A program made the translations under genes and the position numbers. Positions 1-64,000 of a stretch of 64,000 nucleotides of DNA are shown one piece after another (positions within the stretch are counted from its first letter, which is position 1; each line of letters begins with the position of its first letter). Source of the DNA: Asanoa sp. WMMD1127 (GTDB taxonomy: Bacteria > Actinomycetota > Actinomycetes > Mycobacteriales > Micromonosporaceae); the NCBI RefSeq assembly GCF_029626225.1, contig NZ_JARUBP010000001.1:4650001-4714000 (forward strand), in the 5' to 3' direction. Under the pieces are notes generated by a model. It saw nothing but the letters and a program-made list of their open reading frames with translations. It had not been told where the DNA came from and did no database searches.

Positions 1-88
1 CGCCCGCTCAGGCCCGTAGGCCCGATGTTGCCGGACCGAAGTCGCAAAAGATGAGAATCCGGAGAATCTGTCTCACATCCGGCGCAGG

Positions 89-1456
89 CTACAGAACGAG
101 CATTCCCTGGCCGAGAGTGGCCAGCACGTCGGCCAGCCGCGGGCGGGGCACCTCGCGGCGCGGCTTCGCCAGCCGGCGCAGCGCCTGGGTCGCGTGGCTG
201 GTCGGCAGCGGCAGCTGCGGATAGCGGCGCAGGGCGGCGTTGTCGACCAGCCCTTCGCGGCGGGCGAACCAGGTCAGCGCCCGCCACTGCGCGGCCGCCG
301 CGAACGCCGGACACGTGGAGCCCGGCGGCGCGGGGAGCACCCGCAGCCGGTCGAAGCGGCGGCTGCCGGCCAGCCACCACTCGGCGCCGGCGACGGCCCG
401 CCGCGACGCCGACTCGCACCAGTACGGGACGATCCCGTGGCGCAGCGCCAGCCAGGGATCCAGCAACCCGTCGCACTCCACCACACAGGCCGCCCCGCGA
501 TCACCCCCGAACCACTCGCGGTGCAGGTCGGCGACGTACCCGCTGAGCGTCTCGGGCCGTGGATAGATCACGCGGTGCACCCGCCGACCCGGCGTCTCCC
601 GCAGGTGCTGCTCGAAGGCCGGCTCACCGGCCAGCTCGGCGTAGTGCCGGGGCAGCTCGGCGTCGGGATCGGCCCAGTCGAGGCAGCCCGCGTGGTGCAG
701 CACGTGCCGGAACGCCGCGTGCTCGGCGCGGTAGTCGCCGGGCTGCCAGCCGGTGGTCGGGCTGCCCACCTGGAACGAGTGCCCGTCGGCGACGGTGGAC
801 ACGGGCCAGGTCCGGGCGTCCCGGAACACCACGGCCGGGCCGCCGGCGCGTACCCGCTGGTCCAGGAACTCGCGATAGGCGGCGGGGACCCGGCGCCAGC
901 GCACGTGGAAGGTCAGCGTCGTGGCGCACAGCCGGCCGCGCAGCACGGGATCGTGCACCTGCCGGACCGTCACCGACGGGTTGCTGGCGAGCAGCCGGCG
1001 CGCCACCTCCCGGCCCGCCTCGCGGGCGGCCCGCCAGTCCCGCCCGGCGCCCGCCGGCCAAGCCACGCTGAGCACGAAGCCGGTGGGCAGCCACGGCGCG
1101 CCGAGCGCGGCGGCGAGGTGCACGACGCCGCCGTGCGGCGAGCCGAACAGCACAGCGGGAAAGTCGTCGCCCGTGTAGCGCCCGCAGATCCACGACGCCA
1201 CGGCCTCCGCGTCGACCGCGCCGGCGTCCTCCGGGCGGATCGCCTCCGCCAGCGCCTCCCGGTCGACGACCTCGGGCCGCAGCAGGCTCACGATGTGCGG
1301 GTTACGACCGCGGACCGGGACCCGGTCGAGCCCGGCGCAGTCCCGTTCGGCGACGGCCAGGACGGCGGCGTCCAGCAACCGCCGTTCGATGCTCTCCGGA
1401 CTCATCACCCGGCTGACCGCGACCCGCGCCGCGGCGGTCGAGAGGCCATCCGCCAT
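89..1456 (-). CDS. Hypothetical protein, family not recognised
   Basis: A 455-residue soluble-looking protein with no signal peptide or membrane segment. I do not recognise its family. Visible features are a Gly/His patch around residues 104-110 (FGSPHGG), a His/Cys/Trp patch around 254-261 (HHAGCLDW), and many Trp and Arg residues throughout. An upstream in-frame ATG at 1510 would add 18 residues. The ATG at 1456 is preferred because AAGGAGGTG (1461-1469) sits just upstream. The gene is divergent from the membrane protein/dehydrogenase pair at 1576. No function is assigned. Confidence 0.75.
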   Translation of the reverse strand: MADGLSTAAARVAVSRVMSPESIERRLLDAAVLAVAERDCAGLDRVPVRGRNPHIVSLLRPEVVDREALAEAIRPEDAGAVDAEAVASWICGRYTGDDFPAVLFGSPHGGVVHLAAALGAPWLPTGFVLSVAWPAGAGRDWRAAREAGREVARRLLASNPSVTVRQVHDPVLRGRLCATTLTFHVRWRRVPAAYREFLDQRVRAGGPAVVFRDARTWPVSTVADGHSFQVGSPTTGWQPGDYRAEHAAFRHVLHHAGCLDWADPDAELPRHYAELAGEPAFEQHLRETPGRRVHRVIYPRPETLSGYVADLHREWFGGDRGAACVVECDGLLDPWLALRHGIVPYWCESASRRAVAGAEWWLAGSRRFDRLRVLPAPPGSTCPAFAAAAQWRALTWFARREGLVDNAALRRYPQLPLPTSHATQALRRLAKPRREVPRPRLADVLATLGQGMLVL

Positions 1457-1520
1457 CCCGCACCTCCTTCGTGGTCCGGTGGCGTTCCCGGCGGCGGCCG
1501 CACGTAACACCGAGTCGCCG

Positions 1521-1545
1521 GTTTAGCCGGCCCCCTTCCTGGTAT
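1521..1545 (+). promoter_or_regulatory. SigB/SigF-type promoter (GTTT-N15-TGGTAT)
   Basis: GTTT at 1521-1524, a 15-base spacer, then TGGTAT at 1540-1545, one mismatch from the SigB/SigF -10 consensus GGGTAT. The -35 context GGTTTAGC is shared with the putative promoter of the sigma-STAS gene at 4433-4458. A transcript would start about 25 bases before the ATG at 1576 and include its ribosome site. Seen by pattern only. Confidence 0.5.
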
Positions 1546-1575
1546 GCACCCCGAACCGACGGAGGGGAGTGGCGG

Positions 1576-2067
1576 ATGAGATCGACGGCACGGCTCGTGC
1601 TGGTGACCGGCGCGGTCGGCGGCGCGCTGGTCGGCGTGGTGCGGGCGGCCCGCCGCACCGGCGCCGGAAACGGTTGGCGGTCGCCGGTCGGCACCCCGGA
1701 CGTGCGGCCGCGCTGGCACGTCGCGACCGTGGCGCGGCCGGCCGATCAGGTCATGCCCGACGGTCGTCCGCCGGAGCCCCTGGCCGACCTCGGCGACAGC
1801 GTGGAGGTCCAGGTGCGGCCGGCGCCGGGTGACAAAGGCACGGAGCTGGCGGTACGCCTGCGCGACGGCGACCGCCCGGGCCCACTGGCCCGGCTGCGGG
1901 GCGAGGACCCGGACCAGCACCTGCGACGGGCGCTGCGGGAGGCCAAGGCCCTCCTGGAGGGCGGCGAGGTCGTGCTGCCGTCGCGGCCCGCGACCACGGA
2001 GCGGACCCTGCTCAACCGCCCACTGGAATGGGCCACCACGCACGGCCGCGAGGAGGGGCTGCGATGA
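1576..2067 (+). CDS. Small N-terminally anchored membrane protein, unknown function
   Basis: 163 residues. Residues 5-25 form one hydrophobic segment (VLVTGAVGGALVGVV), followed by Arg/Ala-rich and acidic regions that look cytoplasmic, so this is probably a single-pass anchored protein. The start at 1576 follows GGAGGGG (1561-1567). The stop overlaps the start of the dehydrogenase (ATGA at 2064-2067), so the two are translationally coupled and probably one operon behind the SigB-type promoter at 1521. The family is not recognised. A role linked to the dehydrogenase is inferred from coupling only. Confidence 0.75.
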   Translation: MRSTARLVLVTGAVGGALVGVVRAARRTGAGNGWRSPVGTPDVRPRWHVATVARPADQVMPDGRPPEPLADLGDSVEVQVRPAPGDKGTELAVRLRDGDRPGPLARLRGEDPDQHLRRALREAKALLEGGEVVLPSRPATTERTLLNRPLEWATTHGREEGLR

Positions 2068-3233
2068 AGGCGTTGCAGTGGCACGGGGTCAACGAGGTCG
2101 TGGTCGGCGACGTGCCCGAGCCGGAGCTCGTCAACGACCACGACGTGCTCCTCAAGGTGCGCCGGACCACCACCTGCGGCTCCGACCTGCACCTGCTCGG
2201 CGGCTACATCCCGTTCATGCGGCGCGGTGACGTGCTCGGCCACGAGTTCCTCGGCGAGGTCGTCGAGGTGGGCCCGGAGGTGCGCCGGCACCGGCTCGGC
2301 GACCGGGTCGTCGTCAGCTCGTTCATCTGCTGCGGCGGTTGCTGGTACTGCCGGCAGGGCCTCTTCTCCGCCTGCGACAACACCAACACCAACCCGGCGA
2401 TCACCGAGGTCGCCTGGGGCCAGGCGCCCGGCGGCTGCTTCGGCTACTCGCACGCGATGGGTGGCTTCGCCGGCAGTCACGCCGAGTACGTCCGCGTGCC
2501 GTTCGCCGACGTGGGCGCCTTCCGGGTGCCCGACGGGGTCAGCGACGAGCGGGCGCTGTTCGCGTCCGACTCCGCCTCGACCGGGTGGATGGGCGCCGAC
2601 CTCGCCGGTGTCGCCCCGGGCGACGTGGTCGCGGTGTGGGGCGCCGGCGCGGTCGGCCAGCTGGCGGCGCGGGCGGCGATGCTGCTCGGCGCCGAACGGG
2701 TCATCGTGATCGATCGCTACGACTACCGGCTGCGGATGGTCGAGCAGCACGTGGGGGCGGAGACGCTCAACTACGAGCGGGTCGACGTGCAGGGCGAGCT
2801 GCGTGAGGCGAGCGGCGGCCGCGGCCCCGACGTGTGCATCGAGGCGGTCGGCATGGAAGCGCACTCGCCCGGCCCGCAGTTCGCGTACGACCAGGTGAAA
2901 CAGCAGCTGCGGTTGCAGACCGACCGGCCGACGGCGGTCCGGGAGGCGATCTACGCCTGCCGCAAGGGTGGCAGCGTGTTCGTGCTCGGTGTCTTCGGCG
3001 GCGTGGTCGACAAGTTCCCGCTCGGCGCGTTGATGAACAAGGGACTGACCGTCCGCGGCGCGCAGATGCACGGCCCGCGCTACATCCCGATGCTCCTCGA
3101 CCGCATGGAACGCGGCGAGCTGGTCACCGAGCACCTCGCCACGCACGTGCTGCCGCTGTCCGACGGCGCGCGCGGTTATCAGATGTTCAAGGACAAGGAG
3201 GACGACTGCCTGCGGGCCGTCTTCACTCCGTGA
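2064..3233 (+). CDS. Zinc-dependent alcohol/formaldehyde dehydrogenase
   Basis: 389-residue medium-chain dehydrogenase that oxidises an alcohol or aldehyde adduct with NAD(P)+. It has the catalytic zinc ligands CGSD (Cys38) and GHE (His60-Glu61), the structural zinc cluster Cys90-x2-Cys93-x2-Cys96-x7-Cys104, and the Rossmann motif GAGAVG (193-198). The long insert after residue 255 and overall layout resemble glutathione-independent formaldehyde dehydrogenase-like proteins; the substrate is not certain. The ATG at 2064 (ATGA overlap, AGGAGGGG upstream) is preferred over upstream starts. It is probably co-transcribed with the preceding membrane protein. Its 3' end overlaps the convergent sigma factor gene by 11 bp. 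Confidence 0.9.
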   Translation: MKALQWHGVNEVVVGDVPEPELVNDHDVLLKVRRTTTCGSDLHLLGGYIPFMRRGDVLGHEFLGEVVEVGPEVRRHRLGDRVVVSSFICCGGCWYCRQGLFSACDNTNTNPAITEVAWGQAPGGCFGYSHAMGGFAGSHAEYVRVPFADVGAFRVPDGVSDERALFASDSASTGWMGADLAGVAPGDVVAVWGAGAVGQLAARAAMLLGAERVIVIDRYDYRLRMVEQHVGAETLNYERVDVQGELREASGGRGPDVCIEAVGMEAHSPGPQFAYDQVKQQLRLQTDRPTAVREAIYACRKGGSVFVLGVFGGVVDKFPLGALMNKGLTVRGAQMHGPRYIPMLLDRMERGELVTEHLATHVLPLSDGARGYQMFKDKEDDCLRAVFTP

Positions 3234-4359
3234 CCAGGTGGGGGCCCAGCCCCGTCAGCGCCAGCACGCGCCGGACGTAGGGCTGGGCGCCCAGCACCCG
3301 GATGCCCACCCCGGCCGTCCGGGCCGCGGCCATCCCGGCGACCAGGGCGTTGACGCCGGCGACATCGAGCAGCGGTACGCCGTGCAGGTCGACGTCGACG
3401 CGGCTGATGCCGGCGACCGCCGTCGCCCGGACCAGGCCCCGGCGGAGGCGGTCGGCGCAGTCGACGTCCACCTCGCCGCGCACCCGCAGGACGACCGTCG
3501 GGCCCTGTCGCTCCTGCTCGACGGAGAGCGAGTCCCACTCGTCGCGCGGCGGCCACGGTGGCGGGTTGTCGGTCAGCAGCGCATGCCGCAACCATCCCAG
3601 AGCCCGGCCCAGCAACCGGGAGACGTGCATCTGGGAGACGGCGAACTCCTCGGCGATCTCGGCCTGGGTGCGGTTGCCGTAGAACCGCATCACCAGCATC
3701 CGCCGCTCGCGGTCGGGGAGGCGGCGCAACAGCCGGGTCAACGCCACGTGGTCGTCGACCGCGTCGAGGTCGGCGTCCCGCTCGCCGACCAGCTCGCCGA
3801 GCTCCGCCGCGTCGGCACCGACCCGCGCGTTGAGTGAGCCAGGGTGGTAGGCCGCGGTGGAGGTGATCGCCTCGCGCACCTCGGCCACCGTGGTGCCCAG
3901 CTCCTCGGCGAGCTCGGCCTCTGTCGGGTGCCGGGCCAATGTGGACGTCAGCAGCGCCGTCGCCCGGCGGACCTCCACCGACCGGTCGCGCAGGCGGCGC
4001 GGGACGTGGAAGCTCCACGAGCAGTCGCGGAAGTACTTCTTGATCTCACCGTGGATCGTGGTGGCGGCGTAGGCCGTGAACGAGCCGCGTTCCGGGTCGT
4101 AGCCCTTGACCGCCTTGACCAGCGCGAGGCGGGCGACCTGCTCGAGGTCTTCGACCGGCTCGCCGCGGTCGCGATATTGCCGGGCCAGCCGGCCGGCGAA
4201 CGGCAGCGCGAAGGTGGCCAGCTCGTCGCGGGCGGCCCGCAGGCGCGCCGGCGTCTCGGCGCCGTCCCACAGGCGGCGGGCGGCGCCGTCCAGGTCCTCC
4301 AGCCCGCGATCGGCGGCGCGCGCTCTCGCGTACGCCGCGGGTCTTTCGTCGCTGGTCAC
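3223..4359 (-). CDS. SigB/SigF/SigG-type sigma factor fused to a C-terminal STAS domain
   Basis: 378 residues. Residues about 45-115 hold sigma region 2 (DLEQVARLALVKAVKGYD), about 130-165 region 3, and about 213-262 region 4 with a helix-turn-helix (TQAEIAEEFAVSQMHVSRLL). After a Pro-rich linker, about 279-378 form a STAS domain like anti-anti-sigma factors (VDLHGVPLLDVAGVNAL). In SpoIIAA-type STAS proteins the Asp is followed by the phosphorylated Ser; here the order is D-V-A-G, so the phosphosite is missing. The GTG at 4359 was chosen because GAGGGAG lies 7-8 bases upstream; a longer start at 4422 lacks this. No separate anti-sigma gene is seen nearby. A SigB-type promoter sits directly upstream, suggesting autoregulation. 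Confidence 0.88.
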   Translation of the reverse strand: MTSDERPAAYARARAADRGLEDLDGAARRLWDGAETPARLRAARDELATFALPFAGRLARQYRDRGEPVEDLEQVARLALVKAVKGYDPERGSFTAYAATTIHGEIKKYFRDCSWSFHVPRRLRDRSVEVRRATALLTSTLARHPTEAELAEELGTTVAEVREAITSTAAYHPGSLNARVGADAAELGELVGERDADLDAVDDHVALTRLLRRLPDRERRMLVMRFYGNRTQAEIAEEFAVSQMHVSRLLGRALGWLRHALLTDNPPPWPPRDEWDSLSVEQERQGPTVVLRVRGEVDVDCADRLRRGLVRATAVAGISRVDVDLHGVPLLDVAGVNALVAGMAAARTAGVGIRVLGAQPYVRRVLALTGLGPHLVTE

Positions 4360-4432
4360 GAGCGTCTCCCTCGGTTCGCGGTGCCGTGGGCTACGGAGCA
4401 CCGCCGGTCGACGGTGGACCAATCACTGTGGC

Positions 4433-4458
4433 GTTACCCCCGCGGCTCACGCTAAACC
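4433..4458 (-). promoter_or_regulatory. SigB/SigF-type promoter (GGTTT-N14-GGGTAA)
   Basis: On the minus strand GGTTT (complement of 4454-4458) is followed by a 14-base spacer and GGGTAA (complement of 4434-4439), matching the SigB/SigF consensus closely. It lies about 75 bases upstream of the GTG of the sigma-STAS gene, so that sigma factor could transcribe itself. The match is seen in sequence; recognition by this sigma factor is inferred. Confidence 0.6.
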
Positions 4459-4543
4459 CTTCCAGGGCCATCGGCACCGGTGGTTCGCCCGCTGCTCAAC
4501 CGCCGGTCGCCCGCACATCGGCGATTGGGCATCTCTCGACCGC

Positions 4544-4549
4544 TAACCT
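4544..4549 (+). promoter_or_regulatory. -10 element of a leaderless promoter (TAACCT-N7-ATG)
   Basis: TAACCT ends 7 bases before the ATG at 4557 and there is no Shine-Dalgarno. TANNNT about 7 bases before the start codon is the usual layout of actinobacterial leaderless genes. Confidence 0.5.
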
Positions 4550-4556
4550 CCCGGTC

Positions 4557-5225
4557 ATGAGCCTGCTCTCCGTCGCGCACCGCGCCGGCAACTCGCTGAC
4601 CGACCTGCGGGCCGCGCTGGCGGCCGGGGTCGACCTCGTCGAGGCCGACGTGCACCTCTACCGCGGGGTGCTCGAGGTCCGGCACCGCAAGGCGATCGGC
4701 CCGCATCTTTACTGGGAGCAGTGGACGCAGGTCGACCGCCGGCGCGACCTCGTGGTGCCGACGCTGCCCGAGGTGCTGGCCACGGCCGCCGGCGACCCAC
4801 GGCTCATGCTCGACCTCAAGGGCCCGTCACTCGCCGTCGCGCCCCAGGTCGCCGAGACCCTGCGGGCGTACGCGCCGGGCGTGCCGTTGGCGGTGTGCAC
4901 CAAGCAGTGGGCGATGCTCGACGCGTTCGCCGGGCAGCCGCACGTGCGCCGCGTCCTGTCCGCCAGCGACCCGGTGCAGCTGGCCCGCCTGCGCGCCCGG
5001 CTGCGCCGCGGCCGCGTGGACGGCGTGTCGATCCGGCTGCGGCTGTTGACCGAGGCGGTGGTCGAGGAGCTGCGCCGGTCCACCGACACCGTGCTGGCCT
5101 GGCCGGTGGACACGCCGGCGGCGCTGGAGCAGGCGCGGCGGATCGGCGTGACCGGCGTGATCAGCAAGAGCCTGCCGCTGCTGGCGGAGCTGCGGCCGCG
5201 CCGCAACGTCGACCTGGCCGCCTGA
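4557..5225 (+). CDS. Glycerophosphodiester phosphodiesterase family protein
   Basis: 222-residue GDPD-family protein, which would hydrolyse glycerophosphodiesters to glycerol-3-phosphate and an alcohol. It has His8-Arg9 (AHRAGNSL), the metal-binding acids Glu29 and Asp31 (VEADVHLY), a second His around 43 (VRHR), and the C-terminal barrel strand ending in VTGVISKSLP. It is slightly shorter than many family members and has no signal peptide, so it is probably cytosolic. The start is set by the leaderless -10 at 4544; upstream in-frame starts fall in the promoter region of the sigma gene. Confidence 0.85.
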   Translation: MSLLSVAHRAGNSLTDLRAALAAGVDLVEADVHLYRGVLEVRHRKAIGPHLYWEQWTQVDRRRDLVVPTLPEVLATAAGDPRLMLDLKGPSLAVAPQVAETLRAYAPGVPLAVCTKQWAMLDAFAGQPHVRRVLSASDPVQLARLRARLRRGRVDGVSIRLRLLTEAVVEELRRSTDTVLAWPVDTPAALEQARRIGVTGVISKSLPLLAELRPRRNVDLAA

Positions 5226-5669
5226 GGTCAGCGGCGACCGCGCGAGCCCCCAGGCCCCGGCCAGCAGCAGCACGGCGGCGCCGGCCAGCGCGGCCCGCGG
5301 CGCGGTGCCGTGCGGGAGCGCCGCGTGGAACGCCACGACGCTGAGCAGATAGCTGGCCACCGGGTTGGTCACCGAGCCCGCGGTCACCGCCGCGGTCAGC
5401 GAGCCGGAGGCGAACGCCTGCTGGCCGAGCAGCAACGCGCCGAGGGTCGCGCCGAGGAGGGCGTACGGCGGCCAGCTCTGCGCCGTGGCCGCGACGCCGC
5501 GCTCCGTGACGCCTTCCGCGGTCACCTTGAGGAGGACCGCCGCCAGGGCCGAGCAGAGCGCACCGCCGATGGCGAGCAGGGTGGCGTACCCGAAGCGGGT
5601 GGTGGTGGCCACCGTGGCGAGGAGGACGGCGGCCGACAGGCCGAGCAGCACGACGAGAAGCATCCGCAC
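4827..5669 (-). CDS. Short DMT/EamA-like membrane protein with read-through tail antisense to the phosphodiesterase gene
   Basis: Only about the first 145 residues look real. They contain about five hydrophobic segments resembling the C-terminal half of a drug/metabolite transporter (AAVLLKVTAEGV, VTNPVASYLLSVV, AALAGAAVLLLAGAW). The start at 5669 has a strong GAGGAGGTG. From about 5228 on, the frame runs antisense through the phosphodiesterase gene and gives low-complexity Arg/Gln/His sequence. A stop (TGA, complement of 5228-5230) exists in a neighbouring frame right where the membrane part ends. A one-base indel, or a sequencing error, may therefore have removed the natural stop. Real extent is probably about 5228-5669. 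Confidence 0.5.
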   Translation of the reverse strand: MRMLLVVLLGLSAAVLLATVATTTRFGYATLLAIGGALCSALAAVLLKVTAEGVTERGVAATAQSWPPYALLGATLGALLLGQQAFASGSLTAAVTAGSVTNPVASYLLSVVAFHAALPHGTAPRAALAGAAVLLLAGAWGLARSPLTSGGQVDVAARPQLRQQRQALADHAGHADPPRLLQRRRRVHRPGQHGVGGPAQLLDHRLGQQPQPDRHAVHAAAAQPGAQAGQLHRVAGGQDAAHVRLPGERVEHRPLLGAHRQRHARRVRPQGLGDLGRDGE

Positions 5670-5699
5670 CTCCTCGCCGCGAACGATCTCACAGCGGGT

Positions 5700-6113
5700 T
5701 CACTCGGCGCCCCATCGGTGCTGATCGGTCATCCGATGTTCATCCGGTGCCGCCGGGTCGGCGTAGTCGCCGCTCAGCCCGGTCGCCTCGTCGCCCTGCG
5801 GGTCGTAGACGACGAGCCCGTGCTTCTCGGCCAGCCGCAGCACGAGGTCGACGGCGTCGTCGCCGACGGGGGAGTGCGCGATCGACAACGCGACGTGGTC
5901 GACACCGACGACGACAGGCGTCACCCAGGGCGACTCGCCGTCGTCCGTCAGGTCGTCGGCGGCGCCGGCCCGCAGGTCGGCGTAGAACGCGGCGATCCGC
6001 GGGTCGGGTTCACCCTCGACCCGCGGTCGCCCGACCGATCGGTCCGCCATCGCCCGCACGTCGTCCAACGTCGCCGCGCCCGCGGTCGCCAGCACCACAA
6101 GATCGAAACTCAC
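5700..6113 (-). CDS. Small hypothetical protein, unknown function
   Basis: 137 residues, acidic and soluble-looking, starting MSFDLVVLATAGAATLDDV with a GTG start at 6113. The middle part (VVVGVDHVALSIAHSPVGDDAVDLVLRLAEKHGLVVYDPQG) looks like a small alpha/beta fold; similar stand-alone proteins are common in actinobacteria but I cannot name the family. It is followed 30 bases later by the short membrane protein at 5669 in the same direction, so a shared transcript is possible. There is no clear Shine-Dalgarno. Confidence 0.65.
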   Translation of the reverse strand: MSFDLVVLATAGAATLDDVRAMADRSVGRPRVEGEPDPRIAAFYADLRAGAADDLTDDGESPWVTPVVVGVDHVALSIAHSPVGDDAVDLVLRLAEKHGLVVYDPQGDEATGLSGDYADPAAPDEHRMTDQHRWGAE

Positions 6114-6159
6114 GACCCAATGATCCCTGACGGACCGCGGCGACGGTCACGGCGGGTGG

Positions 6160-6990
6160 TCAGAGGATCGGCTTGCCGCCGGTCACCGGCACGACCGCGC
6201 CGGAGATGTAGCTGCCCTCGTCGGAGGCGAGCAGGACGTACGCGGGCGCGACCTCCTTGGGCTGCCCGGGGCGGCCCAGCGGCGTGTTCTTGCCGAACTC
6301 CTCGACCTGCTCGGGCGGCATCGTCGAGGGGATCAGCGGTGTCCAAATAGGACCCGGCGCCACCGCGTTGACGCGGATGCCACGGTCGCCCAGCATCTGC
6401 GCCAGGCCGGCGGTGAAGTTCGCGATCGCGCCCTTCGTCGTCGCGTACGGCAGCAGGGTGGGCTTGGGCGTGTCGTAGTTGATGGAGCTGGTGTTGATGA
6501 TCGACGCGCCCGACGTGAGGTGCGGGAGGGCGGCCTTGACCAGCCGGAACATCGCGGTGATGTTGATGTCGAAGGTGCGCGTCCACTCCTCGTCGCTGAC
6601 CTCTTCGAGGGTCTCGTGGGTCATCTGGAAGGCGGCGTTGTTGACCAGCACGTCGATGCCGCCGAGCTCCGCGACGGCGCGGTCGACGACCTCGCGGCAG
6701 TGCGCGGGGTCGGCCAGGTCGCCGGAGACCAGCACGGCCTTGCGCCCGGCCTCCTCGACCAGCTTGGCGGTCGCCCGGGCGTCGTCGTCCTCGCTGAGGT
6801 AGGCGATCAGCACGTCGGCGCCCTCGCGGGCGAACGCGATCGCGACGGCCCGGCCGATGCCGCTGTCGCCGCCGGTGACGACGGCCCTCTTGCCCTCGAG
6901 CCGGCCGCTGCCGCGGTAGCTGTCCTCACCGTGGTCCGGCTTCTCGCGCATCGCGGTGAGCGTGCCGGGTGGCTGCTGCTGCGGTTCCAT
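6160..6990 (-). CDS. SDR family oxidoreductase (general-stress type)
   Basis: 276-residue short-chain dehydrogenase/reductase. The N-terminal extension of about 30 residues (PHGEDSYRGSGRL-like) followed by the cofactor motif TGGDSGIG (39-46), then LVNNAA and the YATTK active site, matches the group that includes Bacillus general stress protein 39/YhdF. It reduces or oxidises an unknown substrate with NAD(P)(H). The ATG at 6990 is chosen because GGGGGAG is 4-5 bases upstream. It lies 23 bases after the small membrane protein at 7014-7202, suggesting a two-gene operon reading from the divergent promoter region at about 7240. Confidence 0.88.
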   Translation of the reverse strand: MEPQQQPPGTLTAMREKPDHGEDSYRGSGRLEGKRAVVTGGDSGIGRAVAIAFAREGADVLIAYLSEDDDARATAKLVEEAGRKAVLVSGDLADPAHCREVVDRAVAELGGIDVLVNNAAFQMTHETLEEVSDEEWTRTFDINITAMFRLVKAALPHLTSGASIINTSSINYDTPKPTLLPYATTKGAIANFTAGLAQMLGDRGIRVNAVAPGPIWTPLIPSTMPPEQVEEFGKNTPLGRPGQPKEVAPAYVLLASDEGSYISGAVVPVTGGKPIL

Positions 6991-7013
6991 GGTCTCCCCC
7001 TGGTGGTTCCGGC

Positions 7014-7202
7014 TCAGAAGAATCGGCGGCGGCGCTGGCGGCGGCCCGCGTTGAGCAGGTCGGCGACCTGGCGCATGCCCTTGGTCACGCCGCTCGGTCC
7101 GCGACGGGCCTCGACGACCTGGCTGACCTTCCGGATGCCGGCGGCGGCCAACGGCAGCGCGACCGCGACGACGGCCCAACGCCGGACTACGGTGGCGAAC
7201 AT
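7014..7202 (-). CDS. Small single-pass membrane protein, 62 residues
   Basis: A hydrophobic N-terminal segment (VVAVALPLAAAGI, about residues 9-24) is followed by a highly basic tail ending RRQRRRRFF. Its start has an excellent GGAAGGAGA 7 bases upstream, which argues for a real gene despite the length. It is first in a probable operon with the SDR oxidoreductase. Function unknown. Confidence 0.6.
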   Translation of the reverse strand: MFATVVRRWAVVAVALPLAAAGIRKVSQVVEARRGPSGVTKGMRQVADLLNAGRRQRRRRFF

Positions 7203-7241
7203 TTGCCTGTCTCCTTCCCGTCGAAGTGCTGACCCTTCCGC

Positions 7242-7266
7242 ATACCCGCGCAGCGGGCGATTACGC
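7242..7266 (-). promoter_or_regulatory. Possible SigB-type promoter with weak -35
   Basis: GGGTAT (complement of 7242-7247), a perfect SigB-type -10, 40 bases upstream of the small membrane protein start. With a 15-base spacer the -35 would be GCGT (complement of 7263-7266), which is poor. It faces the better site on the other strand. Confidence 0.3.
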
Positions 7267-7283
7267 GCGGGTGTGCGGGGTAG
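7259..7283 (+). promoter_or_regulatory. SigB/SigF-type promoter at a leaderless position (GATT-N15-GGGTAG)
   Basis: GATT 7259-7262, 15-base spacer, GGGTAG 7278-7283, then 9 bases to the ATG at 7293 with no Shine-Dalgarno. The geometry (N15, then N9 to ATGAAG) is identical to the site upstream of 8413. Confidence 0.45.
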
Positions 7284-7292
7284 CCCGTAGGC

Positions 7293-8378
7293 ATGAAGGT
7301 CGTGGTGGTGGGCGCGTCCGGAAACGTCGGCTCGGCGGTGCTGCGACGCCTGGCCCAGGAGCCGGACGTGACCGGCATCGTCGGTGTGGCCCGGCGGGTG
7401 CCCAAGGACGCGGCCGGGCCGCCGTACGCCGGTGTCGACTGGTGGTCAATCGACGTCGCCGGGCCCGGGGCCACCGGAGCGCTGACCGAGGCGGTGCGCG
7501 GCGCGGCCGTGGTGATCCACGTGGCCTGGCAGATCCAGCCGAGCCACGATGCGCAGCGGTTGCGGCGCACCAACGTGCAGGGGACCGCCAACGTCGCGGT
7601 GGCGGCGATCCGGGCCGGCGTGCCCGCGCTGGTCGTCGCGTCCTCGGTCGGCGCGTACGCCCCCGGTCCCAAGGACGAGCGGGTGGGCGAGTGGTGGCCG
7701 GTGACCGGGGTGCGCTGGTCGAGCTACAGCCGCGACAAGGCGCATGTGGAGCGTCTCCTCGACGAGGTGGAGCGCGGCTACCCGGCCCTGCGGGTGGTGC
7801 GGATGCGACCTGCGCTCACCTTCCAGCGGGCGGCGGCGTCCGAGATCGCCCGGCTGTTCATCGGACCGTTCGCGCCGCTCGGACTGCTGCGCTACGGGCG
7901 GCTGCCGGTGGTGCCCGGCGGGCCGCGGCTGCGGGTGCAGGGCGTGCACGCCGACGACGTCGCCGACGCCTACGTGCGGGCGGCGCTGGCCGACGTGCGC
8001 GGGGCGTTCAACCTGGCCGCGGACCCTGTGCTGGACGGGCCGGCGCTGGCCCGCCGCTACCACGGCCGGGTCGTCCCGCTGCCGGTGCCGCTGCTGCGGG
8101 CCGCGGCCGGCGCGACCTGGTGGGCCCGGCTGCAACCGATCGAGGCCGGCTGGATCGACCTCGCCACCGGCGTGCCGCTGCTGTCGTCGGACCGCGCGGC
8201 GGCCGAGCTGGGCTGGACGCCCCGGATCGACGCGCTGTCGGCGATCGACGAGCTGTTCACCGGGATGGCCGACCGGGCGGGCGCGCCGACGGCGGCCCTG
8301 CGGGAGCGGCTGCCGTTCCCGGCCCGGCTGGCCGCACTGGCCGCGGGCCGCCTGCCCGGCCACGGCGACCCGTACTGA
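7293..8378 (+). CDS. NAD-dependent epimerase/dehydratase family protein (extended SDR)
   Basis: 361 residues. It has the Rossmann motif GASGNVG (7-13) and the extended-SDR active site YSRDK after the conserved SSVGAYAPG loop, so it acts on a nucleotide-sugar-like or other NAD(P)-bound substrate that I cannot specify. The last 100 residues form the substrate domain. There is no ribosome site before the ATG; the nearest promoter-like element is the SigB-type site 9 bases upstream, so translation is probably leaderless. The next gene in the same direction has a matching promoter, suggesting common stress control. Confidence 0.85.
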   Translation: MKVVVVGASGNVGSAVLRRLAQEPDVTGIVGVARRVPKDAAGPPYAGVDWWSIDVAGPGATGALTEAVRGAAVVIHVAWQIQPSHDAQRLRRTNVQGTANVAVAAIRAGVPALVVASSVGAYAPGPKDERVGEWWPVTGVRWSSYSRDKAHVERLLDEVERGYPALRVVRMRPALTFQRAAASEIARLFIGPFAPLGLLRYGRLPVVPGGPRLRVQGVHADDVADAYVRAALADVRGAFNLAADPVLDGPALARRYHGRVVPLPVPLLRAAAGATWWARLQPIEAGWIDLATGVPLLSSDRAAAELGWTPRIDALSAIDELFTGMADRAGAPTAALRERLPFPARLAALAAGRLPGHGDPY

Positions 8379-8403
8379 GTTTCGCTTCCGCGGCGTGGGG
8401 TAC
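8379..8403 (+). promoter_or_regulatory. SigB/SigF-type promoter at a leaderless position (GTTT-N15-GGGTAC)
   Basis: GTTT 8379-8382 directly after the previous stop codon, a 15-base spacer, GGGTAC 8398-8403, and 9 bases to the ATG at 8413. This is a close match to the SigB/SigF consensus. Confidence 0.55.
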
Positions 8404-8412
8404 GCCTCGGGC

Positions 8413-9018
8413 ATGAAGGCTCTGGTGATCAACTGCACGCTCAAGCCCAGCCCCGCGCCGTCGAACACCCAGGCGCTGGCCGACGTCGTCATCGAGCAGC
8501 TGCGCAGGTCCGATGTGGAGGTCGAGGTCGTCCGCGCCGTCGACCACGACATCCGCCCCGGCGTCGAGGACGACATGGGCGACGGCGACGAGTGGCCGGC
8601 GATCCGGGCCAAGGTGCTCGCGGCGGAGATCCTGGTGATCGCGACACCGACCTGGGTCGGCAAGCCGTCGTCGATCGCCCAGCGGGTCATCGAGCGGATG
8701 GACGCGCTGATCAGCCAGACCGACGACGACGGCCGCCCGGTCGCCTACAACAAGGTCGCGGGCGTGGTCAACACGGGCAACGAGGACGGCGCCCACCACG
8801 TGATCACCGAGATCTGCGGCGCGCTGGTCGACATCGGCTACACGATCCCGGCGCAGGCGTGGACCTACTGGCACCTGGGCCCCGGCGCGGGCCCGAACTA
8901 CCTCGACGACGAGCGCGGCCACGAGTGGTCCGACAAGACCGGCCGCGCGATGGCCGCCAACCTGGCCACCGTCGCCCGCGCCCTGCAGGCCAACCCGCTG
9001 GGCGCACCGCCGAGCTGA
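8413..9018 (+). CDS. Flavodoxin-like NAD(P)H-dependent FMN reductase family protein
   Basis: 201 residues with a flavodoxin-like fold. It has the N-terminal phosphate loop (INCTLKPSPAPSNTQAL), the loop that contacts the isoalloxazine ring (ATPTWVGKPSS), and a later VVNTGNEDGAHH segment. It is expected to bind FMN and reduce a quinone, nitro compound or similar with NAD(P)H in the cytosol. The start is set by the SigB-type promoter 9 bases upstream; there is no Shine-Dalgarno. It may belong to the same stress regulon as the epimerase before it. Confidence 0.85.
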   Translation: MKALVINCTLKPSPAPSNTQALADVVIEQLRRSDVEVEVVRAVDHDIRPGVEDDMGDGDEWPAIRAKVLAAEILVIATPTWVGKPSSIAQRVIERMDALISQTDDDGRPVAYNKVAGVVNTGNEDGAHHVITEICGALVDIGYTIPAQAWTYWHLGPGAGPNYLDDERGHEWSDKTGRAMAANLATVARALQANPLGAPPS

Positions 9019-9164
9019 GCCGCGTTGCCGCAGGGGTGTTGGGGGCCCGCTGGTGCCGGTGAGGTCGCGGCTTCGCCTGCGCCGGCGCGGCGGTTCGGAG
9101 GACGCTGGAGATGAACCCGCGGCGCCGCGGGATAGCGCCGCGCCGAACCTCGTACGGGGGAGTC

Positions 9165-9785
9165 ATGTTCGCGCGTTCTTCCACCATCAACGCCCAACCG
9201 TCCTCGATCGACCCCGGCATCACGTTCGTGGGTGACGAGTTGATGGACGAGATGCTCGCCATCGACGGCTGTGTCGGACTGTCCCTTCTGGTCGATCGCC
9301 GGTCGGGCCGGTGCATCGCCACGTCGTCGTGGGCGGACGAGGCGGCCATGCACGCCAGCGAGAGCCGGGTGCCGCCGCTGCGGCAGCGCCTCATGTCGGC
9401 CTTCGGCGCCACGGACATCACCAACGAGGAATGGGACGTCGTGGTCATGCACCGCGCCCACCGCGCCCCCGACGGCGCCCAGGCGCGGCTCGGCTTCATC
9501 CGCAGCGACCCGGCGCGGACCGAGGAGTCGATCGACATCTACAAGTCGGTCCTGCCGGACCTCGAGGCCTTCGACGGCTTCTGCAGCGCGAGCCTGCTGC
9601 TGAACCGCTCCTCGGGCCGGGCGGTCTCGAACGTGATCTACGACAGCGGCGCCGCCCTGGCCGCGTCCGCGGACCGGGCGCAGCAGCTACGCACCCGCGC
9701 CACCGGCCGGATGGGTGCCGACGTCACCGAGGTCGCGGAGTTCGAGCTCGCCTTCGCCCACCTCCGCGTGCCGGAACTCGTTTAG
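9165..9785 (+). CDS. Tandem dimeric alpha/beta-barrel (ABM-like) protein
   Basis: 206 residues with an internal duplication. Residues about 22-95 and about 120-200 both run from a FVGDELMDEMLAIDGCVG-like or YKSVLPDLEAFDGFCSA segment into a beta hairpin with LLVDRRSGR or LLLNRSSGR and then a SSWADEAA or YDSGAALAA helix. This is the pattern of two antibiotic-biosynthesis-monooxygenase-like half barrels in one chain. The reaction is unknown. The ATG at 9165 has GGGGGAG upstream; a longer start at 9111 adds only Arg-rich sequence. Confidence 0.7.
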   Translation: MFARSSTINAQPSSIDPGITFVGDELMDEMLAIDGCVGLSLLVDRRSGRCIATSSWADEAAMHASESRVPPLRQRLMSAFGATDITNEEWDVVVMHRAHRAPDGAQARLGFIRSDPARTEESIDIYKSVLPDLEAFDGFCSASLLLNRSSGRAVSNVIYDSGAALAASADRAQQLRTRATGRMGADVTEVAEFELAFAHLRVPELV

Positions 9786-9788
9786 GGC

Positions 9789-11189
9789 CTATGCGGACGC
9801 GCGGTGGCCGGCTATGACGTCGGTGGTCGCGGCGGCCAGGGCGATGGCCATGAAGCCCATCGTCACGAAGACGCCCGTGCGGAACGCCACCTCATAGTCG
9901 CCGCCGCTGGCGGCCAGTTGGCTGAAGAAGACCGCGCCGATGGCGGCGATGCCGACCGCCGAGCCGATCCGTTGGCCGGTCTGCAGCACGCCGCCCGCGC
10001 TGCCCGCCTCGGCCACCGGCACCTGGCTCAGCGTCAGGTTCTGGTTGGGGCTGATCACCAGGCCGCTGCCGATGCCCGCCCACAGCAGCGGCAGCGCCGT
10101 CGCGAAGCCCGCCCCGCGGCCCGTGACGATGTGCAACGTGAGGAGCACCAGCGCCAGCCCGCTGAGCACCATGCACAGGCCGGTGACGACCAGGACCCGC
10201 CCGTAGCGGTTGACGATCCGGCCGCCCAGCATCGCGCCGGAGGCCGAGCCGAGCGCGAACGGCGTCACCGACAGGCCGGCCTCCAGCGGCGAGTAGCGCA
10301 GCCCGTTCTGCAGGAACAGCGTGAAGATGAAGAACGTCGTCGTGAAACCCGCGAAATAGGCCAGGGCCACGAGCGATCCGAGGGCGTACGAGCGCCGCCT
10401 GAACAACCGCAGGTCGACCAGCGGCGACCCGCCCCGCCGGAGCTGGCGCACCTCCCACGCGACGAAGAGCCCGAGCACCACCAGGCCGGCCAGGATCAGC
10501 AGCCAGACGATCGCGCCGTGCCACTGGCGTTCCTGCACCAGCGGGAGCAGCACGAGGGCGACCCCGCCGCCCAGGAGCACGACGCCGAGCGGGTCGACGC
10601 CGCGCCGCGGGCGCTCCTGCGCGGGATGGCCCGGGATCCACCGGGAGCCGAGCACGATCGCGACCACGCCGACCGGGATGTTGATGTAGAAGATCCACCG
10701 CCAGCCGTCCTCCACACCGGCGATCGCGATGACCGCGCCGCCGAGCAGCGGCCCCAGCGCCGTCGAGACACCGATCGTCGCGCCCAGCGCGCCGAACGGC
10801 TTGCCGCGTTCCCTCGGCGTGAACATTTGTTGGACGAGCCCGGACACCTGCGGGTTGACCACGCCGGCCGAGGCGCCCTGGACCAGCCGGGCGCCGACCA
10901 GCCACAGCTCGCTCTGCGCGAGGCCGGCGGCGGCGCTGGCCACCGTGAAACCGGCCAGCCCGAGCACGAACAGCCGCCGCCGGCCGTGCGCGTCGCCGAA
11001 CCGGCCGGCCGGCACGAGCACGAGACCGAACGCGAGCGCGTACCCGGAGAGCACCCACTGCAGGCCCCCGGAGCTGAGCCCCAGGTCGTCCTGGATCGAC
11101 GGCAGCGCCACGTTGACGATGCTCACGTCGAGCAGAGTCATGAAGGCCGCCATGAGCGCGACCGTCATCGCCCGCCAGCGTGCGTCCAC
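9789..11189 (-). CDS. MFS transporter, DHA2 (EmrB/QacA) drug:H+ antiporter type
   Basis: 466 residues with about 14 hydrophobic segments. The motif LLDVSIVNVALPSIQ near residue 20 and the loop GRFGDAHGRRR after TM2 are typical of DHA2 multidrug exporters, which expel lipophilic compounds in exchange for protons across the plasma membrane. The GTG start at 11189 is preceded by GGGGGGTG. A 16-bp palindrome (11205-11220) sits immediately upstream and probably controls it; no regulator gene is adjacent. Confidence 0.9.
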   Translation of the reverse strand: MDARWRAMTVALMAAFMTLLDVSIVNVALPSIQDDLGLSSGGLQWVLSGYALAFGLVLVPAGRFGDAHGRRRLFVLGLAGFTVASAAAGLAQSELWLVGARLVQGASAGVVNPQVSGLVQQMFTPRERGKPFGALGATIGVSTALGPLLGGAVIAIAGVEDGWRWIFYINIPVGVVAIVLGSRWIPGHPAQERPRRGVDPLGVVLLGGGVALVLLPLVQERQWHGAIVWLLILAGLVVLGLFVAWEVRQLRRGGSPLVDLRLFRRRSYALGSLVALAYFAGFTTTFFIFTLFLQNGLRYSPLEAGLSVTPFALGSASGAMLGGRIVNRYGRVLVVTGLCMVLSGLALVLLTLHIVTGRGAGFATALPLLWAGIGSGLVISPNQNLTLSQVPVAEAGSAGGVLQTGQRIGSAVGIAAIGAVFFSQLAASGGDYEVAFRTGVFVTMGFMAIALAAATTDVIAGHRASA

Positions 11190-11204
11190 CGCACCCCCCC
11201 GCCG

Positions 11205-11220
11205 TGTCCCGAATGGGACA
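11205..11220. promoter_or_regulatory. Palindromic operator TGTCCC-GAAT-GGGACA
   Basis: Perfect inverted repeat with 6-base arms, 16-31 bases upstream of the MFS start and just past the stop of the decarboxylase-like gene. Typical size for a TetR/MarR-type repressor dimer. The regulator is unknown. Confidence 0.5.
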
Positions 11221-11240
11221 TTACCGGCGGGGCGGGGAGC

Positions 11241-11822
11241 TCAGCGGTATCCGCGCTTGAGGAGATACTTCGCTCCCGCGTCGAAGCCTTCCGGGCTCAG
11301 CACCTCGAAGCCGAACGCGTCGGCCAGCCGGTCGGTGATGTTGAACGCGGCGCAGACCGCCAGCGCGTCCTCGATCTGCCGCGGTGTCACGCCGGCCGCG
11401 AGCACGGCTCGCATGTCGTCGGCGCCGACCGTGCCGTCGCGGGTGAGCGTGCCGAGCATCCGCAGCGTGGCCCGCAACGGCTCGGCGATCGGCGCGGTGT
11501 CGAGGTCGGCCAGCACCGCCGCGACCCGCGGGCCGTCCCGCAGCGCCAGGCGGGAGGTCGCGGAGTGCGCGGCGACGCAGAACGCGCTGTCGTTCACTGT
11601 GGACACATAGGCCGCCATCAGCTCCCGGTCGCCCACGGACCACTCCGACGGGCCGCGCATCGCCTCGTGGGTGAACTCCTTCGCCCGGTCGCCGTAGAAG
11701 TCGGGGCGGTAGAAGACCAGCTTGGCGGCGTCCGGCACGGGTTGCCGGGTGACCAGCTTGATGACCGCGAACAGCGCCTTCGCGCGCCGGGTGTAGCCGC
11801 TGTTGAGAATCTCAAGCCGCAT
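11241..11822 (-). CDS. Carboxymuconolactone decarboxylase/AhpD-like family protein
   Basis: 193 residues. The all-helical AhpD-like core carries FCVAAHS (Cys and His in a C-x3-H arrangement, around residue 82), the usual active-site signature of CMD/AhpD-type peroxidase-like proteins, followed by the helix pair PRQIEDALAVCAAFN. Its exact role (peroxide reduction or ring opening) is not determined. It overlaps the end of the 104-residue gene upstream by 11 bp, so they are translationally coupled and the two products may act together. Confidence 0.8.
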   Translation of the reverse strand: MRLEILNSGYTRRAKALFAVIKLVTRQPVPDAAKLVFYRPDFYGDRAKEFTHEAMRGPSEWSVGDRELMAAYVSTVNDSAFCVAAHSATSRLALRDGPRVAAVLADLDTAPIAEPLRATLRMLGTLTRDGTVGADDMRAVLAAGVTPRQIEDALAVCAAFNITDRLADAFGFEVLSPEGFDAGAKYLLKRGYR

Positions 11823-12126
11823 CGTCCGGCCCTCTCGTCGCCTCGGCCAGCGCCGCGAGCCCCGCCTCGTACTGCCGGGTCGCCTGGCCGACCGCCGCGC
11901 ACACCACGAGCTCGAAGATCTGGTCCTCGGTGAGACCGGCGGCCCGGGCGGCCGCGAAGTCCGCCGCGGCCGGCCGGTCGGCGACCGTGTCGACCAGCGT
12001 GGCCAGCGGCGCCGGCAGGCCGTCGTTGGCGAACGCCCGGGCGCGTTGGTCGGGAGACGTCCGGCCGTCCCCGGTCAGGAGACGGTCGACCAGGGCGCGA
12101 TGGGCCGCGCGTTTGTCATCCGGCAC
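11812..12126 (-). CDS. Small helical protein coupled to the CMD-family gene
   Basis: 104 residues, predicted all helical. The C-terminal half (LTEDQIFELVVCAAVGQATRQ) resembles the helical repeat of carboxymuconolactone-decarboxylase-fold proteins but lacks the C-x3-H motif. It may be a non-catalytic partner of the gene it overlaps. It is separated from the methyltransferase upstream by 13 bases, so the three minus-strand genes look like one operon. Confidence 0.65.
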   Translation of the reverse strand: MPDDKRAAHRALVDRLLTGDGRTSPDQRARAFANDGLPAPLATLVDTVADRPAAADFAAARAAGLTEDQIFELVVCAAVGQATRQYEAGLAALAEATRGPDDAA

Positions 12127-12139
12127 GACGGGGTTCCTT

Positions 12140-12886
12140 TCAGTGGCGGCGGGCGGTGACGAGCCAGGCGCGGGAGTCGAACCACACGCCGTCGTCGGTC
12201 AGGTGCGCCGAGAGCATCGCGCGCAGCCGGTCGACCGCTCGCGCGGCGGCCGCGGGGTCGAGGCGGTTCAACAGCTCGCTGGTGCAGGTGAAGCCGCGGA
12301 CCCAGGCGAGCGCGGCGGCCACGTCAGCACCGTAGTAGACCGGCTCGTCGACGTCTGTGAAGCCGACGTCGGTGAAGCCCGCGCCGGCCAGCAGCCGCCG
12401 CACCGCGGTCGGGTCGGCGAGCGTGAACGGGTCGGGGCCCTCCGCGGCCGTGCCGCCGAGGACGTCGTGCAGCGCGACGTCCCACTCGTTGCGGTCGTGG
12501 GCCTGCCAGACCAGCATCACGAGGCGGCCGCCCGGGCGCAGGGCCCGGTGGATGTTGGCGAACGCGGCGGCGGGATCGGCGAAGAACATGGTGCCGAACC
12601 GGCTCATCGCCAGGTCGAAGCGCGCGGGTGGGAACGGGTGGACCTGCGCGTCGGCCGCCACGAAGGTGACGTTGTCCAGTCCGGCGGCGAGCTCGCGGGC
12701 CCGTTCGACGGCGCGCGCGGAGATGTCGACGCCCAGCGCGGCCCGGGCGGTGCGGGCAGCCTCCCGGGTCGTGTGCCCGGTCCCGCAGCCGATGTCGAGC
12801 ACCTGCTCGTCGGGTGCCACGCCGCAGGCCGCGCGCAGCACCGCGTCGTGCCGCCGCAGCTCGGCGTCGTAGTCACACGCGGTCAC
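12140..12886 (-). CDS. Class I SAM-dependent methyltransferase
   Basis: 248 residues. Motif I is LDIGCGTG (about 30-37), followed by GVDISARAVERAR and DLAMSRFGTMFFADP, typical of small-molecule methyltransferases of the UbiE/ArsM-like Methyltransf_11 type. The substrate is unknown. The GTG at 12886 gives the usual N-terminus for such proteins; an upstream start at 12922 would add 12 residues and leave only 13 bp to the divergent gene. It heads a probable three-gene operon. Confidence 0.82.
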   Translation of the reverse strand: MTACDYDAELRRHDAVLRAACGVAPDEQVLDIGCGTGHTTREAARTARAALGVDISARAVERARELAAGLDNVTFVAADAQVHPFPPARFDLAMSRFGTMFFADPAAAFANIHRALRPGGRLVMLVWQAHDRNEWDVALHDVLGGTAAEGPDPFTLADPTAVRRLLAGAGFTDVGFTDVDEPVYYGADVAAALAWVRGFTCTSELLNRLDPAAAARAVDRLRAMLSAHLTDDGVWFDSRAWLVTARRH

Positions 12887-12935
12887 CGTAAGATCGTGCA
12901 ACCGGCGCGTTCCCGACCGCAAGCGAAGGAGCCAG

Positions 12936-13346
12936 ATGAGGACCTTGCACTTCGGCCTGATGGTCGCCGACCTGGACCGCTCGCTCGCCTTCTACACCGC
13001 GGTCGGCTACCGGGTGCTGGGCACCGTGCCGGAGACCCCGTTCGGCAGCCTGACGATGATCAAGCTGCCCGGCGACGACTACGTCACCATCGAGCTCGTA
13101 CACGACCCGGCCAAACCGCCGAGCGGCCGCAACATCAACCACTTCGTCATCCAGGTCGAGTCGATGGCCGACACGGCGGCCCGCCTCGCCGGCGAGGGCG
13201 TCGAGGTCGAGGGCCTGTCGTCACCGGACGGCTCCGCCGACTTCCTGACGGCCTGGATCACCGACCCCGACGGCAACCGCATCGAGCTGGTCCAGTGGCC
13301 GCCCGGCCACGCCGACGGCCTGACCGAGGCCGACATGAGGGCCTGA
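12936..13346 (+). CDS. VOC (glyoxalase-fold) family protein
   Basis: 136 residues forming two beta-alpha-beta-beta-beta modules. The four metal-ligand positions expected for glyoxalase I-like enzymes are present (His5, Glu53, His69, Glu117), so a metal-dependent lyase or dioxygenase-type reaction is possible; the substrate cannot be read from sequence. GAAGGAG precedes the ATG. It is divergent from the methyltransferase with a short intergenic region. Confidence 0.82.
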   Translation: MRTLHFGLMVADLDRSLAFYTAVGYRVLGTVPETPFGSLTMIKLPGDDYVTIELVHDPAKPPSGRNINHFVIQVESMADTAARLAGEGVEVEGLSSPDGSADFLTAWITDPDGNRIELVQWPPGHADGLTEADMRA

Positions 13347-13383
13347 CGCCGCTGGGAACCGGCTTGACGGCTGCCCCGACCCG

Positions 13384-13405
13384 CAAGTTAGCCTCTCCTA
13401 ACTTG
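13384..13405. promoter_or_regulatory. Iron-box-like palindrome (CAAGTTAG-N6-CTAACTTG)
   Basis: Perfect inverted repeat with 8-base arms containing TTAG-N6-CTAA, the outer arms of the DtxR/IdeR/DmdR iron box. It lies 18 bases upstream of the first ABC transporter gene. Iron-dependent repression is inferred from the motif and from the iron-uptake genes that follow. Confidence 0.65.
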
Positions 13406-13422
13406 TCGTAGGTGGGGTGGGA

Positions 13423-15108
13423 ATGGCAGCGGCGAAATCCCCGGCCCGCCGGCTGATCGGTGAGATGTTCCGGCGTCAGCGCCGTGGGGTCGCGCTGACC
13501 GCCGGCTTCTGGTCGATGCATCAGGTGTGCGAGGCGCTCGTGCCCGTGGCCATCGGTCTGGTCGTCGACCAGGCGGTCGGCACCGGCTCGGGCTGGGCCA
13601 TGGTCGCCTCGGTGCTCGGCATCTTCGGTCTGTTCACGGCGCTCACCATGGGTTGGCGCACCGGGCTGTGGTTCGTCACCAGAGCCGAGCTCGACGAGGC
13701 CCACCTGCTGCGCATGCAGGTGGTCCGCCGGGTCGTGACCGGGCGCGGGATCAGCACCGACCGGCAGACCGGCGAGCTGCTGTCGATCGCGACCTCCGAC
13801 ACGGCCGCCTCGGCCGAGCTGCTGGAGCTGGGCAGCCGGGTGGTATCGGCCTCGCTCGGGCTCGTGGTGTCGACCGTGGTGCTGCTGCGCATCGACTGGT
13901 CGCTCGGGGTCGGCCTGGTGGTCGGCATCCCGATCCTGGTGCTGGCCCTCAACGCGCTCGGGCCGATCGTCGAGCGGCACGTCTCGGCGCAGCAGGAGGC
14001 CCTCGGCCAGGCCGCGGGCACCGCCTCGGACCTGCTCACCGGGTTGCGTCCGCTGCGCGGGTTCGGCGGGGTCGACGAGGCGGCCCGGCGCTACCGCGGC
14101 GCCAGCCGCACCTCGCTGCGGGCCAACATCGGCGCCATCAAGGCGGGGTCCGCGTTCGTCAGCGTCTCGACGTTCACCACCAGCCTGCTGATCGCGGTGG
14201 TGGCGGCCCTTTCCGGTTGGTACGCGCTGCGTGGCCGGATCACCATCGGCGAGCTGATCACGATCGTCGGCCTGGCCGCCTTCATCACCGACCCGGTGCT
14301 CAACCTCGCCGACTGCGTCTTCCGCCTCGCCACCGCGCGGGCCAGCGCGGCCCGGGTCGCCGAGGTCCTCGCCGCGCCCGAGCGGGCCGCGCCCGGGCAC
14401 ACCACCGCGGTCCCCGGCCCGCTGGTGCTCGACGAGGTGCACACGCCCGGCCTCGACGGGCTCAGCCTCACCGTCGCGCCCGGCGAGCTGCTCGGCGTGG
14501 TGACCGCCGACCTGGCCGCCGCCGAAGCCGTGACCGACCTGCTCGCCGGCGCCCGGGCGCCCGATCGCGGCCGGGTGACGCTGGCCGGCACGCCACTGCC
14601 CGAGCTCGACATCGCCTCGCTGCGCCGGGCCGTGCTGGTCGAGCCGCACACCGTCGACCTGTTCGGCGAGACCGTCGGCGAGGCGTTGCGCACCGACGAC
14701 GCCCAGACCGACGAGCACGCGATGGCGGCCGCGATGACGGCGGCGTCCGCCGGTGAGCTGCTGGCCGCCGACGGGCTCGACCACGCCCTGCTCGACCGCG
14801 GCGCCAACCTCTCCGGCGGCCAGCGGCAACGGGTCGCGGTGGCCCGGGCGCTGCTCGCCGACCGCCCGCTGACCGTCTTCCGCGACCCGACCACGGCCGT
14901 CGACGCCGTCACCGAGCACGCCATCGCCGAGGGCCTGCGCGCCCACCGGGCCGGCGACGGGCGGGCCACCGTGCTGGTCACCACCAGCGCGCCGTTGCTC
15001 GACCGCTGCGACCGGGTGGTCTTCGTCGACGCCGGCCGGGTCGCGGCCGGCGGGCGCCATCGCGAGTTGCTCGACCTCCCGGCGTACGCGGATGTGGTGC
15101 TGCGATGA
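13423..15108 (+). CDS. ABC transporter half-subunit (TMD-NBD) with degenerate ATPase site
   Basis: 561 residues: an exporter-type transmembrane domain (about 1-310, six segments) followed by a nucleotide-binding domain. The Walker A loop is lost (LGVVTADLAAAEAV instead of GxxGxGKS/T) and the catalytic Glu after Walker B is replaced (VFRDPTTAVD), but the signature motif LSGGQRQRVAVARAL is perfect. It overlaps the next gene by ATGA, so the two certainly form a heterodimer. Position beside siderophore uptake genes behind an iron box suggests siderophore export or IrtAB/YbtPQ-type import. The start is ATG 13423; GTG 13417 is also possible. Confidence 0.88.
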   Translation: MAAAKSPARRLIGEMFRRQRRGVALTAGFWSMHQVCEALVPVAIGLVVDQAVGTGSGWAMVASVLGIFGLFTALTMGWRTGLWFVTRAELDEAHLLRMQVVRRVVTGRGISTDRQTGELLSIATSDTAASAELLELGSRVVSASLGLVVSTVVLLRIDWSLGVGLVVGIPILVLALNALGPIVERHVSAQQEALGQAAGTASDLLTGLRPLRGFGGVDEAARRYRGASRTSLRANIGAIKAGSAFVSVSTFTTSLLIAVVAALSGWYALRGRITIGELITIVGLAAFITDPVLNLADCVFRLATARASAARVAEVLAAPERAAPGHTTAVPGPLVLDEVHTPGLDGLSLTVAPGELLGVVTADLAAAEAVTDLLAGARAPDRGRVTLAGTPLPELDIASLRRAVLVEPHTVDLFGETVGEALRTDDAQTDEHAMAAAMTAASAGELLAADGLDHALLDRGANLSGGQRQRVAVARALLADRPLTVFRDPTTAVDAVTEHAIAEGLRAHRAGDGRATVLVTTSAPLLDRCDRVVFVDAGRVAAGGRHRELLDLPAYADVVLR

Positions 15109-16847
15109 AGGCCATCCTGCCGATCGCGAGCCGGCGCGCCACCGCGGCCGCGTTCGGCCGCAAGCTGCGCCGCTATCCGCTGCTCGGCCTGACCGCCGTG
15201 CTCGTGTCGGCGGCCGCCAGCGGGGCCGCGGTCTGCGTGCCGATCCTGCTCGGCCGCCTGGTCGACCTGGTCGCCGACCGGGGGAGCACCGGCGCCATGC
15301 TCGGCATCGCCGCCTGGATCCTGGCCGCCGGGCTGGGCGCCGCGATGCTCACCGGCGCCGCCCGGTGGCTGGTCGCCGAATGGGGCGCCCGGGCCAGCGC
15401 CGACCTCCGCGAGGAGGTGCTCGACCACGCGCTGCGGATGGACGCGGCCCGGCTCGAGGCGGCCGGCGCGGGCGACGTCGCCTCCCGGGTCACCGACGAC
15501 GTCGAGAAGGTCACCGACGCCACCCAGCTGGCCGCCGACGTTTTCGGCGCACTGGTCACGGTGGCCATCACGTTCGCCGGCTTCGCCACCCTGGACTGGC
15601 GGATCGCGCTCGCGTTCCTCGCCGTCTTCCCGGTCTACGCGGTCAGCCTGCGCCGGTTCCTGCCGCAGGCCGAGACCCGCTACGCCGTCGAACGGCGGGC
15701 GGTCGCGGTGCAGACCCAGAGCCTACTGTCCACATTCCACGGTGCCCGCACGGTCCACGCGTACGGCATGGAGGACCGGCAGGGCGCCCGCGTCGAGCAG
15801 GCGTCGCGCGGCGCCGTCGATGCCCGCCTCAAGGCGGTCCGGGGTTTCCTCTGGTTCGCCAACTCGATGAACTACGCCGAGGCGACCGGGCTGACCGCGG
15901 TGCTGCTGGCCGGCTTCCTGCTGGTCCGCGCCGACGCCAGCACCGTGGGTGAGGTGACCGCCGCGGCCCTGCTGTTCCACCGCCTGTTCGGCCCGCTCGG
16001 CCTGCTGCTGTTCTCCTTCAACGACATCCAGTCCGCCGGCGCCGCGCTGGCCCGGCTGGTCGGCGTGGCCGACCTCGCGCTGCCCGCCTACGCCGGCGTC
16101 GACCGCTCGGCGCCGCGCCCGCCGACCGGCGTCGTGGCCACCGCGGTGCGGCACCACTACCTCGACGGCCCCACCGTGCTGCACGACGTGTCGCTGGAGG
16201 TGCCGCCGGGGCGGTCGCTGGCCGTCGTCGGCGAGAGCGGCGCGGGCAAGACCACGCTCGCCGCGATCCTCGGCGGCGTGTTCCCGGCCACCGGCGGCGA
16301 GGTGCGGCTGGGCGGCCGGCTGATCGGCGAGCTGGCCCCCGACGAGCTGCGCCGGCTGGTCGGCGTGGTCACCCAGGAGGTGCACGTCTTCGCCGGGACG
16401 CTCGCCGACGACCTGCGCCTGGCCGTGCCGGACGCCTCGGACGACGACCTGCGCGCGGCGCTGAAGCTGGCCGGGGCCGACGAGTGGGTGGCCGCGCTGC
16501 CGGACGGGCTCGACACCCGGGTCGGCGACGGTGAGCACAAGCTGACCGCCAGCCAGGCGCAGCAGCTGGCGCTGGCCCGGATCGCCCTGGTCGACCCGCC
16601 GGTGGTCATCCTCGACGAGGCCAGCGCCGAGGCCGGCAGCGCCGGCGCCCGCCAGCTCGAACAGGCGAGCGCGGCGCTCCTGCAGGACCGCACCGCGATC
16701 GTGGTGGCGCACCGGCTGACCCAGGCCCAGGCCTGCGACCGGATCGCCGTCATGGCCCAGGGCCGCATCGTCGAGATCGGCACACCGGCCGACCTCATCG
16801 CCGCCGGCGGCGCGTACGCCAAGCTATGGGCAGCCTGGCACAGCTAA
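15105..16847 (+). CDS. ABC transporter half-subunit (TMD-NBD) with intact Walker motifs
   Basis: 580 residues, an exporter-type half transporter. Here Walker A (GESGAGKTT) and Walker B (VVILDEASAE) are intact while the signature is degenerate (LTASQAQQLALAR instead of LSGGQ). Combined with the preceding subunit, the heterodimer would have one complete ATP site and one dead site, as in known asymmetric exporters. It is start-coupled to its partner (ATGA at 15105-15108). Its end overlaps the convergent siderophore ATPase gene by 4 bp. Substrate is probably a siderophore or its iron complex. Confidence 0.9.
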   Translation: MKAILPIASRRATAAAFGRKLRRYPLLGLTAVLVSAAASGAAVCVPILLGRLVDLVADRGSTGAMLGIAAWILAAGLGAAMLTGAARWLVAEWGARASADLREEVLDHALRMDAARLEAAGAGDVASRVTDDVEKVTDATQLAADVFGALVTVAITFAGFATLDWRIALAFLAVFPVYAVSLRRFLPQAETRYAVERRAVAVQTQSLLSTFHGARTVHAYGMEDRQGARVEQASRGAVDARLKAVRGFLWFANSMNYAEATGLTAVLLAGFLLVRADASTVGEVTAAALLFHRLFGPLGLLLFSFNDIQSAGAALARLVGVADLALPAYAGVDRSAPRPPTGVVATAVRHHYLDGPTVLHDVSLEVPPGRSLAVVGESGAGKTTLAAILGGVFPATGGEVRLGGRLIGELAPDELRRLVGVVTQEVHVFAGTLADDLRLAVPDASDDDLRAALKLAGADEWVAALPDGLDTRVGDGEHKLTASQAQQLALARIALVDPPVVILDEASAEAGSAGARQLEQASAALLQDRTAIVVAHRLTQAQACDRIAVMAQGRIVEIGTPADLIAAGGAYAKLWAAWHS

Positions 16848-17617
16848 GCGGGGACAATCATCGGGGTCCCCGCGACCGGGTCCGGGACTACCAGGCAGCT
16901 CAGGCCGAAGACGTCCTCGACCAGGTCCGCGGTGACCACCTCGGTCGGTGGGCCCTCGGCGACGATGCGGCCGCCGGACATGGCGATCAGGTGGTCGCAG
17001 AAGCGGCAGGCGAGGTTGAGGTCGTGCAGGACCACCACGATGGTCTTGCCGGACTCGGCGTTGAGCTCGCGCAGCAGCCGCAGCAGCTCCACCTGGTGGT
17101 TGATGTCCAGAAAGGTCGTCGGCTCGTCGAGCAGCAGCAGGTCGGTGTCCTGGGCCAGCGCCATCGCCACCCAGACCCGTTGCCGTTGCCCGCCGGAGAG
17201 CGAGTTGATCGGCCGGTCGATCAGCTCGGCCGTGCCGGTCGCCGCCAGCGCCTTGGTCACCGCCTCGTGGTCGGCGTCGGTCCACCGCCGGAACCAGCCC
17301 TGGTGCGGATAGCGGCCCCGGGACACCAGGTCTGCGACCGTGATTCCGTCCGGCGCGATCGGCGACTGGGGCAACAGGCCCAACACCTTGGCCACGTCCT
17401 GCGTACGCACGTCCGCGAGCGACCTGCCGTCGAGGTAGACCGCACCGCCGCGGGGCGTGAGCAGGCGGGCCAGGCCACGCAGCAAGGTGGACTTGCCGCA
17501 GGCGTTGGCGCCCACGATCGCGGTGACCCGGCCGTCCGGGATGGTGACGTCGAGGTCCCGCACGACGTCCCGGTTCTCGTAGCCCAGGGTCAGCTCGCTC
17601 GTGCGCAGTCGGCTCAT
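16844..17617 (-). CDS. Siderophore/iron ABC transporter ATPase (FecE/FepC type)
   Basis: 257 residues. Walker A GANACGKST, Q-loop LLPQSP, signature LSGGQRQRVWVAMAL, Walker B LLLLDEPTTFLD and the H-loop are all intact; the LDINHQVELL and HDLNLACR stretches are typical of the Fe3+-siderophore importer family. It energises uptake through the two permeases encoded upstream. The ATG at 17617 overlaps the preceding permease stop (ATGA), so it is last in a four-gene operon. Confidence 0.95.
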   Translation of the reverse strand: MSRLRTSELTLGYENRDVVRDLDVTIPDGRVTAIVGANACGKSTLLRGLARLLTPRGGAVYLDGRSLADVRTQDVAKVLGLLPQSPIAPDGITVADLVSRGRYPHQGWFRRWTDADHEAVTKALAATGTAELIDRPINSLSGGQRQRVWVAMALAQDTDLLLLDEPTTFLDINHQVELLRLLRELNAESGKTIVVVLHDLNLACRFCDHLIAMSGGRIVAEGPPTEVVTADLVEDVFGLSCLVVPDPVAGTPMIVPA

Positions 17618-18684
17618 CCGCCCGCTCCTTGCCGGTTCGTGGTGGCCAGTAGCCACAGCAGATAGGGTGCGCCGACGGCGCCGGTGACCACGCCGGTGGG
17701 CAGCGCGGTGGGCAGCAGGTGCACGGCGACCAGGTCGGCGGCCAGCAGCAGCGCGGCGCCGACCAGCCCCGCGGCGACGATCCCGCCGGTGGCCGGGCCG
17801 AGCAGGCGGTTGGCGATCGGGCCCGCGACCAGGGCGACGAACGCGATCGGGCCGGCGACCGAGACCGCGAGGGCGACCAGCACCAGCGCCACGCCGAGCA
17901 GGGCGGCGCGGTTGCACTCGGCCCGCGTGCCCAGCGTGCGCGCCGTGTCGTCGCCGAGCTCCAGGGCGCGCAGCGGGCGCTGCAGCAGGACGGCCAGTGG
18001 CAGCAGGACGACCAGGCCGCCGAAGAGGAGCTTGAGCTCGGTGTCGCTGGCCTGCCCGACCGAGCCGGTCAGCCAGTGCATCGCCTGCCGGGCCTCGAAC
18101 AGCTGGGCCCGGGTGAGCACGAAGCCCACCAGGCCGTCGAAGAACGCGGCGATGCCGATGCCGATCAGGATGAACCGGTAGCCGCTGACGCCGTCGCGCC
18201 AGGCCAGCACGTACATCAGGGTGGCGGCGAGGATCGCGCCGCCGAGCGCGAGCCCGGTCACCACGAGGCCACCGGCCTGCAGCAGGACGATCCCGAACAC
18301 CGCCGCGAGGCCGGCGCCGGAGGTGATGCCGACGAAGTCCGGCGAGGCGAGCGGGTTGCGCAACAGCTGCTGGAAGATGGTGCCCGACGCGCCCAGCGCG
18401 AGGCCGACGCCGACGGCGGAGGCGGCGGTCGGCAGGCGCAGCCCGCGGACCACGAAGTCGACGCCGGTGTTGTCCGACAGGTGCAGCACCGAGGCGATGA
18501 CGTCCAGGGCGCCGATCCGGAAGCTGCCGACCATCATCGTGACGACGAAGAGGGCGAAGGTGAGCAGCGCGAGGGCGCTGAGCACGGTGGTGGATCGAGC
18601 GGCCCGGCGGCGCCGGTTGCGGCGCAGCGCGGCGCCGACGTCAGGTGTCGTCCTGGTGTCCTCTTTGGACATCGTCACGGTCAT
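17614..18684 (-). CDS. FecCD-type siderophore ABC permease (second subunit)
   Basis: 356 residues, about nine hydrophobic segments plus an Arg-rich N-terminus. Family hallmarks include LRLPTAASAVGVGLALGASG, LLRNPLASPDFVGITSGAG and GPIAFVALVAGPIANRLLG. It forms a heterodimeric channel with the upstream FecCD permease. The start ATG 18684 lies 2 bases after the stop of that gene. Co-transcription with lipoprotein, permease and ATPase is clear from spacing. Confidence 0.93.
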   Translation of the reverse strand: MTVTMSKEDTRTTPDVGAALRRNRRRRAARSTTVLSALALLTFALFVVTMMVGSFRIGALDVIASVLHLSDNTGVDFVVRGLRLPTAASAVGVGLALGASGTIFQQLLRNPLASPDFVGITSGAGLAAVFGIVLLQAGGLVVTGLALGGAILAATLMYVLAWRDGVSGYRFILIGIGIAAFFDGLVGFVLTRAQLFEARQAMHWLTGSVGQASDTELKLLFGGLVVLLPLAVLLQRPLRALELGDDTARTLGTRAECNRAALLGVALVLVALAVSVAGPIAFVALVAGPIANRLLGPATGGIVAAGLVGAALLLAADLVAVHLLPTALPTGVVTGAVGAPYLLWLLATTNRQGAGG

Positions 18685-18686
18685 CG

Positions 18687-19730
18687 TCAGACCTCCGACA
18701 GGCGCGCGTAGCGGACGATCGCGACGAAGACCGGCGCGCAGACCACGCCGAGGACGACGCCCACCTGCAGCTCGTCGGGCGCGGCGACGACCCGGCCGAG
18801 CACGTCGGCCAGCAGCAGCACGACAGGACCGAGCACCATCGAGTACGGCAGGATCCAACGGTAGTCGGGCCCGCAGATGAACCGGGCCAGGTGCGGCACG
18901 ACGAGCCCGATGAAGACGATCGGTCCGCAGGCGGCGGTGGCCGCGCCGGCGAGCACCGCGACGACGGCGAACGCGGCCATCCGGGTGCGGCCGACGTGCT
19001 GGCCGAGGCCGCGGGCGACGTCCTCGCCGAGCGCGAGGCCGTTGAGCGAGCGGCCGAACCCGAGCGCGGCGACCAACCCGAGGACGAGGAACGGCGCGAC
19101 GCCGGTCAGGATCGGGGCGTAGCGGCCGGCCAGCGAGCCGACCTGCCAGAACCGCAGCTCGTTGAGCGCGTCCACATTGGTCATCAGGACGCCGGTGGTG
19201 ACGGAGGCGAGCCCGGCCGTGACCGCGGCGCCGGCCAGGGCCAGCTTCACCGGGGTCGCTCCCTCGCGACCCAGCGAGGCGATCGCGTAGACCAGCACCA
19301 GCGCGACGATCGCGCCGGCGAAGGCGAACCAGACGTAGACGCCGACCCCGCGCAGGCCGAGCACGGTGATGGCGAGCACCACGAAGGCGGCGGCGCCGGA
19401 GTTGATGCCCATGATGCCGGCGTCCGCGAGCGGGTTGCGGGTGACGCCCTGCAGCATGGCGCCGGCCACGCCGAGCCCGGCGCCGACCAGGATGCCGAGC
19501 AGTGTGCGGGGCACCCGCAGCTCCAGCGTCACCGTGCTGTTGATGGAGCCGTCGTTGCTCAGGTCGCGCAGGGCGTGCAGCACCTCGGACAGGCCGATGT
19601 CCCGCGAACCCTGCGTGACGCTCAGGAACGCGACCGCGGCGAGCACGGCGCAGAGCGCGACGAGCCCCGGCCCGAGGGCGGAGGCTCGCCGCGCGCGGCG
19701 CGTGGTCGCCGGTCGGCTAACCACCGACAT
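18687..19730 (-). CDS. FecCD-type siderophore ABC permease (first subunit)
   Basis: 347 residues with about nine membrane segments and the family motifs LRVPRTLLGILVGAGLGVAG, TRNPLADAGIMGINSGA and GPIVFIGLVVPHLAR. It pairs with the next permease to carry ferric siderophore delivered by the binding lipoprotein. Its 5' end overlaps the lipoprotein gene by 14 bp. Confidence 0.94.
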   Translation of the reverse strand: MSVVSRPATTRRARRASALGPGLVALCAVLAAVAFLSVTQGSRDIGLSEVLHALRDLSNDGSINSTVTLELRVPRTLLGILVGAGLGVAGAMLQGVTRNPLADAGIMGINSGAAAFVVLAITVLGLRGVGVYVWFAFAGAIVALVLVYAIASLGREGATPVKLALAGAAVTAGLASVTTGVLMTNVDALNELRFWQVGSLAGRYAPILTGVAPFLVLGLVAALGFGRSLNGLALGEDVARGLGQHVGRTRMAAFAVVAVLAGAATAACGPIVFIGLVVPHLARFICGPDYRWILPYSMVLGPVVLLLADVLGRVVAAPDELQVGVVLGVVCAPVFVAIVRYARLSEV

Positions 19731-20730
19731 TCGGATCCGCGGCCTTGACGGCTTCGGTCAGCTTGTCGAGCTCGGTGGCGAAGTCGCCGTAGGTGTGGAG
19801 CCAGAACGCCGGCCACGCCACGGTCGCGCCGGCCTTGGCCGCCTTGATCTTGAACCAGGTCGGCTGCTTCTTGCCCCATTCGTCGTTCGCGGTCGGGGTG
19901 TACGAGCGGCCGTCCCACAGGATCAGGTCCGGCTGGTATTTGTCGGCGTTCTCCCAGCTGAGGTTCTCCCAGTAGGGGAAGGCGGGGTCGGGGCTCTTCG
20001 GGTTGAGCACGTCCATGCCCCAGCTCTGCAGGTCGAGCAGCTCGGGAGCGTACTCCGGGTTGGCGACGTAGACCTTGTCGTCGGCCGGCGACATCGCCGC
20101 GATGCTGAGGCCGGGCTTGGCCGCCACCGCCTCCTTGAACTTGGCGACCGACTCCTCGAAGCGCTTCTTGTTGGCCGCGATCTCCGGCTTGTCGACCTCG
20201 GCGCCCAGGCTCTCGGCCAGGTCCTCGTAGCCCTCGGCCAGCGCGACGATCGACTTGCCCTGCGAGACGCCGGTGATCGGGGCGAGCTCCTTGAGCTTCT
20301 TGCTCTTCTCGTCGACGCCTTCCTCGAGGCCGCTGTGCGCCTTCTCCGCCGGCCACCAGTCACCGACGATCAGGTCCGGCGCCAGCGAGGCGGCCTTCTC
20401 CACGTCGATCTTGCCCCACTCCTCGCCGAGGATCGTGATGCCGGAGAGGTCTAGGTTCTTCAGGTTGGGGTCGGTCTTGACCGACTCGTCCGCATAGATG
20501 CCGACCGGCTTGATGCCGAACGACATCAGCGCCGCCGCCTCACCGGCGTGCGCGATGATCCGGGTCGGAGTCTTGTCCGCCTTGACGACCTCGCCGGAGC
20601 CGCCGGTGAACGACCAGGGGCCTGCGGCTTTCGCGGATTCGTCGCCGCCGTTGCTGTCGGTGTTGCTGCCACAACCCGCGAGGGCGGCGCTCAGCACCGC
20701 CACCGCGAGGACCGGACGCCACGCACGCAT
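19717..20730 (-). CDS. Siderophore-binding lipoprotein (FepB/FhuD-like)
   Basis: 337 residues. The signal peptide ends in a lipobox (AALAGC, Cys20), so the mature protein is lipid-anchored outside the membrane. The rest is a class III substrate-binding fold with the two lobes joined by a long helix (AANKKRFEESVAKFKEAV) and the usual TRIIAHAGEAAALMSFGIKPVG opening. It captures ferric siderophore and passes it to the FecCD permeases. An iron box lies 48 bases upstream of the start. Trp-rich C-terminal half suggests an aromatic or hydrophobic ligand, which is speculation. Confidence 0.93.
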   Translation of the reverse strand: MRAWRPVLAVAVLSAALAGCGSNTDSNGGDESAKAAGPWSFTGGSGEVVKADKTPTRIIAHAGEAAALMSFGIKPVGIYADESVKTDPNLKNLDLSGITILGEEWGKIDVEKAASLAPDLIVGDWWPAEKAHSGLEEGVDEKSKKLKELAPITGVSQGKSIVALAEGYEDLAESLGAEVDKPEIAANKKRFEESVAKFKEAVAAKPGLSIAAMSPADDKVYVANPEYAPELLDLQSWGMDVLNPKSPDPAFPYWENLSWENADKYQPDLILWDGRSYTPTANDEWGKKQPTWFKIKAAKAGATVAWPAFWLHTYGDFATELDKLTEAVKAADPNVGG

Positions 20731-20777
20731 GAGGGGTTTTCCGTTTCTCGATCCGACAGGCTCCAGCGGCCCGACGG

Positions 20778-20796
20778 TTAGGGTAGGCTAACCATC
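20778..20796. promoter_or_regulatory. Iron box (DtxR/IdeR/DmdR-type operator)
   Basis: TTAGGGTAGGCTAACCATC matches the IdeR/DmdR consensus at 15 of 19 positions, including the full TAGGCTAACC core. It lies 48-66 bases upstream of the siderophore lipoprotein gene, on the promoter. Iron repression of this operon is expected. Confidence 0.75.
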
Positions 20797-20831
20797 GCTT
20801 CCGCTGTTGGCTAGTCGGGGTGCGACGTCTC

Positions 20832-21119
20832 TCAGGACGGCACCTTGTAGGGATCGTGTTCGGACAGCAGCTTGTCGAGGCGGGCCTGGTCGACCCGGCT
20901 GACCACCTCCGATGTCTCCTGGTTGTCACGGATGCACTTGGCCAACGTGAACGCGGACGTCACGACGTAGAGCAGGCTGAGCGCCAGGAACGCGCGGATC
21001 CACGCGCCGGCCGGCAGGTAGGCGATGGCGGCCGCCGCCGCGAACAGCGAGAGGCCGAAGGACAGGGCCGCCTGCACGAAGAACGCGGTCGTGGGCTTGC
21101 GAACAGGAGTGCTCGTCAT
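20832..21119 (-). CDS. YiaA/YiaB-type two-helix inner membrane protein
   Basis: 95 residues with two hydrophobic helices (AALSFGLSLFAAAAAIAYL and FLALSLLYVVTSAFTLA) separated by a short loop, followed by CIRDNQETSEV and a hydrophilic tail. This matches the YiaAB two-helix family of unknown function. ATG at 21119. It is divergent from the small secreted/membrane protein at 21237. Confidence 0.8.
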   Translation of the reverse strand: MTSTPVRKPTTAFFVQAALSFGLSLFAAAAAIAYLPAGAWIRAFLALSLLYVVTSAFTLAKCIRDNQETSEVVSRVDQARLDKLLSEHDPYKVPS

Positions 21120-21236
21120 GCCCTCCGACTCTGGCCTCCCGCCCGCGCCCGCGCCTGAGCCGCCGTACTCAAGCCCTGTAACGTTTCCGCCCCTGTCGAC
21201 GCTGGATGGGTGGGCGTCTGCGACGGGGAGGAAAGA

Positions 21237-21563
21237 GTGCGGAAGCTGTGGTGCGCGCTGGCCGCCGCGCTGGTGGCCGGTTTGCTGGTCGCGGGCCCGG
21301 CCGCGGCGCGACCGGTGAGTGCGGAGGCGGCGCGCGGCACTGTCCACATCAGCATGACCACGGCCCCGCCGGGCGGCACACCGGCGGCGGCGCCCGAGGT
21401 GACGATGGCCGATTCGGTGCGTGACGCGCGGCTCGCGGCGACCCTGCTGCGGGACGGCACCTTCGTGCGGCGGGCGCTGATCGCCGCGGGAATCCTGATG
21501 CTGGTCGGCGCCGTCGTCCTCTGCCTCGTGATCGCCGGCGTCCTCCGCCACGTCCGCCGCTGA
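21237..21563 (+). CDS. Small secreted or membrane-anchored protein, unknown
   Basis: 108 residues: a signal peptide (KLWCALAAALVAGLLVAGPAAA) followed by a Thr/Pro/Ala-rich stretch of about 50 residues and a C-terminal hydrophobic helix (LIAAGILMLVGAVVLCLVIAG) with a short basic tail. The topology fits a type I membrane protein with a small exposed domain. The GTG at 21237 follows GAGGAAAG; a start at 21210 is possible. Family not recognised. Confidence 0.6.
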   Translation: MRKLWCALAAALVAGLLVAGPAAARPVSAEAARGTVHISMTTAPPGGTPAAAPEVTMADSVRDARLAATLLRDGTFVRRALIAAGILMLVGAVVLCLVIAGVLRHVRR

Positions 21564-21655
21564 GCGGGGAGACCCGCGTCACCCTCGCGGCGCCTCACAA
21601 ATCGCCACCGCACTTCGTCAGAGGAGTGTTGTCGGTCTGTGTGGGGGTAAAGATC

Positions 21656-22987
21656 ATGAGTTCTGAGCAGCTTCGCCGTGAGTTCGGTGGGGACGTCATC
21701 GAGCCGGGTGCGGCCGACTACGCGGCGGCCAGCCGGTCGTTGCTCGCGTCGGGCAGTCCGGCCGTCGTGCTGCGGCCCAAGACCGTCGAGGACGTACGGG
21801 CGGCGGTCAGGTTCGCGGCCGGGGCGGGGCTCGTGCTGTCCGTACGCGGTGGTGGTCATGGTTTTCCGGGTTTCGGCACCAACGACGGGGGCGTGGTCAT
21901 CGATCTCGGCGCGCTCGCGGACGTCGCGGTCGTCGACCCGCAACGGCACGTCGTCCGCATCGGCGGCGGGGCCACGTGGGGTCAGGTCGCGGTCGCCCTG
22001 GCGCCGCACGGGCTGGCGATCTCGTCGGGCGACACCCGCAGCGTCGGCGTCGGCGGGCTCACGCTGACGGGCGGCATCGGTTGGAAGGTCAGGAAGTACG
22101 GGCTGGCGCTCGACAGCGTCGTCGGCGCGGAGGTGGTCACGGCCGACGGGGGTGTCGTGCACGCGTCCGCGACGGAGCACCCGGACCTGTTCTGGGCGAT
22201 CCGCGGCGGCGGCGGCAACTTCGGCGTCGTGACGGCCTTCGAGTTCGTGGCGCACCCGACGACCGAGGTCTTCCACGGCCGGATCGCCTTCCCGGCCGCG
22301 GAGGTCGGCGCGGTGTTGCGGGGCTGGGCCGACTACCTGCGCACCGCGCCCGAGGCGCTCACCTCGATCGCGAGCTTCGCCAACCCGTTCGCCGGCGGGG
22401 CGCAGGCGCCGCTCGAGGTGTTCGTGGCCTTCGACGGCGACGACCTATCCGCGGCGGCGGCGGCCGTTGACCCGATCCGCCGACTCGGCACGGTGCTCGA
22501 CGACGACGTGACCCGCAAGGCGTACGCCGACGTGCTCGTCGAGGGAATGGTCCCGCCGCCGGGAGTCCAGCTGGTGACCCGCAGCGGCTTCGTCGGCACG
22601 GAGTCGGTTCCGGAGGTGCTGCGCATCCTGACCGAGGCCGGCGCGTCGGGGCGGTCGCCCTACATCGCCGTCCGCAGCGTCGGCGGCGCGGTGGCCCGGG
22701 TCGCTCCGGAGGCGACGGCCTACGCCCATCGCCAGGCGGAGCTGATGGTCGCGACGACGACGGGCGGACCGCAGCCGGTGATCGACGCGGCCCGGCCGGG
22801 CCTGACGGCGCTGTGGGACCGGCTGGCGCCGCACCTGGACGGCCTCTACGCCAACTTCCTCTCGTCGGCCACGGAGGACGACGTCGCGGGCATCTATCCG
22901 GCGGAGACCTACGAACGGTTGGCGGCGGTCAAGCGCTCCTACGACCCGGAGAACCTGTTCTCCCGCAACCACAACGTCCGTCCTTAG
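21656..22987 (+). CDS. FAD-linked oxidase (berberine-bridge-enzyme-like)
   Basis: 443 residues. N-terminal PCMH-type FAD domain with RGGGHGF (His68, the expected 8-alpha-histidyl FAD attachment site) and IGGGATWGQV; the C-terminal BBE segment ends RSYDPENLFSRNHNVRP. The second, cysteinyl FAD link of bicovalent members is absent (GVGGLTLTGGIGW has no Cys nearby). It is expected to oxidise a sugar, alcohol or alkaloid-like metabolite with O2. The ATG at 21656 is preferred; a TTG at 21626 with GAGGAG upstream would add 10 residues. No Tat or Sec signal. Confidence 0.88.
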   Translation: MSSEQLRREFGGDVIEPGAADYAAASRSLLASGSPAVVLRPKTVEDVRAAVRFAAGAGLVLSVRGGGHGFPGFGTNDGGVVIDLGALADVAVVDPQRHVVRIGGGATWGQVAVALAPHGLAISSGDTRSVGVGGLTLTGGIGWKVRKYGLALDSVVGAEVVTADGGVVHASATEHPDLFWAIRGGGGNFGVVTAFEFVAHPTTEVFHGRIAFPAAEVGAVLRGWADYLRTAPEALTSIASFANPFAGGAQAPLEVFVAFDGDDLSAAAAAVDPIRRLGTVLDDDVTRKAYADVLVEGMVPPPGVQLVTRSGFVGTESVPEVLRILTEAGASGRSPYIAVRSVGGAVARVAPEATAYAHRQAELMVATTTGGPQPVIDAARPGLTALWDRLAPHLDGLYANFLSSATEDDVAGIYPAETYERLAAVKRSYDPENLFSRNHNVRP

Positions 22988-23007
22988 TGGAATGCGCCTG
23001 CGGGCGG

Positions 23008-23013
23008 TAGGGT
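23008..23013 (+). promoter_or_regulatory. -10 element of a leaderless promoter (TAGGGT-N7-GTG)
   Basis: TAGGGT ends exactly 7 bases before the GTG start at 23021; no Shine-Dalgarno present. Confidence 0.5.
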
Positions 23014-23020
23014 ACGGCGC

Positions 23021-23785
23021 GTGTCCGATGCGCGTACCGTCGCGGTCGAGTTCGTCGACGCCGCGACCGGCCAGCCCTTCGCCCGCAGCGACATCCCGGT
23101 CGGGCAGCTACCCGAGACCTTCGCCGTGCACACGAACCTCGATCTGGCCGGCCAGTCGTGGACGGTGGTAACGGCGGAGCCGCCTACCGCGGCGGAGTTC
23201 CGCGCCAGCGGCCGGCTCGTGCTGACGCTGAGCCGCGCGATCCTCTACTCGTTGCCGACGCTGTGCGCCGAGTTGCCGCCGATCGGCCCGGCGGCGCCCG
23301 ACGCGCTCGTCCTCCACGAGGACGACTGGCGGCAGGTGGAGCTGGTGACGGCCGGCCTGGCCGAGGTCGTGACGGCCGAGCTCGCCGAAGTCCGCCGGGT
23401 CTGGGAGGAGGAGGCGGTCGGCCACGGGTTCCGCAGCCTCCATGTGCGTGCGGCACCGGTGGCGCCGTTGGTTCCGCCGCTGCCGGAGGGTGAGCTTCTC
23501 GGCCTGCTGCCGCGCGGCCGCCGCCGGGCCGGCGTCGCCTTCGGCGGCGCGGACGGGATCGTGGTCGACTCGTTCGCCGTCGACTGCGGTCCGCTGCGCG
23601 TCTACGGACTGACCGCCGGCAGCCACGTCACCGTGCTTGGCCTGCAGATCGGCGGACCCGGCCCGGTGTCCGGCGACACCGCGGCCGCGCTGGCCGGTGT
23701 GCTGCGCCGGTTCGACCTGAACCTGGTCGACTGGTGCCGCTGCGCTGTGGTCGGCCCGGACTCGCTCGCCGCCTACCTGACCTAG
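23021..23785 (+). CDS. Hypothetical protein, unknown function
   Basis: 254 residues, soluble-looking. A beta-rich N-terminus (TVAVEFVDAATGQPFARSDIPVGQLPETF) resembles an accessory beta-sandwich; the middle is Ala/Glu-rich helix (LAEVVTAELAEVRRVWEEE), and the C-terminus holds WCRCAVV. The family is not recognised. The GTG start is supported by a leaderless -10 seven bases upstream. Its stop overlaps the convergent isochorismatase-like gene by 4 bp. Confidence 0.7.
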   Translation: MSDARTVAVEFVDAATGQPFARSDIPVGQLPETFAVHTNLDLAGQSWTVVTAEPPTAAEFRASGRLVLTLSRAILYSLPTLCAELPPIGPAAPDALVLHEDDWRQVELVTAGLAEVVTAELAEVRRVWEEEAVGHGFRSLHVRAAPVAPLVPPLPEGELLGLLPRGRRRAGVAFGGADGIVVDSFAVDCGPLRVYGLTAGSHVTVLGLQIGGPGPVSGDTAAALAGVLRRFDLNLVDWCRCAVVGPDSLAAYLT

Positions 23786-24330
23786 AACTCGACCTCCTTG
23801 GTCGTGAGCGTGCCGGCCGTGCGGCCCGGGGCCCGGTGGGAGCCCCAGTAGAGGTTGGTGAAGGCGATCACCTGGTCCGGCGGGGGATGGCCCCACGCGC
23901 TGTTGTCCTCGGTCGTGTGCGCGTCGCTGACGAGGGTGGCGTCGTATCCGCGGACGACGGCGCCGTGCAGCGTGGCCCGGATGCACTCGTCGGTCGACGC
24001 GCCGACCACGACGAGCCGCCCGACGCCCAGGGCCGCCAGCGTCGTCTCGAGCGTGGTCTCCTCGAACGAGTCGGCGTAGCGCTTGCGGACCGTCGGCTCG
24101 GCCCCGGCCGGGGCCAGCTCCGGCACGATGCGCCAGTCGTCGCTCTCCTCGGCCAGGTGCTCGTCGGAGTGCTGCACCCAGACGACCGCCGTCCCGTGGT
24201 GACGGGCCTTGTCGACCAGGGCGCCGATGTTCGCGACCACGGCGTCGCGCTCGTGCGCCTGCGCGACGACGCCGTTCTGCACATCGACGACGAGCAGCGC
24301 GGTCTGCGGCCGGTTCGTCAGTGTGGTCAT
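23782..24330 (-). CDS. Isochorismatase-like cysteine hydrolase
   Basis: 182 residues with the full cysteine-hydrolase triad: Asp16 (VVDVQNG), Lys83 (RKRYADSF) and Cys116 (GASTDECIRAT), plus the cis-peptide region before the Cys. It probably hydrolyses an amide or related bond (nicotinamidase/isochorismatase superfamily); the substrate is unknown. The ATG at 24330 has TAGGGT seven bases upstream and no ribosome site, so it is probably leaderless. Confidence 0.88.
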   Translation of the reverse strand: MTTLTNRPQTALLVVDVQNGVVAQAHERDAVVANIGALVDKARHHGTAVVWVQHSDEHLAEESDDWRIVPELAPAGAEPTVRKRYADSFEETTLETTLAALGVGRLVVVGASTDECIRATLHGAVVRGYDATLVSDAHTTEDNSAWGHPPPDQVIAFTNLYWGSHRAPGRTAGTLTTKEVEF

Positions 24331-24337
24331 GCGCCCC

Positions 24338-24343
24338 ACCCTA
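24338..24343 (-). promoter_or_regulatory. -10 element of a leaderless promoter (TAGGGT-N7-ATG)
   Basis: Complement of 24338-24343 reads TAGGGT, 7 bases before the ATG of the isochorismatase-like gene. Same hexamer and spacing as at 23008 and 29781. Confidence 0.5.
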
Positions 24344-24380
24344 GCCGCGGGACGGGCCCGCACGCCGCCCGGACCGCAGC

Positions 24381-25178
24381 TCACCGGACGTCCCGGCGCA
24401 GCGGCAGCACCATCGCCACCAGCGACGCGAGCGCGGCATAGCCGAACAGCACGAGGCCGCCCTGCAGCGTGCCGAGGAGATCGGTCGCCGCGGCGCCGGT
24501 CTGGGCCGACACGCTCTCGGTGACGTAGTCGAACCGCAGCAGGGACGAGGTCGCCCCGCCGGGCAGGAACGGGTAGGCCAGGTTGACGCCGGGGATGAGA
24601 ACGAGGAGGAGCTCGAGGAAATAGAAGTAGCCGACCACGACGGCCAGCGCGACGAGCTGGTGCCGCGCCAGCGCCCCGACGCCGACACCGATCAGGGTGT
24701 AGACGGCGCAGGCGGCGACGAGGCGCAGCGTGAAGCCTGCCACCTCCGAGGGCGGCAACCCGAGGGAGGTGCCGTGCGTCGCGGCGGCCAGGTAGAGCGT
24801 GGCCGTCGCCGTGCAGGCCAGCACCACGCCGTAGCCGATCCCGGCCGCGGTGTGCACCGCCAGCTTGGCCACGAGCACCTTCCACCGCACCGGCGAGAAC
24901 AGAAACGTGGTGGTGATGGAGCGGTGCCGGTACTCACCGGTCACGGCCACCGTCCCGAACAGCGCGGGCAGGAAAAGGGTGACGCTGACGAGACCGAGCA
25001 CCGCACGGGCGCCGTCCGGCGTGTCCAGCCCCGGCAACGGCGGATCGACGTGCTGCGGCCCGATCCCGGCCACGAGTCCGACGAGCCCGCCACCACCCAG
25101 CACCGCGGCGACCAGCGCACCGACCCACAGCCGCGTCGAGAACAGCCGGACGGTCTCCGCCCTGATCAGGTCGCGCAT
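24381..25178 (-). CDS. ABC-2 type transporter permease
   Basis: 265 residues with six hydrophobic segments and the ABC-2 pattern of a cytoplasmic N-terminus (MRDLIRAETVRLFSTRLW) and the EYRHRSITTTFL amphipathic loop after TM2. It pairs with the ATPase encoded just upstream (13-bp overlap), probably as a small-molecule or peptide exporter. Third gene of the PH-domain/ATPase/permease operon. Confidence 0.88.
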   Translation of the reverse strand: MRDLIRAETVRLFSTRLWVGALVAAVLGGGGLVGLVAGIGPQHVDPPLPGLDTPDGARAVLGLVSVTLFLPALFGTVAVTGEYRHRSITTTFLFSPVRWKVLVAKLAVHTAAGIGYGVVLACTATATLYLAAATHGTSLGLPPSEVAGFTLRLVAACAVYTLIGVGVGALARHQLVALAVVVGYFYFLELLLVLIPGVNLAYPFLPGGATSSLLRFDYVTESVSAQTGAAATDLLGTLQGGLVLFGYAALASLVAMVLPLRRDVR

Positions 25179-25897
25179 GCCGGCTCCACGGTCGAGGCGG
25201 TCAGGTCCAGGAATGCCTGTTCGAGGGTGCGGTCCGGGCCCGTCAGATCGCGCAGCGGGCCGGCGGCCAGCAGCCGTCCCGCGGCGATCAGGATGACGTC
25301 GTCGGCGGTCTGCTGGACCTCGCTGAGCACGTGGCTGGAGACCAGGACCGTGCGACCCTCGGCGGCCAGCGTGCGCAGGAAGCCGCGCAACCAGGCGAGT
25401 CCCTGCGGGTCGAGGCCGTTGGACGGTTCGTCGAGCAGGAGCACGCCCGGGTCGCCGAGCAGCGCGACGGCGAGGCTCAGCCGCTGGCGCATGCCGGTGG
25501 AGAAGCCGCGGGTGCGCCGGTCCGCGTACGTCCCGAGGTCCAGCAGGTCGATGACCTCCTCGATCCGGGACGCGCGGTGGCCGCCCATGGCCGCGTAGAT
25601 GCGCAGGTGGTCACGCGCCGTGCAGGCCGGATGCGCGTCGGAGGAGTCGAGCACCGCCCCGACCACGCGCGACGGGCTGGCCAGAGCGGCGTAGCGGGAA
25701 CCGCCGAACGTCGCCTCGCCACGGTCGGGGCGGATCAGTCCGAGCATCGCCCGCAGCGTGGTCGTCTTGCCGGCCCCGTTCGGCCCGAGGAACCCGGTCA
25801 CCAGCCCCGGTCGCACCCGAAATGTGAGGTCCGAGACGGCGGTGACCGTCCCGAACCGCTTCGTCAGCCCGGCCACGCCGACCTCGACGCCGGTCAT
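25166..25897 (-). CDS. ABC transporter ATPase (drug/antibiotic export type)
   Basis: 243 residues. Walker A GPNGAGKTT, Walker B LLLLDEPSNGLD and the switch His (VSSHVL) are intact; the signature is FSTGMRQRLSLA, a usual variant in CcmA/BcrA-type exporters. Start overlaps the stop of the PH-domain gene (ATGA) and its end overlaps the permease, so all three are coupled. Confidence 0.92.
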   Translation of the reverse strand: MTGVEVGVAGLTKRFGTVTAVSDLTFRVRPGLVTGFLGPNGAGKTTTLRAMLGLIRPDRGEATFGGSRYAALASPSRVVGAVLDSSDAHPACTARDHLRIYAAMGGHRASRIEEVIDLLDLGTYADRRTRGFSTGMRQRLSLAVALLGDPGVLLLDEPSNGLDPQGLAWLRGFLRTLAAEGRTVLVSSHVLSEVQQTADDVILIAAGRLLAAGPLRDLTGPDRTLEQAFLDLTASTVEPACAT

Positions 25898-26256
25898 GGC
25901 ACCCGGTGGGTGTTGAGCGCGTCGGCCGCCGACCGGGCGTCGGGCGTACCGATCAGAAGCTCGTCAAAGTGCCCACCGGACCGCCGCCGGTCGACGGTGA
26001 CGCGCAGGATCGGCTCCCCGCGCCGGATGCAGACCAGCCGGGTGATGCCGGGTGACCGCCAGGTGCCGACCTTGAGCAGGCCGCTGACGACGAGGCCGGC
26101 CCGGACGCCCAGCGGTCGGTAGAGCCACCCCTCGACGACGTCGGCGCCCGACACCGCCGCGAGCGGCACCACCTCGATCGCGCGGCGCACGAACAGCTGC
26201 TCCCACCCGGAGAACCGCAGGGTCAACCCCTCGTTGTGGACAGATACAGCGCTCAC
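25894..26256 (-). CDS. PH-like domain protein of an ABC operon
   Basis: 120 residues, mostly beta strands, starting SAVSVHNEGLTLRFSGWEQLF and ending in a single C-terminal helix (DARSAADALN), the layout of small bacterial pleckstrin-homology-like proteins. There is no membrane segment. It is first in the operon and coupled to the ATPase, so it may regulate or anchor the transporter. The GTG at 26256 has GGAAGGA upstream; a start at 26307 would overlap the palindromic operator. Confidence 0.65.
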   Translation of the reverse strand: MSAVSVHNEGLTLRFSGWEQLFVRRAIEVVPLAAVSGADVVEGWLYRPLGVRAGLVVSGLLKVGTWRSPGITRLVCIRRGEPILRVTVDRRRSGGHFDELLIGTPDARSAADALNTHRVP

Positions 26257-26311
26257 GCCACACTTCCTTCCGTCGTCCCACTTCGCTCGTGAGACGAATG
26301 CTATCACTCAC

Positions 26312-26323
26312 GATATTAATATC
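26312..26323. promoter_or_regulatory. AT-rich palindromic operator GATATTAATATC
   Basis: Perfect 12-bp palindrome in an unusually AT-rich patch (26290-26335) between the divergent PH/ABC operon and the HTH regulator gene. Likely binding site of that regulator, controlling both directions. Confidence 0.55.
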
Positions 26324-26347
26324 AAGCGCGATAACGATGGAGGCGGC

Positions 26348-26878
26348 ATGGCCGATTCGCGTACTCCCTTGGCCGACCTGCTGCTCCACCCCGTCCGCTG
26401 GCGGATCCTGCACACGGTGATGGGCCGGGAGGTCACCACCACGCAGCTGAAGGAGGACCTGCCGGAGATCCCGCCGGCGACCCTCTACCGGCATGTGGCG
26501 GCCCTGATCGAGGGCGGCTACCTGGTGGTCGTCAGCGAGCGGCGGGTACGCGGCACCACTGAGCGGACCCTGGCGCTCAACGACACGGCGGCCCGCATCG
26601 GCGACGACGAGGCGCGCACGATGACCGAAACCCAGCACCGCCAGGCGTTCCTGATGCTGCTGGCCCGGCTCGCGGAGGAGTTCGACCGGTTCGTGGACCG
26701 CGGGGAGCTCCGCGACCGCATGCCCCAGTTCAACTACAACCAGGTGCCGCTGTACGTCGACGACGCCGACGTGGCCGCGATCGGCCAGGGCTTCCTCGAG
26801 GTGCTGCAGCCCTACCTGGAGGAGAACCCCGCGAAGTCCCGCGTCATCCTCTCCCTCATCTCCCTGCCAACGGCCTGA
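26348..26878 (+). CDS. Helix-turn-helix transcriptional regulator (ArsR-like winged helix)
   Basis: 176 residues. Winged-helix domain in the first 85 residues (LHPVRWRILHTVM, TTTQLKEDLPEIPPATLYRHVAAL, GGYLVVVSERRVRGTTERT), then a helical C-terminal region that may bind ligand or dimerise (FNYNQVPLYVDDADVAAIGQG). GGAGG precedes the ATG. Divergent from the PH/ABC operon with a palindrome in between; it most likely represses that exporter and itself. Confidence 0.85.
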   Translation: MADSRTPLADLLLHPVRWRILHTVMGREVTTTQLKEDLPEIPPATLYRHVAALIEGGYLVVVSERRVRGTTERTLALNDTAARIGDDEARTMTETQHRQAFLMLLARLAEEFDRFVDRGELRDRMPQFNYNQVPLYVDDADVAAIGQGFLEVLQPYLEENPAKSRVILSLISLPTA

Positions 26879-26909
26879 TCACCCCCACGGGGGTACGCGT
26901 TCGGGCGCG

Positions 26910-27533
26910 CTAGCGGGTGAAGGTCAGGTGGGTGACCGCGCTCGGCGACGACGTGGCCTCCACGCGGTAGTCCTTCTCGACCCCCTCCAGGCCGTCCCAG
27001 AGGCGCACGCCCCGGCCGAGCACGATCGGGACCACCACCACGTGCAGGTGGTCGACGAGGCCGGCCGCGAGGAAGTCGCGGATCATCGTCGGGCCGCCGC
27101 CCAGGCGGATGTCGCGGTCGCCCGCGGCCTGGCGGGCCGTGGCGAGCGCTTCGGCCGGCGGCGCGTCGAGGAAGTGGAACGTCGTGCCGCCTTCCATCTC
27201 GATCGACTCGCGCGGGTGGTGGGTGAGCACGAAGACCGGCGTGTGGAACGGCGGGTTCGGGCCCCACGCGCCCTTCCAGTCCGGGTCCTCGTGCCAGCCC
27301 GGGTGGCCGAACTTGCCCGCGCCCATGATCTCGGCGCCGATCCCGTCGTCGAAGCGTCGGACGAACGCGTCGTCGACGCCGCCGCTCCCGCCGGCCGCCC
27401 AGTAGCGGGTCGCGAACATCCATTGGTGCAGCCGGTCGCCGGCGTGACCGAAGTGCGCGTCGGCGCTCTGGCCCGCGCCGGTGCCGTAGCCGTCGAGGGA
27501 GATGGAGAAGTTCTGGACGCGTACGAGTGACAT
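26910..27533 (-). CDS. Dihydrofolate reductase family protein (RibD C-terminal-like)
   Basis: 207 residues with the DHFR/RibD-C fold: N-terminal strand VQNFSISLDGYGTG, an EIMGAGKFGHPGW loop, PVFVLTHHP, and the cofactor segment IRLGGGPTMIRDFLAAGLVDHLHV. It is probably an NADPH-dependent reductase but not a true folate enzyme; this family (YyaP/YwjB-like) is often of unknown substrate. Divergent from a LysR gene, which may control it. Confidence 0.85.
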   Translation of the reverse strand: MSLVRVQNFSISLDGYGTGAGQSADAHFGHAGDRLHQWMFATRYWAAGGSGGVDDAFVRRFDDGIGAEIMGAGKFGHPGWHEDPDWKGAWGPNPPFHTPVFVLTHHPRESIEMEGGTTFHFLDAPPAEALATARQAAGDRDIRLGGGPTMIRDFLAAGLVDHLHVVVVPIVLGRGVRLWDGLEGVEKDYRVEATSSPSAVTHLTFTR

Positions 27534-27583
27534 GACCCGATGCTGGCAGGGCCGCGGTCATGACGTCCAATGCCAACTCACCG

Positions 27584-27604
27584 CAAGTCTCATAGATAAA
27601 CTTG
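27584..27604. promoter_or_regulatory. LysR-type box CAAGT-N11-ACTTG
   Basis: Inverted repeat with an 11-base AT-rich centre, ending 4 bases before the LysR start codon and about 50 bases from the divergent reductase start. Fits the T-N11-A rule for LysR-type operators. Confidence 0.5.
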
Positions 27605-27608
27605 ATCG

Positions 27609-28472
27609 ATGCTGAACGTGACCCACCTCAGGGTGTTGGAGGCGGTCGCCCGGCTGGGCTCGGTGACCGAAGCCGCGAAGGAGCTTCGCTACTCCCAACC
27701 GTCGGTCAGTCACCACTTAGGACGGTTGGAGGCCGCCACCGGCGCCAAGCTGATCCAGCGCGTCGGCCGCGGCGTCCGGCTCACCCCGGAGGGCGAGCTG
27801 CTGGCGCGGCGGGCGGCCGAGATCCTCGGGCGCCTCGACGCCGCGTCGGTCGAGCTGGCCGCCCGCGTCGGTCTGCGCGCCGGCCGCGTGCGCCTCGCGG
27901 GTTTCCAGACGGTGCTCAGCACCCTGGTGCCGAAGGCGGCCGCCGTGCTCGCCCAGTGCCACCCCGGGATCGAGCTCAACATCGTCGACGCCCACCCGGC
28001 CGACGGCCTGCGGATGCTGCGGGCCGGCAAGGTCGACATCGCCCTGATCTTCCGCAACGCCGACACCCCGCCGGACGAGGCCGACGGCTTCCGCCTCACC
28101 CACCTGCTGGACGACCCGCTGTTCCTGGTCAGCGACCGGCCGCGGCAGCGGCTCGAGGACCACCGCGACTCGGCCTGGGTCGGCGGCTGCGAGCGCTGCC
28201 GGGCCGCCACGACCGCCGCCTGCGCGCGCGCCGGCTTCACGCCGCGCATCGCCTACTTCTGCGACGACACCGTCATCACCCAGGCGCTCGTCGCCGCGGG
28301 CATGGGCGTCGCGATCGTCAACGGCCTCGCCCTGCGCGCCCACCGATCGCCGGGCGTCCATGCCACGCCGCTCCCGGACACACCCCGAAAGATCTACGCC
28401 GCGGTGTACGGGGATCCGCCCGACCCACCCGCCACCACCGCGCTGATCGACATCCTGGCGGCGCTGCCCTGA
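27609..28472 (+). CDS. LysR-family transcriptional regulator
   Basis: 287 residues. N-terminal HTH (LRVLEAVARLGSVTEAAKELRYSQPSVSHHLGRLE written here in parts: LRVLEAVARLGS, VTEAAKELRYSQPSVSHHL) and C-terminal periplasmic-binding-like effector domain (RLAGFQTVLSTLVP to ALVAAGMGVAIVNG). The pair of Cys residues in GGCERCRAATTAAC is unusual and could sense redox or metal. It probably controls itself and the divergent reductase through the CAAGT-N11-ACTTG box. Confidence 0.9.
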   Translation: MLNVTHLRVLEAVARLGSVTEAAKELRYSQPSVSHHLGRLEAATGAKLIQRVGRGVRLTPEGELLARRAAEILGRLDAASVELAARVGLRAGRVRLAGFQTVLSTLVPKAAAVLAQCHPGIELNIVDAHPADGLRMLRAGKVDIALIFRNADTPPDEADGFRLTHLLDDPLFLVSDRPRQRLEDHRDSAWVGGCERCRAATTAACARAGFTPRIAYFCDDTVITQALVAAGMGVAIVNGLALRAHRSPGVHATPLPDTPRKIYAAVYGDPPDPPATTALIDILAALP

Positions 28473-28498
28473 TCGTGGCCCCTCTTCAACATATAGCG

Positions 28499-28528
28499 GA
28501 CCCCCGGCCTTGCCGCAAGACCGGGGTC
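28499..28528 (+). terminator. Hairpin after the LysR gene
   Basis: GACCCC.CGG (28499-28507) can pair with CCGGGGTC (28521-28528), with an inner CTTG/CAAG stem. There is no T-tract, as often in high-G+C terminators. Confidence 0.4.
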
Positions 28529-28586
28529 GGGGCGCAGAATCGCTGCTCGAAGCCCACAACAGCAAGCAATCCGGGGGGATGCAGAC

Positions 28587-29783
28587 ATGCGTGTTGTCCT
28601 GTCCACGTTCGACTCGCGCGGGGGAGTCGAGCCCTACGCGGCGCTCGCGCGGAAGCTGCGGGAGCTCGGCGCCGAGGCGGTGGTGTGCGCACCGCCGGAC
28701 TGCGCCGACCGGCTGGCCGAGGTGGGCGTGCCGTTCACCCCGATCGGTGACCCGGTCCGGACCCTCGTGCACACGACGCCGCCCCCGTCGGTCGCCGAGG
28801 TCGCGGCCAAGCTGATCGCCACCCAGTTCGACGCCCTGGCGAAGGCGGCCGAGGGCTGCGACGTCATCGTGGGCAGCGGGGTCCTGCCGGCCGCGGCCGG
28901 CGCCCGCTCGGTGGCCGACCTGCTCGGCGTGCCGTCCGTCCACGTGACCTACTGCCCGATCTTCCTGCCCTCGCCGCACCACCGCCCGCAGCCGCTGCCC
29001 GGCCTCCCGGTGTCGGCCGACGTGACCGACCCGGCGGCCCTGGAGCAGCTGAGCATCGACAACTACAACGCGTTCCTGCGCGAGCCGCTCAACGCGGCCC
29101 GGCTCGGCGCGGGCCTGCCGCCGGTCGACAACGTGCGCGACTACATCCACACCGCCCGTCCGTGGTTGGCGGCCGATCCGGTGCTGGCGCCGTGGCCGGG
29201 CGACGGGGTCGACGTGCTGCAGACCGGCGCCTGGGTCGCGCCCGACGAGCGGCCCCTGCCGGCCGACCTCGCGGCGTTCCTCGCGGACGGCCCACCGCCG
29301 GTCTACGTGAGCTTCGGCAGCATGGTCGCGCCCGACGGCATCGCGGGTCTGGCGATCGAGGCGATCCGGGCCCAGGGCCGGCGCGTGATCGTCGGTCGCG
29401 GGTGGGCCGAGCTGGACGGCGTCGACGACCGCCCTGATTGCCTCGTCGTCGGCGAGGTCAACCAGCAGCAGCTGTTCCGGCGCGTGGCCGCCGTCGTCCA
29501 CCACGGCGGCGCGGGGACCACGACGACCGCCACGCTGGCCGGCGCGCCGCAGGTGGTCGTGGCGCAGTGGGCCGACCAGCCGTACTTCGCCGACCGGGTC
29601 GCCGCCCTGCGCATCGGCGCCGGCATCACCGTGGGGCACGGTCCGGGGCCGACCGCGGAGGCGTTCGCGGCCGCGCTGGCGACGGCGTTGGCGAGCCGGG
29701 AGCGGGCGACCGCCGTGGCCGCCACGATCCGCACCGACGGCACGACCGTCGCGGCGGAGAAACTGCTGGAGCTGGCTGCGTAG
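28587..29783 (+). CDS. GT1-family glycosyltransferase (UGT/MGT-like)
   Basis: 398 residues with a GT-B fold: N-terminal acceptor domain starting MRVVLSTFDSRGGVEPYAAL, and a C-terminal donor domain with YVSFGSM and the nucleotide-sugar signature VVHHGGAGTTTTATLAGAPQ. This is the layout of antibiotic and macrolide/glycopeptide glycosyltransferases; acceptor and sugar are unknown and no biosynthetic cluster is adjacent. GGGGGGAT precedes the ATG. Confidence 0.9.
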   Translation: MRVVLSTFDSRGGVEPYAALARKLRELGAEAVVCAPPDCADRLAEVGVPFTPIGDPVRTLVHTTPPPSVAEVAAKLIATQFDALAKAAEGCDVIVGSGVLPAAAGARSVADLLGVPSVHVTYCPIFLPSPHHRPQPLPGLPVSADVTDPAALEQLSIDNYNAFLREPLNAARLGAGLPPVDNVRDYIHTARPWLAADPVLAPWPGDGVDVLQTGAWVAPDERPLPADLAAFLADGPPPVYVSFGSMVAPDGIAGLAIEAIRAQGRRVIVGRGWAELDGVDDRPDCLVVGEVNQQQLFRRVAAVVHHGGAGTTTTATLAGAPQVVVAQWADQPYFADRVAALRIGAGITVGHGPGPTAEAFAAALATALASRERATAVAATIRTDGTTVAAEKLLELAA

Positions 29784-29786
29784 GGT
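29781..29786 (+). promoter_or_regulatory. -10 element of a leaderless promoter (TAGGGT-N7-GTG)
   Basis: TAGGGT overlaps the TAG stop codon of the glycosyltransferase and ends 7 bases before the GTG at 29794. Confidence 0.45.
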
Positions 29787-29793
29787 TGGCACG

Positions 29794-30351
29794 GTGGCGC
29801 GACTCGTACACCTGAACGGCCCGCCCGGGATCGGCAAGTCCACCCTGTCCGGGCGCTACGCGGATCGGCATCCCGGCGTGCTCAACCTCGACGTCGACGC
29901 CGTGCACCGGCTGGTCGGCGGGTGGGCGGACGACGACAACCGGACGTGGGACGTGGTGTGGCCGCTCGTGCGGGCGATGGCGGCGGCCCACCTGGACGGC
30001 GGGCGGGACGTCGTGCTGGCGCAGTACTTCGGCCGTCTCGACGAGGTGACCGCGTTCGCGGAGCTGGCCCGTGCGCACGGGGCCGGCTTCGTCGAGGTCG
30101 TCCTGGTCGACGAGCGGGCGGCCGCGATCGAGCGGTTCGCGCGCCGGGCCCGCCGGGACGCCGACGATCCATGGGTACGCCACCACCACCGGCTCGTCGG
30201 CGCGCGCGGCGGGCCGGCACTGCTCGGGAGGATGTACGACGACCTGATGACGCTCGTGCGACCGGACACGGTGGTGGTGTCCAGTGTGGAGGGCGCCGTG
30301 GCGGAGACCTACGCCCGCCTGGTGGAGGCGCTGCGCGAGCCGGGCGCCTGA
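29794..30351 (+). CDS. AAA/zeta-like small P-loop kinase
   Basis: 185 residues. P-loop GPPGIGKS (9-16), an acidic substrate region LNLDVDAVHRLVG, and an Arg-rich lid (RFARRARRDADDPWVRHHH) are typical of small kinases that phosphorylate metabolites or antibiotics. The exact substrate is unknown. A leaderless -10 sits at 29781. It overlaps the convergent methyltransferase gene by 43 bp. Confidence 0.8.
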   Translation: MARLVHLNGPPGIGKSTLSGRYADRHPGVLNLDVDAVHRLVGGWADDDNRTWDVVWPLVRAMAAAHLDGGRDVVLAQYFGRLDEVTAFAELARAHGAGFVEVVLVDERAAAIERFARRARRDADDPWVRHHHRLVGARGGPALLGRMYDDLMTLVRPDTVVVSSVEGAVAETYARLVEALREPGA

Positions 30352-30899
30352 ACGACGAACCGGGTGAACCCGCGGAGGATCGGGATGCCGGTGCGGAAGC
30401 GGTCCCGCTGCGCCGCACCGGCCCGGTCAAGGGCGGAGAACGGCGCGAACGGCATGTCGTAGATCTGGATCCGGCCACCGGGCCGCAGCGTCCGCGTCAG
30501 TTCGGGCGCCGCGGCCTCGGGGTGGTCCCAGTGGTGCAGGCTCAGCGACGACACGATCAGGTCGAACGACCCGTCAGGGAACGGCAGGTCGGTGACGTCG
30601 GCGGTGCGGACCCGCGCCCGGTCGCCGAACGGCGCCAGGTGACGGCCGGCCGTGGCGACCATGTCGGGCGACAGGTCGATGCCGGTCAGGTCGAGGTCCG
30701 GCCGCAGCCGGGCGAGCTCGAGCAGCAGGATCCCGGGCCCGGTGCCGACGTCCAGCACGCGGGCGCCACGGGGTGCCGTGGCGTCGACGTCGGCCGCGAT
30801 CCGCCGGTACATGCGCCGGAACACCCGGCGGGCCATGAAGTCGTAGAACCGGCTGGGATGGCCCATGAAGAACGTGGGCAGGTTGCGGTGACCGGCCAT
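30309..30899 (-). CDS. Class I SAM-dependent methyltransferase
   Basis: 196 residues; motif I VLDVGTGPG, then GIDLSPDMVATA and the post-I acid, typical of Methyltransf_11/25 proteins. The N-terminal FYDFMARRVFRRMYRRIAADV is a common opening of UbiE-like quinone/lipid methyltransferases, but the substrate is not identifiable. It is divergent from a MarR gene with two palindromes between, so is probably its target. Confidence 0.85.
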   Translation of the reverse strand: MAGHRNLPTFFMGHPSRFYDFMARRVFRRMYRRIAADVDATAPRGARVLDVGTGPGILLLELARLRPDLDLTGIDLSPDMVATAGRHLAPFGDRARVRTADVTDLPFPDGSFDLIVSSLSLHHWDHPEAAAPELTRTLRPGGRIQIYDMPFAPFSALDRAGAAQRDRFRTGIPILRGFTRFVVQAPGSRSASTRRA

Positions 30900-30919
30900 G
30901 GAGACCCACTCCTAGATCA

Positions 30920-30934
30920 GTTGTAAGCTACAAC
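30920..30934. promoter_or_regulatory. MarR-type operator 1 (GTTGTA-AGC-TACAAC)
   Basis: Perfect inverted repeat 21-35 bases upstream of the methyltransferase start, in the region shared with the divergent MarR gene. Confidence 0.6.
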
Positions 30935-30958
30935 TCTCCCGACCCACTGTAGGATGTC

Positions 30959-30977
30959 GAGTTGCAATGCGCAACTC
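30959..30977. promoter_or_regulatory. MarR-type operator 2 (GAGTTGC-AATGC-GCAACTC)
   Basis: Perfect inverted repeat with 7-base arms. Its centre contains the ATG start codon of the MarR gene (30967). Its centre is 41 bases from that of operator 1, about four helical turns, so both can be on the same face. Confidence 0.6.
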
Positions 30978-31416
30978 TGAGTCCGACGCCCGCCGCCTGC
31001 ATGAACTGATCATGGAGTTCATGCGGGTCGGTGGCGCGCTCCAGCCCGACTACCCGATCGCCGGATTCCAGGTCTCGATGACCCAGGCGTTCGCGGTGCA
31101 CGTGCTCGACACCGACCCGCCGCTGTCGCAGCGTGACCTCGTCGACCTGCTCGGCCTGGAGAAGAGCACGGTGAGCCGGATGGCCGCCGAGCTCGAACGC
31201 AAGGGCCTGCTCGTCCGTGAACGCGACGCCCGCAACCGCAACTTCTACGTGCTGCGCCTGACCGACGAGGGCCGCCGCCTGCACGCCGCGATGGCGGAGG
31301 GCTTCCACCAGCAGTACGAGCGGTGGGTCGCCGCGATGACCACAGCGGAGGTCGACGCGGCCCTGGTCGGCCTGTCCGCCCTGGTCCGGGTGATGACCGG
31401 CGAGCGGTCGCCCTGA
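30967..31416 (+). CDS. MarR-family transcriptional regulator
   Basis: 149 residues with the MarR winged-helix core: LSQRDLVDLLGLEKSTVSRMAAELERKG recognition region (given in parts: LSQRDLVDLLGL, EKSTVSRMAAEL) and the wing ERDARNRNFYVLRLTDEG. Start codon lies inside a palindrome, so autorepression would block initiation directly. It most likely also controls the divergent methyltransferase through the second palindrome. Confidence 0.9.
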   Translation: MRNSESDARRLHELIMEFMRVGGALQPDYPIAGFQVSMTQAFAVHVLDTDPPLSQRDLVDLLGLEKSTVSRMAAELERKGLLVRERDARNRNFYVLRLTDEGRRLHAAMAEGFHQQYERWVAAMTTAEVDAALVGLSALVRVMTGERSP

Positions 31417-31453
31417 CCCGGCCGCTAGGCTGCTGCACTGACGGGAGGTCGAG

Positions 31454-32125
31454 GTGGCCGGGACGACGGTTTCCGAGGTGATGGCCGAGCTCGCGGAGCT
31501 CGAGGACCCCAGGGCCTGCGAGGTCAACGAGCGCCACGGCGACGACCACGGCGTCAACCTCAGCAAGCTGCGGGCGGTCGCGAAGCGGCTCAAGACCCAG
31601 CAGGACCTGGCCCGCGAGCTCTGGCGCACGGGCGACAGCGCGGCCCGGCTGCTGGCCCTGCTGATCTGCCGCCCGAAGGCGTTCGACCGGGCGGAGCTCG
31701 ACACCATGCTCCGCGAGGCCCGCACGCCCAAGGTGCACGACTGGCTCGTCAACTACGTCGTCAAGAAGAGCCCGCACGCCGAGGCGCTGCGGGTGGCCTG
31801 GTTCGCCGACCCGGACCCGGTGGTGGCCAGCGCCGGCTGGGCCCTGACCACCGAACGCGTCACCGCCGAGCCGGAGGTCCTCGACCTGACCGGCCTGCTC
31901 GACGTGATCGAGGCCGACATGAAGGGCGCCCCGGCCCGGCTGCAGTGGGCGATGAACCACTGCCTGGCGCAGATCGGCATCGACCACGCCGCCCACCGCG
32001 CCCGTGCGCTGGCGATCGGCGAACGCCTCGAGGTGCTCAAGGACTATCCGACCTCGCCGGGCTGCACGTCGCCGTACGCCCCGATCTGGATCACCGAGAT
32101 GGTCCGGCGGCGACAGGACGCCTAA
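31454..32125 (+). CDS. DNA alkylation repair enzyme-like (AlkD/HEAT) protein
   Basis: 223 residues, all-helical with HEAT-like repeats. GVNLSKLRAVAKRLKTQQDLARELW and the later VHDWLVNYVVKKSPHAEAL are typical of AlkC/AlkD-type alkylpurine glycosylases, given here as short pieces for identification (NLSKLRAVAKRLK; HDWLVNYVVKKS). A true glycosylase role is not certain. The GTG start has GGGAGG upstream, and a -10-like TAGGCT lies about 30 bases before it. Ends 4 bp into the convergent broken propeller gene. Confidence 0.75.
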   Translation: MAGTTVSEVMAELAELEDPRACEVNERHGDDHGVNLSKLRAVAKRLKTQQDLARELWRTGDSAARLLALLICRPKAFDRAELDTMLREARTPKVHDWLVNYVVKKSPHAEALRVAWFADPDPVVASAGWALTTERVTAEPEVLDLTGLLDVIEADMKGAPARLQWAMNHCLAQIGIDHAAHRARALAIGERLEVLKDYPTSPGCTSPYAPIWITEMVRRRQDA

Positions 32126-33333
32126 CGCCGGAGCACCGGTGTGTCCAGCTGTGACCAGGAGCGGCCGTCGGTCGACAGCCACAGCCCGACCTCCGGCTTG
32201 AGACCGGTCGCCAGGTAGCCGCCGCCGGGCACGGGCAGGATCCGGGCGTACGGCCGAGGACCGTCGCGTACCTGGCCCAGCGACCGCGCATCGACGCGCC
32301 ACAGCTTCTCGGACGCGGACAGGTAAGCCGTGCCGTCGGCCGTCCCGAACATCCGGGTCCGGCCGGAGGGCAGCGGCACGTCGGTGCCCTCGTCCCAGGT
32401 CCGGCCGCCGTCGGCGCTGCGGTACAACCGTTGCTCGTACGCCGCGTTCGTCTGCTAGATCGCGTATGCCCGCCGGCCGTCGGCGACCGCGACGTCGGCG
32501 AACACGTCGTCCTTGGGCAGCTTGCGCACGCTCCAGGTGCGCCCGCCGTCGCGCGTGACGGCGAGCGACTTGCCGACGTAGCGCAGCTTCCCGCGCCTGG
32601 CCGTCGGCTCCGTGCCCGTGTAGCCGAACACCCAGCGGTCCGTCGCCGTCCCCACCACGCGGGCCTCCAGGAGCGGCAGCGCGACGCCGGCGAGGTCACC
32701 GGTGCGCGGGTCGACCGCGATCAGCCGGTCGCCCCGCGCCTCGACCGACACCCAGTCGGCGGGCAGTGCGGCGACCTCCGCGACCGGCGCCGGGCGCCAG
32801 GTGCGGCCCGCGTCGGTGCTGGTGCGGTAGTCGTCCGGCCGGTCCGCTCGGCCCCGGACGACGGCGACCACCGTGGCGCCCGCGGCCGCGACGACGAACC
32901 GGGACGAGTTGATCCCGCCACCCGGAAGCTCCGCCGCGCTCCAGGTGCGGCCCCGGTCGGCGGTGGCGGCGACCATGTCGACGCACCGGCCGCGGCAGTC
33001 ACGAACCGGCACGTAGAGATGGTCGAGGTCGCCGGCGACGGCGTACGAGGTCACGGAGATCTGGGGGATGGGGCTGCCGCCGGGCTTCGGGTTCTCGGCC
33101 GCGTGCCGCAGCGCATAGGGGCTGCCCGCCGGGGTCGGCGTCGGCGTCGGGGCGCCGCCCAGGGTGCCGGTCGCCAGCCCGCCGCCGGCGGCGACCACCG
33201 CGGCCACCACGGCCGCCCCGAACGCCCGCAGGAGCCGGCGGCGGCGGGCGGCCTTGGCCACCACGTCGGCCCAGTCGGGCCGGAACGCCTGCCGGGCCGC
33301 CTCGGCCAGCCCGGCGAAGTCGGGTTCACGCAC
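32122..33333 (-). pseudogene. Membrane-anchored beta-propeller (BNR/sialidase-like) protein interrupted by an in-frame amber codon
   Basis: Would encode about 403 residues: a cytoplasmic N-terminus (REPDFAGLAEAARQAF), one membrane helix (AFGAAVVAAVVAAGGGLA), then an extracellular propeller with repeated Asp-box-like motifs (SxDxGxTW forms: TADRGRTWS, STDAGRTWR, TRDGGRTWS, SADGGRTWD). A TAG stop (complement of 32455-32457) lies in frame after DGRRAYAI, and the reading frame continues with QTNAAYEQRLYRSADGG to the real end at 32122. The GTG at 33333 overlaps the ECF sigma gene stop by 8 bp. It is likely the membrane sensor or anti-sigma-like partner of that sigma factor. It is a single-base nonsense change, or sequencing error. 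Confidence 0.7.
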
Positions 33334-33841
33334 GGGTCGCCTCCTGGTCGGTGATGGCCGCGGCCAGGGCCCGCCGGCCCCGCGACAGCCTGGTCTTGAC
33401 CGCCTCGACGCTGCAGCCGAGCGTCCCGGCCACCTCGGCCACCGGCTGGTCGGCGATGTAGTGCAGCACCACCGCCTCCCGGATCGGCCGCGGCAGGGTC
33501 TGCAACGCCGCGACCAACGCGACATGGTCCGGTGAAAGGGGCGCGACCACGTCGTCCCGGCGAAGCCGCCCCGTCCGGGCCAACCGCTCGAAGAGCACCC
33601 GCCGCCGGTGCCGGGACCGTGCCACGTTCAGCGCCACGGTCCGCAGCCACGCCTCCGGGTTGTCGACGCCCCGCAGCCGTCCCGGCCGGGCGAGCACGCG
33701 CGCGAACGCCTCGTGCACCGCGTCCTGCGCCTCCGCGTAGTCGCCGGTCACGCCGAACAGCTGCGCCGTGAGCCGGGCCGCCGCCACCCGGTAGAGCTCG
33801 TGCAGGTCGACATCGCCGTCCACCGTCACCTCCGTCTTCAC
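33326..33841 (-). CDS. ECF RNA polymerase sigma factor (actinobacterial SigE-type)
   Basis: 171 residues. Sigma region 2 (ELYRVAAARLTAQLFGVTGDYAEAQDAVHEAFARVLARP) and region 4 (LPRPIREAVVLHYIADQPVAEVAGTLGCSVEAVKTRLSRG) are clear, shown here as identification segments: YAEAQDAVHEAFARV and EVAGTLGCSVEAVKTRLSRG. It binds core polymerase to read promoters of an envelope-type stress response. A GTG at 33841 is given; a GTG at 33823 with GGAGG upstream is also plausible. Coupled to the membrane propeller gene downstream, its probable controller. A -35-like GGAAC (complement of 33922-33926) lies upstream. Confidence 0.9.
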   Translation of the reverse strand: MKTEVTVDGDVDLHELYRVAAARLTAQLFGVTGDYAEAQDAVHEAFARVLARPGRLRGVDNPEAWLRTVALNVARSRHRRRVLFERLARTGRLRRDDVVAPLSPDHVALVAALQTLPRPIREAVVLHYIADQPVAEVAGTLGCSVEAVKTRLSRGRRALAAAITDQEATRA

Positions 33842-34019
33842 CCCCTACGACCCACGGCCGGCGCCGGAGGTGACAGGTCGCGTCCGCTCCAGATGGCGAA
33901 AACTCCGTCCATTCAGGACGGGTTCCGGCGAACATGACAACCCGTGGTCGGGCGGTCACATGGTGGCCACGGTTGCCGCATACGCTCCCGTCGTTCGGTC
34001 GACAGATGGGAGTACGTGT

Positions 34020-36269
34020 ATGCGAGCTCATGCTGGTCCACGACGAAGAAGCCTGGCCGCGGCGGTGGCGATCGCGGTCGTGGCGCAGTTGGCGATGTTC
34101 GCGGGCGAGGCGTCGGCGGAGGAGACGCCTCGTTGGCAGGACGGCGTCGCCGCGATTCCGACCACCGAATACACGCGCGACGCGCGCCAGTCGATCACCG
34201 ATGCCATCGACGCCGTACGGCCGTACCTCGGTGACGGGTTGGGCGAGAGCCGCGTCGACGCGGTGGCGGCCGACGTGGCCAACCGCTACTTCGACGGCGC
34301 GCGCTTCAAGGGCGCCGGCGACGGCGGCGCTTCGTTCGACAACCTGAAGCACCTGGCGTCCTATCTCAAGAGCCGGCTCAGCGGCAACCAGGTGCCGGAC
34401 GGGCCGGCCACGGAGGCGCACGCCACGGCGCTGGTCAACGTGCTGACCGCGATCCGGCTCCTGGCCGACGCGGCGATCCAGGACGCCGAGGCGACCATCG
34501 GGCCGTTCCGGCGCACCCCGCCGCCCGCGCCCGCGCCGCCCGGCCTCAGCGCGGCGTTCGGCGACCTCGACGCGGCGCGGTCCGGCCTCGACAAGGCCGA
34601 CAAGATGCTGGAGAAGGCCAACCCCACGTCCGCCACGGTGCACGCGGAGAAGGCCTGGGCCGACGGCTTCCACGTGCTGACCCGCCTCGGCATCACCTAC
34701 GACGGCGACCACGACGGCGACGGCGTGGTCGACGTGGTGGAGCTGCGGTTCGGCGCCAGCCCGCTGCTCGTCGACTCCGACGGTGACCAGCTGACCGACA
34801 AGTTCGAGATCACCGAGCTGGCCGGCCTGGCGATGCCCGGCCTGGCCGACACCGACCGCGACGGCGTCTCCGACGCGGCCGAAGACCCCGACAACGACGG
34901 CCTGACCAACCTGCAGGAGCAGGAGCTGGGCACCAGGCCGACCGATCCCGACACCGACGGTGACGGGGCCAGCGACGGCGCCGAGGTGGCTCAGGGCAGC
35001 AACCCGCTCGTGGCCGACCAACCGCGCGCCCCGCCGGCGCCCGGCGACGTGCCGCCGATCGTGGCCACGCCCAACGCGACGGACACCGACGGCGACGGGC
35101 TCATCGACGTCGCCGAGGAGGAAGCCCTCACCGACCTCAACAATGTGGACAGCGACGGCGACGGCCTGTCCGACGGCGACGAGGTCAACGAGCGGGGGAT
35201 CAACCCGCTGGCGCAGGACACCGACGGCGACGGCCTGCGCGACGACTACGAGGTCCAGCACGCCGAAGACCAGGGACTCGACCCGGCCCAGCCGGACGAG
35301 CAGATCGACAAGTGGACGTACGTCAGCGACTTCCTCCTCGGCATGTTCGCGGGCGACTTCGCGCCGCGCGACTCGATCGCCTGGCTCGCCGGCAACCTCT
35401 GCTCGGGGGGCCTGAGCGCCATCCCGGTCGTGGGCTGGATCCTCGGCGGCCTGGCCGACCTGCGCGACACCATCGCCGGCCTGATCCACGGCGACTGGGT
35501 CGGCGCGGGGCTGAGCATCCTCGGCGTGGTGCCCTACGCGGGCGACGCGATCGCGATCCCGGGCAAGGCGGCCCGGTTCGTCATCCGCTTCGCGCACCGG
35601 CTCGAACAGGTCGTGCTGATCGTCGCGACCTACGACAGCATCCCGGACAGCATCAAGGAGTCGGCGCTCGAGCTCATCCTGGGCGACGACTGGACCGCGA
35701 TCCAGGAGGCCGGCACCGCGGCGGCCCGCGCCGACGTCGGCATCATGGCGGTCCGGCCGGGCATGCTGCGGCTGGCCAAGGGAAAGCGGACGAGCTTCGC
35801 GCGACTGCGGGCGGCGTACCAGAACCCGTTGCACGTGCCGGGTCCGCGGGTGCGCTACATGTTCAACTGGCGCGACGGCGAGAACTTCGTCGCCGACAAC
35901 CTGCTGACCGGCGTACGCCATCGGGACCTCCGGGTGTCCACACCGCAGGTGCCGACGCCTCGGTCGGTCGCCCGCAAGCCGGACATCGCGGTCGAGGATC
36001 CGCCGGGCGAGCTCACGCTGCACGAGGTGAAGACCGGCGTCCCCGACTACGGCGGCGAGGTCGCGGAGTGTGAGAAGGACGCCTGGATGATGAAGCAGGC
36101 GAGCATCGACGCGAAGGACGCGACCGGCACGACGAAGAAATACAAGGTCCGTGCGGTGCACTGGCACTTCCTGCCGCACAATGCCTACGACACCCTGGGC
36201 CCCACCCAGGACGTGCTCGACTGCCTGATCCGAAACGGCATTCCTTACACGTTGCACTTCCCCGAGTGA
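34020..36269 (+). CDS. Secreted TSP3-repeat protein with C-terminal PD-(D/E)xK nuclease-like domain; putative polymorphic toxin
   Basis: 749 residues. Signal peptide (about 1-33, AAAVAIAVVAQLAMFAGEASA); helical domain to about 220; at least six thrombospondin-type-3-like calcium repeats (about 226-420, e.g. DHDGDGVVD, DSDGDQLTD, DTDGDGLID, DSDGDGLSD, DTDGDGLRD); a hydrophobic helical segment (about 458-530, AIPVVGWILGGLADL, AGLSILGVVPYAGDAIAIPG) like pretoxin or membrane-passage regions; and a C-terminal domain with PD (Asp655) then HEVKTG (Glu669, Lys671), the PD-(D/E)xK signature. The domain order matches exported polymorphic toxins. The ATG at 34020 follows GGGAG. It is followed by a small acidic gene, its likely immunity protein. 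Toxic activity is inferred. Confidence 0.8.
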   Translation: MRAHAGPRRRSLAAAVAIAVVAQLAMFAGEASAEETPRWQDGVAAIPTTEYTRDARQSITDAIDAVRPYLGDGLGESRVDAVAADVANRYFDGARFKGAGDGGASFDNLKHLASYLKSRLSGNQVPDGPATEAHATALVNVLTAIRLLADAAIQDAEATIGPFRRTPPPAPAPPGLSAAFGDLDAARSGLDKADKMLEKANPTSATVHAEKAWADGFHVLTRLGITYDGDHDGDGVVDVVELRFGASPLLVDSDGDQLTDKFEITELAGLAMPGLADTDRDGVSDAAEDPDNDGLTNLQEQELGTRPTDPDTDGDGASDGAEVAQGSNPLVADQPRAPPAPGDVPPIVATPNATDTDGDGLIDVAEEEALTDLNNVDSDGDGLSDGDEVNERGINPLAQDTDGDGLRDDYEVQHAEDQGLDPAQPDEQIDKWTYVSDFLLGMFAGDFAPRDSIAWLAGNLCSGGLSAIPVVGWILGGLADLRDTIAGLIHGDWVGAGLSILGVVPYAGDAIAIPGKAARFVIRFAHRLEQVVLIVATYDSIPDSIKESALELILGDDWTAIQEAGTAAARADVGIMAVRPGMLRLAKGKRTSFARLRAAYQNPLHVPGPRVRYMFNWRDGENFVADNLLTGVRHRDLRVSTPQVPTPRSVARKPDIAVEDPPGELTLHEVKTGVPDYGGEVAECEKDAWMMKQASIDAKDATGTTKKYKVRAVHWHFLPHNAYDTLGPTQDVLDCLIRNGIPYTLHFPE

Positions 36270-36276
36270 TGCGCTG

Positions 36277-36320
36277 AGGAGGTGAGCGGGTCGGGCCGGC
36301 CGCGAGGCCGACCCGACCCG
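36277..36320 (+). promoter_or_regulatory. Perfect Shine-Dalgarno separated from its start by a hairpin
   Basis: AGGAGGTGA (36277-36285) is a full complement of the 16S rRNA 3' end but lies 41 bases from the ATG at 36327. Between them, 36287-36301 pairs with 36306-36320 (14 of 15 pairs, tetraloop GCGA). If folded, only 7 bases remain between the Shine-Dalgarno and the ATG. No other ribosome site is seen for this gene. Confidence 0.6.
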
Positions 36321-36326
36321 GCTCCT

Positions 36327-36749
36327 ATGGGTGACCAACTGGTCGTCATGCGATTCGACGAGACCGGCAAGCCAGGCACCGACCTGCCGACCGACACGGT
36401 GGTACGCCACCTGCGCGAGCTGTTCGACGATGATCCAGAGCTGGACCTGCCGATGGCCGACGGCGACATCGTCGAACTGGAACGGACGGGCTCACGGGCG
36501 GGCCTCGACGGGTTCGTCTACGTGGGGTCGTCCGGCATCCAACGGGTGGTCATCGAGTTCAACGACACCTCGTGGGACGAGCCGGTGGAGGGCTTCCGCC
36601 AGGAGATCAGGCGGTGGCTCGAGGCGCTGGTCGCACTGGCGGCGGAGACCGACGCCCGCCTGTTCGACGTCGCGGACCCGGACACGACCAACCTGACCAC
36701 GTCCCGCGCCCTCGACCTGCTGGCCCCGACCATCCCGCCCGACGCCTGA
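36327..36749 (+). CDS. Small acidic protein, putative immunity protein of the upstream nuclease-like toxin
   Basis: 140 residues, strongly acidic (FDDDPELDLPMADGDIVELE), no signal peptide, so cytosolic. The beta-rich middle (GFVYVGSSGIQRVVIEFND) and helical C-terminus resemble generic small immunity proteins, but no family is recognised. It lies 57 bases after the toxin stop, on the same strand, which is the usual place of an immunity gene. A GTG at 36282 would add 15 residues but falls inside the Shine-Dalgarno. Role inferred from position and composition. Confidence 0.6.
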   Translation: MGDQLVVMRFDETGKPGTDLPTDTVVRHLRELFDDDPELDLPMADGDIVELERTGSRAGLDGFVYVGSSGIQRVVIEFNDTSWDEPVEGFRQEIRRWLEALVALAAETDARLFDVADPDTTNLTTSRALDLLAPTIPPDA

Positions 36750-36755
36750 GGTCGC

Positions 36756-37508
36756 TCAGGCCAGCAGGGTCGCGTCGGGGAGGGTCAAAGGTGACCAGGT
36801 GGGGGCGCCGGTGCGGCCGTGTTTCGGGTCTATCGCGTGGAAGTGGCCCGTGCCGATGCGGGTGACCGTGTGGCGCGCTGCCCAGTCCACGGTGGAGCGT
36901 TGGCGGATGCGTTCGCCGCAGGTCCAGGTTCGGTGGCGGTAGTTGACGATCGTCGAGTGGCCGTGGATCTGCGAGAACGGCATCGGTTGCGAGGCGTGCA
37001 GCCAGCCGTCGTAGAGGTCCGGGCCGGCTTCCGCCCACAACGGGCCCCGGTCGTGCCAGAGGAGGTCCGCCGGCCGCGTGTTCAGCAGATCCGCCGCCGT
37101 CGTGGCGGTGACCGGCTCGCCCAGCTCCCGCCACGCCGCCGGGGTGAGGCCGGCGTGGGTGACCAGGAACTCCTCGCCGTCCGCCGTGCGCACCGCCGCG
37201 GCCACGCGCAGCTGTTCCGTGAGCCACCACTCGCCCAGCAGCCGCGCGTCGCCCTCCGCGAGCGGATGCGGCCAGAACGGCTCCGCGCCCACGTACGGCG
37301 CCTCGTGGTTGCCGATCAGTTGGATCCAGCGCCGCCCCGGCAGCTGGTCGCCGACGAAGGCCAGGACACCCGGACTGTCCGGACCGCGGTCGACGAGGTC
37401 GCCGACCTGGATGAAGACCGCGTCCGGATCGGCCAGCAGCGGCGCGACCACCCTGGTGAGCTCGGCCGCGCAGCCACCGACGTCGCCGATGAGCACGATC
37501 TTCGGCAT
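36756..37508 (-). CDS. Metallophosphoesterase (PPP/bis(5'-nucleosyl)-tetraphosphatase-like)
   Basis: 250 residues. Motifs GDV (Asp9), VGDLVDRGPDS (Asp37), GNHE (66-69), and VTHAG are those of the PPP phosphoesterase family, which uses two metal ions to hydrolyse phosphoesters. The first-motif His is replaced by Gly (GDVGGC instead of GDxHG), which may weaken one metal site. Substrate unknown. AGGAGG precedes the ATG. Convergent to the putative immunity gene and divergent from the TmrB-like gene. Confidence 0.85.
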   Translation of the reverse strand: MPKIVLIGDVGGCAAELTRVVAPLLADPDAVFIQVGDLVDRGPDSPGVLAFVGDQLPGRRWIQLIGNHEAPYVGAEPFWPHPLAEGDARLLGEWWLTEQLRVAAAVRTADGEEFLVTHAGLTPAAWRELGEPVTATTAADLLNTRPADLLWHDRGPLWAEAGPDLYDGWLHASQPMPFSQIHGHSTIVNYRHRTWTCGERIRQRSTVDWAARHTVTRIGTGHFHAIDPKHGRTGAPTWSPLTLPDATLLA

Positions 37509-37559
37509 GCTGCCTCCTGGAGTGCGGTCGTGTTGCTCGGCGGTGGCACGATGCTCGCC

Positions 37560-38066
37560 ATGATTGTCTGGGTCAACGGCGCGTTCGGGGCGGGGAAGAC
37601 GACGACCGCCGGTCTGGTGGTCAAGGGGCTGGACGGGGCGACGCTGTTCGATCCCGAGTACGTCGGTTTCATGCTGATGCCGTTCGTCAAGTCGCCGACC
37701 GGGGACTTCCAGGACCTTCCACTGTGGCGTCACCTCGTGGTCGAGACCATGGTCGGCCTGGCGCAGCAGTACCCGCATCCCTGGGTCGCGCCGATGAGCC
37801 TCATCAACGCCGGATACCGCGCCGAGATCCTGGGTGGCATCCGGCGGGCCGGGGTCGACGTGCGCGAGTTCGTGCTGGCCGTCCCGGAGGAGATCCTGCG
37901 CCCGCGGATCGACGCCGACCAGGTCGAGGCCAAGGCGCGGCAGTGGCGGCAGGACCATGTCGCGCAGGCCCTCACCACGTTCGCCGCGCTGACCGACGCC
38001 ACCTTCGTCGACGCGACACGGCCGCCCGAGCGCGTCGCCGACGACATCCTGACGCGCCTGCGCTAG
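37560..38066 (+). CDS. TmrB-like AAA ATP-binding protein (tunicamycin resistance family)
   Basis: 168 residues. It opens IVWVNGAFGAGKTTTAGL (P-loop GAFGAGKT, 7-14) and carries FDPEYVGFML and DFQDLPLWRH, which are characteristic of TmrB, the ATP-binding tunicamycin-resistance protein of Bacillus. It probably binds or modifies a toxic nucleoside-like compound; whether it protects against tunicamycin is inferred. Start ATG 37560 or 37551; no clear ribosome site. Ends 4 bp into the convergent MFS gene. Confidence 0.82.
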   Translation: MIVWVNGAFGAGKTTTAGLVVKGLDGATLFDPEYVGFMLMPFVKSPTGDFQDLPLWRHLVVETMVGLAQQYPHPWVAPMSLINAGYRAEILGGIRRAGVDVREFVLAVPEEILRPRIDADQVEAKARQWRQDHVAQALTTFAALTDATFVDATRPPERVADDILTRLR

Positions 38067-39226
38067 GCGCCCACCGCCCCGGTCCGGGCGCGCGGCGCAC
38101 GCCGGCTGCGGGCCAGCGCGAGCCCGGCGCCCGCGGCGACGAGGGCGGCCAGCACTCCGAACCCGGAGGACAGGGAGAACGCCGAAGCGACCCCCGCGAC
38201 CAGCAACGGCCCGCCGGCGTCGCCGAGCTCCCGACCGAGCTCCGCCGTGCCCATCGTCTGCCCCAACCGGGCGGCCGGTGTGCTGGCGGCCAGCGCCGCG
38301 AAGCCGACCGGGGTGATCAAGCCGGTGCCGACGCCGATCAACGCGGCCGCCGACAACACCCCGGCCAGGCCGGGCAGCATCGCGCACGCCAGGCCCGCCG
38401 CCGTGACGAACAGGCCCACGGTCAGCCCGCGCGCGGTCGAGATGCGCCCGGCGTCCAGCGCGCGGCCGGTCCACGGCTGGACGAGCGCCGCGCACGCCGC
38501 CAGCAGGGAGACGGCCGCGCCGGTGGCGATCGTGCCGAGGTCGGCGGCGCGGCCCGTGACCGGGAGGAACCCCACGCCGACCGAGAGGGCGGCCGTGGCC
38601 GCGGCCAGCGCGCCGGTCGGGGCCAGGAACGCCGGGTCCGCCAGGCGACGGGCGAGGTCGACCACGTTCTGGCGGCGCTTGGGCAGCGGCGGCACGACGG
38701 GCACCGCCACCGCCGCCCAGATCGCGACCGCGACGCCGAGCCCGGCCAGCACCGCGAACAGCAGCCGCAGGTCGCCGAGCCACACCAGCAGACCGCCGAG
38801 CAGCGGGCCGAGCGTGTAGCCGATCGACTTCCAGAAGCCGTACGAACCGTACGCCCGGCCGTGCGAACCCGCCGGATTCAGCCGGGCGACCAGCGCCGAC
38901 GCGGCGGGGGAGAAGGCGGAGGCGGCGGCGCCCTGCGCGAAGCGGGCCACCCACAGCCAGGCCGGGCCGTCGGCGACCACGTACACAGTGGACGCCGCGG
39001 CGAACGCGACCAGGCCGCCGAGCAGCACCGGGCGGGCGCCGATCCGGTCGGCGAGCGTGCCGAAGAGCGGCTTGAGGAGCACCTCGGCGCCGTCGTAGAG
39101 GGCGAGGAGCCCACCGAGCACGAGCAGCGAGGTGACCGCGTCGTCGGAGAAGCCGCCGAGGTTGGCGGCGATGCCGTGGGCGCCGAAGGCGGTGACGAAG
39201 CCCGCCGCATAGAGCGGCCACATCAC
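38063..39226 (-). CDS. MFS transporter paired with ChrB
   Basis: 387 residues with 12 hydrophobic segments and the MFS loop GTLADRIGARPVLLG after TM2. It is start-coupled to the ChrB-like gene (TGA/ATG overlap at 39223-39226). ChrB normally goes with the ChrA chromate exporter, so this MFS may replace ChrA here; that is inference. GTG 39226 or ATG 39223 are both possible starts; GGAGG lies upstream. Confidence 0.85.
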   Translation of the reverse strand: MMWPLYAAGFVTAFGAHGIAANLGGFSDDAVTSLLVLGGLLALYDGAEVLLKPLFGTLADRIGARPVLLGGLVAFAAASTVYVVADGPAWLWVARFAQGAAASAFSPAASALVARLNPAGSHGRAYGSYGFWKSIGYTLGPLLGGLLVWLGDLRLLFAVLAGLGVAVAIWAAVAVPVVPPLPKRRQNVVDLARRLADPAFLAPTGALAAATAALSVGVGFLPVTGRAADLGTIATGAAVSLLAACAALVQPWTGRALDAGRISTARGLTVGLFVTAAGLACAMLPGLAGVLSAAALIGVGTGLITPVGFAALAASTPAARLGQTMGTAELGRELGDAGGPLLVAGVASAFSLSSGFGVLAALVAAGAGLALARSRRAPRARTGAVGA

Positions 39227-39774
39227 GGCCCGTCCTCCGGTGTGGCGTGCAGCGCGGCGAAAACCCGCTCGGCGTAGTCCTCGCAGGCCGCCGTCACCTC
39301 CTTGAGCCGCGCCGTGGCCGCCGCCGCCTCGGGCGCGCCGAACACGTCGCGGGCCGTCAGGTCGCGGTGCCAGCGCCGGAGCCGCTCCAGCGACTGCTCC
39401 TCCTCCTCGAGCTCGGCCAGGGTGAACTTGGCGATGCGGATCTCCTTGGCCAGCTCCTGCGCGTATTTCTCGCAGTCGGCGCGGAACTCGGTCCAGTCGG
39501 CCGTGCGGGCCGCGGTGAACAGGGCCTGGAACGCGGCGGCGTCGGAGGGGGAGCGGCCGGTCGCGTCGAGGGTCATGGCCCGGCCGCCGGCCTGCTCGGT
39601 CAGCGCGATCGCCCGCGCGACGCCGTCGGCGAAGACCGGCAGGTCGGGCACCGCCCAGACACCGGCGCCGAGGGTGATCGCCCCGAGCTTGCGCAGCTCA
39701 CGCCACACCGCGACCCGATGCCGGGACGGCGTCGCGGGCACCTTGAGCACGAGCAGCAGCCAGCGCGTCGACAC
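39223..39774 (-). CDS. ChrB-type chromate-responsive regulatory protein
   Basis: 183 residues starting STRWLLLVLKVPATPSRHRVAVWRELRKLG in the annotated frame (short piece: LLLVLKVPATPSRHRVAVWR), the ChrB N-terminal signature, followed by DLPVFADGVARAIALTEQAGG and a Glu-rich helix (TLAELEEEEQSLERLRRWHRD). The C-terminal enzymatic half of long ChrB proteins is absent. In known systems ChrB represses its own operon and is relieved by chromate. The GTG has TACAAT exactly 7 bases upstream, overlapped by a palindrome. Confidence 0.8.
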   Translation of the reverse strand: MSTRWLLLVLKVPATPSRHRVAVWRELRKLGAITLGAGVWAVPDLPVFADGVARAIALTEQAGGRAMTLDATGRSPSDAAAFQALFTAARTADWTEFRADCEKYAQELAKEIRIAKFTLAELEEEEQSLERLRRWHRDLTARDVFGAPEAAAATARLKEVTAACEDYAERVFAALHATPEDGP

Positions 39775-39781
39775 ATCCGAG

Positions 39782-39800
39782 ATTGTAGCGACGGTTACAA
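39782..39800 (-). promoter_or_regulatory. Leaderless promoter -10 (TACAAT) overlapped by operator TTGTA-N8-TACAA
   Basis: On the minus strand TACAAT (complement of 39782-39787) ends 7 bases before the ChrB GTG. The same bases are one arm of an inverted repeat TTGTA-N8-TACAA (39783-39800), a good place for ChrB autorepression. Confidence 0.55.
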
Positions 39801-39829
39801 ATACATCGACAGCGGCGACGGAAGCGTCC

Positions 39830-39835
39830 TACCGT
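39830..39835 (+). promoter_or_regulatory. -10 element of a leaderless promoter (TACCGT-N6-ATG)
   Basis: TACCGT ends 6 bases before the ATG at 39842; no Shine-Dalgarno. Confidence 0.4.
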
Positions 39836-39841
39836 ACGACG

Positions 39842-40516
39842 ATGATCTCCGGACCGCTCACCATCGTCCTGGACGCGCACGATCCGGCCCGGCTGGCGCG
39901 GTTCTGGGCGGACCTGCTCGGTCGGGAGGTCGTCGACGACGCGCTCGTGCCGGGTGACGAGACCCAGATCGGCCTGCGGTTCGTCGCGAGCGAGAGCGAA
40001 AGGGAAGGGCTCGACCGCCTCCATCTCCACCTGACCAGCGCGGTCGAGGCCGACCAGCAGCGCACGGTGGAGCGGGCGCTCGCGCTCGGCGCCCACCACC
40101 TCGACGTCGGCCAGCTGCCCGAGGAACCGCACATCGTGCTGGCCGATCCCGAGGGCAACGCGTTCTGCGTGATCCCGGCGGGCAACAAGTTCCTCGCCGG
40201 CTGCGGGTTCCTCGGCGAGGCGTCCTGCGACGGCACCCGGGCGGTCGGCCTCTTCTGGAGCGCGGCGCTGGGCTGGCCGCTGGTCTGGGACGACAACGAG
40301 GAGACCGCCGTCCAGTCGCCGGCCGGCGGCACGAAGGTCTCGTGGGGCGGCCCGCCCGTCGCCCCGAAGACCGGCCGCAACCGGCAGCGCCTCGAGTTCA
40401 CGGTCGACGACCCGGCAGACCTCGACCGGCTGGTCGCGCTCGGCGCCACCCGGCTGGCGGACGACACCCTGGCCGACCCCGACGGCAACGAGTTCCACGT
40501 CCACGTCGCCGGCTAG
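39842..40516 (+). CDS. Two-domain VOC (glyoxalase-fold) protein
   Basis: 224 residues made of two VOC halves: about 1-112 (LTIVLDAHDPARLARFWADLLGREV, VLADPEGNAFCVI) and about 118-224 (AVGLFWSAALGWPLVWDD, LADPDGNEFHVH). Such tandem glyoxalase-like proteins often bind or detoxify antibiotics; substrate unknown. Divergent from ChrB. Its stop overlaps that of the EAL gene by 4 bp. Confidence 0.82.
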   Translation: MISGPLTIVLDAHDPARLARFWADLLGREVVDDALVPGDETQIGLRFVASESEREGLDRLHLHLTSAVEADQQRTVERALALGAHHLDVGQLPEEPHIVLADPEGNAFCVIPAGNKFLAGCGFLGEASCDGTRAVGLFWSAALGWPLVWDDNEETAVQSPAGGTKVSWGGPPVAPKTGRNRQRLEFTVDDPADLDRLVALGATRLADDTLADPDGNEFHVHVAG

Positions 40517-41283
40517 CCGGCCAGCACGGTGCGCGTCAGCTCGGTGAGCGCCAGCGGCGGCGCGAGATGATAACCCTGCACATTGGACACACCCAGGCGC
40601 GCGAGCGCGGCCAGCTGCTCGGCGCTCTCGACGCCCTCGGCCGTGACGTGCAGGCGCAGGCTGTGCCCCAGGCTGGTGAGCAGCGTGACGATGGCGTGGT
40701 CGCGCGGGTTGTGCAGCATGCCGGCGACGAACTCCTTGTCAATCTTGATGCCGTGCACCGCGAGCCGCGACAGGTAGCGCAGGTCGGTCGCCCCGGTGCC
40801 CATGTCGTCGATCGCGACCGCGACGCCACGTTCGATCAGGCGGGAAAGGCGCGGTCCGGCCCGGGTCAGGGTGGCCAGGTCGGCGCCCTCCGACAGCTCC
40901 AGCTGCAGCCGCCGGGCGCACAGTCCATTGTGGTCGAGCGCCGCGGTGACGAGCTCGGTGAAGTCAGTGGCCAGCGTCTGCGCCGAGAGGTTGACGTTGA
41001 CGTGCGCCGGCCGGTGCACGGCATCGCGCAGTGACGCCATGTCGCGGCAGGCCTGGTCGAGCACCCACCGGTCCAGCAGCGGCAGGTGTCCGGCCTCGTG
41101 GCCGGCCGGGAGGAACTGGTCCGGCGTGATCAACCCGCGGACCGGATGCTGCCAGCGCACCAGGGCCTCCACGGCGACGACGGCGCGGTCGGCTATCCGC
41201 ACGATGGGTTGGTACAGCAGCCGCAGCTCGTCCTGCGCGACGGCTTCGGCGACGGTGGGATCCGTGGGCAACTGGCAGGTCAT
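40513..41283 (-). CDS. Stand-alone EAL-domain cyclic-di-GMP phosphodiesterase
   Basis: 256 residues covering a full EAL domain with nothing else: EALVRW (Glu39), NVNLS, LELSEG, AIDDMGTG, IKIDKEF, EGVES and QGYHLAPP are all present, so the metal and substrate residues look intact and it should hydrolyse c-di-GMP to pGpG. There is no sensory or membrane domain, so control must come from expression or a partner. ATG 41283; a longer frame to 41355 lacks a ribosome site. Confidence 0.88.
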   Translation of the reverse strand: MTCQLPTDPTVAEAVAQDELRLLYQPIVRIADRAVVAVEALVRWQHPVRGLITPDQFLPAGHEAGHLPLLDRWVLDQACRDMASLRDAVHRPAHVNVNLSAQTLATDFTELVTAALDHNGLCARRLQLELSEGADLATLTRAGPRLSRLIERGVAVAIDDMGTGATDLRYLSRLAVHGIKIDKEFVAGMLHNPRDHAIVTLLTSLGHSLRLHVTAEGVESAEQLAALARLGVSNVQGYHLAPPLALTELTRTVLAG

Positions 41284-41391
41284 CACCTGAGGGCTCCTGG
41301 GGATCGGCTGTGGCGGGGTCGCCAACGACGGACCCCACTGTCGCCGCGCGCCCACCGCGTCGGGCCTGTCGTCGACCCGGGTGGCGGCAGG

Positions 41392-41407
41392 CCCCGGGTA
41401 CCCGGGG
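41392..41407. repeat. Perfect 16-bp palindrome CCCCGGGTACCCGGGG
   Basis: Lies in the 171-base gap between the LuxR and EAL genes (both minus strand), about 110 bases upstream of the EAL start. It could be an operator or part of a terminator-like region; the gap holds no other gene. Confidence 0.4.
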
Positions 41408-41455
41408 ATCGCGCCGGGGCCGTCCCGAAGGCGCCCAAATGTCCGGCGCCAGGGA

Positions 41456-44209
41456 CTACCGGGGGGCGGCCGCGGTGACCAGGTCCGCGTCCCGCAGCTC
41501 CCGGCGCGACCCGATGGCGAGCTTCGCGAAGACCTTGCGCAGGTGCCACTCGACCGTCCGCGGGCTGATGAACAGCTCGGCCCCGATCTCCTGGTTGGTG
41601 CGGCCGTCCCGGGCCAGCGACGCGATCAGCGACTCCTGTGGCGTGAGGTCCAGGGCGGTGTCCGAGGTGCGCTTGCGGACGGTCTCGCCCGTGGCCTGCA
41701 GCTCGTTGCGCGCCCGTTCGTCGAACGCCTCCGCGCCCATGGTGGCCAGCAGGTCGTGCGCCCGGCGCAGCTGGTCGCGGGCGTCGGCGCGGCGGTCGCG
41801 GCGGCGCAGCCACTCACCGTAGACGAGGTGGGCCCGGGCGAGGTGGGCGTTCATGTGGCACTCGGTGAGCCGGTCGATCGCCATGCGATAGAGCCCGTCC
41901 GCCTCCGGTCCGTGGCTGAGCAGCGCCCGCGCGCGGGCCTGCGTGCCCAGCGCCCACGGCGTCCCGCTCGCCCGCGTCCGGTCCACCAGCTCGTCCAGCG
42001 CCGCCTCGCCGACGTCCCACCGCTCCAGCCGGGCGGCCGCCTCGACCAGCTCCCCGAGCGCCCAGGACTTGGCGACGAGCTGGTCCCCGCTGGTGGCCCG
42101 CTGGGCCGCGGCCAGCGCCGTCTCGTAGCGGCCGAGGCCGTTGTTGAGCAGCGCGGCCGCGTACTCCGTCAGCACCAGGGCGCTGCCCTCCCCGCGCGGG
42201 AACGCGTCCTGGACGCCGATCTCGGTCAGCCTCGCGGTTTCCGGCTGGTCGCCGCGCCAGGCCGCCAGCATGATCGGGGTGTACGGCGGCGGCACGACAT
42301 GCAGAGCGGCGTTGAGCGCGGCGGCCTCCTCCGTCAACGCCGCGGCGGTGACGAAATCCCCGACCTGGAGGTGGAAGCTGCCGAGGTAGTCCAGTGCCAT
42401 CGGCAGCAGGCTCAGCGTGCCGGTCTCGCGGGCGCCGCGGACGTTCCGCGTCAGCAGGTCGAGCCAGGCCGGCCCTTCCCACAGCTCGGCCGCGACCAGC
42501 GAGGCGATCAGGCAGATCAACGTGTTGCCGTCACGGGCCCGGATGACCTGCACCGCCTGGCGCAACGTGGGCGCGCCGGCCGCGTACCCCTGGGTGAACT
42601 GCGCCGACAGCCCGTCGAGCAGGAGGTCGACCGGGTCGCGCGAACCGGGGTGGCCGGGCGCCGCGCGAGCCGCCTCCGCGACGGTACGCACGCCGTGGTC
42701 GGGCTCCAACCGGCCGGCGCCCGCGAACACGGCCGCCAGCAACGCCTCCAGGTAGGTCTCCCGGGCCAGCGGCACGTCGAGCGGGGTCAGCCGGCGCGCC
42801 GCGTCGAGCAGCAGCACCGGAGCGTCGGTGCCCCGGCTGCGGGTGAAGACGAGCTGGGCGCGCAGCCGTTCCAGGCGGGCCTTCTGCAGGCCGTCGAGCT
42901 TGGCCAGCTCGGCCGTGGCGAGCAGCTCCTCGGCCCCGTCGGCGGCGCCGGCCGCCAGCGCGGCCTCGGCGGCGGCCAACGCGCGCTGCCCACGCCGGGC
43001 CGGATCGGGCGTGAGCTCCGTGGCCCGGCGCAGGAACGCCGCGGCGGCCGCCGCGCCACCCCGGGCCCGCGCGCGGTCGGCGGACCGCTGGAGCTCCCCG
43101 GCCAACTCCTCGTCCGGCGCCGTCGCCGCGGCGGCGAGGTGCCAGGCGCGCCGGTCGGGGTCTGTCGGCGGGCACACGTCGGCCAGCGCGCGGTGCGCCC
43201 GCTGGATGTCCGACCAGTCGGCGGCCCGGTGCACGGCGGACCGCATCAGCGGATGGCCGAACCGCACGCGGATCGCCACGGTGATCAGCCCGGCCGCCTC
43301 GGCGGGCGCCGCGACGTCGTCGCCGAGGCCCAGCTTGGCGGCGGCGCGCCACAGCACGGTCGGGTCGCCGACGGGCTCGACCGCGGCCAGCAGCAGGAAC
43401 AGCTGGGTCTCCGGCGGCAGGGCGCGTACCCGCCGCACGTACGCCTGTTCGATGTGGACGGTCCGGCTTTCCGTCTGCCAGGTCCTCGACGAGCCGAACC
43501 AGCCGCCGAGCTCCGTGGCGGTGAGCTCGGCCGGCAGCTCCAGCAGGGCCAGCGGGTTGCCGCGGGCCTCGGCGAGGATCCGGTCCCGCAGACGCTCGTC
43601 GCGCAACGCGGGCGCCACCGAGTCCAGCAGGGCGCGCGCGTCGGCGTCGTCGAGCCCGGTCAGCACGAGTTCCGGCAGCCCGAACAGCTCGCGGTCGTCG
43701 CTGGGCTCGAGCTCCGCGAAGACGAGGCCGATGGGGTCGGCGCCCAACCGCCGCGCCACGAAGGCCAACGCCTGCACCGAGGCCCGGTCCAGCCACTGGA
43801 CGTCGTCGACGAGGCAGATCAGCGGGCCGCTGCCCGCGGTCTCGGAGAGCAGCGTCAGCACGGCCAACCCGACCAGGAACCGATCGGGCGCGGGCCCGTC
43901 GACGAGCCCGAACGCGACCCGCAACGCCTCCCGCTGCGGCGCCGGCAGGTCGTCCAGGCGGTCGAGCATGCTGACGCAGAACTGGTGCAGACCGGCGTAC
44001 GCCAGCTCCATCTCGGACTGCACGCCCGTCACCCGGATGAAGCGCCCGCCGGGGTCCTTGTCGCCCAGATAGTCGAGGAGAGCGGTCTTGCCCTCACCGG
44101 ACTCACCGCGCAACACCAGCACCATGTGCCGGCCGGCCTGTACTTCTCCGAAGAGCTGATCGAGCACCCCACGCTCGGCGCGCCGACCATGAAGCCCATG
44201 CCCTGCCAT
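41456..44209 (-). CDS. Large LuxR-family (LAL-type) ATP-dependent regulator
   Basis: 917 residues. N-terminal AAA/STAND module with Walker A GESGEGKT (35-42) and Walker B-like LICLVDDVQWLD, a long TPR-like helical middle, and a C-terminal LuxR HTH in the last 65 residues (LTPQESLIASLARDGRTNQE and SPRTVEWHLRKVFAKL). LAL regulators activate genes when ATP and a ligand bind. The target is unknown; no operon is attached. The ATG at 44209 has GGGAGA 8 bases upstream; the frame stays open further but without a start site of similar quality. Confidence 0.9.
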   Translation of the reverse strand: MAGHGLHGRRAERGVLDQLFGEVQAGRHMVLVLRGESGEGKTALLDYLGDKDPGGRFIRVTGVQSEMELAYAGLHQFCVSMLDRLDDLPAPQREALRVAFGLVDGPAPDRFLVGLAVLTLLSETAGSGPLICLVDDVQWLDRASVQALAFVARRLGADPIGLVFAELEPSDDRELFGLPELVLTGLDDADARALLDSVAPALRDERLRDRILAEARGNPLALLELPAELTATELGGWFGSSRTWQTESRTVHIEQAYVRRVRALPPETQLFLLLAAVEPVGDPTVLWRAAAKLGLGDDVAAPAEAAGLITVAIRVRFGHPLMRSAVHRAADWSDIQRAHRALADVCPPTDPDRRAWHLAAAATAPDEELAGELQRSADRARARGGAAAAAAFLRRATELTPDPARRGQRALAAAEAALAAGAADGAEELLATAELAKLDGLQKARLERLRAQLVFTRSRGTDAPVLLLDAARRLTPLDVPLARETYLEALLAAVFAGAGRLEPDHGVRTVAEAARAAPGHPGSRDPVDLLLDGLSAQFTQGYAAGAPTLRQAVQVIRARDGNTLICLIASLVAAELWEGPAWLDLLTRNVRGARETGTLSLLPMALDYLGSFHLQVGDFVTAAALTEEAAALNAALHVVPPPYTPIMLAAWRGDQPETARLTEIGVQDAFPRGEGSALVLTEYAAALLNNGLGRYETALAAAQRATSGDQLVAKSWALGELVEAAARLERWDVGEAALDELVDRTRASGTPWALGTQARARALLSHGPEADGLYRMAIDRLTECHMNAHLARAHLVYGEWLRRRDRRADARDQLRRAHDLLATMGAEAFDERARNELQATGETVRKRTSDTALDLTPQESLIASLARDGRTNQEIGAELFISPRTVEWHLRKVFAKLAIGSRRELRDADLVTAAAPR

Positions 44210-44314
44210 GCGGACATCTCCCTGGAGCGGTTCGCGGTGGTTCGAGCCTAATCCGCCGAGCCCCGTCCCTCTCCCGTGCTGGCAGGATCGCACCGAGAGA
44301 GAGGACCGGCGCGG

Positions 44315-44866
44315 ATGCTCACCGACGCACAGCGCACCGCGGTGTGGGACTTCCTGCTGGCCCGGACCTCCGAGGCCGAGTTCGTCGCGGCCGTCGGCGC
44401 GGACCCACGGACGGACGCGGACTTCCTGCCCGGTGTGCTGTCCGACGCCGTCCGGCGCGCGGACGGGGACCAACTCGAGGCCGCGCTGAGCCTGATGGTG
44501 TTCTTCGACCAGTTGGGCGCCGACCCGGTGCCGCTGCTGTGCCGGCTGCTGGTCGCCGATTGGCACCGTGACCACGAGAACATCGCGAGATTCCTGCAGG
44601 AGTACGCGGATCCGCGTGCCGTGCCGGCGCTGCGGCGCGCCGCCGACATGGAGTTCGCGTACCGCGACTTCGACGACTCTCGGGCGCTGTCGCGCAAATG
44701 CATGTGGGCGCTCAGCGACATCCGCACCGCCGAGGCCGTCGCCGCGCTCGAGTCGTTGACCGGCTCGGCCGACGAACGCGTCCGCGACCTGGCGGCCTAC
44801 CACCTGGCCAAGGTGCGCGACGGCGAGCCGCCGTCACGCGTGAGCGGCCGTAGGCGGGCGCGTTGA
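44315..44866 (+). CDS. HEAT-repeat protein, unknown function
   Basis: 183 residues, helical. The later part shows HEAT-type repeats (DPRAVPALRRAADMEF, DIRTAEAVAALESLTGSADERVRDLAAYHL in pieces: TAEAVAALESLTG, ERVRDLAAYHLAKV). It is likely a small scaffold protein; no catalytic motif is visible. Ends immediately before the convergent RCK_C-type gene. Confidence 0.7.
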   Translation: MLTDAQRTAVWDFLLARTSEAEFVAAVGADPRTDADFLPGVLSDAVRRADGDQLEAALSLMVFFDQLGADPVPLLCRLLVADWHRDHENIARFLQEYADPRAVPALRRAADMEFAYRDFDDSRALSRKCMWALSDIRTAEAVAALESLTGSADERVRDLAAYHLAKVRDGEPPSRVSGRRRAR

Positions 44867-45301
44867 TCAAGCACCGGTAACGGTGTGGATCAAGGCGTCG
44901 ACGGCGGGGCGGGTGGCGACGACGAGGAGTTCGTCTCCTGGCCGTGGGATCGGGTCCTGGACCGGGCGGCCCGACCGGATCACGACCAGCGCCGGCAGGT
45001 CGTGGGGGAGCGGGCGGCCGGTGTACGCGGCCGGGACGCGGATCCGGCAGACCGTCAGCTCCGGGGCCGGGGCGGTGAGGTGGTCGACGACGACCGCGCC
45101 GGTCAGCAGGTCGGCGACGTGGTGGGCCTCCCGCCCGTCCAGCGTGACCGTGGCCGCGGCCCGTGTCGGGTCGTCCGGGTCGTAGAGGACCACGTCCCGC
45201 CGGCCCGTGTGGTGCAGGACCACGCCGATGCGTTGATGTCGGGTTGTGGTGACGGCGTGGCAGACGCCGATGCCGGGCAGCGGGGTGCGTTCGACGATCA
45301 T
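44867..45301 (-). CDS. Cation/proton antiporter regulatory subunit (RCK_C/KhtT-like)
   Basis: 144 residues. N-terminal swapped beta domain (IVERTPLPGIGVCHAVTT) and a C-terminal RCK_C/TrkA-C-type domain (VCRIRVPAAYTGRPLPHDLP, VIRSGRPVQDPIPRPGDELLVV). This is the architecture of KhtT-like regulatory subunits that gate K+/H+ or Na+/H+ antiporters in response to a nucleotide. GGAAAGGA precedes the ATG. Divergent from a histidine kinase across an operator-like site, in a cluster that encodes two antiporter-type transporters, which it may regulate. Confidence 0.8.
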   Translation of the reverse strand: MIVERTPLPGIGVCHAVTTTRHQRIGVVLHHTGRRDVVLYDPDDPTRAAATVTLDGREAHHVADLLTGAVVVDHLTAPAPELTVCRIRVPAAYTGRPLPHDLPALVVIRSGRPVQDPIPRPGDELLVVATRPAVDALIHTVTGA

Positions 45302-45373
45302 GGCGTCCTTTCCGCCGGGAGCTTCCCACCATCGCCCGCCGGGGGAGCGCGGCGCCATCCGTGTGGACACCCA

Positions 45374-45391
45374 ATGGGTGCCAGCCCCGAT
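45374..45391. promoter_or_regulatory. Cluster operator site 1 (ATGGGTG-N4-CCCCGAT)
   Basis: Imperfect inverted repeat; second arm has one change from CACCGAT. Centred about 43 bases upstream of the GTG of the first kinase and about 80 bases from the divergent RCK_C gene. One of four copies of this motif in the cluster. Confidence 0.55.
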
Positions 45392-45425
45392 GCACGGCGT
45401 CGCCCGCGCACCGCAGGCTTGCAGC

Positions 45426-46379
45426 GTGTCCTTGTTCTGGCGGATTTTCCTGCTCAACGCCGCCGTGCTCACCGTGGCGACGGCGCTGGTCCTCGCCGGG
45501 CCCGTGACCGTCTCCACACCCGTGCTGCTCACCGAGGCCGTGGTGCTCTCGGCCGGGCTCGGCGCCATGCTCGTCGCCAACGCCGTGCTGCTGCGGGTCG
45601 GGCTGGCGCCGCTGTCCCGGCTGACCCGCACGATGGCCACCGTCGACCTGCTCCGACCCGGGCACCGGCTGGCGGTCGGTGGGCGGGCCGGCGGGATCGC
45701 GGAGCTGATCCACACGTTCAACGCCATGCTCGACCGGCTCGAGGCCGAGCGGGCCGCCAGCACCGGGCTCGCCCTGCGGGCGCAGGAGGACGAGCGGCGG
45801 CGGATCGCCCAGGAGTTGCACGACGAGGTCGGGCAGACGCTGACCGCGGTGCTGCTGGAGCTGAAGCGCGTGGGTGGGCACGTTCCGCCGGACGTACGGG
45901 CGGAGTTGCGCGAGGTGCAGGAGACGACCCGCAACAGCCTCGACGAGATCCGCCGGATCGCCCGCCGGCTGCGGCCCGGCGTGCTGGCCGAGCTCGGGCT
46001 GGAGAGCGCGCTGCGGTCGCTGGCCACCGAGTTCTCCACCGGCGGGCTGCACGTGCGCCACCACATCGACACGGACCTGCCCGACCTGGGCGACGACCGG
46101 GAGCTGGTGCTCTACCGGGTGGCCCAGGAGGCGCTGACGAACGCGGCGCGGCACAGCGGCGCCCGTACCATCGAGGTGTGCCTGCGCCGGCACGGTGGCG
46201 AGGTGCGGTTGCGGATCAGCGACGACGGCCGGGGCTTCGGCCGTGCGCCCGAGGGCGCCGGGATCCGCGGCATGCGGGAGCGGGCGTTGCTGGTGGGCGC
46301 CGCCCTGAGTCTGGGTTCCGCCGTGGGCGGCGGCGCCGACGTGCGCCTGCGGGTGCCCTGCGACGCGGGAGGTCGCTGA
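45426..46379 (+). CDS. Sensor histidine kinase (NarL/NreB type) 1
   Basis: 317 residues. Two membrane helices (about 5-25 and 35-57) with almost no extracellular loop, a HAMP-like linker (LAPLSRLTRTMATVDLLRP), a HisKA_3 box with phospho-acceptor His132 (ERRRIAQELHDEVGQ), and a HATPase_c domain (YRVAQEALTNAARHSGA, DDGRGF). It should sense a membrane or cytosolic signal and phosphorylate the response regulator encoded 2 bases downstream. The GTG at 45426 is chosen by analogy with the second kinase (same LFWRIFLLNAAVLT start). Confidence 0.9.
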   Translation: MSLFWRIFLLNAAVLTVATALVLAGPVTVSTPVLLTEAVVLSAGLGAMLVANAVLLRVGLAPLSRLTRTMATVDLLRPGHRLAVGGRAGGIAELIHTFNAMLDRLEAERAASTGLALRAQEDERRRIAQELHDEVGQTLTAVLLELKRVGGHVPPDVRAELREVQETTRNSLDEIRRIARRLRPGVLAELGLESALRSLATEFSTGGLHVRHHIDTDLPDLGDDRELVLYRVAQEALTNAARHSGARTIEVCLRRHGGEVRLRISDDGRGFGRAPEGAGIRGMRERALLVGAALSLGSAVGGGADVRLRVPCDAGGR

Positions 46380-46381
46380 CG

Positions 46382-47032
46382 ATGTCCGAGACCCGGATCC
46401 TGCTCGCCGACGACCACGCCCTGGTGCGGCGCGGTGTGCGGCTGATCCTCGACGGCGAGCCCGACCTGACGGTGGTGGCGGAGGCCGCCGACGGCGGGGA
46501 GGCGATCGACCTGGCGCTGGAGCACCGGCCCGACCTGGCGGTGCTCGACATCGCGATGCCGCGGCTGACCGGCCTCCAGGCCGCGCGGGAGCTGTCCCGC
46601 TCGTTGCCGGAGCTGCGGATCCTGATCCTGACGATGTACGACAACGAGCAGTACTTCTTCGAGGCGCTCAAGGTCGGCGCGTCCGGCTACGTGCTGAAGT
46701 CGGTCGCCGACCGCGACCTGCTCGCCGCGTGCCGGGCCGCGATGCGGGGTGAGCCGTTCCTCTATCCCGGTGCGGTCAACGCGTTGGTGCGCCACTACCT
46801 GGAGCGGGTACGCGACGGCGAGGGCGTGCCGGCCCGCGCGATCACCGATCGGGAGGAGGAGGTGCTGAAGCTGGTCGCCGAGGGCCACTCGTCGCGCCAG
46901 ATCGCCGACCTGCTCTACATCAGCGTGAAGACGGTCGAGCGGCACCGGGCCAACCTGTTGCAGAAGCTGGGTTTGCGGGACCGGCTCGAGCTGACCCGCT
47001 ACGCCATCAGGGTCGGACTCATCGAGCCATAG
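46382..47032 (+). CDS. NarL/LuxR-type response regulator
   Basis: 216 residues. Receiver domain with acidic pair Asp10-Asp11, phospho-acceptor Asp56 (LAVLDIAMP) and a conserved Lys (YVLKSV); C-terminal LuxR HTH (ITDREEEVLKLVAEGHSSRQ, YISVKTVERHRANLLQKL). It should be phosphorylated by the kinase upstream and possibly also by the orphan kinase at 50445. It is the best candidate to bind the ATGGGTG-N4-CACC(G/C)AT sites in this cluster. Confidence 0.93.
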   Translation: MSETRILLADDHALVRRGVRLILDGEPDLTVVAEAADGGEAIDLALEHRPDLAVLDIAMPRLTGLQAARELSRSLPELRILILTMYDNEQYFFEALKVGASGYVLKSVADRDLLAACRAAMRGEPFLYPGAVNALVRHYLERVRDGEGVPARAITDREEEVLKLVAEGHSSRQIADLLYISVKTVERHRANLLQKLGLRDRLELTRYAIRVGLIEP

Positions 47033-47051
47033 GGGTCGCCGCCCCGCCGAT

Positions 47052-47069
47052 GTGGGTGTCCGCACCGAT
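47052..47069. promoter_or_regulatory. Cluster operator site 2 (GTGGGTG-N4-CACCGAT)
   Basis: Second copy of the cluster motif, centred 45 bases upstream of the small leader reading frame at 47106 and 110 upstream of the permease start. Confidence 0.5.
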
Positions 47070-47105
47070 GTTCCGCGAGCGCCGCCGCGCGCGATCGTGT
47101 CGGGC

Positions 47106-47174
47106 ATGGCCAACACCTCTTTCGAACAACACGGCAACGCGTCCGAGACCGGTCCGCCGGGGCGCCGCGCGTGA
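47106..47174 (+). CDS. Possible 22-residue leader peptide ahead of the NhaD-like permease
   Basis: ATG at 47106 opens a 22-codon frame (MANTSFEQHG...PPGRRA) whose TGA overlaps the GTG start of the permease (GTGA at 47171-47174). The overlap and the distance from operator site 2, which is the same as at the kinase genes, suggest it is translated and couples to the permease. Too short to be sure. Confidence 0.3.
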   Translation: MANTSFEQHGNASETGPPGRRA

Positions 47175-48463
47175 GCGGGCTCGCGCCCGTCGCGGCCATC
47201 GTCATCTTCTCCGTCGCGTTCTTCCTCATCGCCACCGAGCGGCTCCACCGGGTCGCGGTCGTGCTCGGGGCCGCCGGGTTGATGGCCGCCCTGGGGCTGG
47301 TGCCGGGCCACGACGTCTTCTACTCGGAGCACGCCGGCATCGACTGGGGTGTGATCTTCCTGCTGCTCGGCATGATGATCATCGTCGGCGTGATCAAGCA
47401 GACCGGCGTCTTCGAGTACCTGGGCATCTGGGCCGGAAAGCGGTCGCGCGGGCACCCGTACCGGCTGCTGGTGCTGTTGATGGTGATCACCGCGGTGGCG
47501 TCGCCCTTCCTCGACAACGTCACCACCGTCATGCTGGTCGCCCCGGTCACGATCGCCGTCTGCCAGAAGCTGCACCTGCCGGCCGCGCCCTATCTGATCG
47601 CCGAGGCGCTGGCGTCGAACATCGGCGGCGCCGCGACCCTGGTCGGTGACCCGCCCAACATGATCATCGGGACCCGGGCCGGGTTGACCTTCAACGACTT
47701 CATCGTCCACATGAGCCCGATCGTCGTCGTGCTGTTCGTGCTGTTCGTCGTCATGTCCCGCTTCATGTTCCGCAAGGCCTTCGTTCACTATCCAGATAGG
47801 ATAGACGCGGTCATGCGGCTCGACGGCAACGCCGCCATCAAGGACAAGCCGCTGCTGTGGCGCTGTCTCGCCGTGCTGCTGCTCGTCACCGTCGGGTTCG
47901 CGCTGCACAGCGTGCTGCACCTGGAGCCCGCCATCATCGCGCTGCTCGGCGCCGGCCTGATGGTGCTGGTTTCCGGCGTCCGCGCCTCCGACTACCTGGC
48001 CGAGGTCGAGTGGACGACGCTCGTCTTCTTCATGGGCCTGTTCGTGATGGTCGGCGGCCTCGTCGAGACCGGCGTCATCCACGCGCTCGGCGGTTGGGCG
48101 GTCGACGCGATCGGCGACAACTACTTCGTCGCCGCCACGGGGCTCGTCTTCGGCTCGGCGATCCTGGGCGCGTTCTTCGACAACATCCCGTACGTGGCGA
48201 CGATGGCGCCCGTGGTCGAGGACCTGGTGGCCCGCGCGCCGGATCCGCGGACCGGCGAGTCGCTGTGGTGGGCGTTCGCGCTCGGCGCGGACCTCGGCGG
48301 CAACGGCACCGCGGTCGCCGCGAGCGCCAACGTGGTGGTCATCGGCATCGCCGCCCAGCACGGCCATCCGATCTCGTTCTGGCAGTTCACCAAGTACGGC
48401 ATCGTCACCACCGCGGTGACCGTCGTCGTCGCCTGGGGCTACGTATGGCTCCGCTATTTCTAA
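47171..48463 (+). CDS. ArsB/NhaD-type ion permease
   Basis: 430 residues with about 11 hydrophobic segments. DNVTTVMLVAPVTIAV, ASNIGGAATLVGDPPNMIIG and later DLGGNGTAVAASANVVV are the repeated signatures of the ion-transporter superfamily that includes NhaD Na+/H+ antiporters and ArsB. Given the neighbours, sodium/proton exchange is more likely than arsenite export. The GTG start overlaps the stop of a possible leader peptide. Convergent with the CPA1 antiporter (4-bp overlap). Confidence 0.88.
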   Translation: MSGLAPVAAIVIFSVAFFLIATERLHRVAVVLGAAGLMAALGLVPGHDVFYSEHAGIDWGVIFLLLGMMIIVGVIKQTGVFEYLGIWAGKRSRGHPYRLLVLLMVITAVASPFLDNVTTVMLVAPVTIAVCQKLHLPAAPYLIAEALASNIGGAATLVGDPPNMIIGTRAGLTFNDFIVHMSPIVVVLFVLFVVMSRFMFRKAFVHYPDRIDAVMRLDGNAAIKDKPLLWRCLAVLLLVTVGFALHSVLHLEPAIIALLGAGLMVLVSGVRASDYLAEVEWTTLVFFMGLFVMVGGLVETGVIHALGGWAVDAIGDNYFVAATGLVFGSAILGAFFDNIPYVATMAPVVEDLVARAPDPRTGESLWWAFALGADLGGNGTAVAASANVVVIGIAAQHGHPISFWQFTKYGIVTTAVTVVVAWGYVWLRYF

Positions 48464-50100
48464 CGCCGCTCGGGCAGCAGCCCCTCCTCGTGGTCGAGCT
48501 CGCGCTGCAGGACGCGCAGGCCCTCGTCGGGGAGGCGGCCGGCGTCGCGCCAGCGGATGACCTCCTCGCGCTGGGCGTCGATGGCCGAGCGCCGCACCCG
48601 CAGCGCGGCCTCGTAGCGCTCCGAGACCGGCAGCTCCGTCGAGTCCGCGTCCCGCAGCAGGTCCAGCCGGCCCTGGTAGCGGGCCAGCCGGGCGCTCAGC
48701 TGGGCCCGGGTGACCTCGACCGCGCGTACCTCCTCGGCATCGCCTTCCAGCGCGATCTCGTCGAGCCGCTCCAGGGCCGCCTCGACCGAGGCGGCCCGGG
48801 CCTCGTTGCGCAGCCGCGCCTGGTCGGCCCGGTTGGCCCGCAGGCCGAGCATCCGCACCAGCGGCGCGAAGGTCAGGCCCTGCCCGACGAGCGTGACGAG
48901 CACGACGATGAACGTGCAGAACAGCAGCAGGTCGCGGTCCGGGAACGGCGCGCCCGCGTCCGTGGTCAGCGGCAGCGCGAAGATGGCGGCCAGGCTGATC
49001 ACGCCGCGGGTGCCGGCCCAGCTCAGCGCGACCACCTCCCGACCGGCCAGGCCCCGGCGCGGCTCGCAGTCCTCGGCCTCGTCGGCCTCGTCGCGGATCA
49101 GCCGGGTGTGCAGCGAACGGGGCAGCGACTGGGTCAGCAGCAGCCACAGCGGCCGCAGCAGCAGCACCACGCCGACGCTGATCGAGACGGCGATGACGAT
49201 CGTGGAGAGCGCGTACTGCTCGAGGCCGCGGATCACCCGGGGCAGCTGCTGGCCGATCAGCAGGAAGACGAAACCCTCGAGCAGGAACTCGACCAGCCGC
49301 CAGACCGCCGTGGTCTGCAGCCGGCTCGCGCCCGACGACGCCGGCGCATGGTGGCCGAGGATCAGGCCGGCGATGACCACGGCCAGCACGCCGGACACGT
49401 GGATCTCCTCGGCCAGCAGGTACGCGCCGAACGGGGTGGCCAGCGAGATCGCGTTGGCCGTGAGCGGGTCGTCGCGGAGGCGGCGGAGGAACCGCACGAG
49501 GTACGCGACGGCGACGCCGACCAGCACGCCACCGACGGCCGCGAACACGAACTGGCTGACCGCCGAACCCCACGAGAACCCGTCGCCGACGGCCGCGGCG
49601 ACCGCGACGCTGAGGATGGTCAGCGCGGTCGCGTCGTTGAGCAGCCCCTCGCCCTGGATGATCGTGAGCATCCGGGGCGGCAGCCCGACCTTGCGGCCCA
49701 CGCCGAGGGCGGCGACCGGGTCGGGCGGCGCGATCGCGGCGCCGACGGCGATGCCGGCCGCCAGCGTGGCGCCCGCGACGAACCAGTGGAAGCCGACCCC
49801 GATCACCAGCGCCGTGATCAGCACCAGCACCACCGACAGGCTGACCACGATGCGCAGGTTGCGGCGGATGGCCAGCAGCGACGAGTCCAGGGCGGCGCTG
49901 TAGAGCAGCGGCGGGATGATGAACGTCAGGATGATCTCGGGGTCGAGGCTCAGGTTCGGCCCGGGGAGCACGGAATAGAGGATGCCGATGAGCGGCAGCA
50001 GCGCGGCCGCCGGCAGGCCGGTGCGCTCGGCCACCCACCGCACCGCGACGACCACCGCGACCGCGGCGAGGACGAAAATCAGGATCGTTTCCATGCTCAC
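48460..50100 (-). CDS. CPA1 family Na+/H+ antiporter
   Basis: 546 residues: about 12 membrane helices with the CPA1 ion-site motif IAPPDPVAAL and GEGLLNDATAL, followed by a hydrophilic C-terminus of about 130 residues rich in Glu and Arg with coiled-coil potential (RAASVEAALERLDEIALEGD). It exchanges Na+ (or K+) for H+ and helps pH and salt balance. The GTG at 50100 overlaps the stop of the small membrane protein (GTGA), so the two are one operon; ATG 50094 is an alternative start. Confidence 0.9.
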   Translation of the reverse strand: MSMETILIFVLAAVAVVVAVRWVAERTGLPAAALLPLIGILYSVLPGPNLSLDPEIILTFIIPPLLYSAALDSSLLAIRRNLRIVVSLSVVLVLITALVIGVGFHWFVAGATLAAGIAVGAAIAPPDPVAALGVGRKVGLPPRMLTIIQGEGLLNDATALTILSVAVAAAVGDGFSWGSAVSQFVFAAVGGVLVGVAVAYLVRFLRRLRDDPLTANAISLATPFGAYLLAEEIHVSGVLAVVIAGLILGHHAPASSGASRLQTTAVWRLVEFLLEGFVFLLIGQQLPRVIRGLEQYALSTIVIAVSISVGVVLLLRPLWLLLTQSLPRSLHTRLIRDEADEAEDCEPRRGLAGREVVALSWAGTRGVISLAAIFALPLTTDAGAPFPDRDLLLFCTFIVVLVTLVGQGLTFAPLVRMLGLRANRADQARLRNEARAASVEAALERLDEIALEGDAEEVRAVEVTRAQLSARLARYQGRLDLLRDADSTELPVSERYEAALRVRRSAIDAQREEVIRWRDAGRLPDEGLRVLQRELDHEEGLLPERR

Positions 50101-50336
50101 CGGTTGAATTCTCCAGACGGCGGCCGAACCGGCCGATGGGCGCGGGCCGCGCGACGGCCCGCGGACGTGGTGACGATCACGGCGACAACCGACGCGACCA
50201 GGGCGACGGACCCGGCGAGCAGCGCGAGCGGGTCAGGGTCCGGCCGGGCGGCCAGCAGGCCGATGGCGGCGGCGTCCGCGGCGGCAGCGGCGAGGACGGC
50301 GGACACGGCGGCGGCGCCGATGTGGATCCTGCGCAC
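50097..50336 (-). CDS. Small two-helix membrane protein coupled to the CPA1 antiporter
   Basis: 79 residues with two hydrophobic helices (IGAAAVSAVLAAAAADAAAIGLLA and LLAGSVALVASVVAVIVTT, given in parts) and a basic tail. The GTG start has AAGGGA upstream and its stop overlaps the antiporter start. It may be an accessory subunit; family not recognised. Confidence 0.6.
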   Translation of the reverse strand: MRRIHIGAAAVSAVLAAAAADAAAIGLLAARPDPDPLALLAGSVALVASVVAVIVTTSAGRRAARAHRPVRPPSGEFNR

Positions 50337-50386
50337 ACCTGTCCCTTCGTCGCACCCATCAAACGTGATCAAGGGCGGCCGCCGCC

Positions 50387-50404
50387 ATGGGTGCCACCAC
50401 CCAT
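50387..50404. promoter_or_regulatory. Cluster operator site 3 (ATGGGTG-CCAC-CACCCAT)
   Basis: Perfect palindrome with 7-base arms between the divergent antiporter operon and the second kinase; centre about 49 bases upstream of the kinase GTG. A further half site CACCCAT is at 50353-50359. Confidence 0.6.
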
Positions 50405-50444
50405 TTCGTGGACGACGGGCCGGTCGGCCCCGCAAGCTCGTCGG

Positions 50445-51428
50445 GTGACCCTGTTCTGGCGGATCTTCCTGCTGAACGCGGCCGTGCTCACCGCGGCGAC
50501 CGCGCTGCTGCTGTTCACCCCCGCGACCATCTCCACGCAGCCCAAGGCCGGCGAGGTCGCGGTGGTCTTCGCGGGGCTCGCGGCGATGCTGGTCACGAAC
50601 GCCGCGTTGCTGCGGCTCGGCCTCGCCCCGCTGTCGCGGCTGACCCGCACGATGGCCACCGTAGACCTGCTGCGGCCGGGGCGCCGCCTGGCCGAGGCCG
50701 GCAACCCGGGCATCGGCGCGCTGGTCCGCACGTTCAACACGATGCTGGAACGGCTGGAGGCCGAGCGGGCGACGAGCGCGGGCCGGGCGCTGTCGGCGCA
50801 GGAGGCCGAGCGGCGGCGGATCGCGCAGGAGCTGCACGACGAGGTCGGCCAGAGCCTGACCGCGGTGCTGCTGGAGCTCAAGCGGGTCGGCGGCCACGCG
50901 CCGGCGGAGGTGCGGGCGGAGCTGCAGGAGGTGCAGGAGACCACCCGCATCAGCCTCGACGAGATCCGCCGGATCGCCCGCCGCCTGCGGCCCGGTGTGC
51001 TGCACGAGCTGGGCCTGACCAGCGCCGTGCGCTCGCTGGCGACCGAGTACTCGACGCGGGGCCTGAGCGTCCGCGCGCGGATCGGGTCGGACCTGCCGGC
51101 GCTGGGCGAGGAGGCGGAGCTGGTCGTCTATCGCGTGGCGCAGGAGGGGCTGACCAACACGGCCCGGCACGCGCGCGCAGAACTGGTCGAGCTGAGCCTC
51201 CGGCGTACGCCCGGCGCGGTGGAGCTGGTGGTCCGCGACGACGGCCGCGGCCTGCGTGGCGCGCCCGAAGGGGCCGGCCTGCGCGGGATGCGCGAGCGGG
51301 CCCTGCTCGCGGGCGCCGACCTCACCGTCGGCCCGGGGCCGGGCGGCGGCACGGAGGTGCGGCTGCGCGTACCCGTCGATATGGGTGTCGCCACCGATGC
51401 GGCGCCCGCCCATCGACCGGGAAGCTGA
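50445..51428 (+). CDS. Sensor histidine kinase (NarL/NreB type) 2, orphan
   Basis: 327 residues. Same layout as the kinase at 45426 and nearly the same sequence over long stretches (LFWRIFLLNAAVLT, LAPLSRLTRTMATVDLLRPG, RRRIAQELHDEVGQ with His131), so the pair arose by duplication. The N-terminal loop between the membrane helices and the C-terminal tail differ. There is no response regulator next to it; it may share the one at 46382. GTG start at 50445. Confidence 0.9.
   Translation: MTLFWRIFLLNAAVLTAATALLLFTPATISTQPKAGEVAVVFAGLAAMLVTNAALLRLGLAPLSRLTRTMATVDLLRPGRRLAEAGNPGIGALVRTFNTMLERLEAERATSAGRALSAQEAERRRIAQELHDEVGQSLTAVLLELKRVGGHAPAEVRAELQEVQETTRISLDEIRRIARRLRPGVLHELGLTSAVRSLATEYSTRGLSVRARIGSDLPALGEEAELVVYRVAQEGLTNTARHARAELVELSLRRTPGAVELVVRDDGRGLRGAPEGAGLRGMRERALLAGADLTVGPGPGGGTEVRLRVPVDMGVATDAAPAHRPGS
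51381..51398. promoter_or_regulatory. Cluster operator site 4 (ATGGGTG-N4-CACCGAT)
   Basis: Fourth copy of the cluster motif, inside the 3' end of the second kinase gene and 65 bases upstream of the PRC-barrel-like gene. Confidence 0.5.
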
Positions 51429-51462
51429 AGGTGCGTTCATCCCCTCGATCGGGAGGCCCACC

Positions 51463-51777
51463 ATGACCGTGTCAGCGGAACCCCTGATCGGCCGCGACCT
51501 CCGCGACCGTGACAACCGTCCGTCGGGCAAGATCCGCGCGATCTACCGCTATCCGGCGGACCTCGGCATGCCCTGGGGCGTGGCGGCGGTGGCGAGCGGC
51601 TGGCTCATGCGCACGATGCACCTGGTCGACCTCAAGGACGCCGACATCGACCCGGACGGCGTACGCGTGCCGCATGCGCGCCAGACCATCACCAGCGCGC
51701 CGCACTTCAGCCCGCTGGTCGGCGACACCCTCTCGGAGGGCCACGCGGCCCAGGTCCGGGACCACTATCTCGGCTGA
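51463..51777 (+). CDS. PRC-barrel-like small protein
   Basis: 104 residues starting VSAEPLIGRDLRDRDNRPSGKIRAIYRYP, here shown in part (LIGRDLRDRDNRPSGKIRAI): the opening of PRC-barrel-type stress proteins that bind RNA or membrane partners. It is beta-rich, cytosolic, GGGAGG before the ATG. It follows operator site 4, so it may be part of the same regulon as the antiporters. Function inferred only at fold level. Confidence 0.65.
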   Translation: MTVSAEPLIGRDLRDRDNRPSGKIRAIYRYPADLGMPWGVAAVASGWLMRTMHLVDLKDADIDPDGVRVPHARQTITSAPHFSPLVGDTLSEGHAAQVRDHYLG

Positions 51778-51788
51778 TCCCCTCCCCA

Positions 51789-51837
51789 GCTCAGTCACTG
51801 AGCCGCGGCTGTCGCTGCCGCGGCTCAGTGACTGAGC
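51789..51837. terminator. Large nested hairpin after the antiporter cluster
   Basis: 51789-51808 and 51818-51837 are perfect 20-base inverted repeats with a 9-base loop. Each arm is itself nearly palindromic (CTCAGT-C-ACTGAG). No T-tract. It closes the cluster and may terminate transcription from both sides. Confidence 0.55.
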
Positions 51838-51850
51838 CTAGTGGTAAGAT

Positions 51851-51863
51851 GTCCACTTTGGAC
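51851..51863. promoter_or_regulatory. Small palindrome GTCCA-CTT-TGGAC
   Basis: Perfect 13-base inverted repeat in the AT-richer region upstream of the lipoprotein gene (start 51972). Possible operator; no adjacent regulator identified. Confidence 0.3.
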
Positions 51864-51971
51864 CTTCGTCGGTGGAGGTCGCGGTCTGCGCCCGGGCACT
51901 TAATTGATGCAGCCCAGTTTCGCCGTTACTGGTAGCGTGCCCCCGACATGACGATCATGGGGGAAGCATCA

Positions 51972-52451
51972 ATGTTCAGGAACCGGCTCGTCCTGACCGG
52001 CGCGGCCGTCGTGGCGGTGCTCGCGATGTCGGCGTGCGACACGGAACCGGCGGCGGAGAGTGCCGCGACCTCGGCGCCAGCGGCGCCGACGAGCGCCGCG
52101 CCGACCACGGCCGCGGCCACCACGGCCCCGGCCGTCGACGGCGTCACGGCGAAGGCCTGTGCGGACATCAAGAAGGACATCGAGGACAACGCGGACAAGG
52201 TCGCCGAGGCCGAGAAGATCGGCCCGCCGGCCGGGCACATCGCGGTCAGCGCACAGTGGACCGCTGGTTCGGCCGCGGTCATCGCCCACGCGATCGGCGC
52301 CAACCCGACGGTCAGCGCCGCCGCCGACAAGGTGCAGCAGGAGATGATGGCGCTGGGGGACGCGTACAACAAGTCCGCGAAGGCCAAGCCCAGCAAGAAG
52401 AAGCTCGAAGCCGCCATCAAGGAGCTGAACATCGCCTGCTCGGCGGCATGA
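51972..52451 (+). CDS. Lipoprotein of unknown function
   Basis: 159 residues. Signal peptide with lipobox MSACD (Cys about residue 19), then an Ala/Thr/Pro-rich linker typical of cell-wall-exposed actinobacterial lipoproteins, and a C-terminal helical domain (CADIKKDIEDNADKVAEAEK and KKKLEAAIKELNIACSAA) with two Cys that could form a disulfide. GGGGAAG precedes the ATG. Family not recognised. Confidence 0.75.
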   Translation: MFRNRLVLTGAAVVAVLAMSACDTEPAAESAATSAPAAPTSAAPTTAAATTAPAVDGVTAKACADIKKDIEDNADKVAEAEKIGPPAGHIAVSAQWTAGSAAVIAHAIGANPTVSAAADKVQQEMMALGDAYNKSAKAKPSKKKLEAAIKELNIACSAA

Positions 52452-52491
52452 CCCTTCGGGCCGGCGTCTGGATCGCAGGCCGTGTCCGCGC

Positions 52492-52629
52492 GTGAGCTCG
52501 GACCCAGGTCTACCTCGCCGGCGGCCCGGGCTCGACGTCGGCCTGCAGGCGGCCGACGTCGACGGGTGGCCCGGGTTGCTCGGTGAGGTGCTGGACGAGG
52601 CCGGCCGGGTCGGCGTCCTCGCGCCGTAG
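52492..52629 (+). other. Short open frame, possible gene remnant
   Basis: 46 codons from GTG 52492 to TAG 52629 in the gap between the lipoprotein and the DUF808 gene. LQAADVDGWPGLLGEVLDEAG looks protein-like but is given here only as LQAADVDGWPGLLGEV; there is no ribosome site or homology I can name. Could be a remnant or noise. Confidence 0.2.
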
Positions 52630-52631
52630 GG

Positions 52632-53984
52632 CTACTCCTCGGTCTCGGTCCCCGCTCGGCTGCGGGCCGTCTTCGCCGTCGGCGGCTCGGTCGCGAGCGC
52701 GGCCTCCTCGCGGGGCTCGCCCTTGTCGCTGAGCTCCGCCGCGTCGCCCGGCCGACCCGCGTCGTGGGGTGCGGCGGCTTCGCTGGGCCGGGCCGCGTTG
52801 TGGGGTGCGGCGGCGTCGCTGGGCCGGGCCGCGTCGTGGGGTGCGGCGGCTTCGCTAAGCCGTTCTGCGTCGTTGGGCGCGGCGGCCTCGCTGGGCCGGG
52901 CCGGGGTGTCGCCGGCCGGGGCCGCGTCGTGGGGTGCGGCGGCGTCGCTGGGCCGGGCCGGGGTGTCGCCGGCCGGGGCCGCGTCGTGGGGTGCGCCGGC
53001 GTCGCTGGGCCGGGCCGTGGCGTCGCCGGCCGGGCCCGCGTCGTGGGGCGCGGCGGTGTCGTGGGACTTCTTGCGGTGGAAGGTCACGCTCATGATCGCG
53101 ACGATCACCGCGCCCACGATCAGACCGAGGATCGCGCTGGCCACCGTGTTGACGATCCAGCCCACCAGGCCACCGAGCGGGCCCGTGGCGTCGTGGGCGG
53201 CTTCCTCCAGGTGGTGGACGGCCTCGTACAACGCGTGCAGGCCCAGCTCGTCCGCACCGACCAGCAGGATGTGGCCGCCGACCCACAGCATCGCGGCCGT
53301 GCCGACCACGGTGAGCACGCTCAGGACCCGCGGCATCGCCTTCACCAGGCCCCGCCCGAACCCGGCGGCGCCGCCCTCGCGCTGCGCCAGGCGCAGGCCG
53401 ACGTCGTCCATCTTGACGATCAGGCCGACCGCCCCGTAGACCAGCACGGTCATCGCCAGCGCCACGATCACGAGGATCACCAGGCGGGACACGAACGACT
53501 CGTCGGCGACCTCGTTCAGCGAGATCACCATGATCTCGGCCGACAGGATCAGGTCGGTGCGGATCGCGCCGGACACCAGCGTCTTCTCGTCCGGCTGCCG
53601 CTCCTCGGCCGCGCTGTGGTCACCACGATGCGCGATCTTGTGCCAGACCTTCTCGGCGCCCTCGTAGCACAGGTAGGCGCCACCGATCATCAGCAGCGGG
53701 GTCAACAGCCAGGGGAGAAACTGGCTGAGCACGAGGATCACGGGCAGGATGATCAGGAACTTGTTGCGCAGCGAGCCCACCGCGATGCGCTTGACGATCG
53801 GCAGCTCGCGCTCGGCCGCCAGGCCACGCACGTACTGCGGGGTGACGGCCGCGTCGTCGATCACGACCCCGGCGGCCTTCGACCCGGCCTTGGCCGCAGC
53901 CAGACCCACATCGTCGATGGACGCGGCCGCGGCCCGCGCCAAGACCGCCACATCATCCAGCAGTGCTGCGAGTCCCGCGCTCAC
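52632..53984 (-). CDS. DUF808 family membrane protein with repeat-rich C-terminal tail
   Basis: 450 residues. The N-terminal about 310 residues are DUF808 (YedI-like): MSAGLAALLDDVAVLARAAA, VAVGSLRNKFLIILP, and several membrane helices with SGAIRTDLILSAEIMVISL. The last about 130 residues are a low-complexity tail of Ala/Pro/Asp/His repeats (AAPHDAARPSDA, AAPHDAAPAGDTPARPSDA) encoded by a DNA tandem repeat. The GTG start has AAGGAG upstream. Function of DUF808 is unknown; the tail is probably an expanded cytosolic linker. Confidence 0.85.
   Translation of the reverse strand: MSAGLAALLDDVAVLARAAAASIDDVGLAAAKAGSKAAGVVIDDAAVTPQYVRGLAAERELPIVKRIAVGSLRNKFLIILPVILVLSQFLPWLLTPLLMIGGAYLCYEGAEKVWHKIAHRGDHSAAEERQPDEKTLVSGAIRTDLILSAEIMVISLNEVADESFVSRLVILVIVALAMTVLVYGAVGLIVKMDDVGLRLAQREGGAAGFGRGLVKAMPRVLSVLTVVGTAAMLWVGGHILLVGADELGLHALYEAVHHLEEAAHDATGPLGGLVGWIVNTVASAILGLIVGAVIVAIMSVTFHRKKSHDTAAPHDAGPAGDATARPSDAGAPHDAAPAGDTPARPSDAAAPHDAAPAGDTPARPSEAAAPNDAERLSEAAAPHDAARPSDAAAPHNAARPSEAAAPHDAGRPGDAAELSDKGEPREEAALATEPPTAKTARSRAGTETEE
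52759..53060. repeat. Degenerate tandem repeat inside the DUF808 gene (36-base unit, some with a 21-base insert)
   Basis: Units near GCGTCGTGGGGTGCGGCGGC... start at 52759, 52795, 52831, 52867, 52924, 52981 and 53038 (last partial). Units 4 to 6 are followed by a 21-base block starting GGGGTGTCGCC or a variant. All changes keep the reading frame. It could vary in copy number between strains. Confidence 0.8.
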
Positions 53985-54086
53985 CGAAGCTCCTTTGCGA
54001 TCGACACGTGCGTGTGCCGGCTATTCTCGCCCGCCACCGCAAGACACGCAGAACTCGCCCCACCGCACGCGTCGGTCAGCCGCGGG

Positions 54087-54743
54087 TCAGCCGCGCGGGA
54101 TCACCGCCGTGGCGACGACGACGTTGTTGACGATCGTGGCGGTGACCGTGCGGGTGACCGCTTCCGCCGCGGCGCCGGCGCCCCAGTTGCCCCGTTCGAG
54201 CTCCTTGGCGCGGGTGATGACCGGAGTGGTCCATGGGATCTCCGGGTCGAACTGGGGGAGCGTGCCGCTCGCCGAGAGCAGCGCACCGAGCACCGCGACC
54301 CGGGGCTGCGGTTCCGCGCCGTTGACCAGTACGTCCCGGACGTCCGCGAGCAGGCCGGCCCGGCGCCCGCCGTCCTCCAGCACCGTCCGGTTGAACAGGC
54401 CCAGCGTGCGGCGGCGCGTCCGGCGGAGGTCGCCGCGGGCGACCAGCCGCTCGAGCAGCGGCCCACGCAGGCGCGGCCCGACCGCGGCGAGCACGGTCTG
54501 CACGTTCCTCGGCTTCTCGGCGACGTAGTCCCACGCGGAGCGCAGGATGTCGTCCGACGGGGCACGGTCGGCGACGGCGCTCACCTTGGCGCCGTTCGCG
54601 TCCACCCGCCCGTCCAGGGCCAGCTCGGCGACCACGGCGCCGCCGAGCACGTAGAACAGGGTGTTCTCCCCGGCGATCGTGCCGGAGCGCGGCTGGAAGA
54701 GAAGCAGCAGAAGATCTTCGGCGAGTGTCGGCGACTCAGTCAT
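54087..54743 (-). CDS. GPP34 (GOLPH3-like) family protein
   Basis: 218 residues. TLAEDLLLLLFQPRSGTI, then LGGAVVAELALDGRV and a helical C-terminus match bacterial GPP34 proteins, relatives of eukaryotic GOLPH3/Vps74 that bind phosphoinositides. In actinobacteria their role is unknown. It overlaps the MerR gene stop by 8 bp, so it is the last gene of the MerR/ABC operon, a possible lipid-binding partner of that exporter. Confidence 0.82.
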   Translation of the reverse strand: MTESPTLAEDLLLLLFQPRSGTIAGENTLFYVLGGAVVAELALDGRVDANGAKVSAVADRAPSDDILRSAWDYVAEKPRNVQTVLAAVGPRLRGPLLERLVARGDLRRTRRRTLGLFNRTVLEDGGRRAGLLADVRDVLVNGAEPQPRVAVLGALLSASGTLPQFDPEIPWTTPVITRAKELERGNWGAGAAAEAVTRTVTATIVNNVVVATAVIPRG

Positions 54744-55491
54744 CGGTGGTGCCTTCCTCGGTCGTGCGCAGCTGCTCGTTGGCGAGCCCGCTGGCGCGGG
54801 CCAACACATCCAGCTGGGCGGGGTTGTAGAGCTCGACGATCGCCTTCACGAACGTCTCCTGCGCGACGCTTTCGCTCTTCGACAGGTGCTTTCCAGGATC
54901 GGTCAGCCACGGGTACGCGGCCAGGTTGCGCGCCAGCGTCGGCGCGAGCCGCTCGGCGAGGCGCTGCCGGGTCGCCTCGTCCGCGTCGGGTGGCATGGCG
55001 TCGATGTCCGCGCTGACGTCGTCGTCGGCCTCCACCATGCGCCGGAGGTCCGCCATGGCGTCCTCGTCGTAGAGCTGGGTGTAGATGTGGATGATCGAAC
55101 TGTCCGCTTCGGACAGTCGTGATGCGACGGACTCGAACCCGGGCGGCGTGTCGGCCGGAGCGCCGTCGCGCAGGATGACCGCGATGGCGGCCCGGGCCTT
55201 CTGGAGGCGCTCGATGCCGGCCGCGAGCTCCGCGTCGAGGCGCCGCAGCGCGTCCGGGGCGCTGTCCGCGCCGTCGGCGACCGCGCCGATCTGCGACAGC
55301 GGCACGCCCAGCTCGGCGAGCCGCCGGATGCGGAGCAGGCGCACGAGGTGCCGCACGCCGTACTCCTTGTATCCGTTGGTCCTGCGTTCGGGCTCGTCGA
55401 GCAGGCCGAGCCGGTGGTAGTGCCGGATGGTGTTGACGGTGGTCCCGGCGAGGTCGGCCAGCTCGCGCGTGCTCCACCCGCCGTCGCTCAT
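54736..55491 (-). CDS. MerR-family transcriptional regulator
   Basis: 251 residues. N-terminal MerR HTH and wing (STRELADLAGTTVNTIRHYHR, NGYKEYGVRHLVRLLRIRRL in parts: STRELADLAGTTVNTIRHYH), a dimerisation helix, and a C-terminal domain of about 140 residues that probably binds an organic ligand (like TipA/BmrR relatives), because metal-binding Cys are absent. It is third in the operon ABC ATPase-permease-MerR-GPP34, start-coupled to the permease. The MerR-type promoter at 57155-57185 fits autoregulation. Confidence 0.88.
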   Translation of the reverse strand: MSDGGWSTRELADLAGTTVNTIRHYHRLGLLDEPERRTNGYKEYGVRHLVRLLRIRRLAELGVPLSQIGAVADGADSAPDALRRLDAELAAGIERLQKARAAIAVILRDGAPADTPPGFESVASRLSEADSSIIHIYTQLYDEDAMADLRRMVEADDDVSADIDAMPPDADEATRQRLAERLAPTLARNLAAYPWLTDPGKHLSKSESVAQETFVKAIVELYNPAQLDVLARASGLANEQLRTTEEGTTDD

Positions 55492-56207
55492 CGGCCCGGC
55501 TCCCAGCGGAACATGCGCGTGGCGAGCGCGACCGCCACGACTACCCAGGCGAACGTCGGCCCCAGCAGCGCCAGCGACTCCGTGACCGGGACCCCGCCGT
55601 TCCAGGTGTCCATGACCAGCTCGGTGGCCGCGCCGCCGGGCAGCAGCCGCTTGACCAGGGTGAGGCTCTCGGTGCCGGTGATGCCCACCCAGTTGGCCAC
55701 GGCGATGGTGCCCAGGCTCAGCGGCAGGGTGGTCACCTGGGCGTGCTCGGGCGACCGGGTCAGGCCGGCCGTGGCCATCGCGAGCGCGAGCAGCATCGTG
55801 AACGACGCCACGATGGCCACCACGAGCAGGGCGGGGTTGGCCGGCCCACCGCCGACCGCGGCGAACACCGCGAGGATCACTCCGACCTGGACCAGCGCGA
55901 TCGCGCTGACCGGCAGCACCAGGCCGGACAGGATGGCCTGGTCGCCGGCCGTGGTGGAGCGCAGGCGCTTGAGGAACAGGTCCTGCCGGCGCGCGGCCAG
56001 GGTGGTCACGGCCGTGGTGTAGAGGCTGAACGCGCCGATGGTGAAGACGATCACGGCGGCGACGTACCCGAGGCTGCCGAGCTGTGCGAACGCGTCGCGG
56101 TTGTAGATGAAGAACGCGCTCGCCAGGACCGGCATGACGAGGTTGGTGACCAGCACGGCCCGGTTGCGCAGGATCTGGACGAGCTCGCTGTGCGCGATGG
56201 CAAGCAC
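55488..56207 (-). CDS. ABC-2 type transporter permease
   Basis: 239 residues with six hydrophobic segments and the ABC-2 amphipathic N-terminus (IAHSELVQILRNRAVLVTN). It pairs with the ATPase upstream as an exporter, possibly for a drug or lipid. AAAGGAG precedes the GTG at 56207. Its stop overlaps the MerR start (ATGA at 55488-55491). Confidence 0.88.
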   Translation of the reverse strand: MLAIAHSELVQILRNRAVLVTNLVMPVLASAFFIYNRDAFAQLGSLGYVAAVIVFTIGAFSLYTTAVTTLAARRQDLFLKRLRSTTAGDQAILSGLVLPVSAIALVQVGVILAVFAAVGGGPANPALLVVAIVASFTMLLALAMATAGLTRSPEHAQVTTLPLSLGTIAVANWVGITGTESLTLVKRLLPGGAATELVMDTWNGGVPVTESLALLGPTFAWVVVAVALATRMFRWEPGR

Positions 56208-56227
56208 GATGGCTCCTTTCGGCGTGG

Positions 56228-57124
56228 TCAGGCGACGGGTTCGGCGTCGATGGCCCGGAAGACGTCGTCCAGCCGGGTGGGCGCGGCGGACAGGCCGGCC
56301 AACTCGACTCCGTGCGCGTCCGCCCAGTCCAGCAGCCGCTTGAGGTCCGCCTGCAGGTCGAAGGTCTCGACGAGGTACGTCGGCCCGGGCAGTTCGGCGG
56401 CCCGCATCGGCAGCGCCGGCGCGGCCGCCGGCAGTCCGAAGTGGATGGACGCGGGCAGGGCGCCGGTCAGCTCCGACACCGTTCCCTGACGGTGGAAGGT
56501 GCCACGGTGCATCAGCCCGATGCGGTCGGCCCGCTGCTGCGCCTCCTCCAGGTAGTGCGTGGTCAGGACGATCGTGGAACCGTCCTCGCGCAGCTGCTCC
56601 ACGGCGGCCCAGAGGGCGTCCCGGGACGCGATGTCCAGGCCGGTCGTCGGCTCGTCGAGGAAGAGCAGCTCCGGTCGCCCGTACACCGCGGTGGCGAAGT
56701 CGAGTCGGCGCTTCTCGCCGCCGGACAGCTGCGACACCCGGTTGGCGGACTTGCCGGTGAGGTCGACGAGGCCGAGCACCCGCTCGACCGAGTCGGTGCG
56801 CCCGCTGAGCCGGCCGATCAGCCGCACGGACTCGGCGACGGTGAGGTCAGGCGAGAACCCGCTCTCCTGGAGCATGATTCCCATCCTGGCCCGCACCGCC
56901 CGCCGGTCCGTCGGGCTCGTGCCGAAGACGCGCACCGTTCCCGACGTCGCCTTCCGGTGCCCCTCGATGATCTCCAACGCCGACGTCTTGCCGGCCCCGT
57001 TCGTGCCCAGCAGCGCGTAGAGCTCCCCCCGCTCGACCTGGAACGACAGGTCCTTGACGGCATGGAAATCGCCATATGTGAGGTTCAGCCGATCGACCTC
57101 GATGACGGGTGACTGACGCATCAT
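56228..57124 (-). CDS. ABC transporter ATPase (export type)
   Basis: 298 residues. Walker A GTNGAGKTS, signature LSGGEKRRLDFA, Walker B LLFLDEPTTGLD and H-loop TTHYLEEA are intact, followed by a C-terminal extension of about 80 residues typical of DrrA-type drug exporters. It powers the permease downstream (20-base gap). Start at 57124 (GGGAGAG upstream) or 57121. The MerR-type promoter is about 30 bases upstream of the start. Confidence 0.92.
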   Translation of the reverse strand: MMRQSPVIEVDRLNLTYGDFHAVKDLSFQVERGELYALLGTNGAGKTSALEIIEGHRKATSGTVRVFGTSPTDRRAVRARMGIMLQESGFSPDLTVAESVRLIGRLSGRTDSVERVLGLVDLTGKSANRVSQLSGGEKRRLDFATAVYGRPELLFLDEPTTGLDIASRDALWAAVEQLREDGSTIVLTTHYLEEAQQRADRIGLMHRGTFHRQGTVSELTGALPASIHFGLPAAAPALPMRAAELPGPTYLVETFDLQADLKRLLDWADAHGVELAGLSAAPTRLDDVFRAIDAEPVA

Positions 57125-57154
57125 CGTTCTCTCCCCGTGTGCGGAACTGCGGCG

Positions 57155-57185
57155 ACTGAACACCCTGTTCCTGGAACAGGGTCAA
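57155..57185 (-). promoter_or_regulatory. MerR-type promoter with 19-bp spacer and palindromic operator
   Basis: On the minus strand TTGACC (complement of 57180-57185) and TTCAGT (complement of 57155-57160) are 19 bases apart, the over-long spacing typical of MerR-activated promoters. The spacer holds a perfect dyad with arms ACCCTGTTCC and GGAACAGGGT around one base (57162-57182). It is ~30 bases upstream of the ABC ATPase gene whose operon encodes a MerR regulator. Confidence 0.75.
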
Positions 57186-57191
57186 GTCCCG

Positions 57192-58163
<972 letters not shown>

Positions 58164-58192
58164 GATGGTGGCTCCTTGCGGTCGCTGATTAA

Positions 58193-58206
58193 GTACCGAT
58201 CGGTAC
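58193..58206. promoter_or_regulatory. TetR-type operator 1 GTACCGATCGGTAC
   Basis: Perfect 14-bp palindrome between the divergent aldo/keto reductase and TetR genes, 30 bases upstream of the reductase start. Confidence 0.7.
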
Positions 58207-58225
58207 ACAACCGTAGCACCCTTCC

Positions 58226-58239
58226 CGACCGATCGGTAC
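58226..58239. promoter_or_regulatory. TetR-type operator 2 (core ACCGATCGGT)
   Basis: 12 of 14 match to operator 1, centre 33 bases away (about three helical turns), close to the TetR promoter. Confidence 0.6.
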
Positions 58240-58259
58240 GGAAGTCGCTGACCTCGGCG

Positions 58260-58265
58260 TACGCT
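58260..58265 (+). promoter_or_regulatory. -10 element of a leaderless promoter (TACGCT-N6-ATG)
   Basis: TACGCT ends 6 bases before the TetR ATG at 58272; no Shine-Dalgarno. Confidence 0.4.
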
Positions 58266-58271
58266 GATGCC

Positions 58272-58910
58272 ATGGGTGATGTCCGTGGTGCCGTCGTCGG
58301 CCGGCCCAGAGGATTCGACGTCGACGAGGCGCTGGAACGCGCGATGCAGGTGTTCTGGGCGCGCGGCTACGAGGGCGCGAGCCTCACCGACCTCACCGGC
58401 GCCATGGGAATCACGAAGACCAGCATGTACGCGGCGTTCGGCAACAAGGAGCAGCTGTTCCGCAAGGCGCTGGCGCGATACGCGGAGGGGCCGGCGTCGT
58501 ACGCGACCCGCGCGCTGGCCGAGCCGACGGCGCGCGCGGTGGCCGAGGCGTTCCTCCAGGGAGCGGTCCGGACGACGACCCGCCCCGGTGGCCCGGCCGG
58601 CTGCCTGACGGTGCAGGGCGCGCTGGCGGCGAGCGACGAGGGGCGATCGGCGCACGACGTGCTCGCGGACTGGCGCAACGAGGCCACCGCCCGGCTCGCG
58701 GAACGCTTCCAGCGGGCGGTGGACGAGGGCGACCTGCCGAGCGACACCGACCCGGCGCGGCTGGCCCGCTACATCATGACGGTGGGCAACGGCATCGCGG
58801 TCCAGGCCGCCGGCGGCGTCACCGCCGCGGAGCTGCTCGAGGTGGCCGACACGGCGATGCTCAGCTGGCCACTGTCGCCACGACCGCGGCGGCGATCCGG
58901 CCCGCGCTGA
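58272..58910 (+). CDS. TetR-family transcriptional regulator
   Basis: 212 residues. N-terminal TetR HTH ([32 protein letters not shown] in parts: [20 protein letters not shown]) with about 150 residues of ligand-binding/dimer domain carrying the [17 protein letters not shown] motif of the AcrR/YerO-like group. It probably represses the divergent aldo/keto reductase and itself through the two palindromes. Confidence 0.9.
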
Positions 58911-58925
58911 GCGCGGGTTCGGTCG

Positions 58926-59279
58926 TCAGCTCGGCAGTTCGACGGTGTACGAGGTGATGGCGACCAGCTGGTTCTCCGCGAAGCGGTAGATGTCGCAGGA
59001 CGCCACGACGGATGGTGGTTCGTCGGCGGTCACGTATTCCGCTGTGGAGTCGACCACGACGAAGTCGGGCCCGGTCAGGACGTCGAACTTCGTGAAGGTC
59101 GTCCTGGCGTCGGCGAGCCAGGCGGCCGACGCCTCGCAGGTTTCGCGTACCGCCGCGCTGCCTTCGTGGGTCCGGTCGCCGACGACGTCCCAGCGGACGG
59201 TCGGCGCGAGATGGGCGTAGGTCCGGTGGAACTCGTGGCGGGAGAACGCCTCCGCCACCTCGGCATCGACCTGGGTCAT
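58926..59279 (-). CDS. SnoaL/NTF2-like fold protein
   Basis: 117 residues with the NTF2-like cone fold: a helical start (AEVAEAFSRHEFHRTYAHLA), VRWDVVGDRTHEGSAAVRE, and beta strands FVVVDSTAEYVTA and VASCDIYRFAENQLVAITSY. It may bind a small molecule or act as an isomerase-like enzyme; no catalytic site is certain. GAGAGG precedes the ATG. Confidence 0.75.
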   Translation of the reverse strand: MTQVDAEVAEAFSRHEFHRTYAHLAPTVRWDVVGDRTHEGSAAVRETCEASAAWLADARTTFTKFDVLTGPDFVVVDSTAEYVTADEPPSVVASCDIYRFAENQLVAITSYTVELPS

Positions 59280-59363
59280 GTGACCGAGCCTCTCATGGTG
59301 CGGCGCCCGGCCCTCGCTCCTCACTAGACTGGGCCGCCGCGGCACCCATAGGGGAGGGTTCAC

Positions 59364-60527
59364 ATGGTTACGCGTCAGCTGCGGAGCACGGCCGTCCTGG
59401 CGATCGTCCTGCTGTCGATGGTCATCGCGACGCCGGCCGCGCACGCCGACGACGACGTGCGCGGGCTCTCCTGGCACCTCGACGCGTTCAAGATCAGTCA
59501 GGTGCACCGGGTCAGCCAGGGCGAGGGTGTGGTCGTCGCCGTCGTCGACACCGGTGTCAACGCCAACCACCGCGACCTGCGGGGCCAGGTGTTGCCGGGC
59601 AGGGGATTCGGGCCGGCCGCGGGCACGGACGGCCGCACCGACGTCGACGCCGCGGGCAGTCACGGCACGTCGATGGCCAGCATCATCGCGGGCAAGGGCG
59701 GCGGGTCCGGCCACATGTTGGGCATCGCGCCCAAGGCCCGGATCCTCCCGGTCAACGCCGGCGCCGGCAGCAGCGGCGCGGGCTCGGAGGCGCTGGTCGA
59801 GGCCGTCCGGTGGGCCACCGCGCAGAAGCCCGACGTGCTCAACCTGTCCATCGGCACCGACGCCACCGGCACGCCGGACCCGGAGCTGCTCGCCGCCATC
59901 GCCGAGGCGGTGCGCCAGGACATCGTGGTGGTCGCGGGCGCCGGCAACAGCGGTGCCGACGTCGCCGACACGGCCAAGGTCCCCGGCGTCATCTCCGTCA
60001 ACGCGGTCGACTCGCGCAACGAGGTGTCGCCGCTGACCAACCACGGTCCGTCGCTGGCCATCGCGGCGCCGGGCGCGAAGATCCCGGTCGCCGTCAACCG
60101 CGGCGCCACCAACTACGCCTACATCACGGACGCGGCGACCAGCCCCGCGACCGCGATGGTGTCCGGCGTCGCCGCACTGGTGCGCGCCCGCTACCCCGAC
60201 CTGGACGCCGCGAACGTGGTCAACCGGCTCGTCGAGACGGCGACGGATCGAGGGCCGAAGGGACGCGACGAGTCGTACGGCTTCGGCGTGGTCAACCCCC
60301 TCGCGGCCCTGACGGCGGAGGTGCCCACGGTCGACGAGAACCCCCTCGGCACGCCGGCGGCGGCCACCACGGCACCCGCCACCGACCCGGCGGTGGCCGC
60401 CGACGAGGACGACACCGGCTTCCCCACGCTGCTCATCGCGATCGCGACAGCCGCCGTCGTGATCCTCGCCCTGCTCGTCCTCGGCGCCGTCCTCCTGCTG
60501 CGCCGCAGATCCGTCAGCGGGCGCTGA
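59364..60527 (+). CDS. Membrane-anchored subtilisin-like serine protease (mycosin-like)
   Basis: 387 residues. Signal peptide (about 1-28), S8 peptidase domain with Asp62 (VVDTGV), His100 (GSHGTSMA) and Ser260 (ATSPATAMVSG), oxyanion Asn195 (AGNSG), and a C-terminal membrane helix (about 358-380, TLLIAIATAAVVILALLVLG) with an Arg-rich tail. This is the layout of mycosins that process type VII secretion substrates at the outer face of the membrane, but no ESX genes are nearby. The first-Gly of the Ser loop is Ala. GGGGAGGG precedes the ATG; a -10-like TAGACT is at 59325. Confidence 0.9.
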   Translation: MVTRQLRSTAVLAIVLLSMVIATPAAHADDDVRGLSWHLDAFKISQVHRVSQGEGVVVAVVDTGVNANHRDLRGQVLPGRGFGPAAGTDGRTDVDAAGSHGTSMASIIAGKGGGSGHMLGIAPKARILPVNAGAGSSGAGSEALVEAVRWATAQKPDVLNLSIGTDATGTPDPELLAAIAEAVRQDIVVVAGAGNSGADVADTAKVPGVISVNAVDSRNEVSPLTNHGPSLAIAAPGAKIPVAVNRGATNYAYITDAATSPATAMVSGVAALVRARYPDLDAANVVNRLVETATDRGPKGRDESYGFGVVNPLAALTAEVPTVDENPLGTPAAATTAPATDPAVAADEDDTGFPTLLIAIATAAVVILALLVLGAVLLLRRRSVSGR

Positions 60528-61338
60528 GGATCCCGTCAACCCTCGCCAGCAGTCGGGTGGTCTCGTCCGCCGTCAGTCCCGCTTCGACGTCCGCGAGCAG
60601 CTTCTCCAGCTCGCCCGGCTCGAGCGTCCGGTGTTCGGTGGGTTCGCCGGGCCGCCGGACGGTCACCGTCTCGTGCGTGATCGAGATGTGGCGGTCCGGC
60701 CGGTGGCGCGTCAGCATCAGTCCACTTCGGAAGTGCGAGCTCGGGTACGTGCTGGTGAAGTGATGCCCCACGCGCACGTCGACCTGGTGCACGGGAAGCT
60801 CGTCGACCGTGTGCATCGCCTCCCAGGTGCCGCCGCGGAACCGCTCCAGCCGCCACGCCCGCCCGGTGTCCGGCGTGTCGACGGCGGCGAGGCGGAACGG
60901 CCACCCGCGGTAGTCGTCCTGCGCGCCGTCGGCCAGCAGGATCGGGCGCAGCAGGCTGTGCCCGAACCCCGGATCCGCCAGCCATCGCGCTCCCTCCGCC
61001 GAGACGATGACGACGCAGTGCGTACGCGGGGCCGTGCGCACGTCCCCGACCCGCCCCAGCCGGCGCTCGACCTGGTAGCCCAGCGCTTCCAGCACGGCGG
61101 CGAAGAGCGTCGCGTGCTCGAAGCAGTAGCCGCCCCGCCCGCGCCCGACGAACTTGGCCTCGAGCGCCGGCAGCTCGACGCCCGGATGCTGGTCGAGCAG
61201 CACATCGATGTTGTCGAAGGTGAACGTACGCACATGCGCCTCGTGCAGGGCCCGCAGGAACGGCAGCGTCGGCGCCGACCGGTCCAGTCCGACCCGCTCG
61301 AGATATGCCTCGAGATCCACGATCGCCTCCTCGCTCAT
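60514..61338 (-). CDS. Arylamine N-acetyltransferase
   Basis: 274 residues with the NAT triad: Cys72 (GRGGYCFEHATLF), His107 (THCVV) and Asp122 (ADPGFG). It transfers acetyl or another acyl group from CoA to arylamines, hydrazines or a natural-product intermediate. The ATG at 61338 is the only start giving the usual N-terminus (LEAYLERVGL). It overlaps the convergent protease gene by 14 bp. Confidence 0.92.
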   Translation of the reverse strand: MSEEAIVDLEAYLERVGLDRSAPTLPFLRALHEAHVRTFTFDNIDVLLDQHPGVELPALEAKFVGRGRGGYCFEHATLFAAVLEALGYQVERRLGRVGDVRTAPRTHCVVIVSAEGARWLADPGFGHSLLRPILLADGAQDDYRGWPFRLAAVDTPDTGRAWRLERFRGGTWEAMHTVDELPVHQVDVRVGHHFTSTYPSSHFRSGLMLTRHRPDRHISITHETVTVRRPGEPTEHRTLEPGELEKLLADVEAGLTADETTRLLARVDGILSAR

Positions 61339-61464
61339 GGGTTGACGGCGGCCTCTGCCACGGCGATCCTCCACCGGGCCGGTTCGCCGCGTCCTCCCGG
61401 AGGTTAGACGGTCGACGTCACGCGTGGGCCCCGGCCGCGAAGGATGGCCCACGTGCGCGGTTCG

Positions 61465-61470
61465 TAGACT
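61465..61470 (+). promoter_or_regulatory. -10 element of a leaderless promoter (TAGACT-N7-ATG)
   Basis: TAGACT ends 7 bases before the ATG at 61478; no Shine-Dalgarno. Confidence 0.5.
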
Positions 61471-61477
61471 TCGATCC

Positions 61478-62230
61478 ATGAGCATCGGGTGGTACGGCGG
61501 TCTGGTCGCGCTGGAGTTCGGGCTCGCCGTCGTGACCGTGGTCGCTCTCTTGTGGATCCGCGCGCCGTACGGCCGTTATCAACGCGGCGGTTGGGGTCCG
61601 ACGGTTCCGGGCCGGGTCGGGTGGGTGGTGATGGAGTCGCCCGCGGTCCTGGTCTTCGTCGCCGTGTTCGCCGCCGGATCGCGTTGCGCGGACCTGGTCC
61701 CCCTGGTGCTCCTGGCGCTGTGGCTGTGCCACTACGTCTACCGGGCCTTCGTCTACCCGGCGTTGATGCGCCCGGGCGCCCGCATGCCGTTGCTGGTCGT
61801 GGCGCTCGCGATGGTGTTCAACGTGCTCAACGCGACCGTCAACGCCTGGTGGGTGGCCGACCTCGGCGGTTACGCCGACGGCTGGCTCACCGATCCGCGC
61901 TTCCTCGCCGGGGTGGTGCTCTTCTTCGCCGGGCTGGTCGTGCACGTGCGCTCGGACTCCACGTTGCGCCGGCTGCGTGGGCCGGGCGAGACCGGCTACC
62001 GCATCCCGTACGGGGGCGCGTTCCGCTGGGTCAGCAGCCCGAACTACGCCGGGGAGATCGTGCAGTGGTTCGGGTGGGCGTTGGCGACCTGGTCCCCGGC
62101 GGGACTGGCGTTCGCCGTCTACACGACCGCCAACCTGGCCCCGAGGGCGATCGACCACCACGCCTGGTACCGCGAGCGCTTCCCCGACTACCCGGCCGAG
62201 CGGCGGGCGCTCGTACCCCATCTGCTGTAG
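61478..62230 (+). CDS. Steroid 5-alpha-reductase/DUF1295-like membrane protein
   Basis: 250 residues with six to seven membrane helices. The C-terminal YRIPYGGAFRWVSSPNYAGEIVQW and later ATWSPAGLAF then DYPAERRALVP are the family signature of 3-oxo-5-alpha-steroid 4-dehydrogenases and isoprenylcysteine methyltransferase relatives. It may reduce a steroid- or fatty-acyl-like enone with NADPH; substrate unknown. Leaderless -10 at 61465. Confidence 0.85.
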   Translation: MSIGWYGGLVALEFGLAVVTVVALLWIRAPYGRYQRGGWGPTVPGRVGWVVMESPAVLVFVAVFAAGSRCADLVPLVLLALWLCHYVYRAFVYPALMRPGARMPLLVVALAMVFNVLNATVNAWWVADLGGYADGWLTDPRFLAGVVLFFAGLVVHVRSDSTLRRLRGPGETGYRIPYGGAFRWVSSPNYAGEIVQWFGWALATWSPAGLAFAVYTTANLAPRAIDHHAWYRERFPDYPAERRALVPHLL

Positions 62231-62280
62231 CGCAGCACGAGCAGGTCCAGGGCGTCGATCACCGGTCGCGGGCAAGGGAC

Positions 62281-63024
62281 TCAGGCGGCGGCGTTCCAGA
62301 CCGTCAGCGCGTGCCGGACCAGGTCGGCGTTGTCGCTGATCGGTTGGCCGGCGGGGCCCGTGAGGGTGTCCTCGAGTCCGATGCGTGTCGGCAGCCCGAG
62401 CCGACCGGCGTGGGCGACCATCGGCCAGCAGGTCTCGTCCTCGCCGTGCAGCAGCCGTGGCCCGCCGACGCGACCCTCGTCGAGGATGGCGAGGATCGCG
62501 TCGGCTGTCTCGGCGGTGCCGTCCATGATCTCCACCAGGACGCGGGTCCACGAGCGGCGGGCGGCGGTGGCCAGCGTCCGTGCGTCGGCGGTCGACCACA
62601 CGCCGGCCTCGACGCCGATCCCGGCTCGGTCCAACGCCTCGACCAGGTCGTGGAAGCCTGGCTCGCTGACGTTGACCGACGCGAAGTCCGGTCGGGCTGC
62701 CGCGGGCAGGTCGGTCCACCTGGTCACGGTCGCCAACCGTCGGCCGGTGTCGCCGTCGCTGATCCACAGGCCGGTGGTCACCCCGACCGGCACGCCTGGA
62801 CAGGCCCGGCGGACGGCGGCGACGGCCGCCGCCACGTCGTCGGGCTCCAGCGACTGCGCGCCGTCCCGGTCGCGCGGATGCAGGTGCACCGCCTCGGCGC
62901 CGGCGGCGACCGCTGCGGCCGCCGCCGTGGCCAGCTCGTCGGGCGCGGTCGGCACGGCCGGGTGCTCGTCGCGGCGCCGGCCGCCGTTGACGCACGCCTT
63001 GATGCGGGTGATCTCGGGCCGCAC
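62281..63024 (-). CDS. BKACE (beta-keto acid cleavage, DUF849) family enzyme
   Basis: 247 residues. TRIKACVNGGR, VHLHPRD (metal-binding His pair) and LLHGEDETCWPMV are the BKACE hallmarks; these enzymes cleave a beta-keto acid with acetyl-CoA (for example 3-keto-5-aminohexanoate cleavage) and need zinc. The true substrate is unknown. The GTG at 63024 has AAAGGA upstream. Downstream of the AAA gene, in the same direction with about 20 bases between, so possibly co-transcribed. Confidence 0.85.
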   Translation of the reverse strand: MRPEITRIKACVNGGRRRDEHPAVPTAPDELATAAAAAVAAGAEAVHLHPRDRDGAQSLEPDDVAAAVAAVRRACPGVPVGVTTGLWISDGDTGRRLATVTRWTDLPAAARPDFASVNVSEPGFHDLVEALDRAGIGVEAGVWSTADARTLATAARRSWTRVLVEIMDGTAETADAILAILDEGRVGGPRLLHGEDETCWPMVAHAGRLGLPTRIGLEDTLTGPAGQPISDNADLVRHALTVWNAAA

Positions 63025-63044
63025 GAGGATCCTTTCGCAGGTGG

Positions 63045-64000
<956 letters not shown>

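What the first reader, a model, noticed from the sequence alone, without database searches (positions are those of the whole stretch)
36267..36330. Hairpin that brings a perfect Shine-Dalgarno to 7 bases from the start codon of the putative immunity gene
Seen: AGGAGGTGA at 36277-36285, a 15-base stem (one C-A mismatch) with GCGA loop at 36287-36320, ATG at 36327 and no nearer ribosome site. Linear spacing is 41 bases, useless; folded spacing is 7. Known: bacteriophage T4 genes 38 and 25 use a hairpin in the same way. Inference: translation of the immunity gene depends on this fold, and might differ with temperature or protein binding.
Basis: partly seen in the sequence, partly recalled or inferred. 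Interest (0 to 1): 0.75.

Follow-up and report, generated by a model that had tools for sequence, protein, structure and literature searches.

The report
Hairpin tucked inside ribosome-binding site
Between a very strong ribosome-binding sequence and the start of a bacterial self-protection (immunity) gene sits a long RNA hairpin that several related bacteria have kept, so the ribosome probably starts the gene by leaving the hairpin folded and reaching across its base, as is known for two genes of phage T4.

Summary
It is conserved: of five other genomes with a gene at least 65% identical, four keep the SD, the 15-pair stem and a folded spacing of 11 nt (window 10); three stem pairs changed on both sides. 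One such double change, in the window, removes a TTG that could have started an upstream ORF, yet keeps the pair. A 43%-identical relative has the same plan with a largely different 12-pair stem. The fifth close relative lacks the hairpin and has a linear SD. Predicted cost of melting the structure is 33-49 kcal/mol, of freeing the SD alone 1-5. A T4 gene 38/25-type split ribosome-binding site is well supported, but not shown by experiment. Temperature control is not supported. Two additions: in four of six members the SD can pair weakly with the linker before ATG (possible gate); and related toxin genes often have a hairpin after their stop, usually followed by a linear SD, so this one may descend from, or also act as, an attenuator. 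The pair looks like a PD-(D/E)XK nuclease toxin and its immunity protein (inferred).

The parts
36277..36285 (+). Shine-Dalgarno AGGAGGTGA, 9 bases complementary to the 16S tail (tail sequence recalled)
   Evidence: duplex -15.2 kcal/mol; identical in 5 of 5 aligned close relatives with the hairpin, window included
36287..36320 (+). 15-pair hairpin, loop GCGA, mismatch C36296.A36311
   Evidence: 74 of 75 cells paired, 3 pairs changed on both sides
36321..36326 (+). Linker GCTCCT between hairpin and start; can pair with the SD (possible gate)
36327..36749 (+). Putative immunity gene, start ATG 36327 (140 aa)
   Evidence: codons 1-4 identical in 6 of 6 close homologues; first strand of the model is residues 3-8
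34020..36269 (+). Putative secreted toxin gene, start inferred at ATG 34020 with GGGAG 34008-34012; stop 7 nt before the SD
   Evidence: TSP3_bac repeats; homologue just upstream of the immunity gene in L002, L004, L056, L057 and others
35670..36266 (+). C-terminal PD-(D/E)XK nuclease-like domain of the toxin
   Evidence: Invariant R, D and HEVK in 25 aligned sequences; model and structural matches

Best explanation
36277-36329 is a split ('accommodated') ribosome-binding site. The 16S tail pairs with AGGAGGTGA; the 15-pair hairpin stays folded and is left out of the path, so the ATG of the immunity gene lies about 10 nt from AGGAGG instead of 44. Shown here: the sequence, the predicted fold, its conservation with paired changes, a near-constant folded spacing, and no other SD. 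Inferred: that ribosomes start this way, that the fold is needed, and that ribosomes ending on the toxin gene (stop 7 nt before the SD) help to keep the SD free of its weak pairing with the linker.
For: SD, 15-pair stem and spacing kept in 4 of 5 other close genomes; 3 pairs with changes on both sides, 74 of 75 cells paired, slid controls 13.5-53.3%. L011 (43% identical): GGAGG, a 12-pair stem of largely different sequence, same folded spacing of 11 by hand count. SD near ATG only -1.7 to -2.6 kcal/mol in all six members against -10.8 to -15.9 for the distant SD; L003, without hairpin, has a linear SD of -11.4. Melting from SD to start costs 33.5-49.0 kcal/mol, freeing the SD 0.8-5.0, freeing SD, linker and start with the hairpin kept 7.0-12.3 (37 C). 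SD directly 5' of the stem in 5 of 5 immunity loci and 0 of 25 other hairpins found by the same model. T4 genes 38 and 25 are proven cases: 22 to 5 and 27 to 11 nt (PMC3014915, passages).
Against: No experiment. Only five close sequences and one distant; 15 of 500 shuffles match the covariation and they ignore relatedness; 10 of 15 pairs never vary, so sequence itself may be under constraint. The changes at two of the three double-changed pairs also fall on third positions of the possible upstream ORF in the four relatives (hand reading). With 130 nt of upstream sequence in the fold, the SD is predicted mostly paired in five of six members. Loose GGAGG-hairpin-start patterns are not above chance. 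Strong hairpins after the toxin stop are common in this toxin family without such an SD.
Confidence: 0.7

Rival explanations
1. The hairpin is chiefly a transcription terminator or attenuator (or RNase barrier) between toxin and immunity gene, and its place between SD and ATG is secondary.
For: 16 of 22 other measured toxin loci have a hairpin of -29 to -44 kcal/mol between toxin stop and next gene. L004 has a terminator-like T run after the stem. The next-best hits of the model are post-stop hairpins with similar cores, many of them one orthologous place.
Against: No terminator-like site by the tool's T-run rule in the window, though the region's other hairpins often lack T runs too. A terminator needs no SD 5' of it and no fixed distance to ATG. 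In G191 (L008/L055) the toxin is deleted but SD and hairpin are kept before an intact immunity gene. May well co-exist with the best explanation.
Confidence: 0.15
2. The SD serves a short upstream ORF starting at a TTG in the stem; ribosomes unwind the hairpin, stop at the TGA that overlaps the immunity ATG and restart there.
For: L002, L004, L007 and L008 have such a TTG 8 nt after AGGAGG with an open frame ending at that TGA (hand reading). In G191 the remnant toxin frame (31 codons) also runs through the hairpin to that TGA.
Against: The window has TCG there and L011 has no ATG, GTG, TTG or CTG between SD and start; in the window the change is matched by its partner, so the pair is kept and the start lost. 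The TTG lies inside the stem.
Confidence: 0.06
3. The main role is to hide the SD: it pairs with the linker at the foot of the hairpin and is freed by ribosomes ending on the toxin gene (structure-gated coupling); bridging is a by-product.
For: Consensus fold pairs SD with linker; local folds do so in window, L002, L004 and L007. Unfolding-type coupling is known in general (PMC12548453, passages).
Against: Freeing the SD costs only 4-5 kcal/mol in those four, 0.8 in L008, 2.3 in L011, against about -15 for the SD duplex. The same review reports that structure just after the upstream stop went with weaker coupling in one library study. It does not explain why the SD is so far away.
Confidence: 0.07

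Closest known systems
Phage T4 gene 38 and gene 25 split ribosome-binding sites (original papers Nivinskas 1999 and Malys and Nivinskas 2009 known here only as cited in PMC3014915, passages)
   Same: SD too far from AUG in line, hairpin between them, folded spacing 5 and 11 nt there and 10-11 nt here; kept in close relatives and absent from distant ones in both cases
   Different: Bacterial chromosome, toxin-immunity pair; the hairpin takes 34 nt out of the path against 17 and 16 in T4; 9-base SD; SD can pair with the linker in four of six members; no functional proof
Hairpin-then-linear-SD junctions of related Micromonosporaceae toxins (L079, L084, L091 and others)
   Same: Strong hairpin between toxin stop and next gene
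   Different: There a linear SD follows the hairpin; here the only good SD precedes it
Translational coupling of neighbouring genes (PMC12548453, passages)
   Same: Close neighbours in one direction, SD just after the upstream stop
   Different: Here the start is 57 nt beyond the stop with a stable hairpin between

Membership tests
Split (accommodated) ribosome-binding site of T4 gene 38/25 type | SD too distant from the start in line, none nearer | tested here: met
   44 nt from AGGAGG; near SD -1.7, distant -15.2 kcal/mol
Split (accommodated) ribosome-binding site of T4 gene 38/25 type | Stable hairpin between SD and start giving a workable folded spacing | tested here: met
   Predicted fold; folded spacing 10-11 nt in six members (hand count)
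Split (accommodated) ribosome-binding site of T4 gene 38/25 type | Pairing conserved in relatives | tested here: met
   98.7% of cells paired, 3 double-changed pairs, five sequences; few sequences
Split (accommodated) ribosome-binding site of T4 gene 38/25 type | Mutations that weaken the structure lower initiation; probing shows the fold | not testable with these tools
   Needs reporter assays and chemical probing
Intrinsic terminator | GC-rich stem followed by a T run | tested here: not met
L004 passes it
RNA thermometer | Structure hiding the SD opens over a physiological temperature range | tested here: not met
   Prediction only: stem unchanged 15-55 C, SD 0.23 to 0.42 unpaired in the window
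Polymorphic toxin and immunity pair | Secreted modular protein with a C-terminal toxin domain, small gene next to it | tested here: met
Polymorphic toxin and immunity pair | The small protein neutralises the toxin | not testable with these tools
   Immunity protein has no family hit and no clear fold match

The most novel reading that the evidence does not exclude
A split ribosome-binding site in bacterial chromosomes in which a hairpin too stable to melt is an obligate bridge for initiation and whose foot doubles as a gate: the SD pairs with the linker until a ribosome ends translation of the toxin 7 nt upstream, so immunity protein is made in step with toxin.
Probability: 0.3. Interest if true: 0.75.

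Novelty: new variant of a known kind. Interest (0 to 1): 0.62.

Why it matters
If true, bridging a hairpin between SD and start codon is not confined to phage T4 but is kept in bacterial chromosomes across genera, with a hairpin about twice as long. It would allow a direct test of how much folded RNA an initiating ribosome can leave outside its channel. It warns that gene finders that want a close SD will mis-start such genes (GTG 36282 is offered here), and it would tie toxin and immunity dosage to one RNA element.

Tried and rejected
GTG 36282 as start: overlaps the SD, and its frame is out of register in L002, L004, L007, L008. Met8 (ATG 36348) as start: L011 has isoleucine there, it would cut off the first strand of the model. 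Leaderless start from an own promoter: no sigma-70-like site in 33600-36900 (other promoter types not covered). RNA thermometer. Rfam: no match up to E 1 in 35900-36900. Loose GGAGG-hairpin-start count: not above chance.

Of the other matches I examined the 25 that became loci: 0 have an SD at the 5' foot of the stem; start-like triplets 3' of it in 16 of 25, so that half of the test does not discriminate; in L041 the place of the match was approximate. Immunity homologues in the order: 4 of 397 sampled genomes, three of them (own included) in this family and one weak partial match. One genome-contig scan gave 3 loci, the same places as three found by the genome search. Origin of the L011 element: with the long-branched L022 in the tree, holding the seven genes together is disfavoured (p-AU 0.02); after I dropped L022 they are one side at 91/85, not starred; the toxin tree leaves L076 (same locus) unresolved. 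One origin or two is open. Immunity fold: no clear PDB match.

Literature: searches (listings; 53 and 62 empty) showed only the T4 review as describing this arrangement; one search was on polymorphic toxins. The library is open-access PMC only, so absence is weak evidence.

Full report
Observation. AGGAGGTGA lies at 36277-36285, the stem at 36287-36301 with 36306-36320 (one C.A mismatch, loop GCGA), ATG at 36327. The stretch 36260-36340 folds at -45 kcal/mol, z -3.33, 0 of 200 shuffles as low. No useful SD lies 3-20 nt before ATG (-1.7 kcal/mol against -15.2 for the distant one).

Chance. In so GC-rich a genome loose matches abound: of 1,136 GGAGG sites in 464 kb, 69 are followed by a stem of at least 10 with at most one mismatch, 10 of these with ATG or GTG after it; five Markov copies give 426 and 105, so the real sequence is not enriched. 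By hairpin energy the window site is first of the sites scanned, -35.3 against -33.0 for the next. The weight therefore rests on conservation.

Relatives. The window's genome shares its genus with G003, whose copy is the same locus as Asanoa iriomotensis L002, so it is probably an Asanoa (inference). The immunity gene has matches in 18 of 354 family genomes, 19 places. Six of these genomes, the window's included, carry a copy at least 65% identical. Five of the six have SD-hairpin-ATG (window, L002/L005, L004/L010, L007, L008); the sixth (L003/L009) has neither hairpin nor toxin but a linear SD of -11.4 kcal/mol starting 18 nt before ATG. L011, 43% identical, has GGAGG, a 12-pair hairpin of largely different sequence, and ATG. 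The other 12 matches do not show the plan (read by eye).

Covariation. On the five close sequences 74 of 75 cells form standard pairs; ten pairs never vary, two vary on one side, three on both; 15 of 500 shuffles do as well, and slid structures pair 13.5-53.3% of cells. Five sequences are few. At columns 25/48 four relatives have U-A and the window C-G. The toxin tree puts the window among relatives that have U-A (98/92), so this is probably a double change in the window lineage; it keeps the pair and removes the TTG that could have begun an upstream ORF. Caution: at the other two double-changed pairs both sides fall on third codon positions of that possible ORF, so pairing and coding cannot be told apart there.

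Spacing. Counted by hand, the folded distance from AGGAGG (GGAGG in L011) to ATG is 10 nt in the window and 11 in L002, L004, L007, L008 and L011; in line it is 44, 45, 45, 45, 45 and 39.

Energies. At 37 C, from just before the SD to +20 of the gene, melting everything from SD to start costs 33.5-49.0 kcal/mol, freeing only the SD 0.8-5.0, freeing SD, linker and start with the hairpin kept 7.0-12.3. The SD duplex is worth -15.2 to -15.9 in five members and -10.8 in L011. Bridging is affordable, unfolding is not. Against easy access: with 130 nt upstream included, the SD is predicted mostly paired in five of six members, L008 being the exception; that upstream part is toxin coding sequence, which ribosomes would cover when the toxin is translated.

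A possible gate. RNAalifold pairs the SD with the pyrimidine-rich linker; local folds do so in window, L002, L004 and L007, not in L008 and not in the same way in L011. A ribosome stopping at 36267-36269 could keep the SD from the linker while leaving the main stem alone (inference). A review reports one library study in which structure just after the upstream stop went with weaker coupling (PMC12548453, passages), which speaks against.

The hairpin in its wider family. The toxin's C-terminal domain matched 31 of 354 genomes, 37 places; 30 became loci and were read. Five have the SD before the hairpin. Of 22 others measured, 16 have a strong hairpin and then a near SD of -4.8 to -12.0 kcal/mol, and 6 have no hairpin. 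Three (L097, L099, L101) were not measured and seven places had no locus. Two of the 16 also have an SD-like stretch between toxin stop and hairpin (L079 -11.7, L085 -9.3), besides their near SD. So hairpins at this junction are common in the toxin family; what sets the window's group apart is that the only good SD lies on the far side. The hairpin may have begun as an attenuator and been built into the start site.

A natural deletion. In G191 (L008/L055) almost the whole toxin gene is missing: its leader and first codons run straight into the SD and hairpin. The frame from the old toxin start crosses the hairpin and stops over the immunity ATG after 31 codons. So the element is kept without the toxin and is not just a toxin terminator; but re-initiation is possible in this genome, so it does not decide between the routes.

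Verdict. It works like a T4 gene 38/25 split ribosome-binding site with probability about 0.7. As a member of that kind it meets the sequence and conservation features tested; the functional ones are untested. It is a variant: bacterial chromosome, hairpin of 34 nt against 17 and 16, and a possible gate. Papers: passages of PMC3014915, PMC12548453 and PMC13009471; the rest were listings.

Noticed in passing
window 33890-33920: A stretch before the toxin start with GTCC/GGAC arms (CTCCGTCC-ATTCA-GGACG) is alike in G191 (L055) and L002; perhaps a leader or operator element of the toxin gene.
   Followed up: partly
L055 5273-5370 (G191): Natural deletion of nearly the whole toxin gene with immunity gene, SD and hairpin kept; the remnant frame of 31 codons ends over the immunity start.
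   Followed up: yes
L059, L061, L067, L068: Immunity-like genes with no homologous toxin in the fetched stretch (orphan immunity), beside L055.
   Followed up: no
L079, L081-L085, L087, L090-L096, L098, L100: Related toxin genes have a strong hairpin between their stop and the next gene, followed by a near SD: an unexplained common junction element.
   Followed up: partly
L030-L054: Model R1 picks up post-stop hairpins with GGGTCGACC-type cores in Micromonosporaceae, many at one orthologous place.
   Followed up: partly
window 36327-36338: Codons 2-4 of the immunity gene (GGT GAC CAA) are identical in 6 of 6 close homologues, though only 17 of 69 amino-acid-invariant codons are codon-invariant (136 codons compared); a UGG-GUGA-CCA mini-hairpin over the start is predicted.
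   Followed up: no
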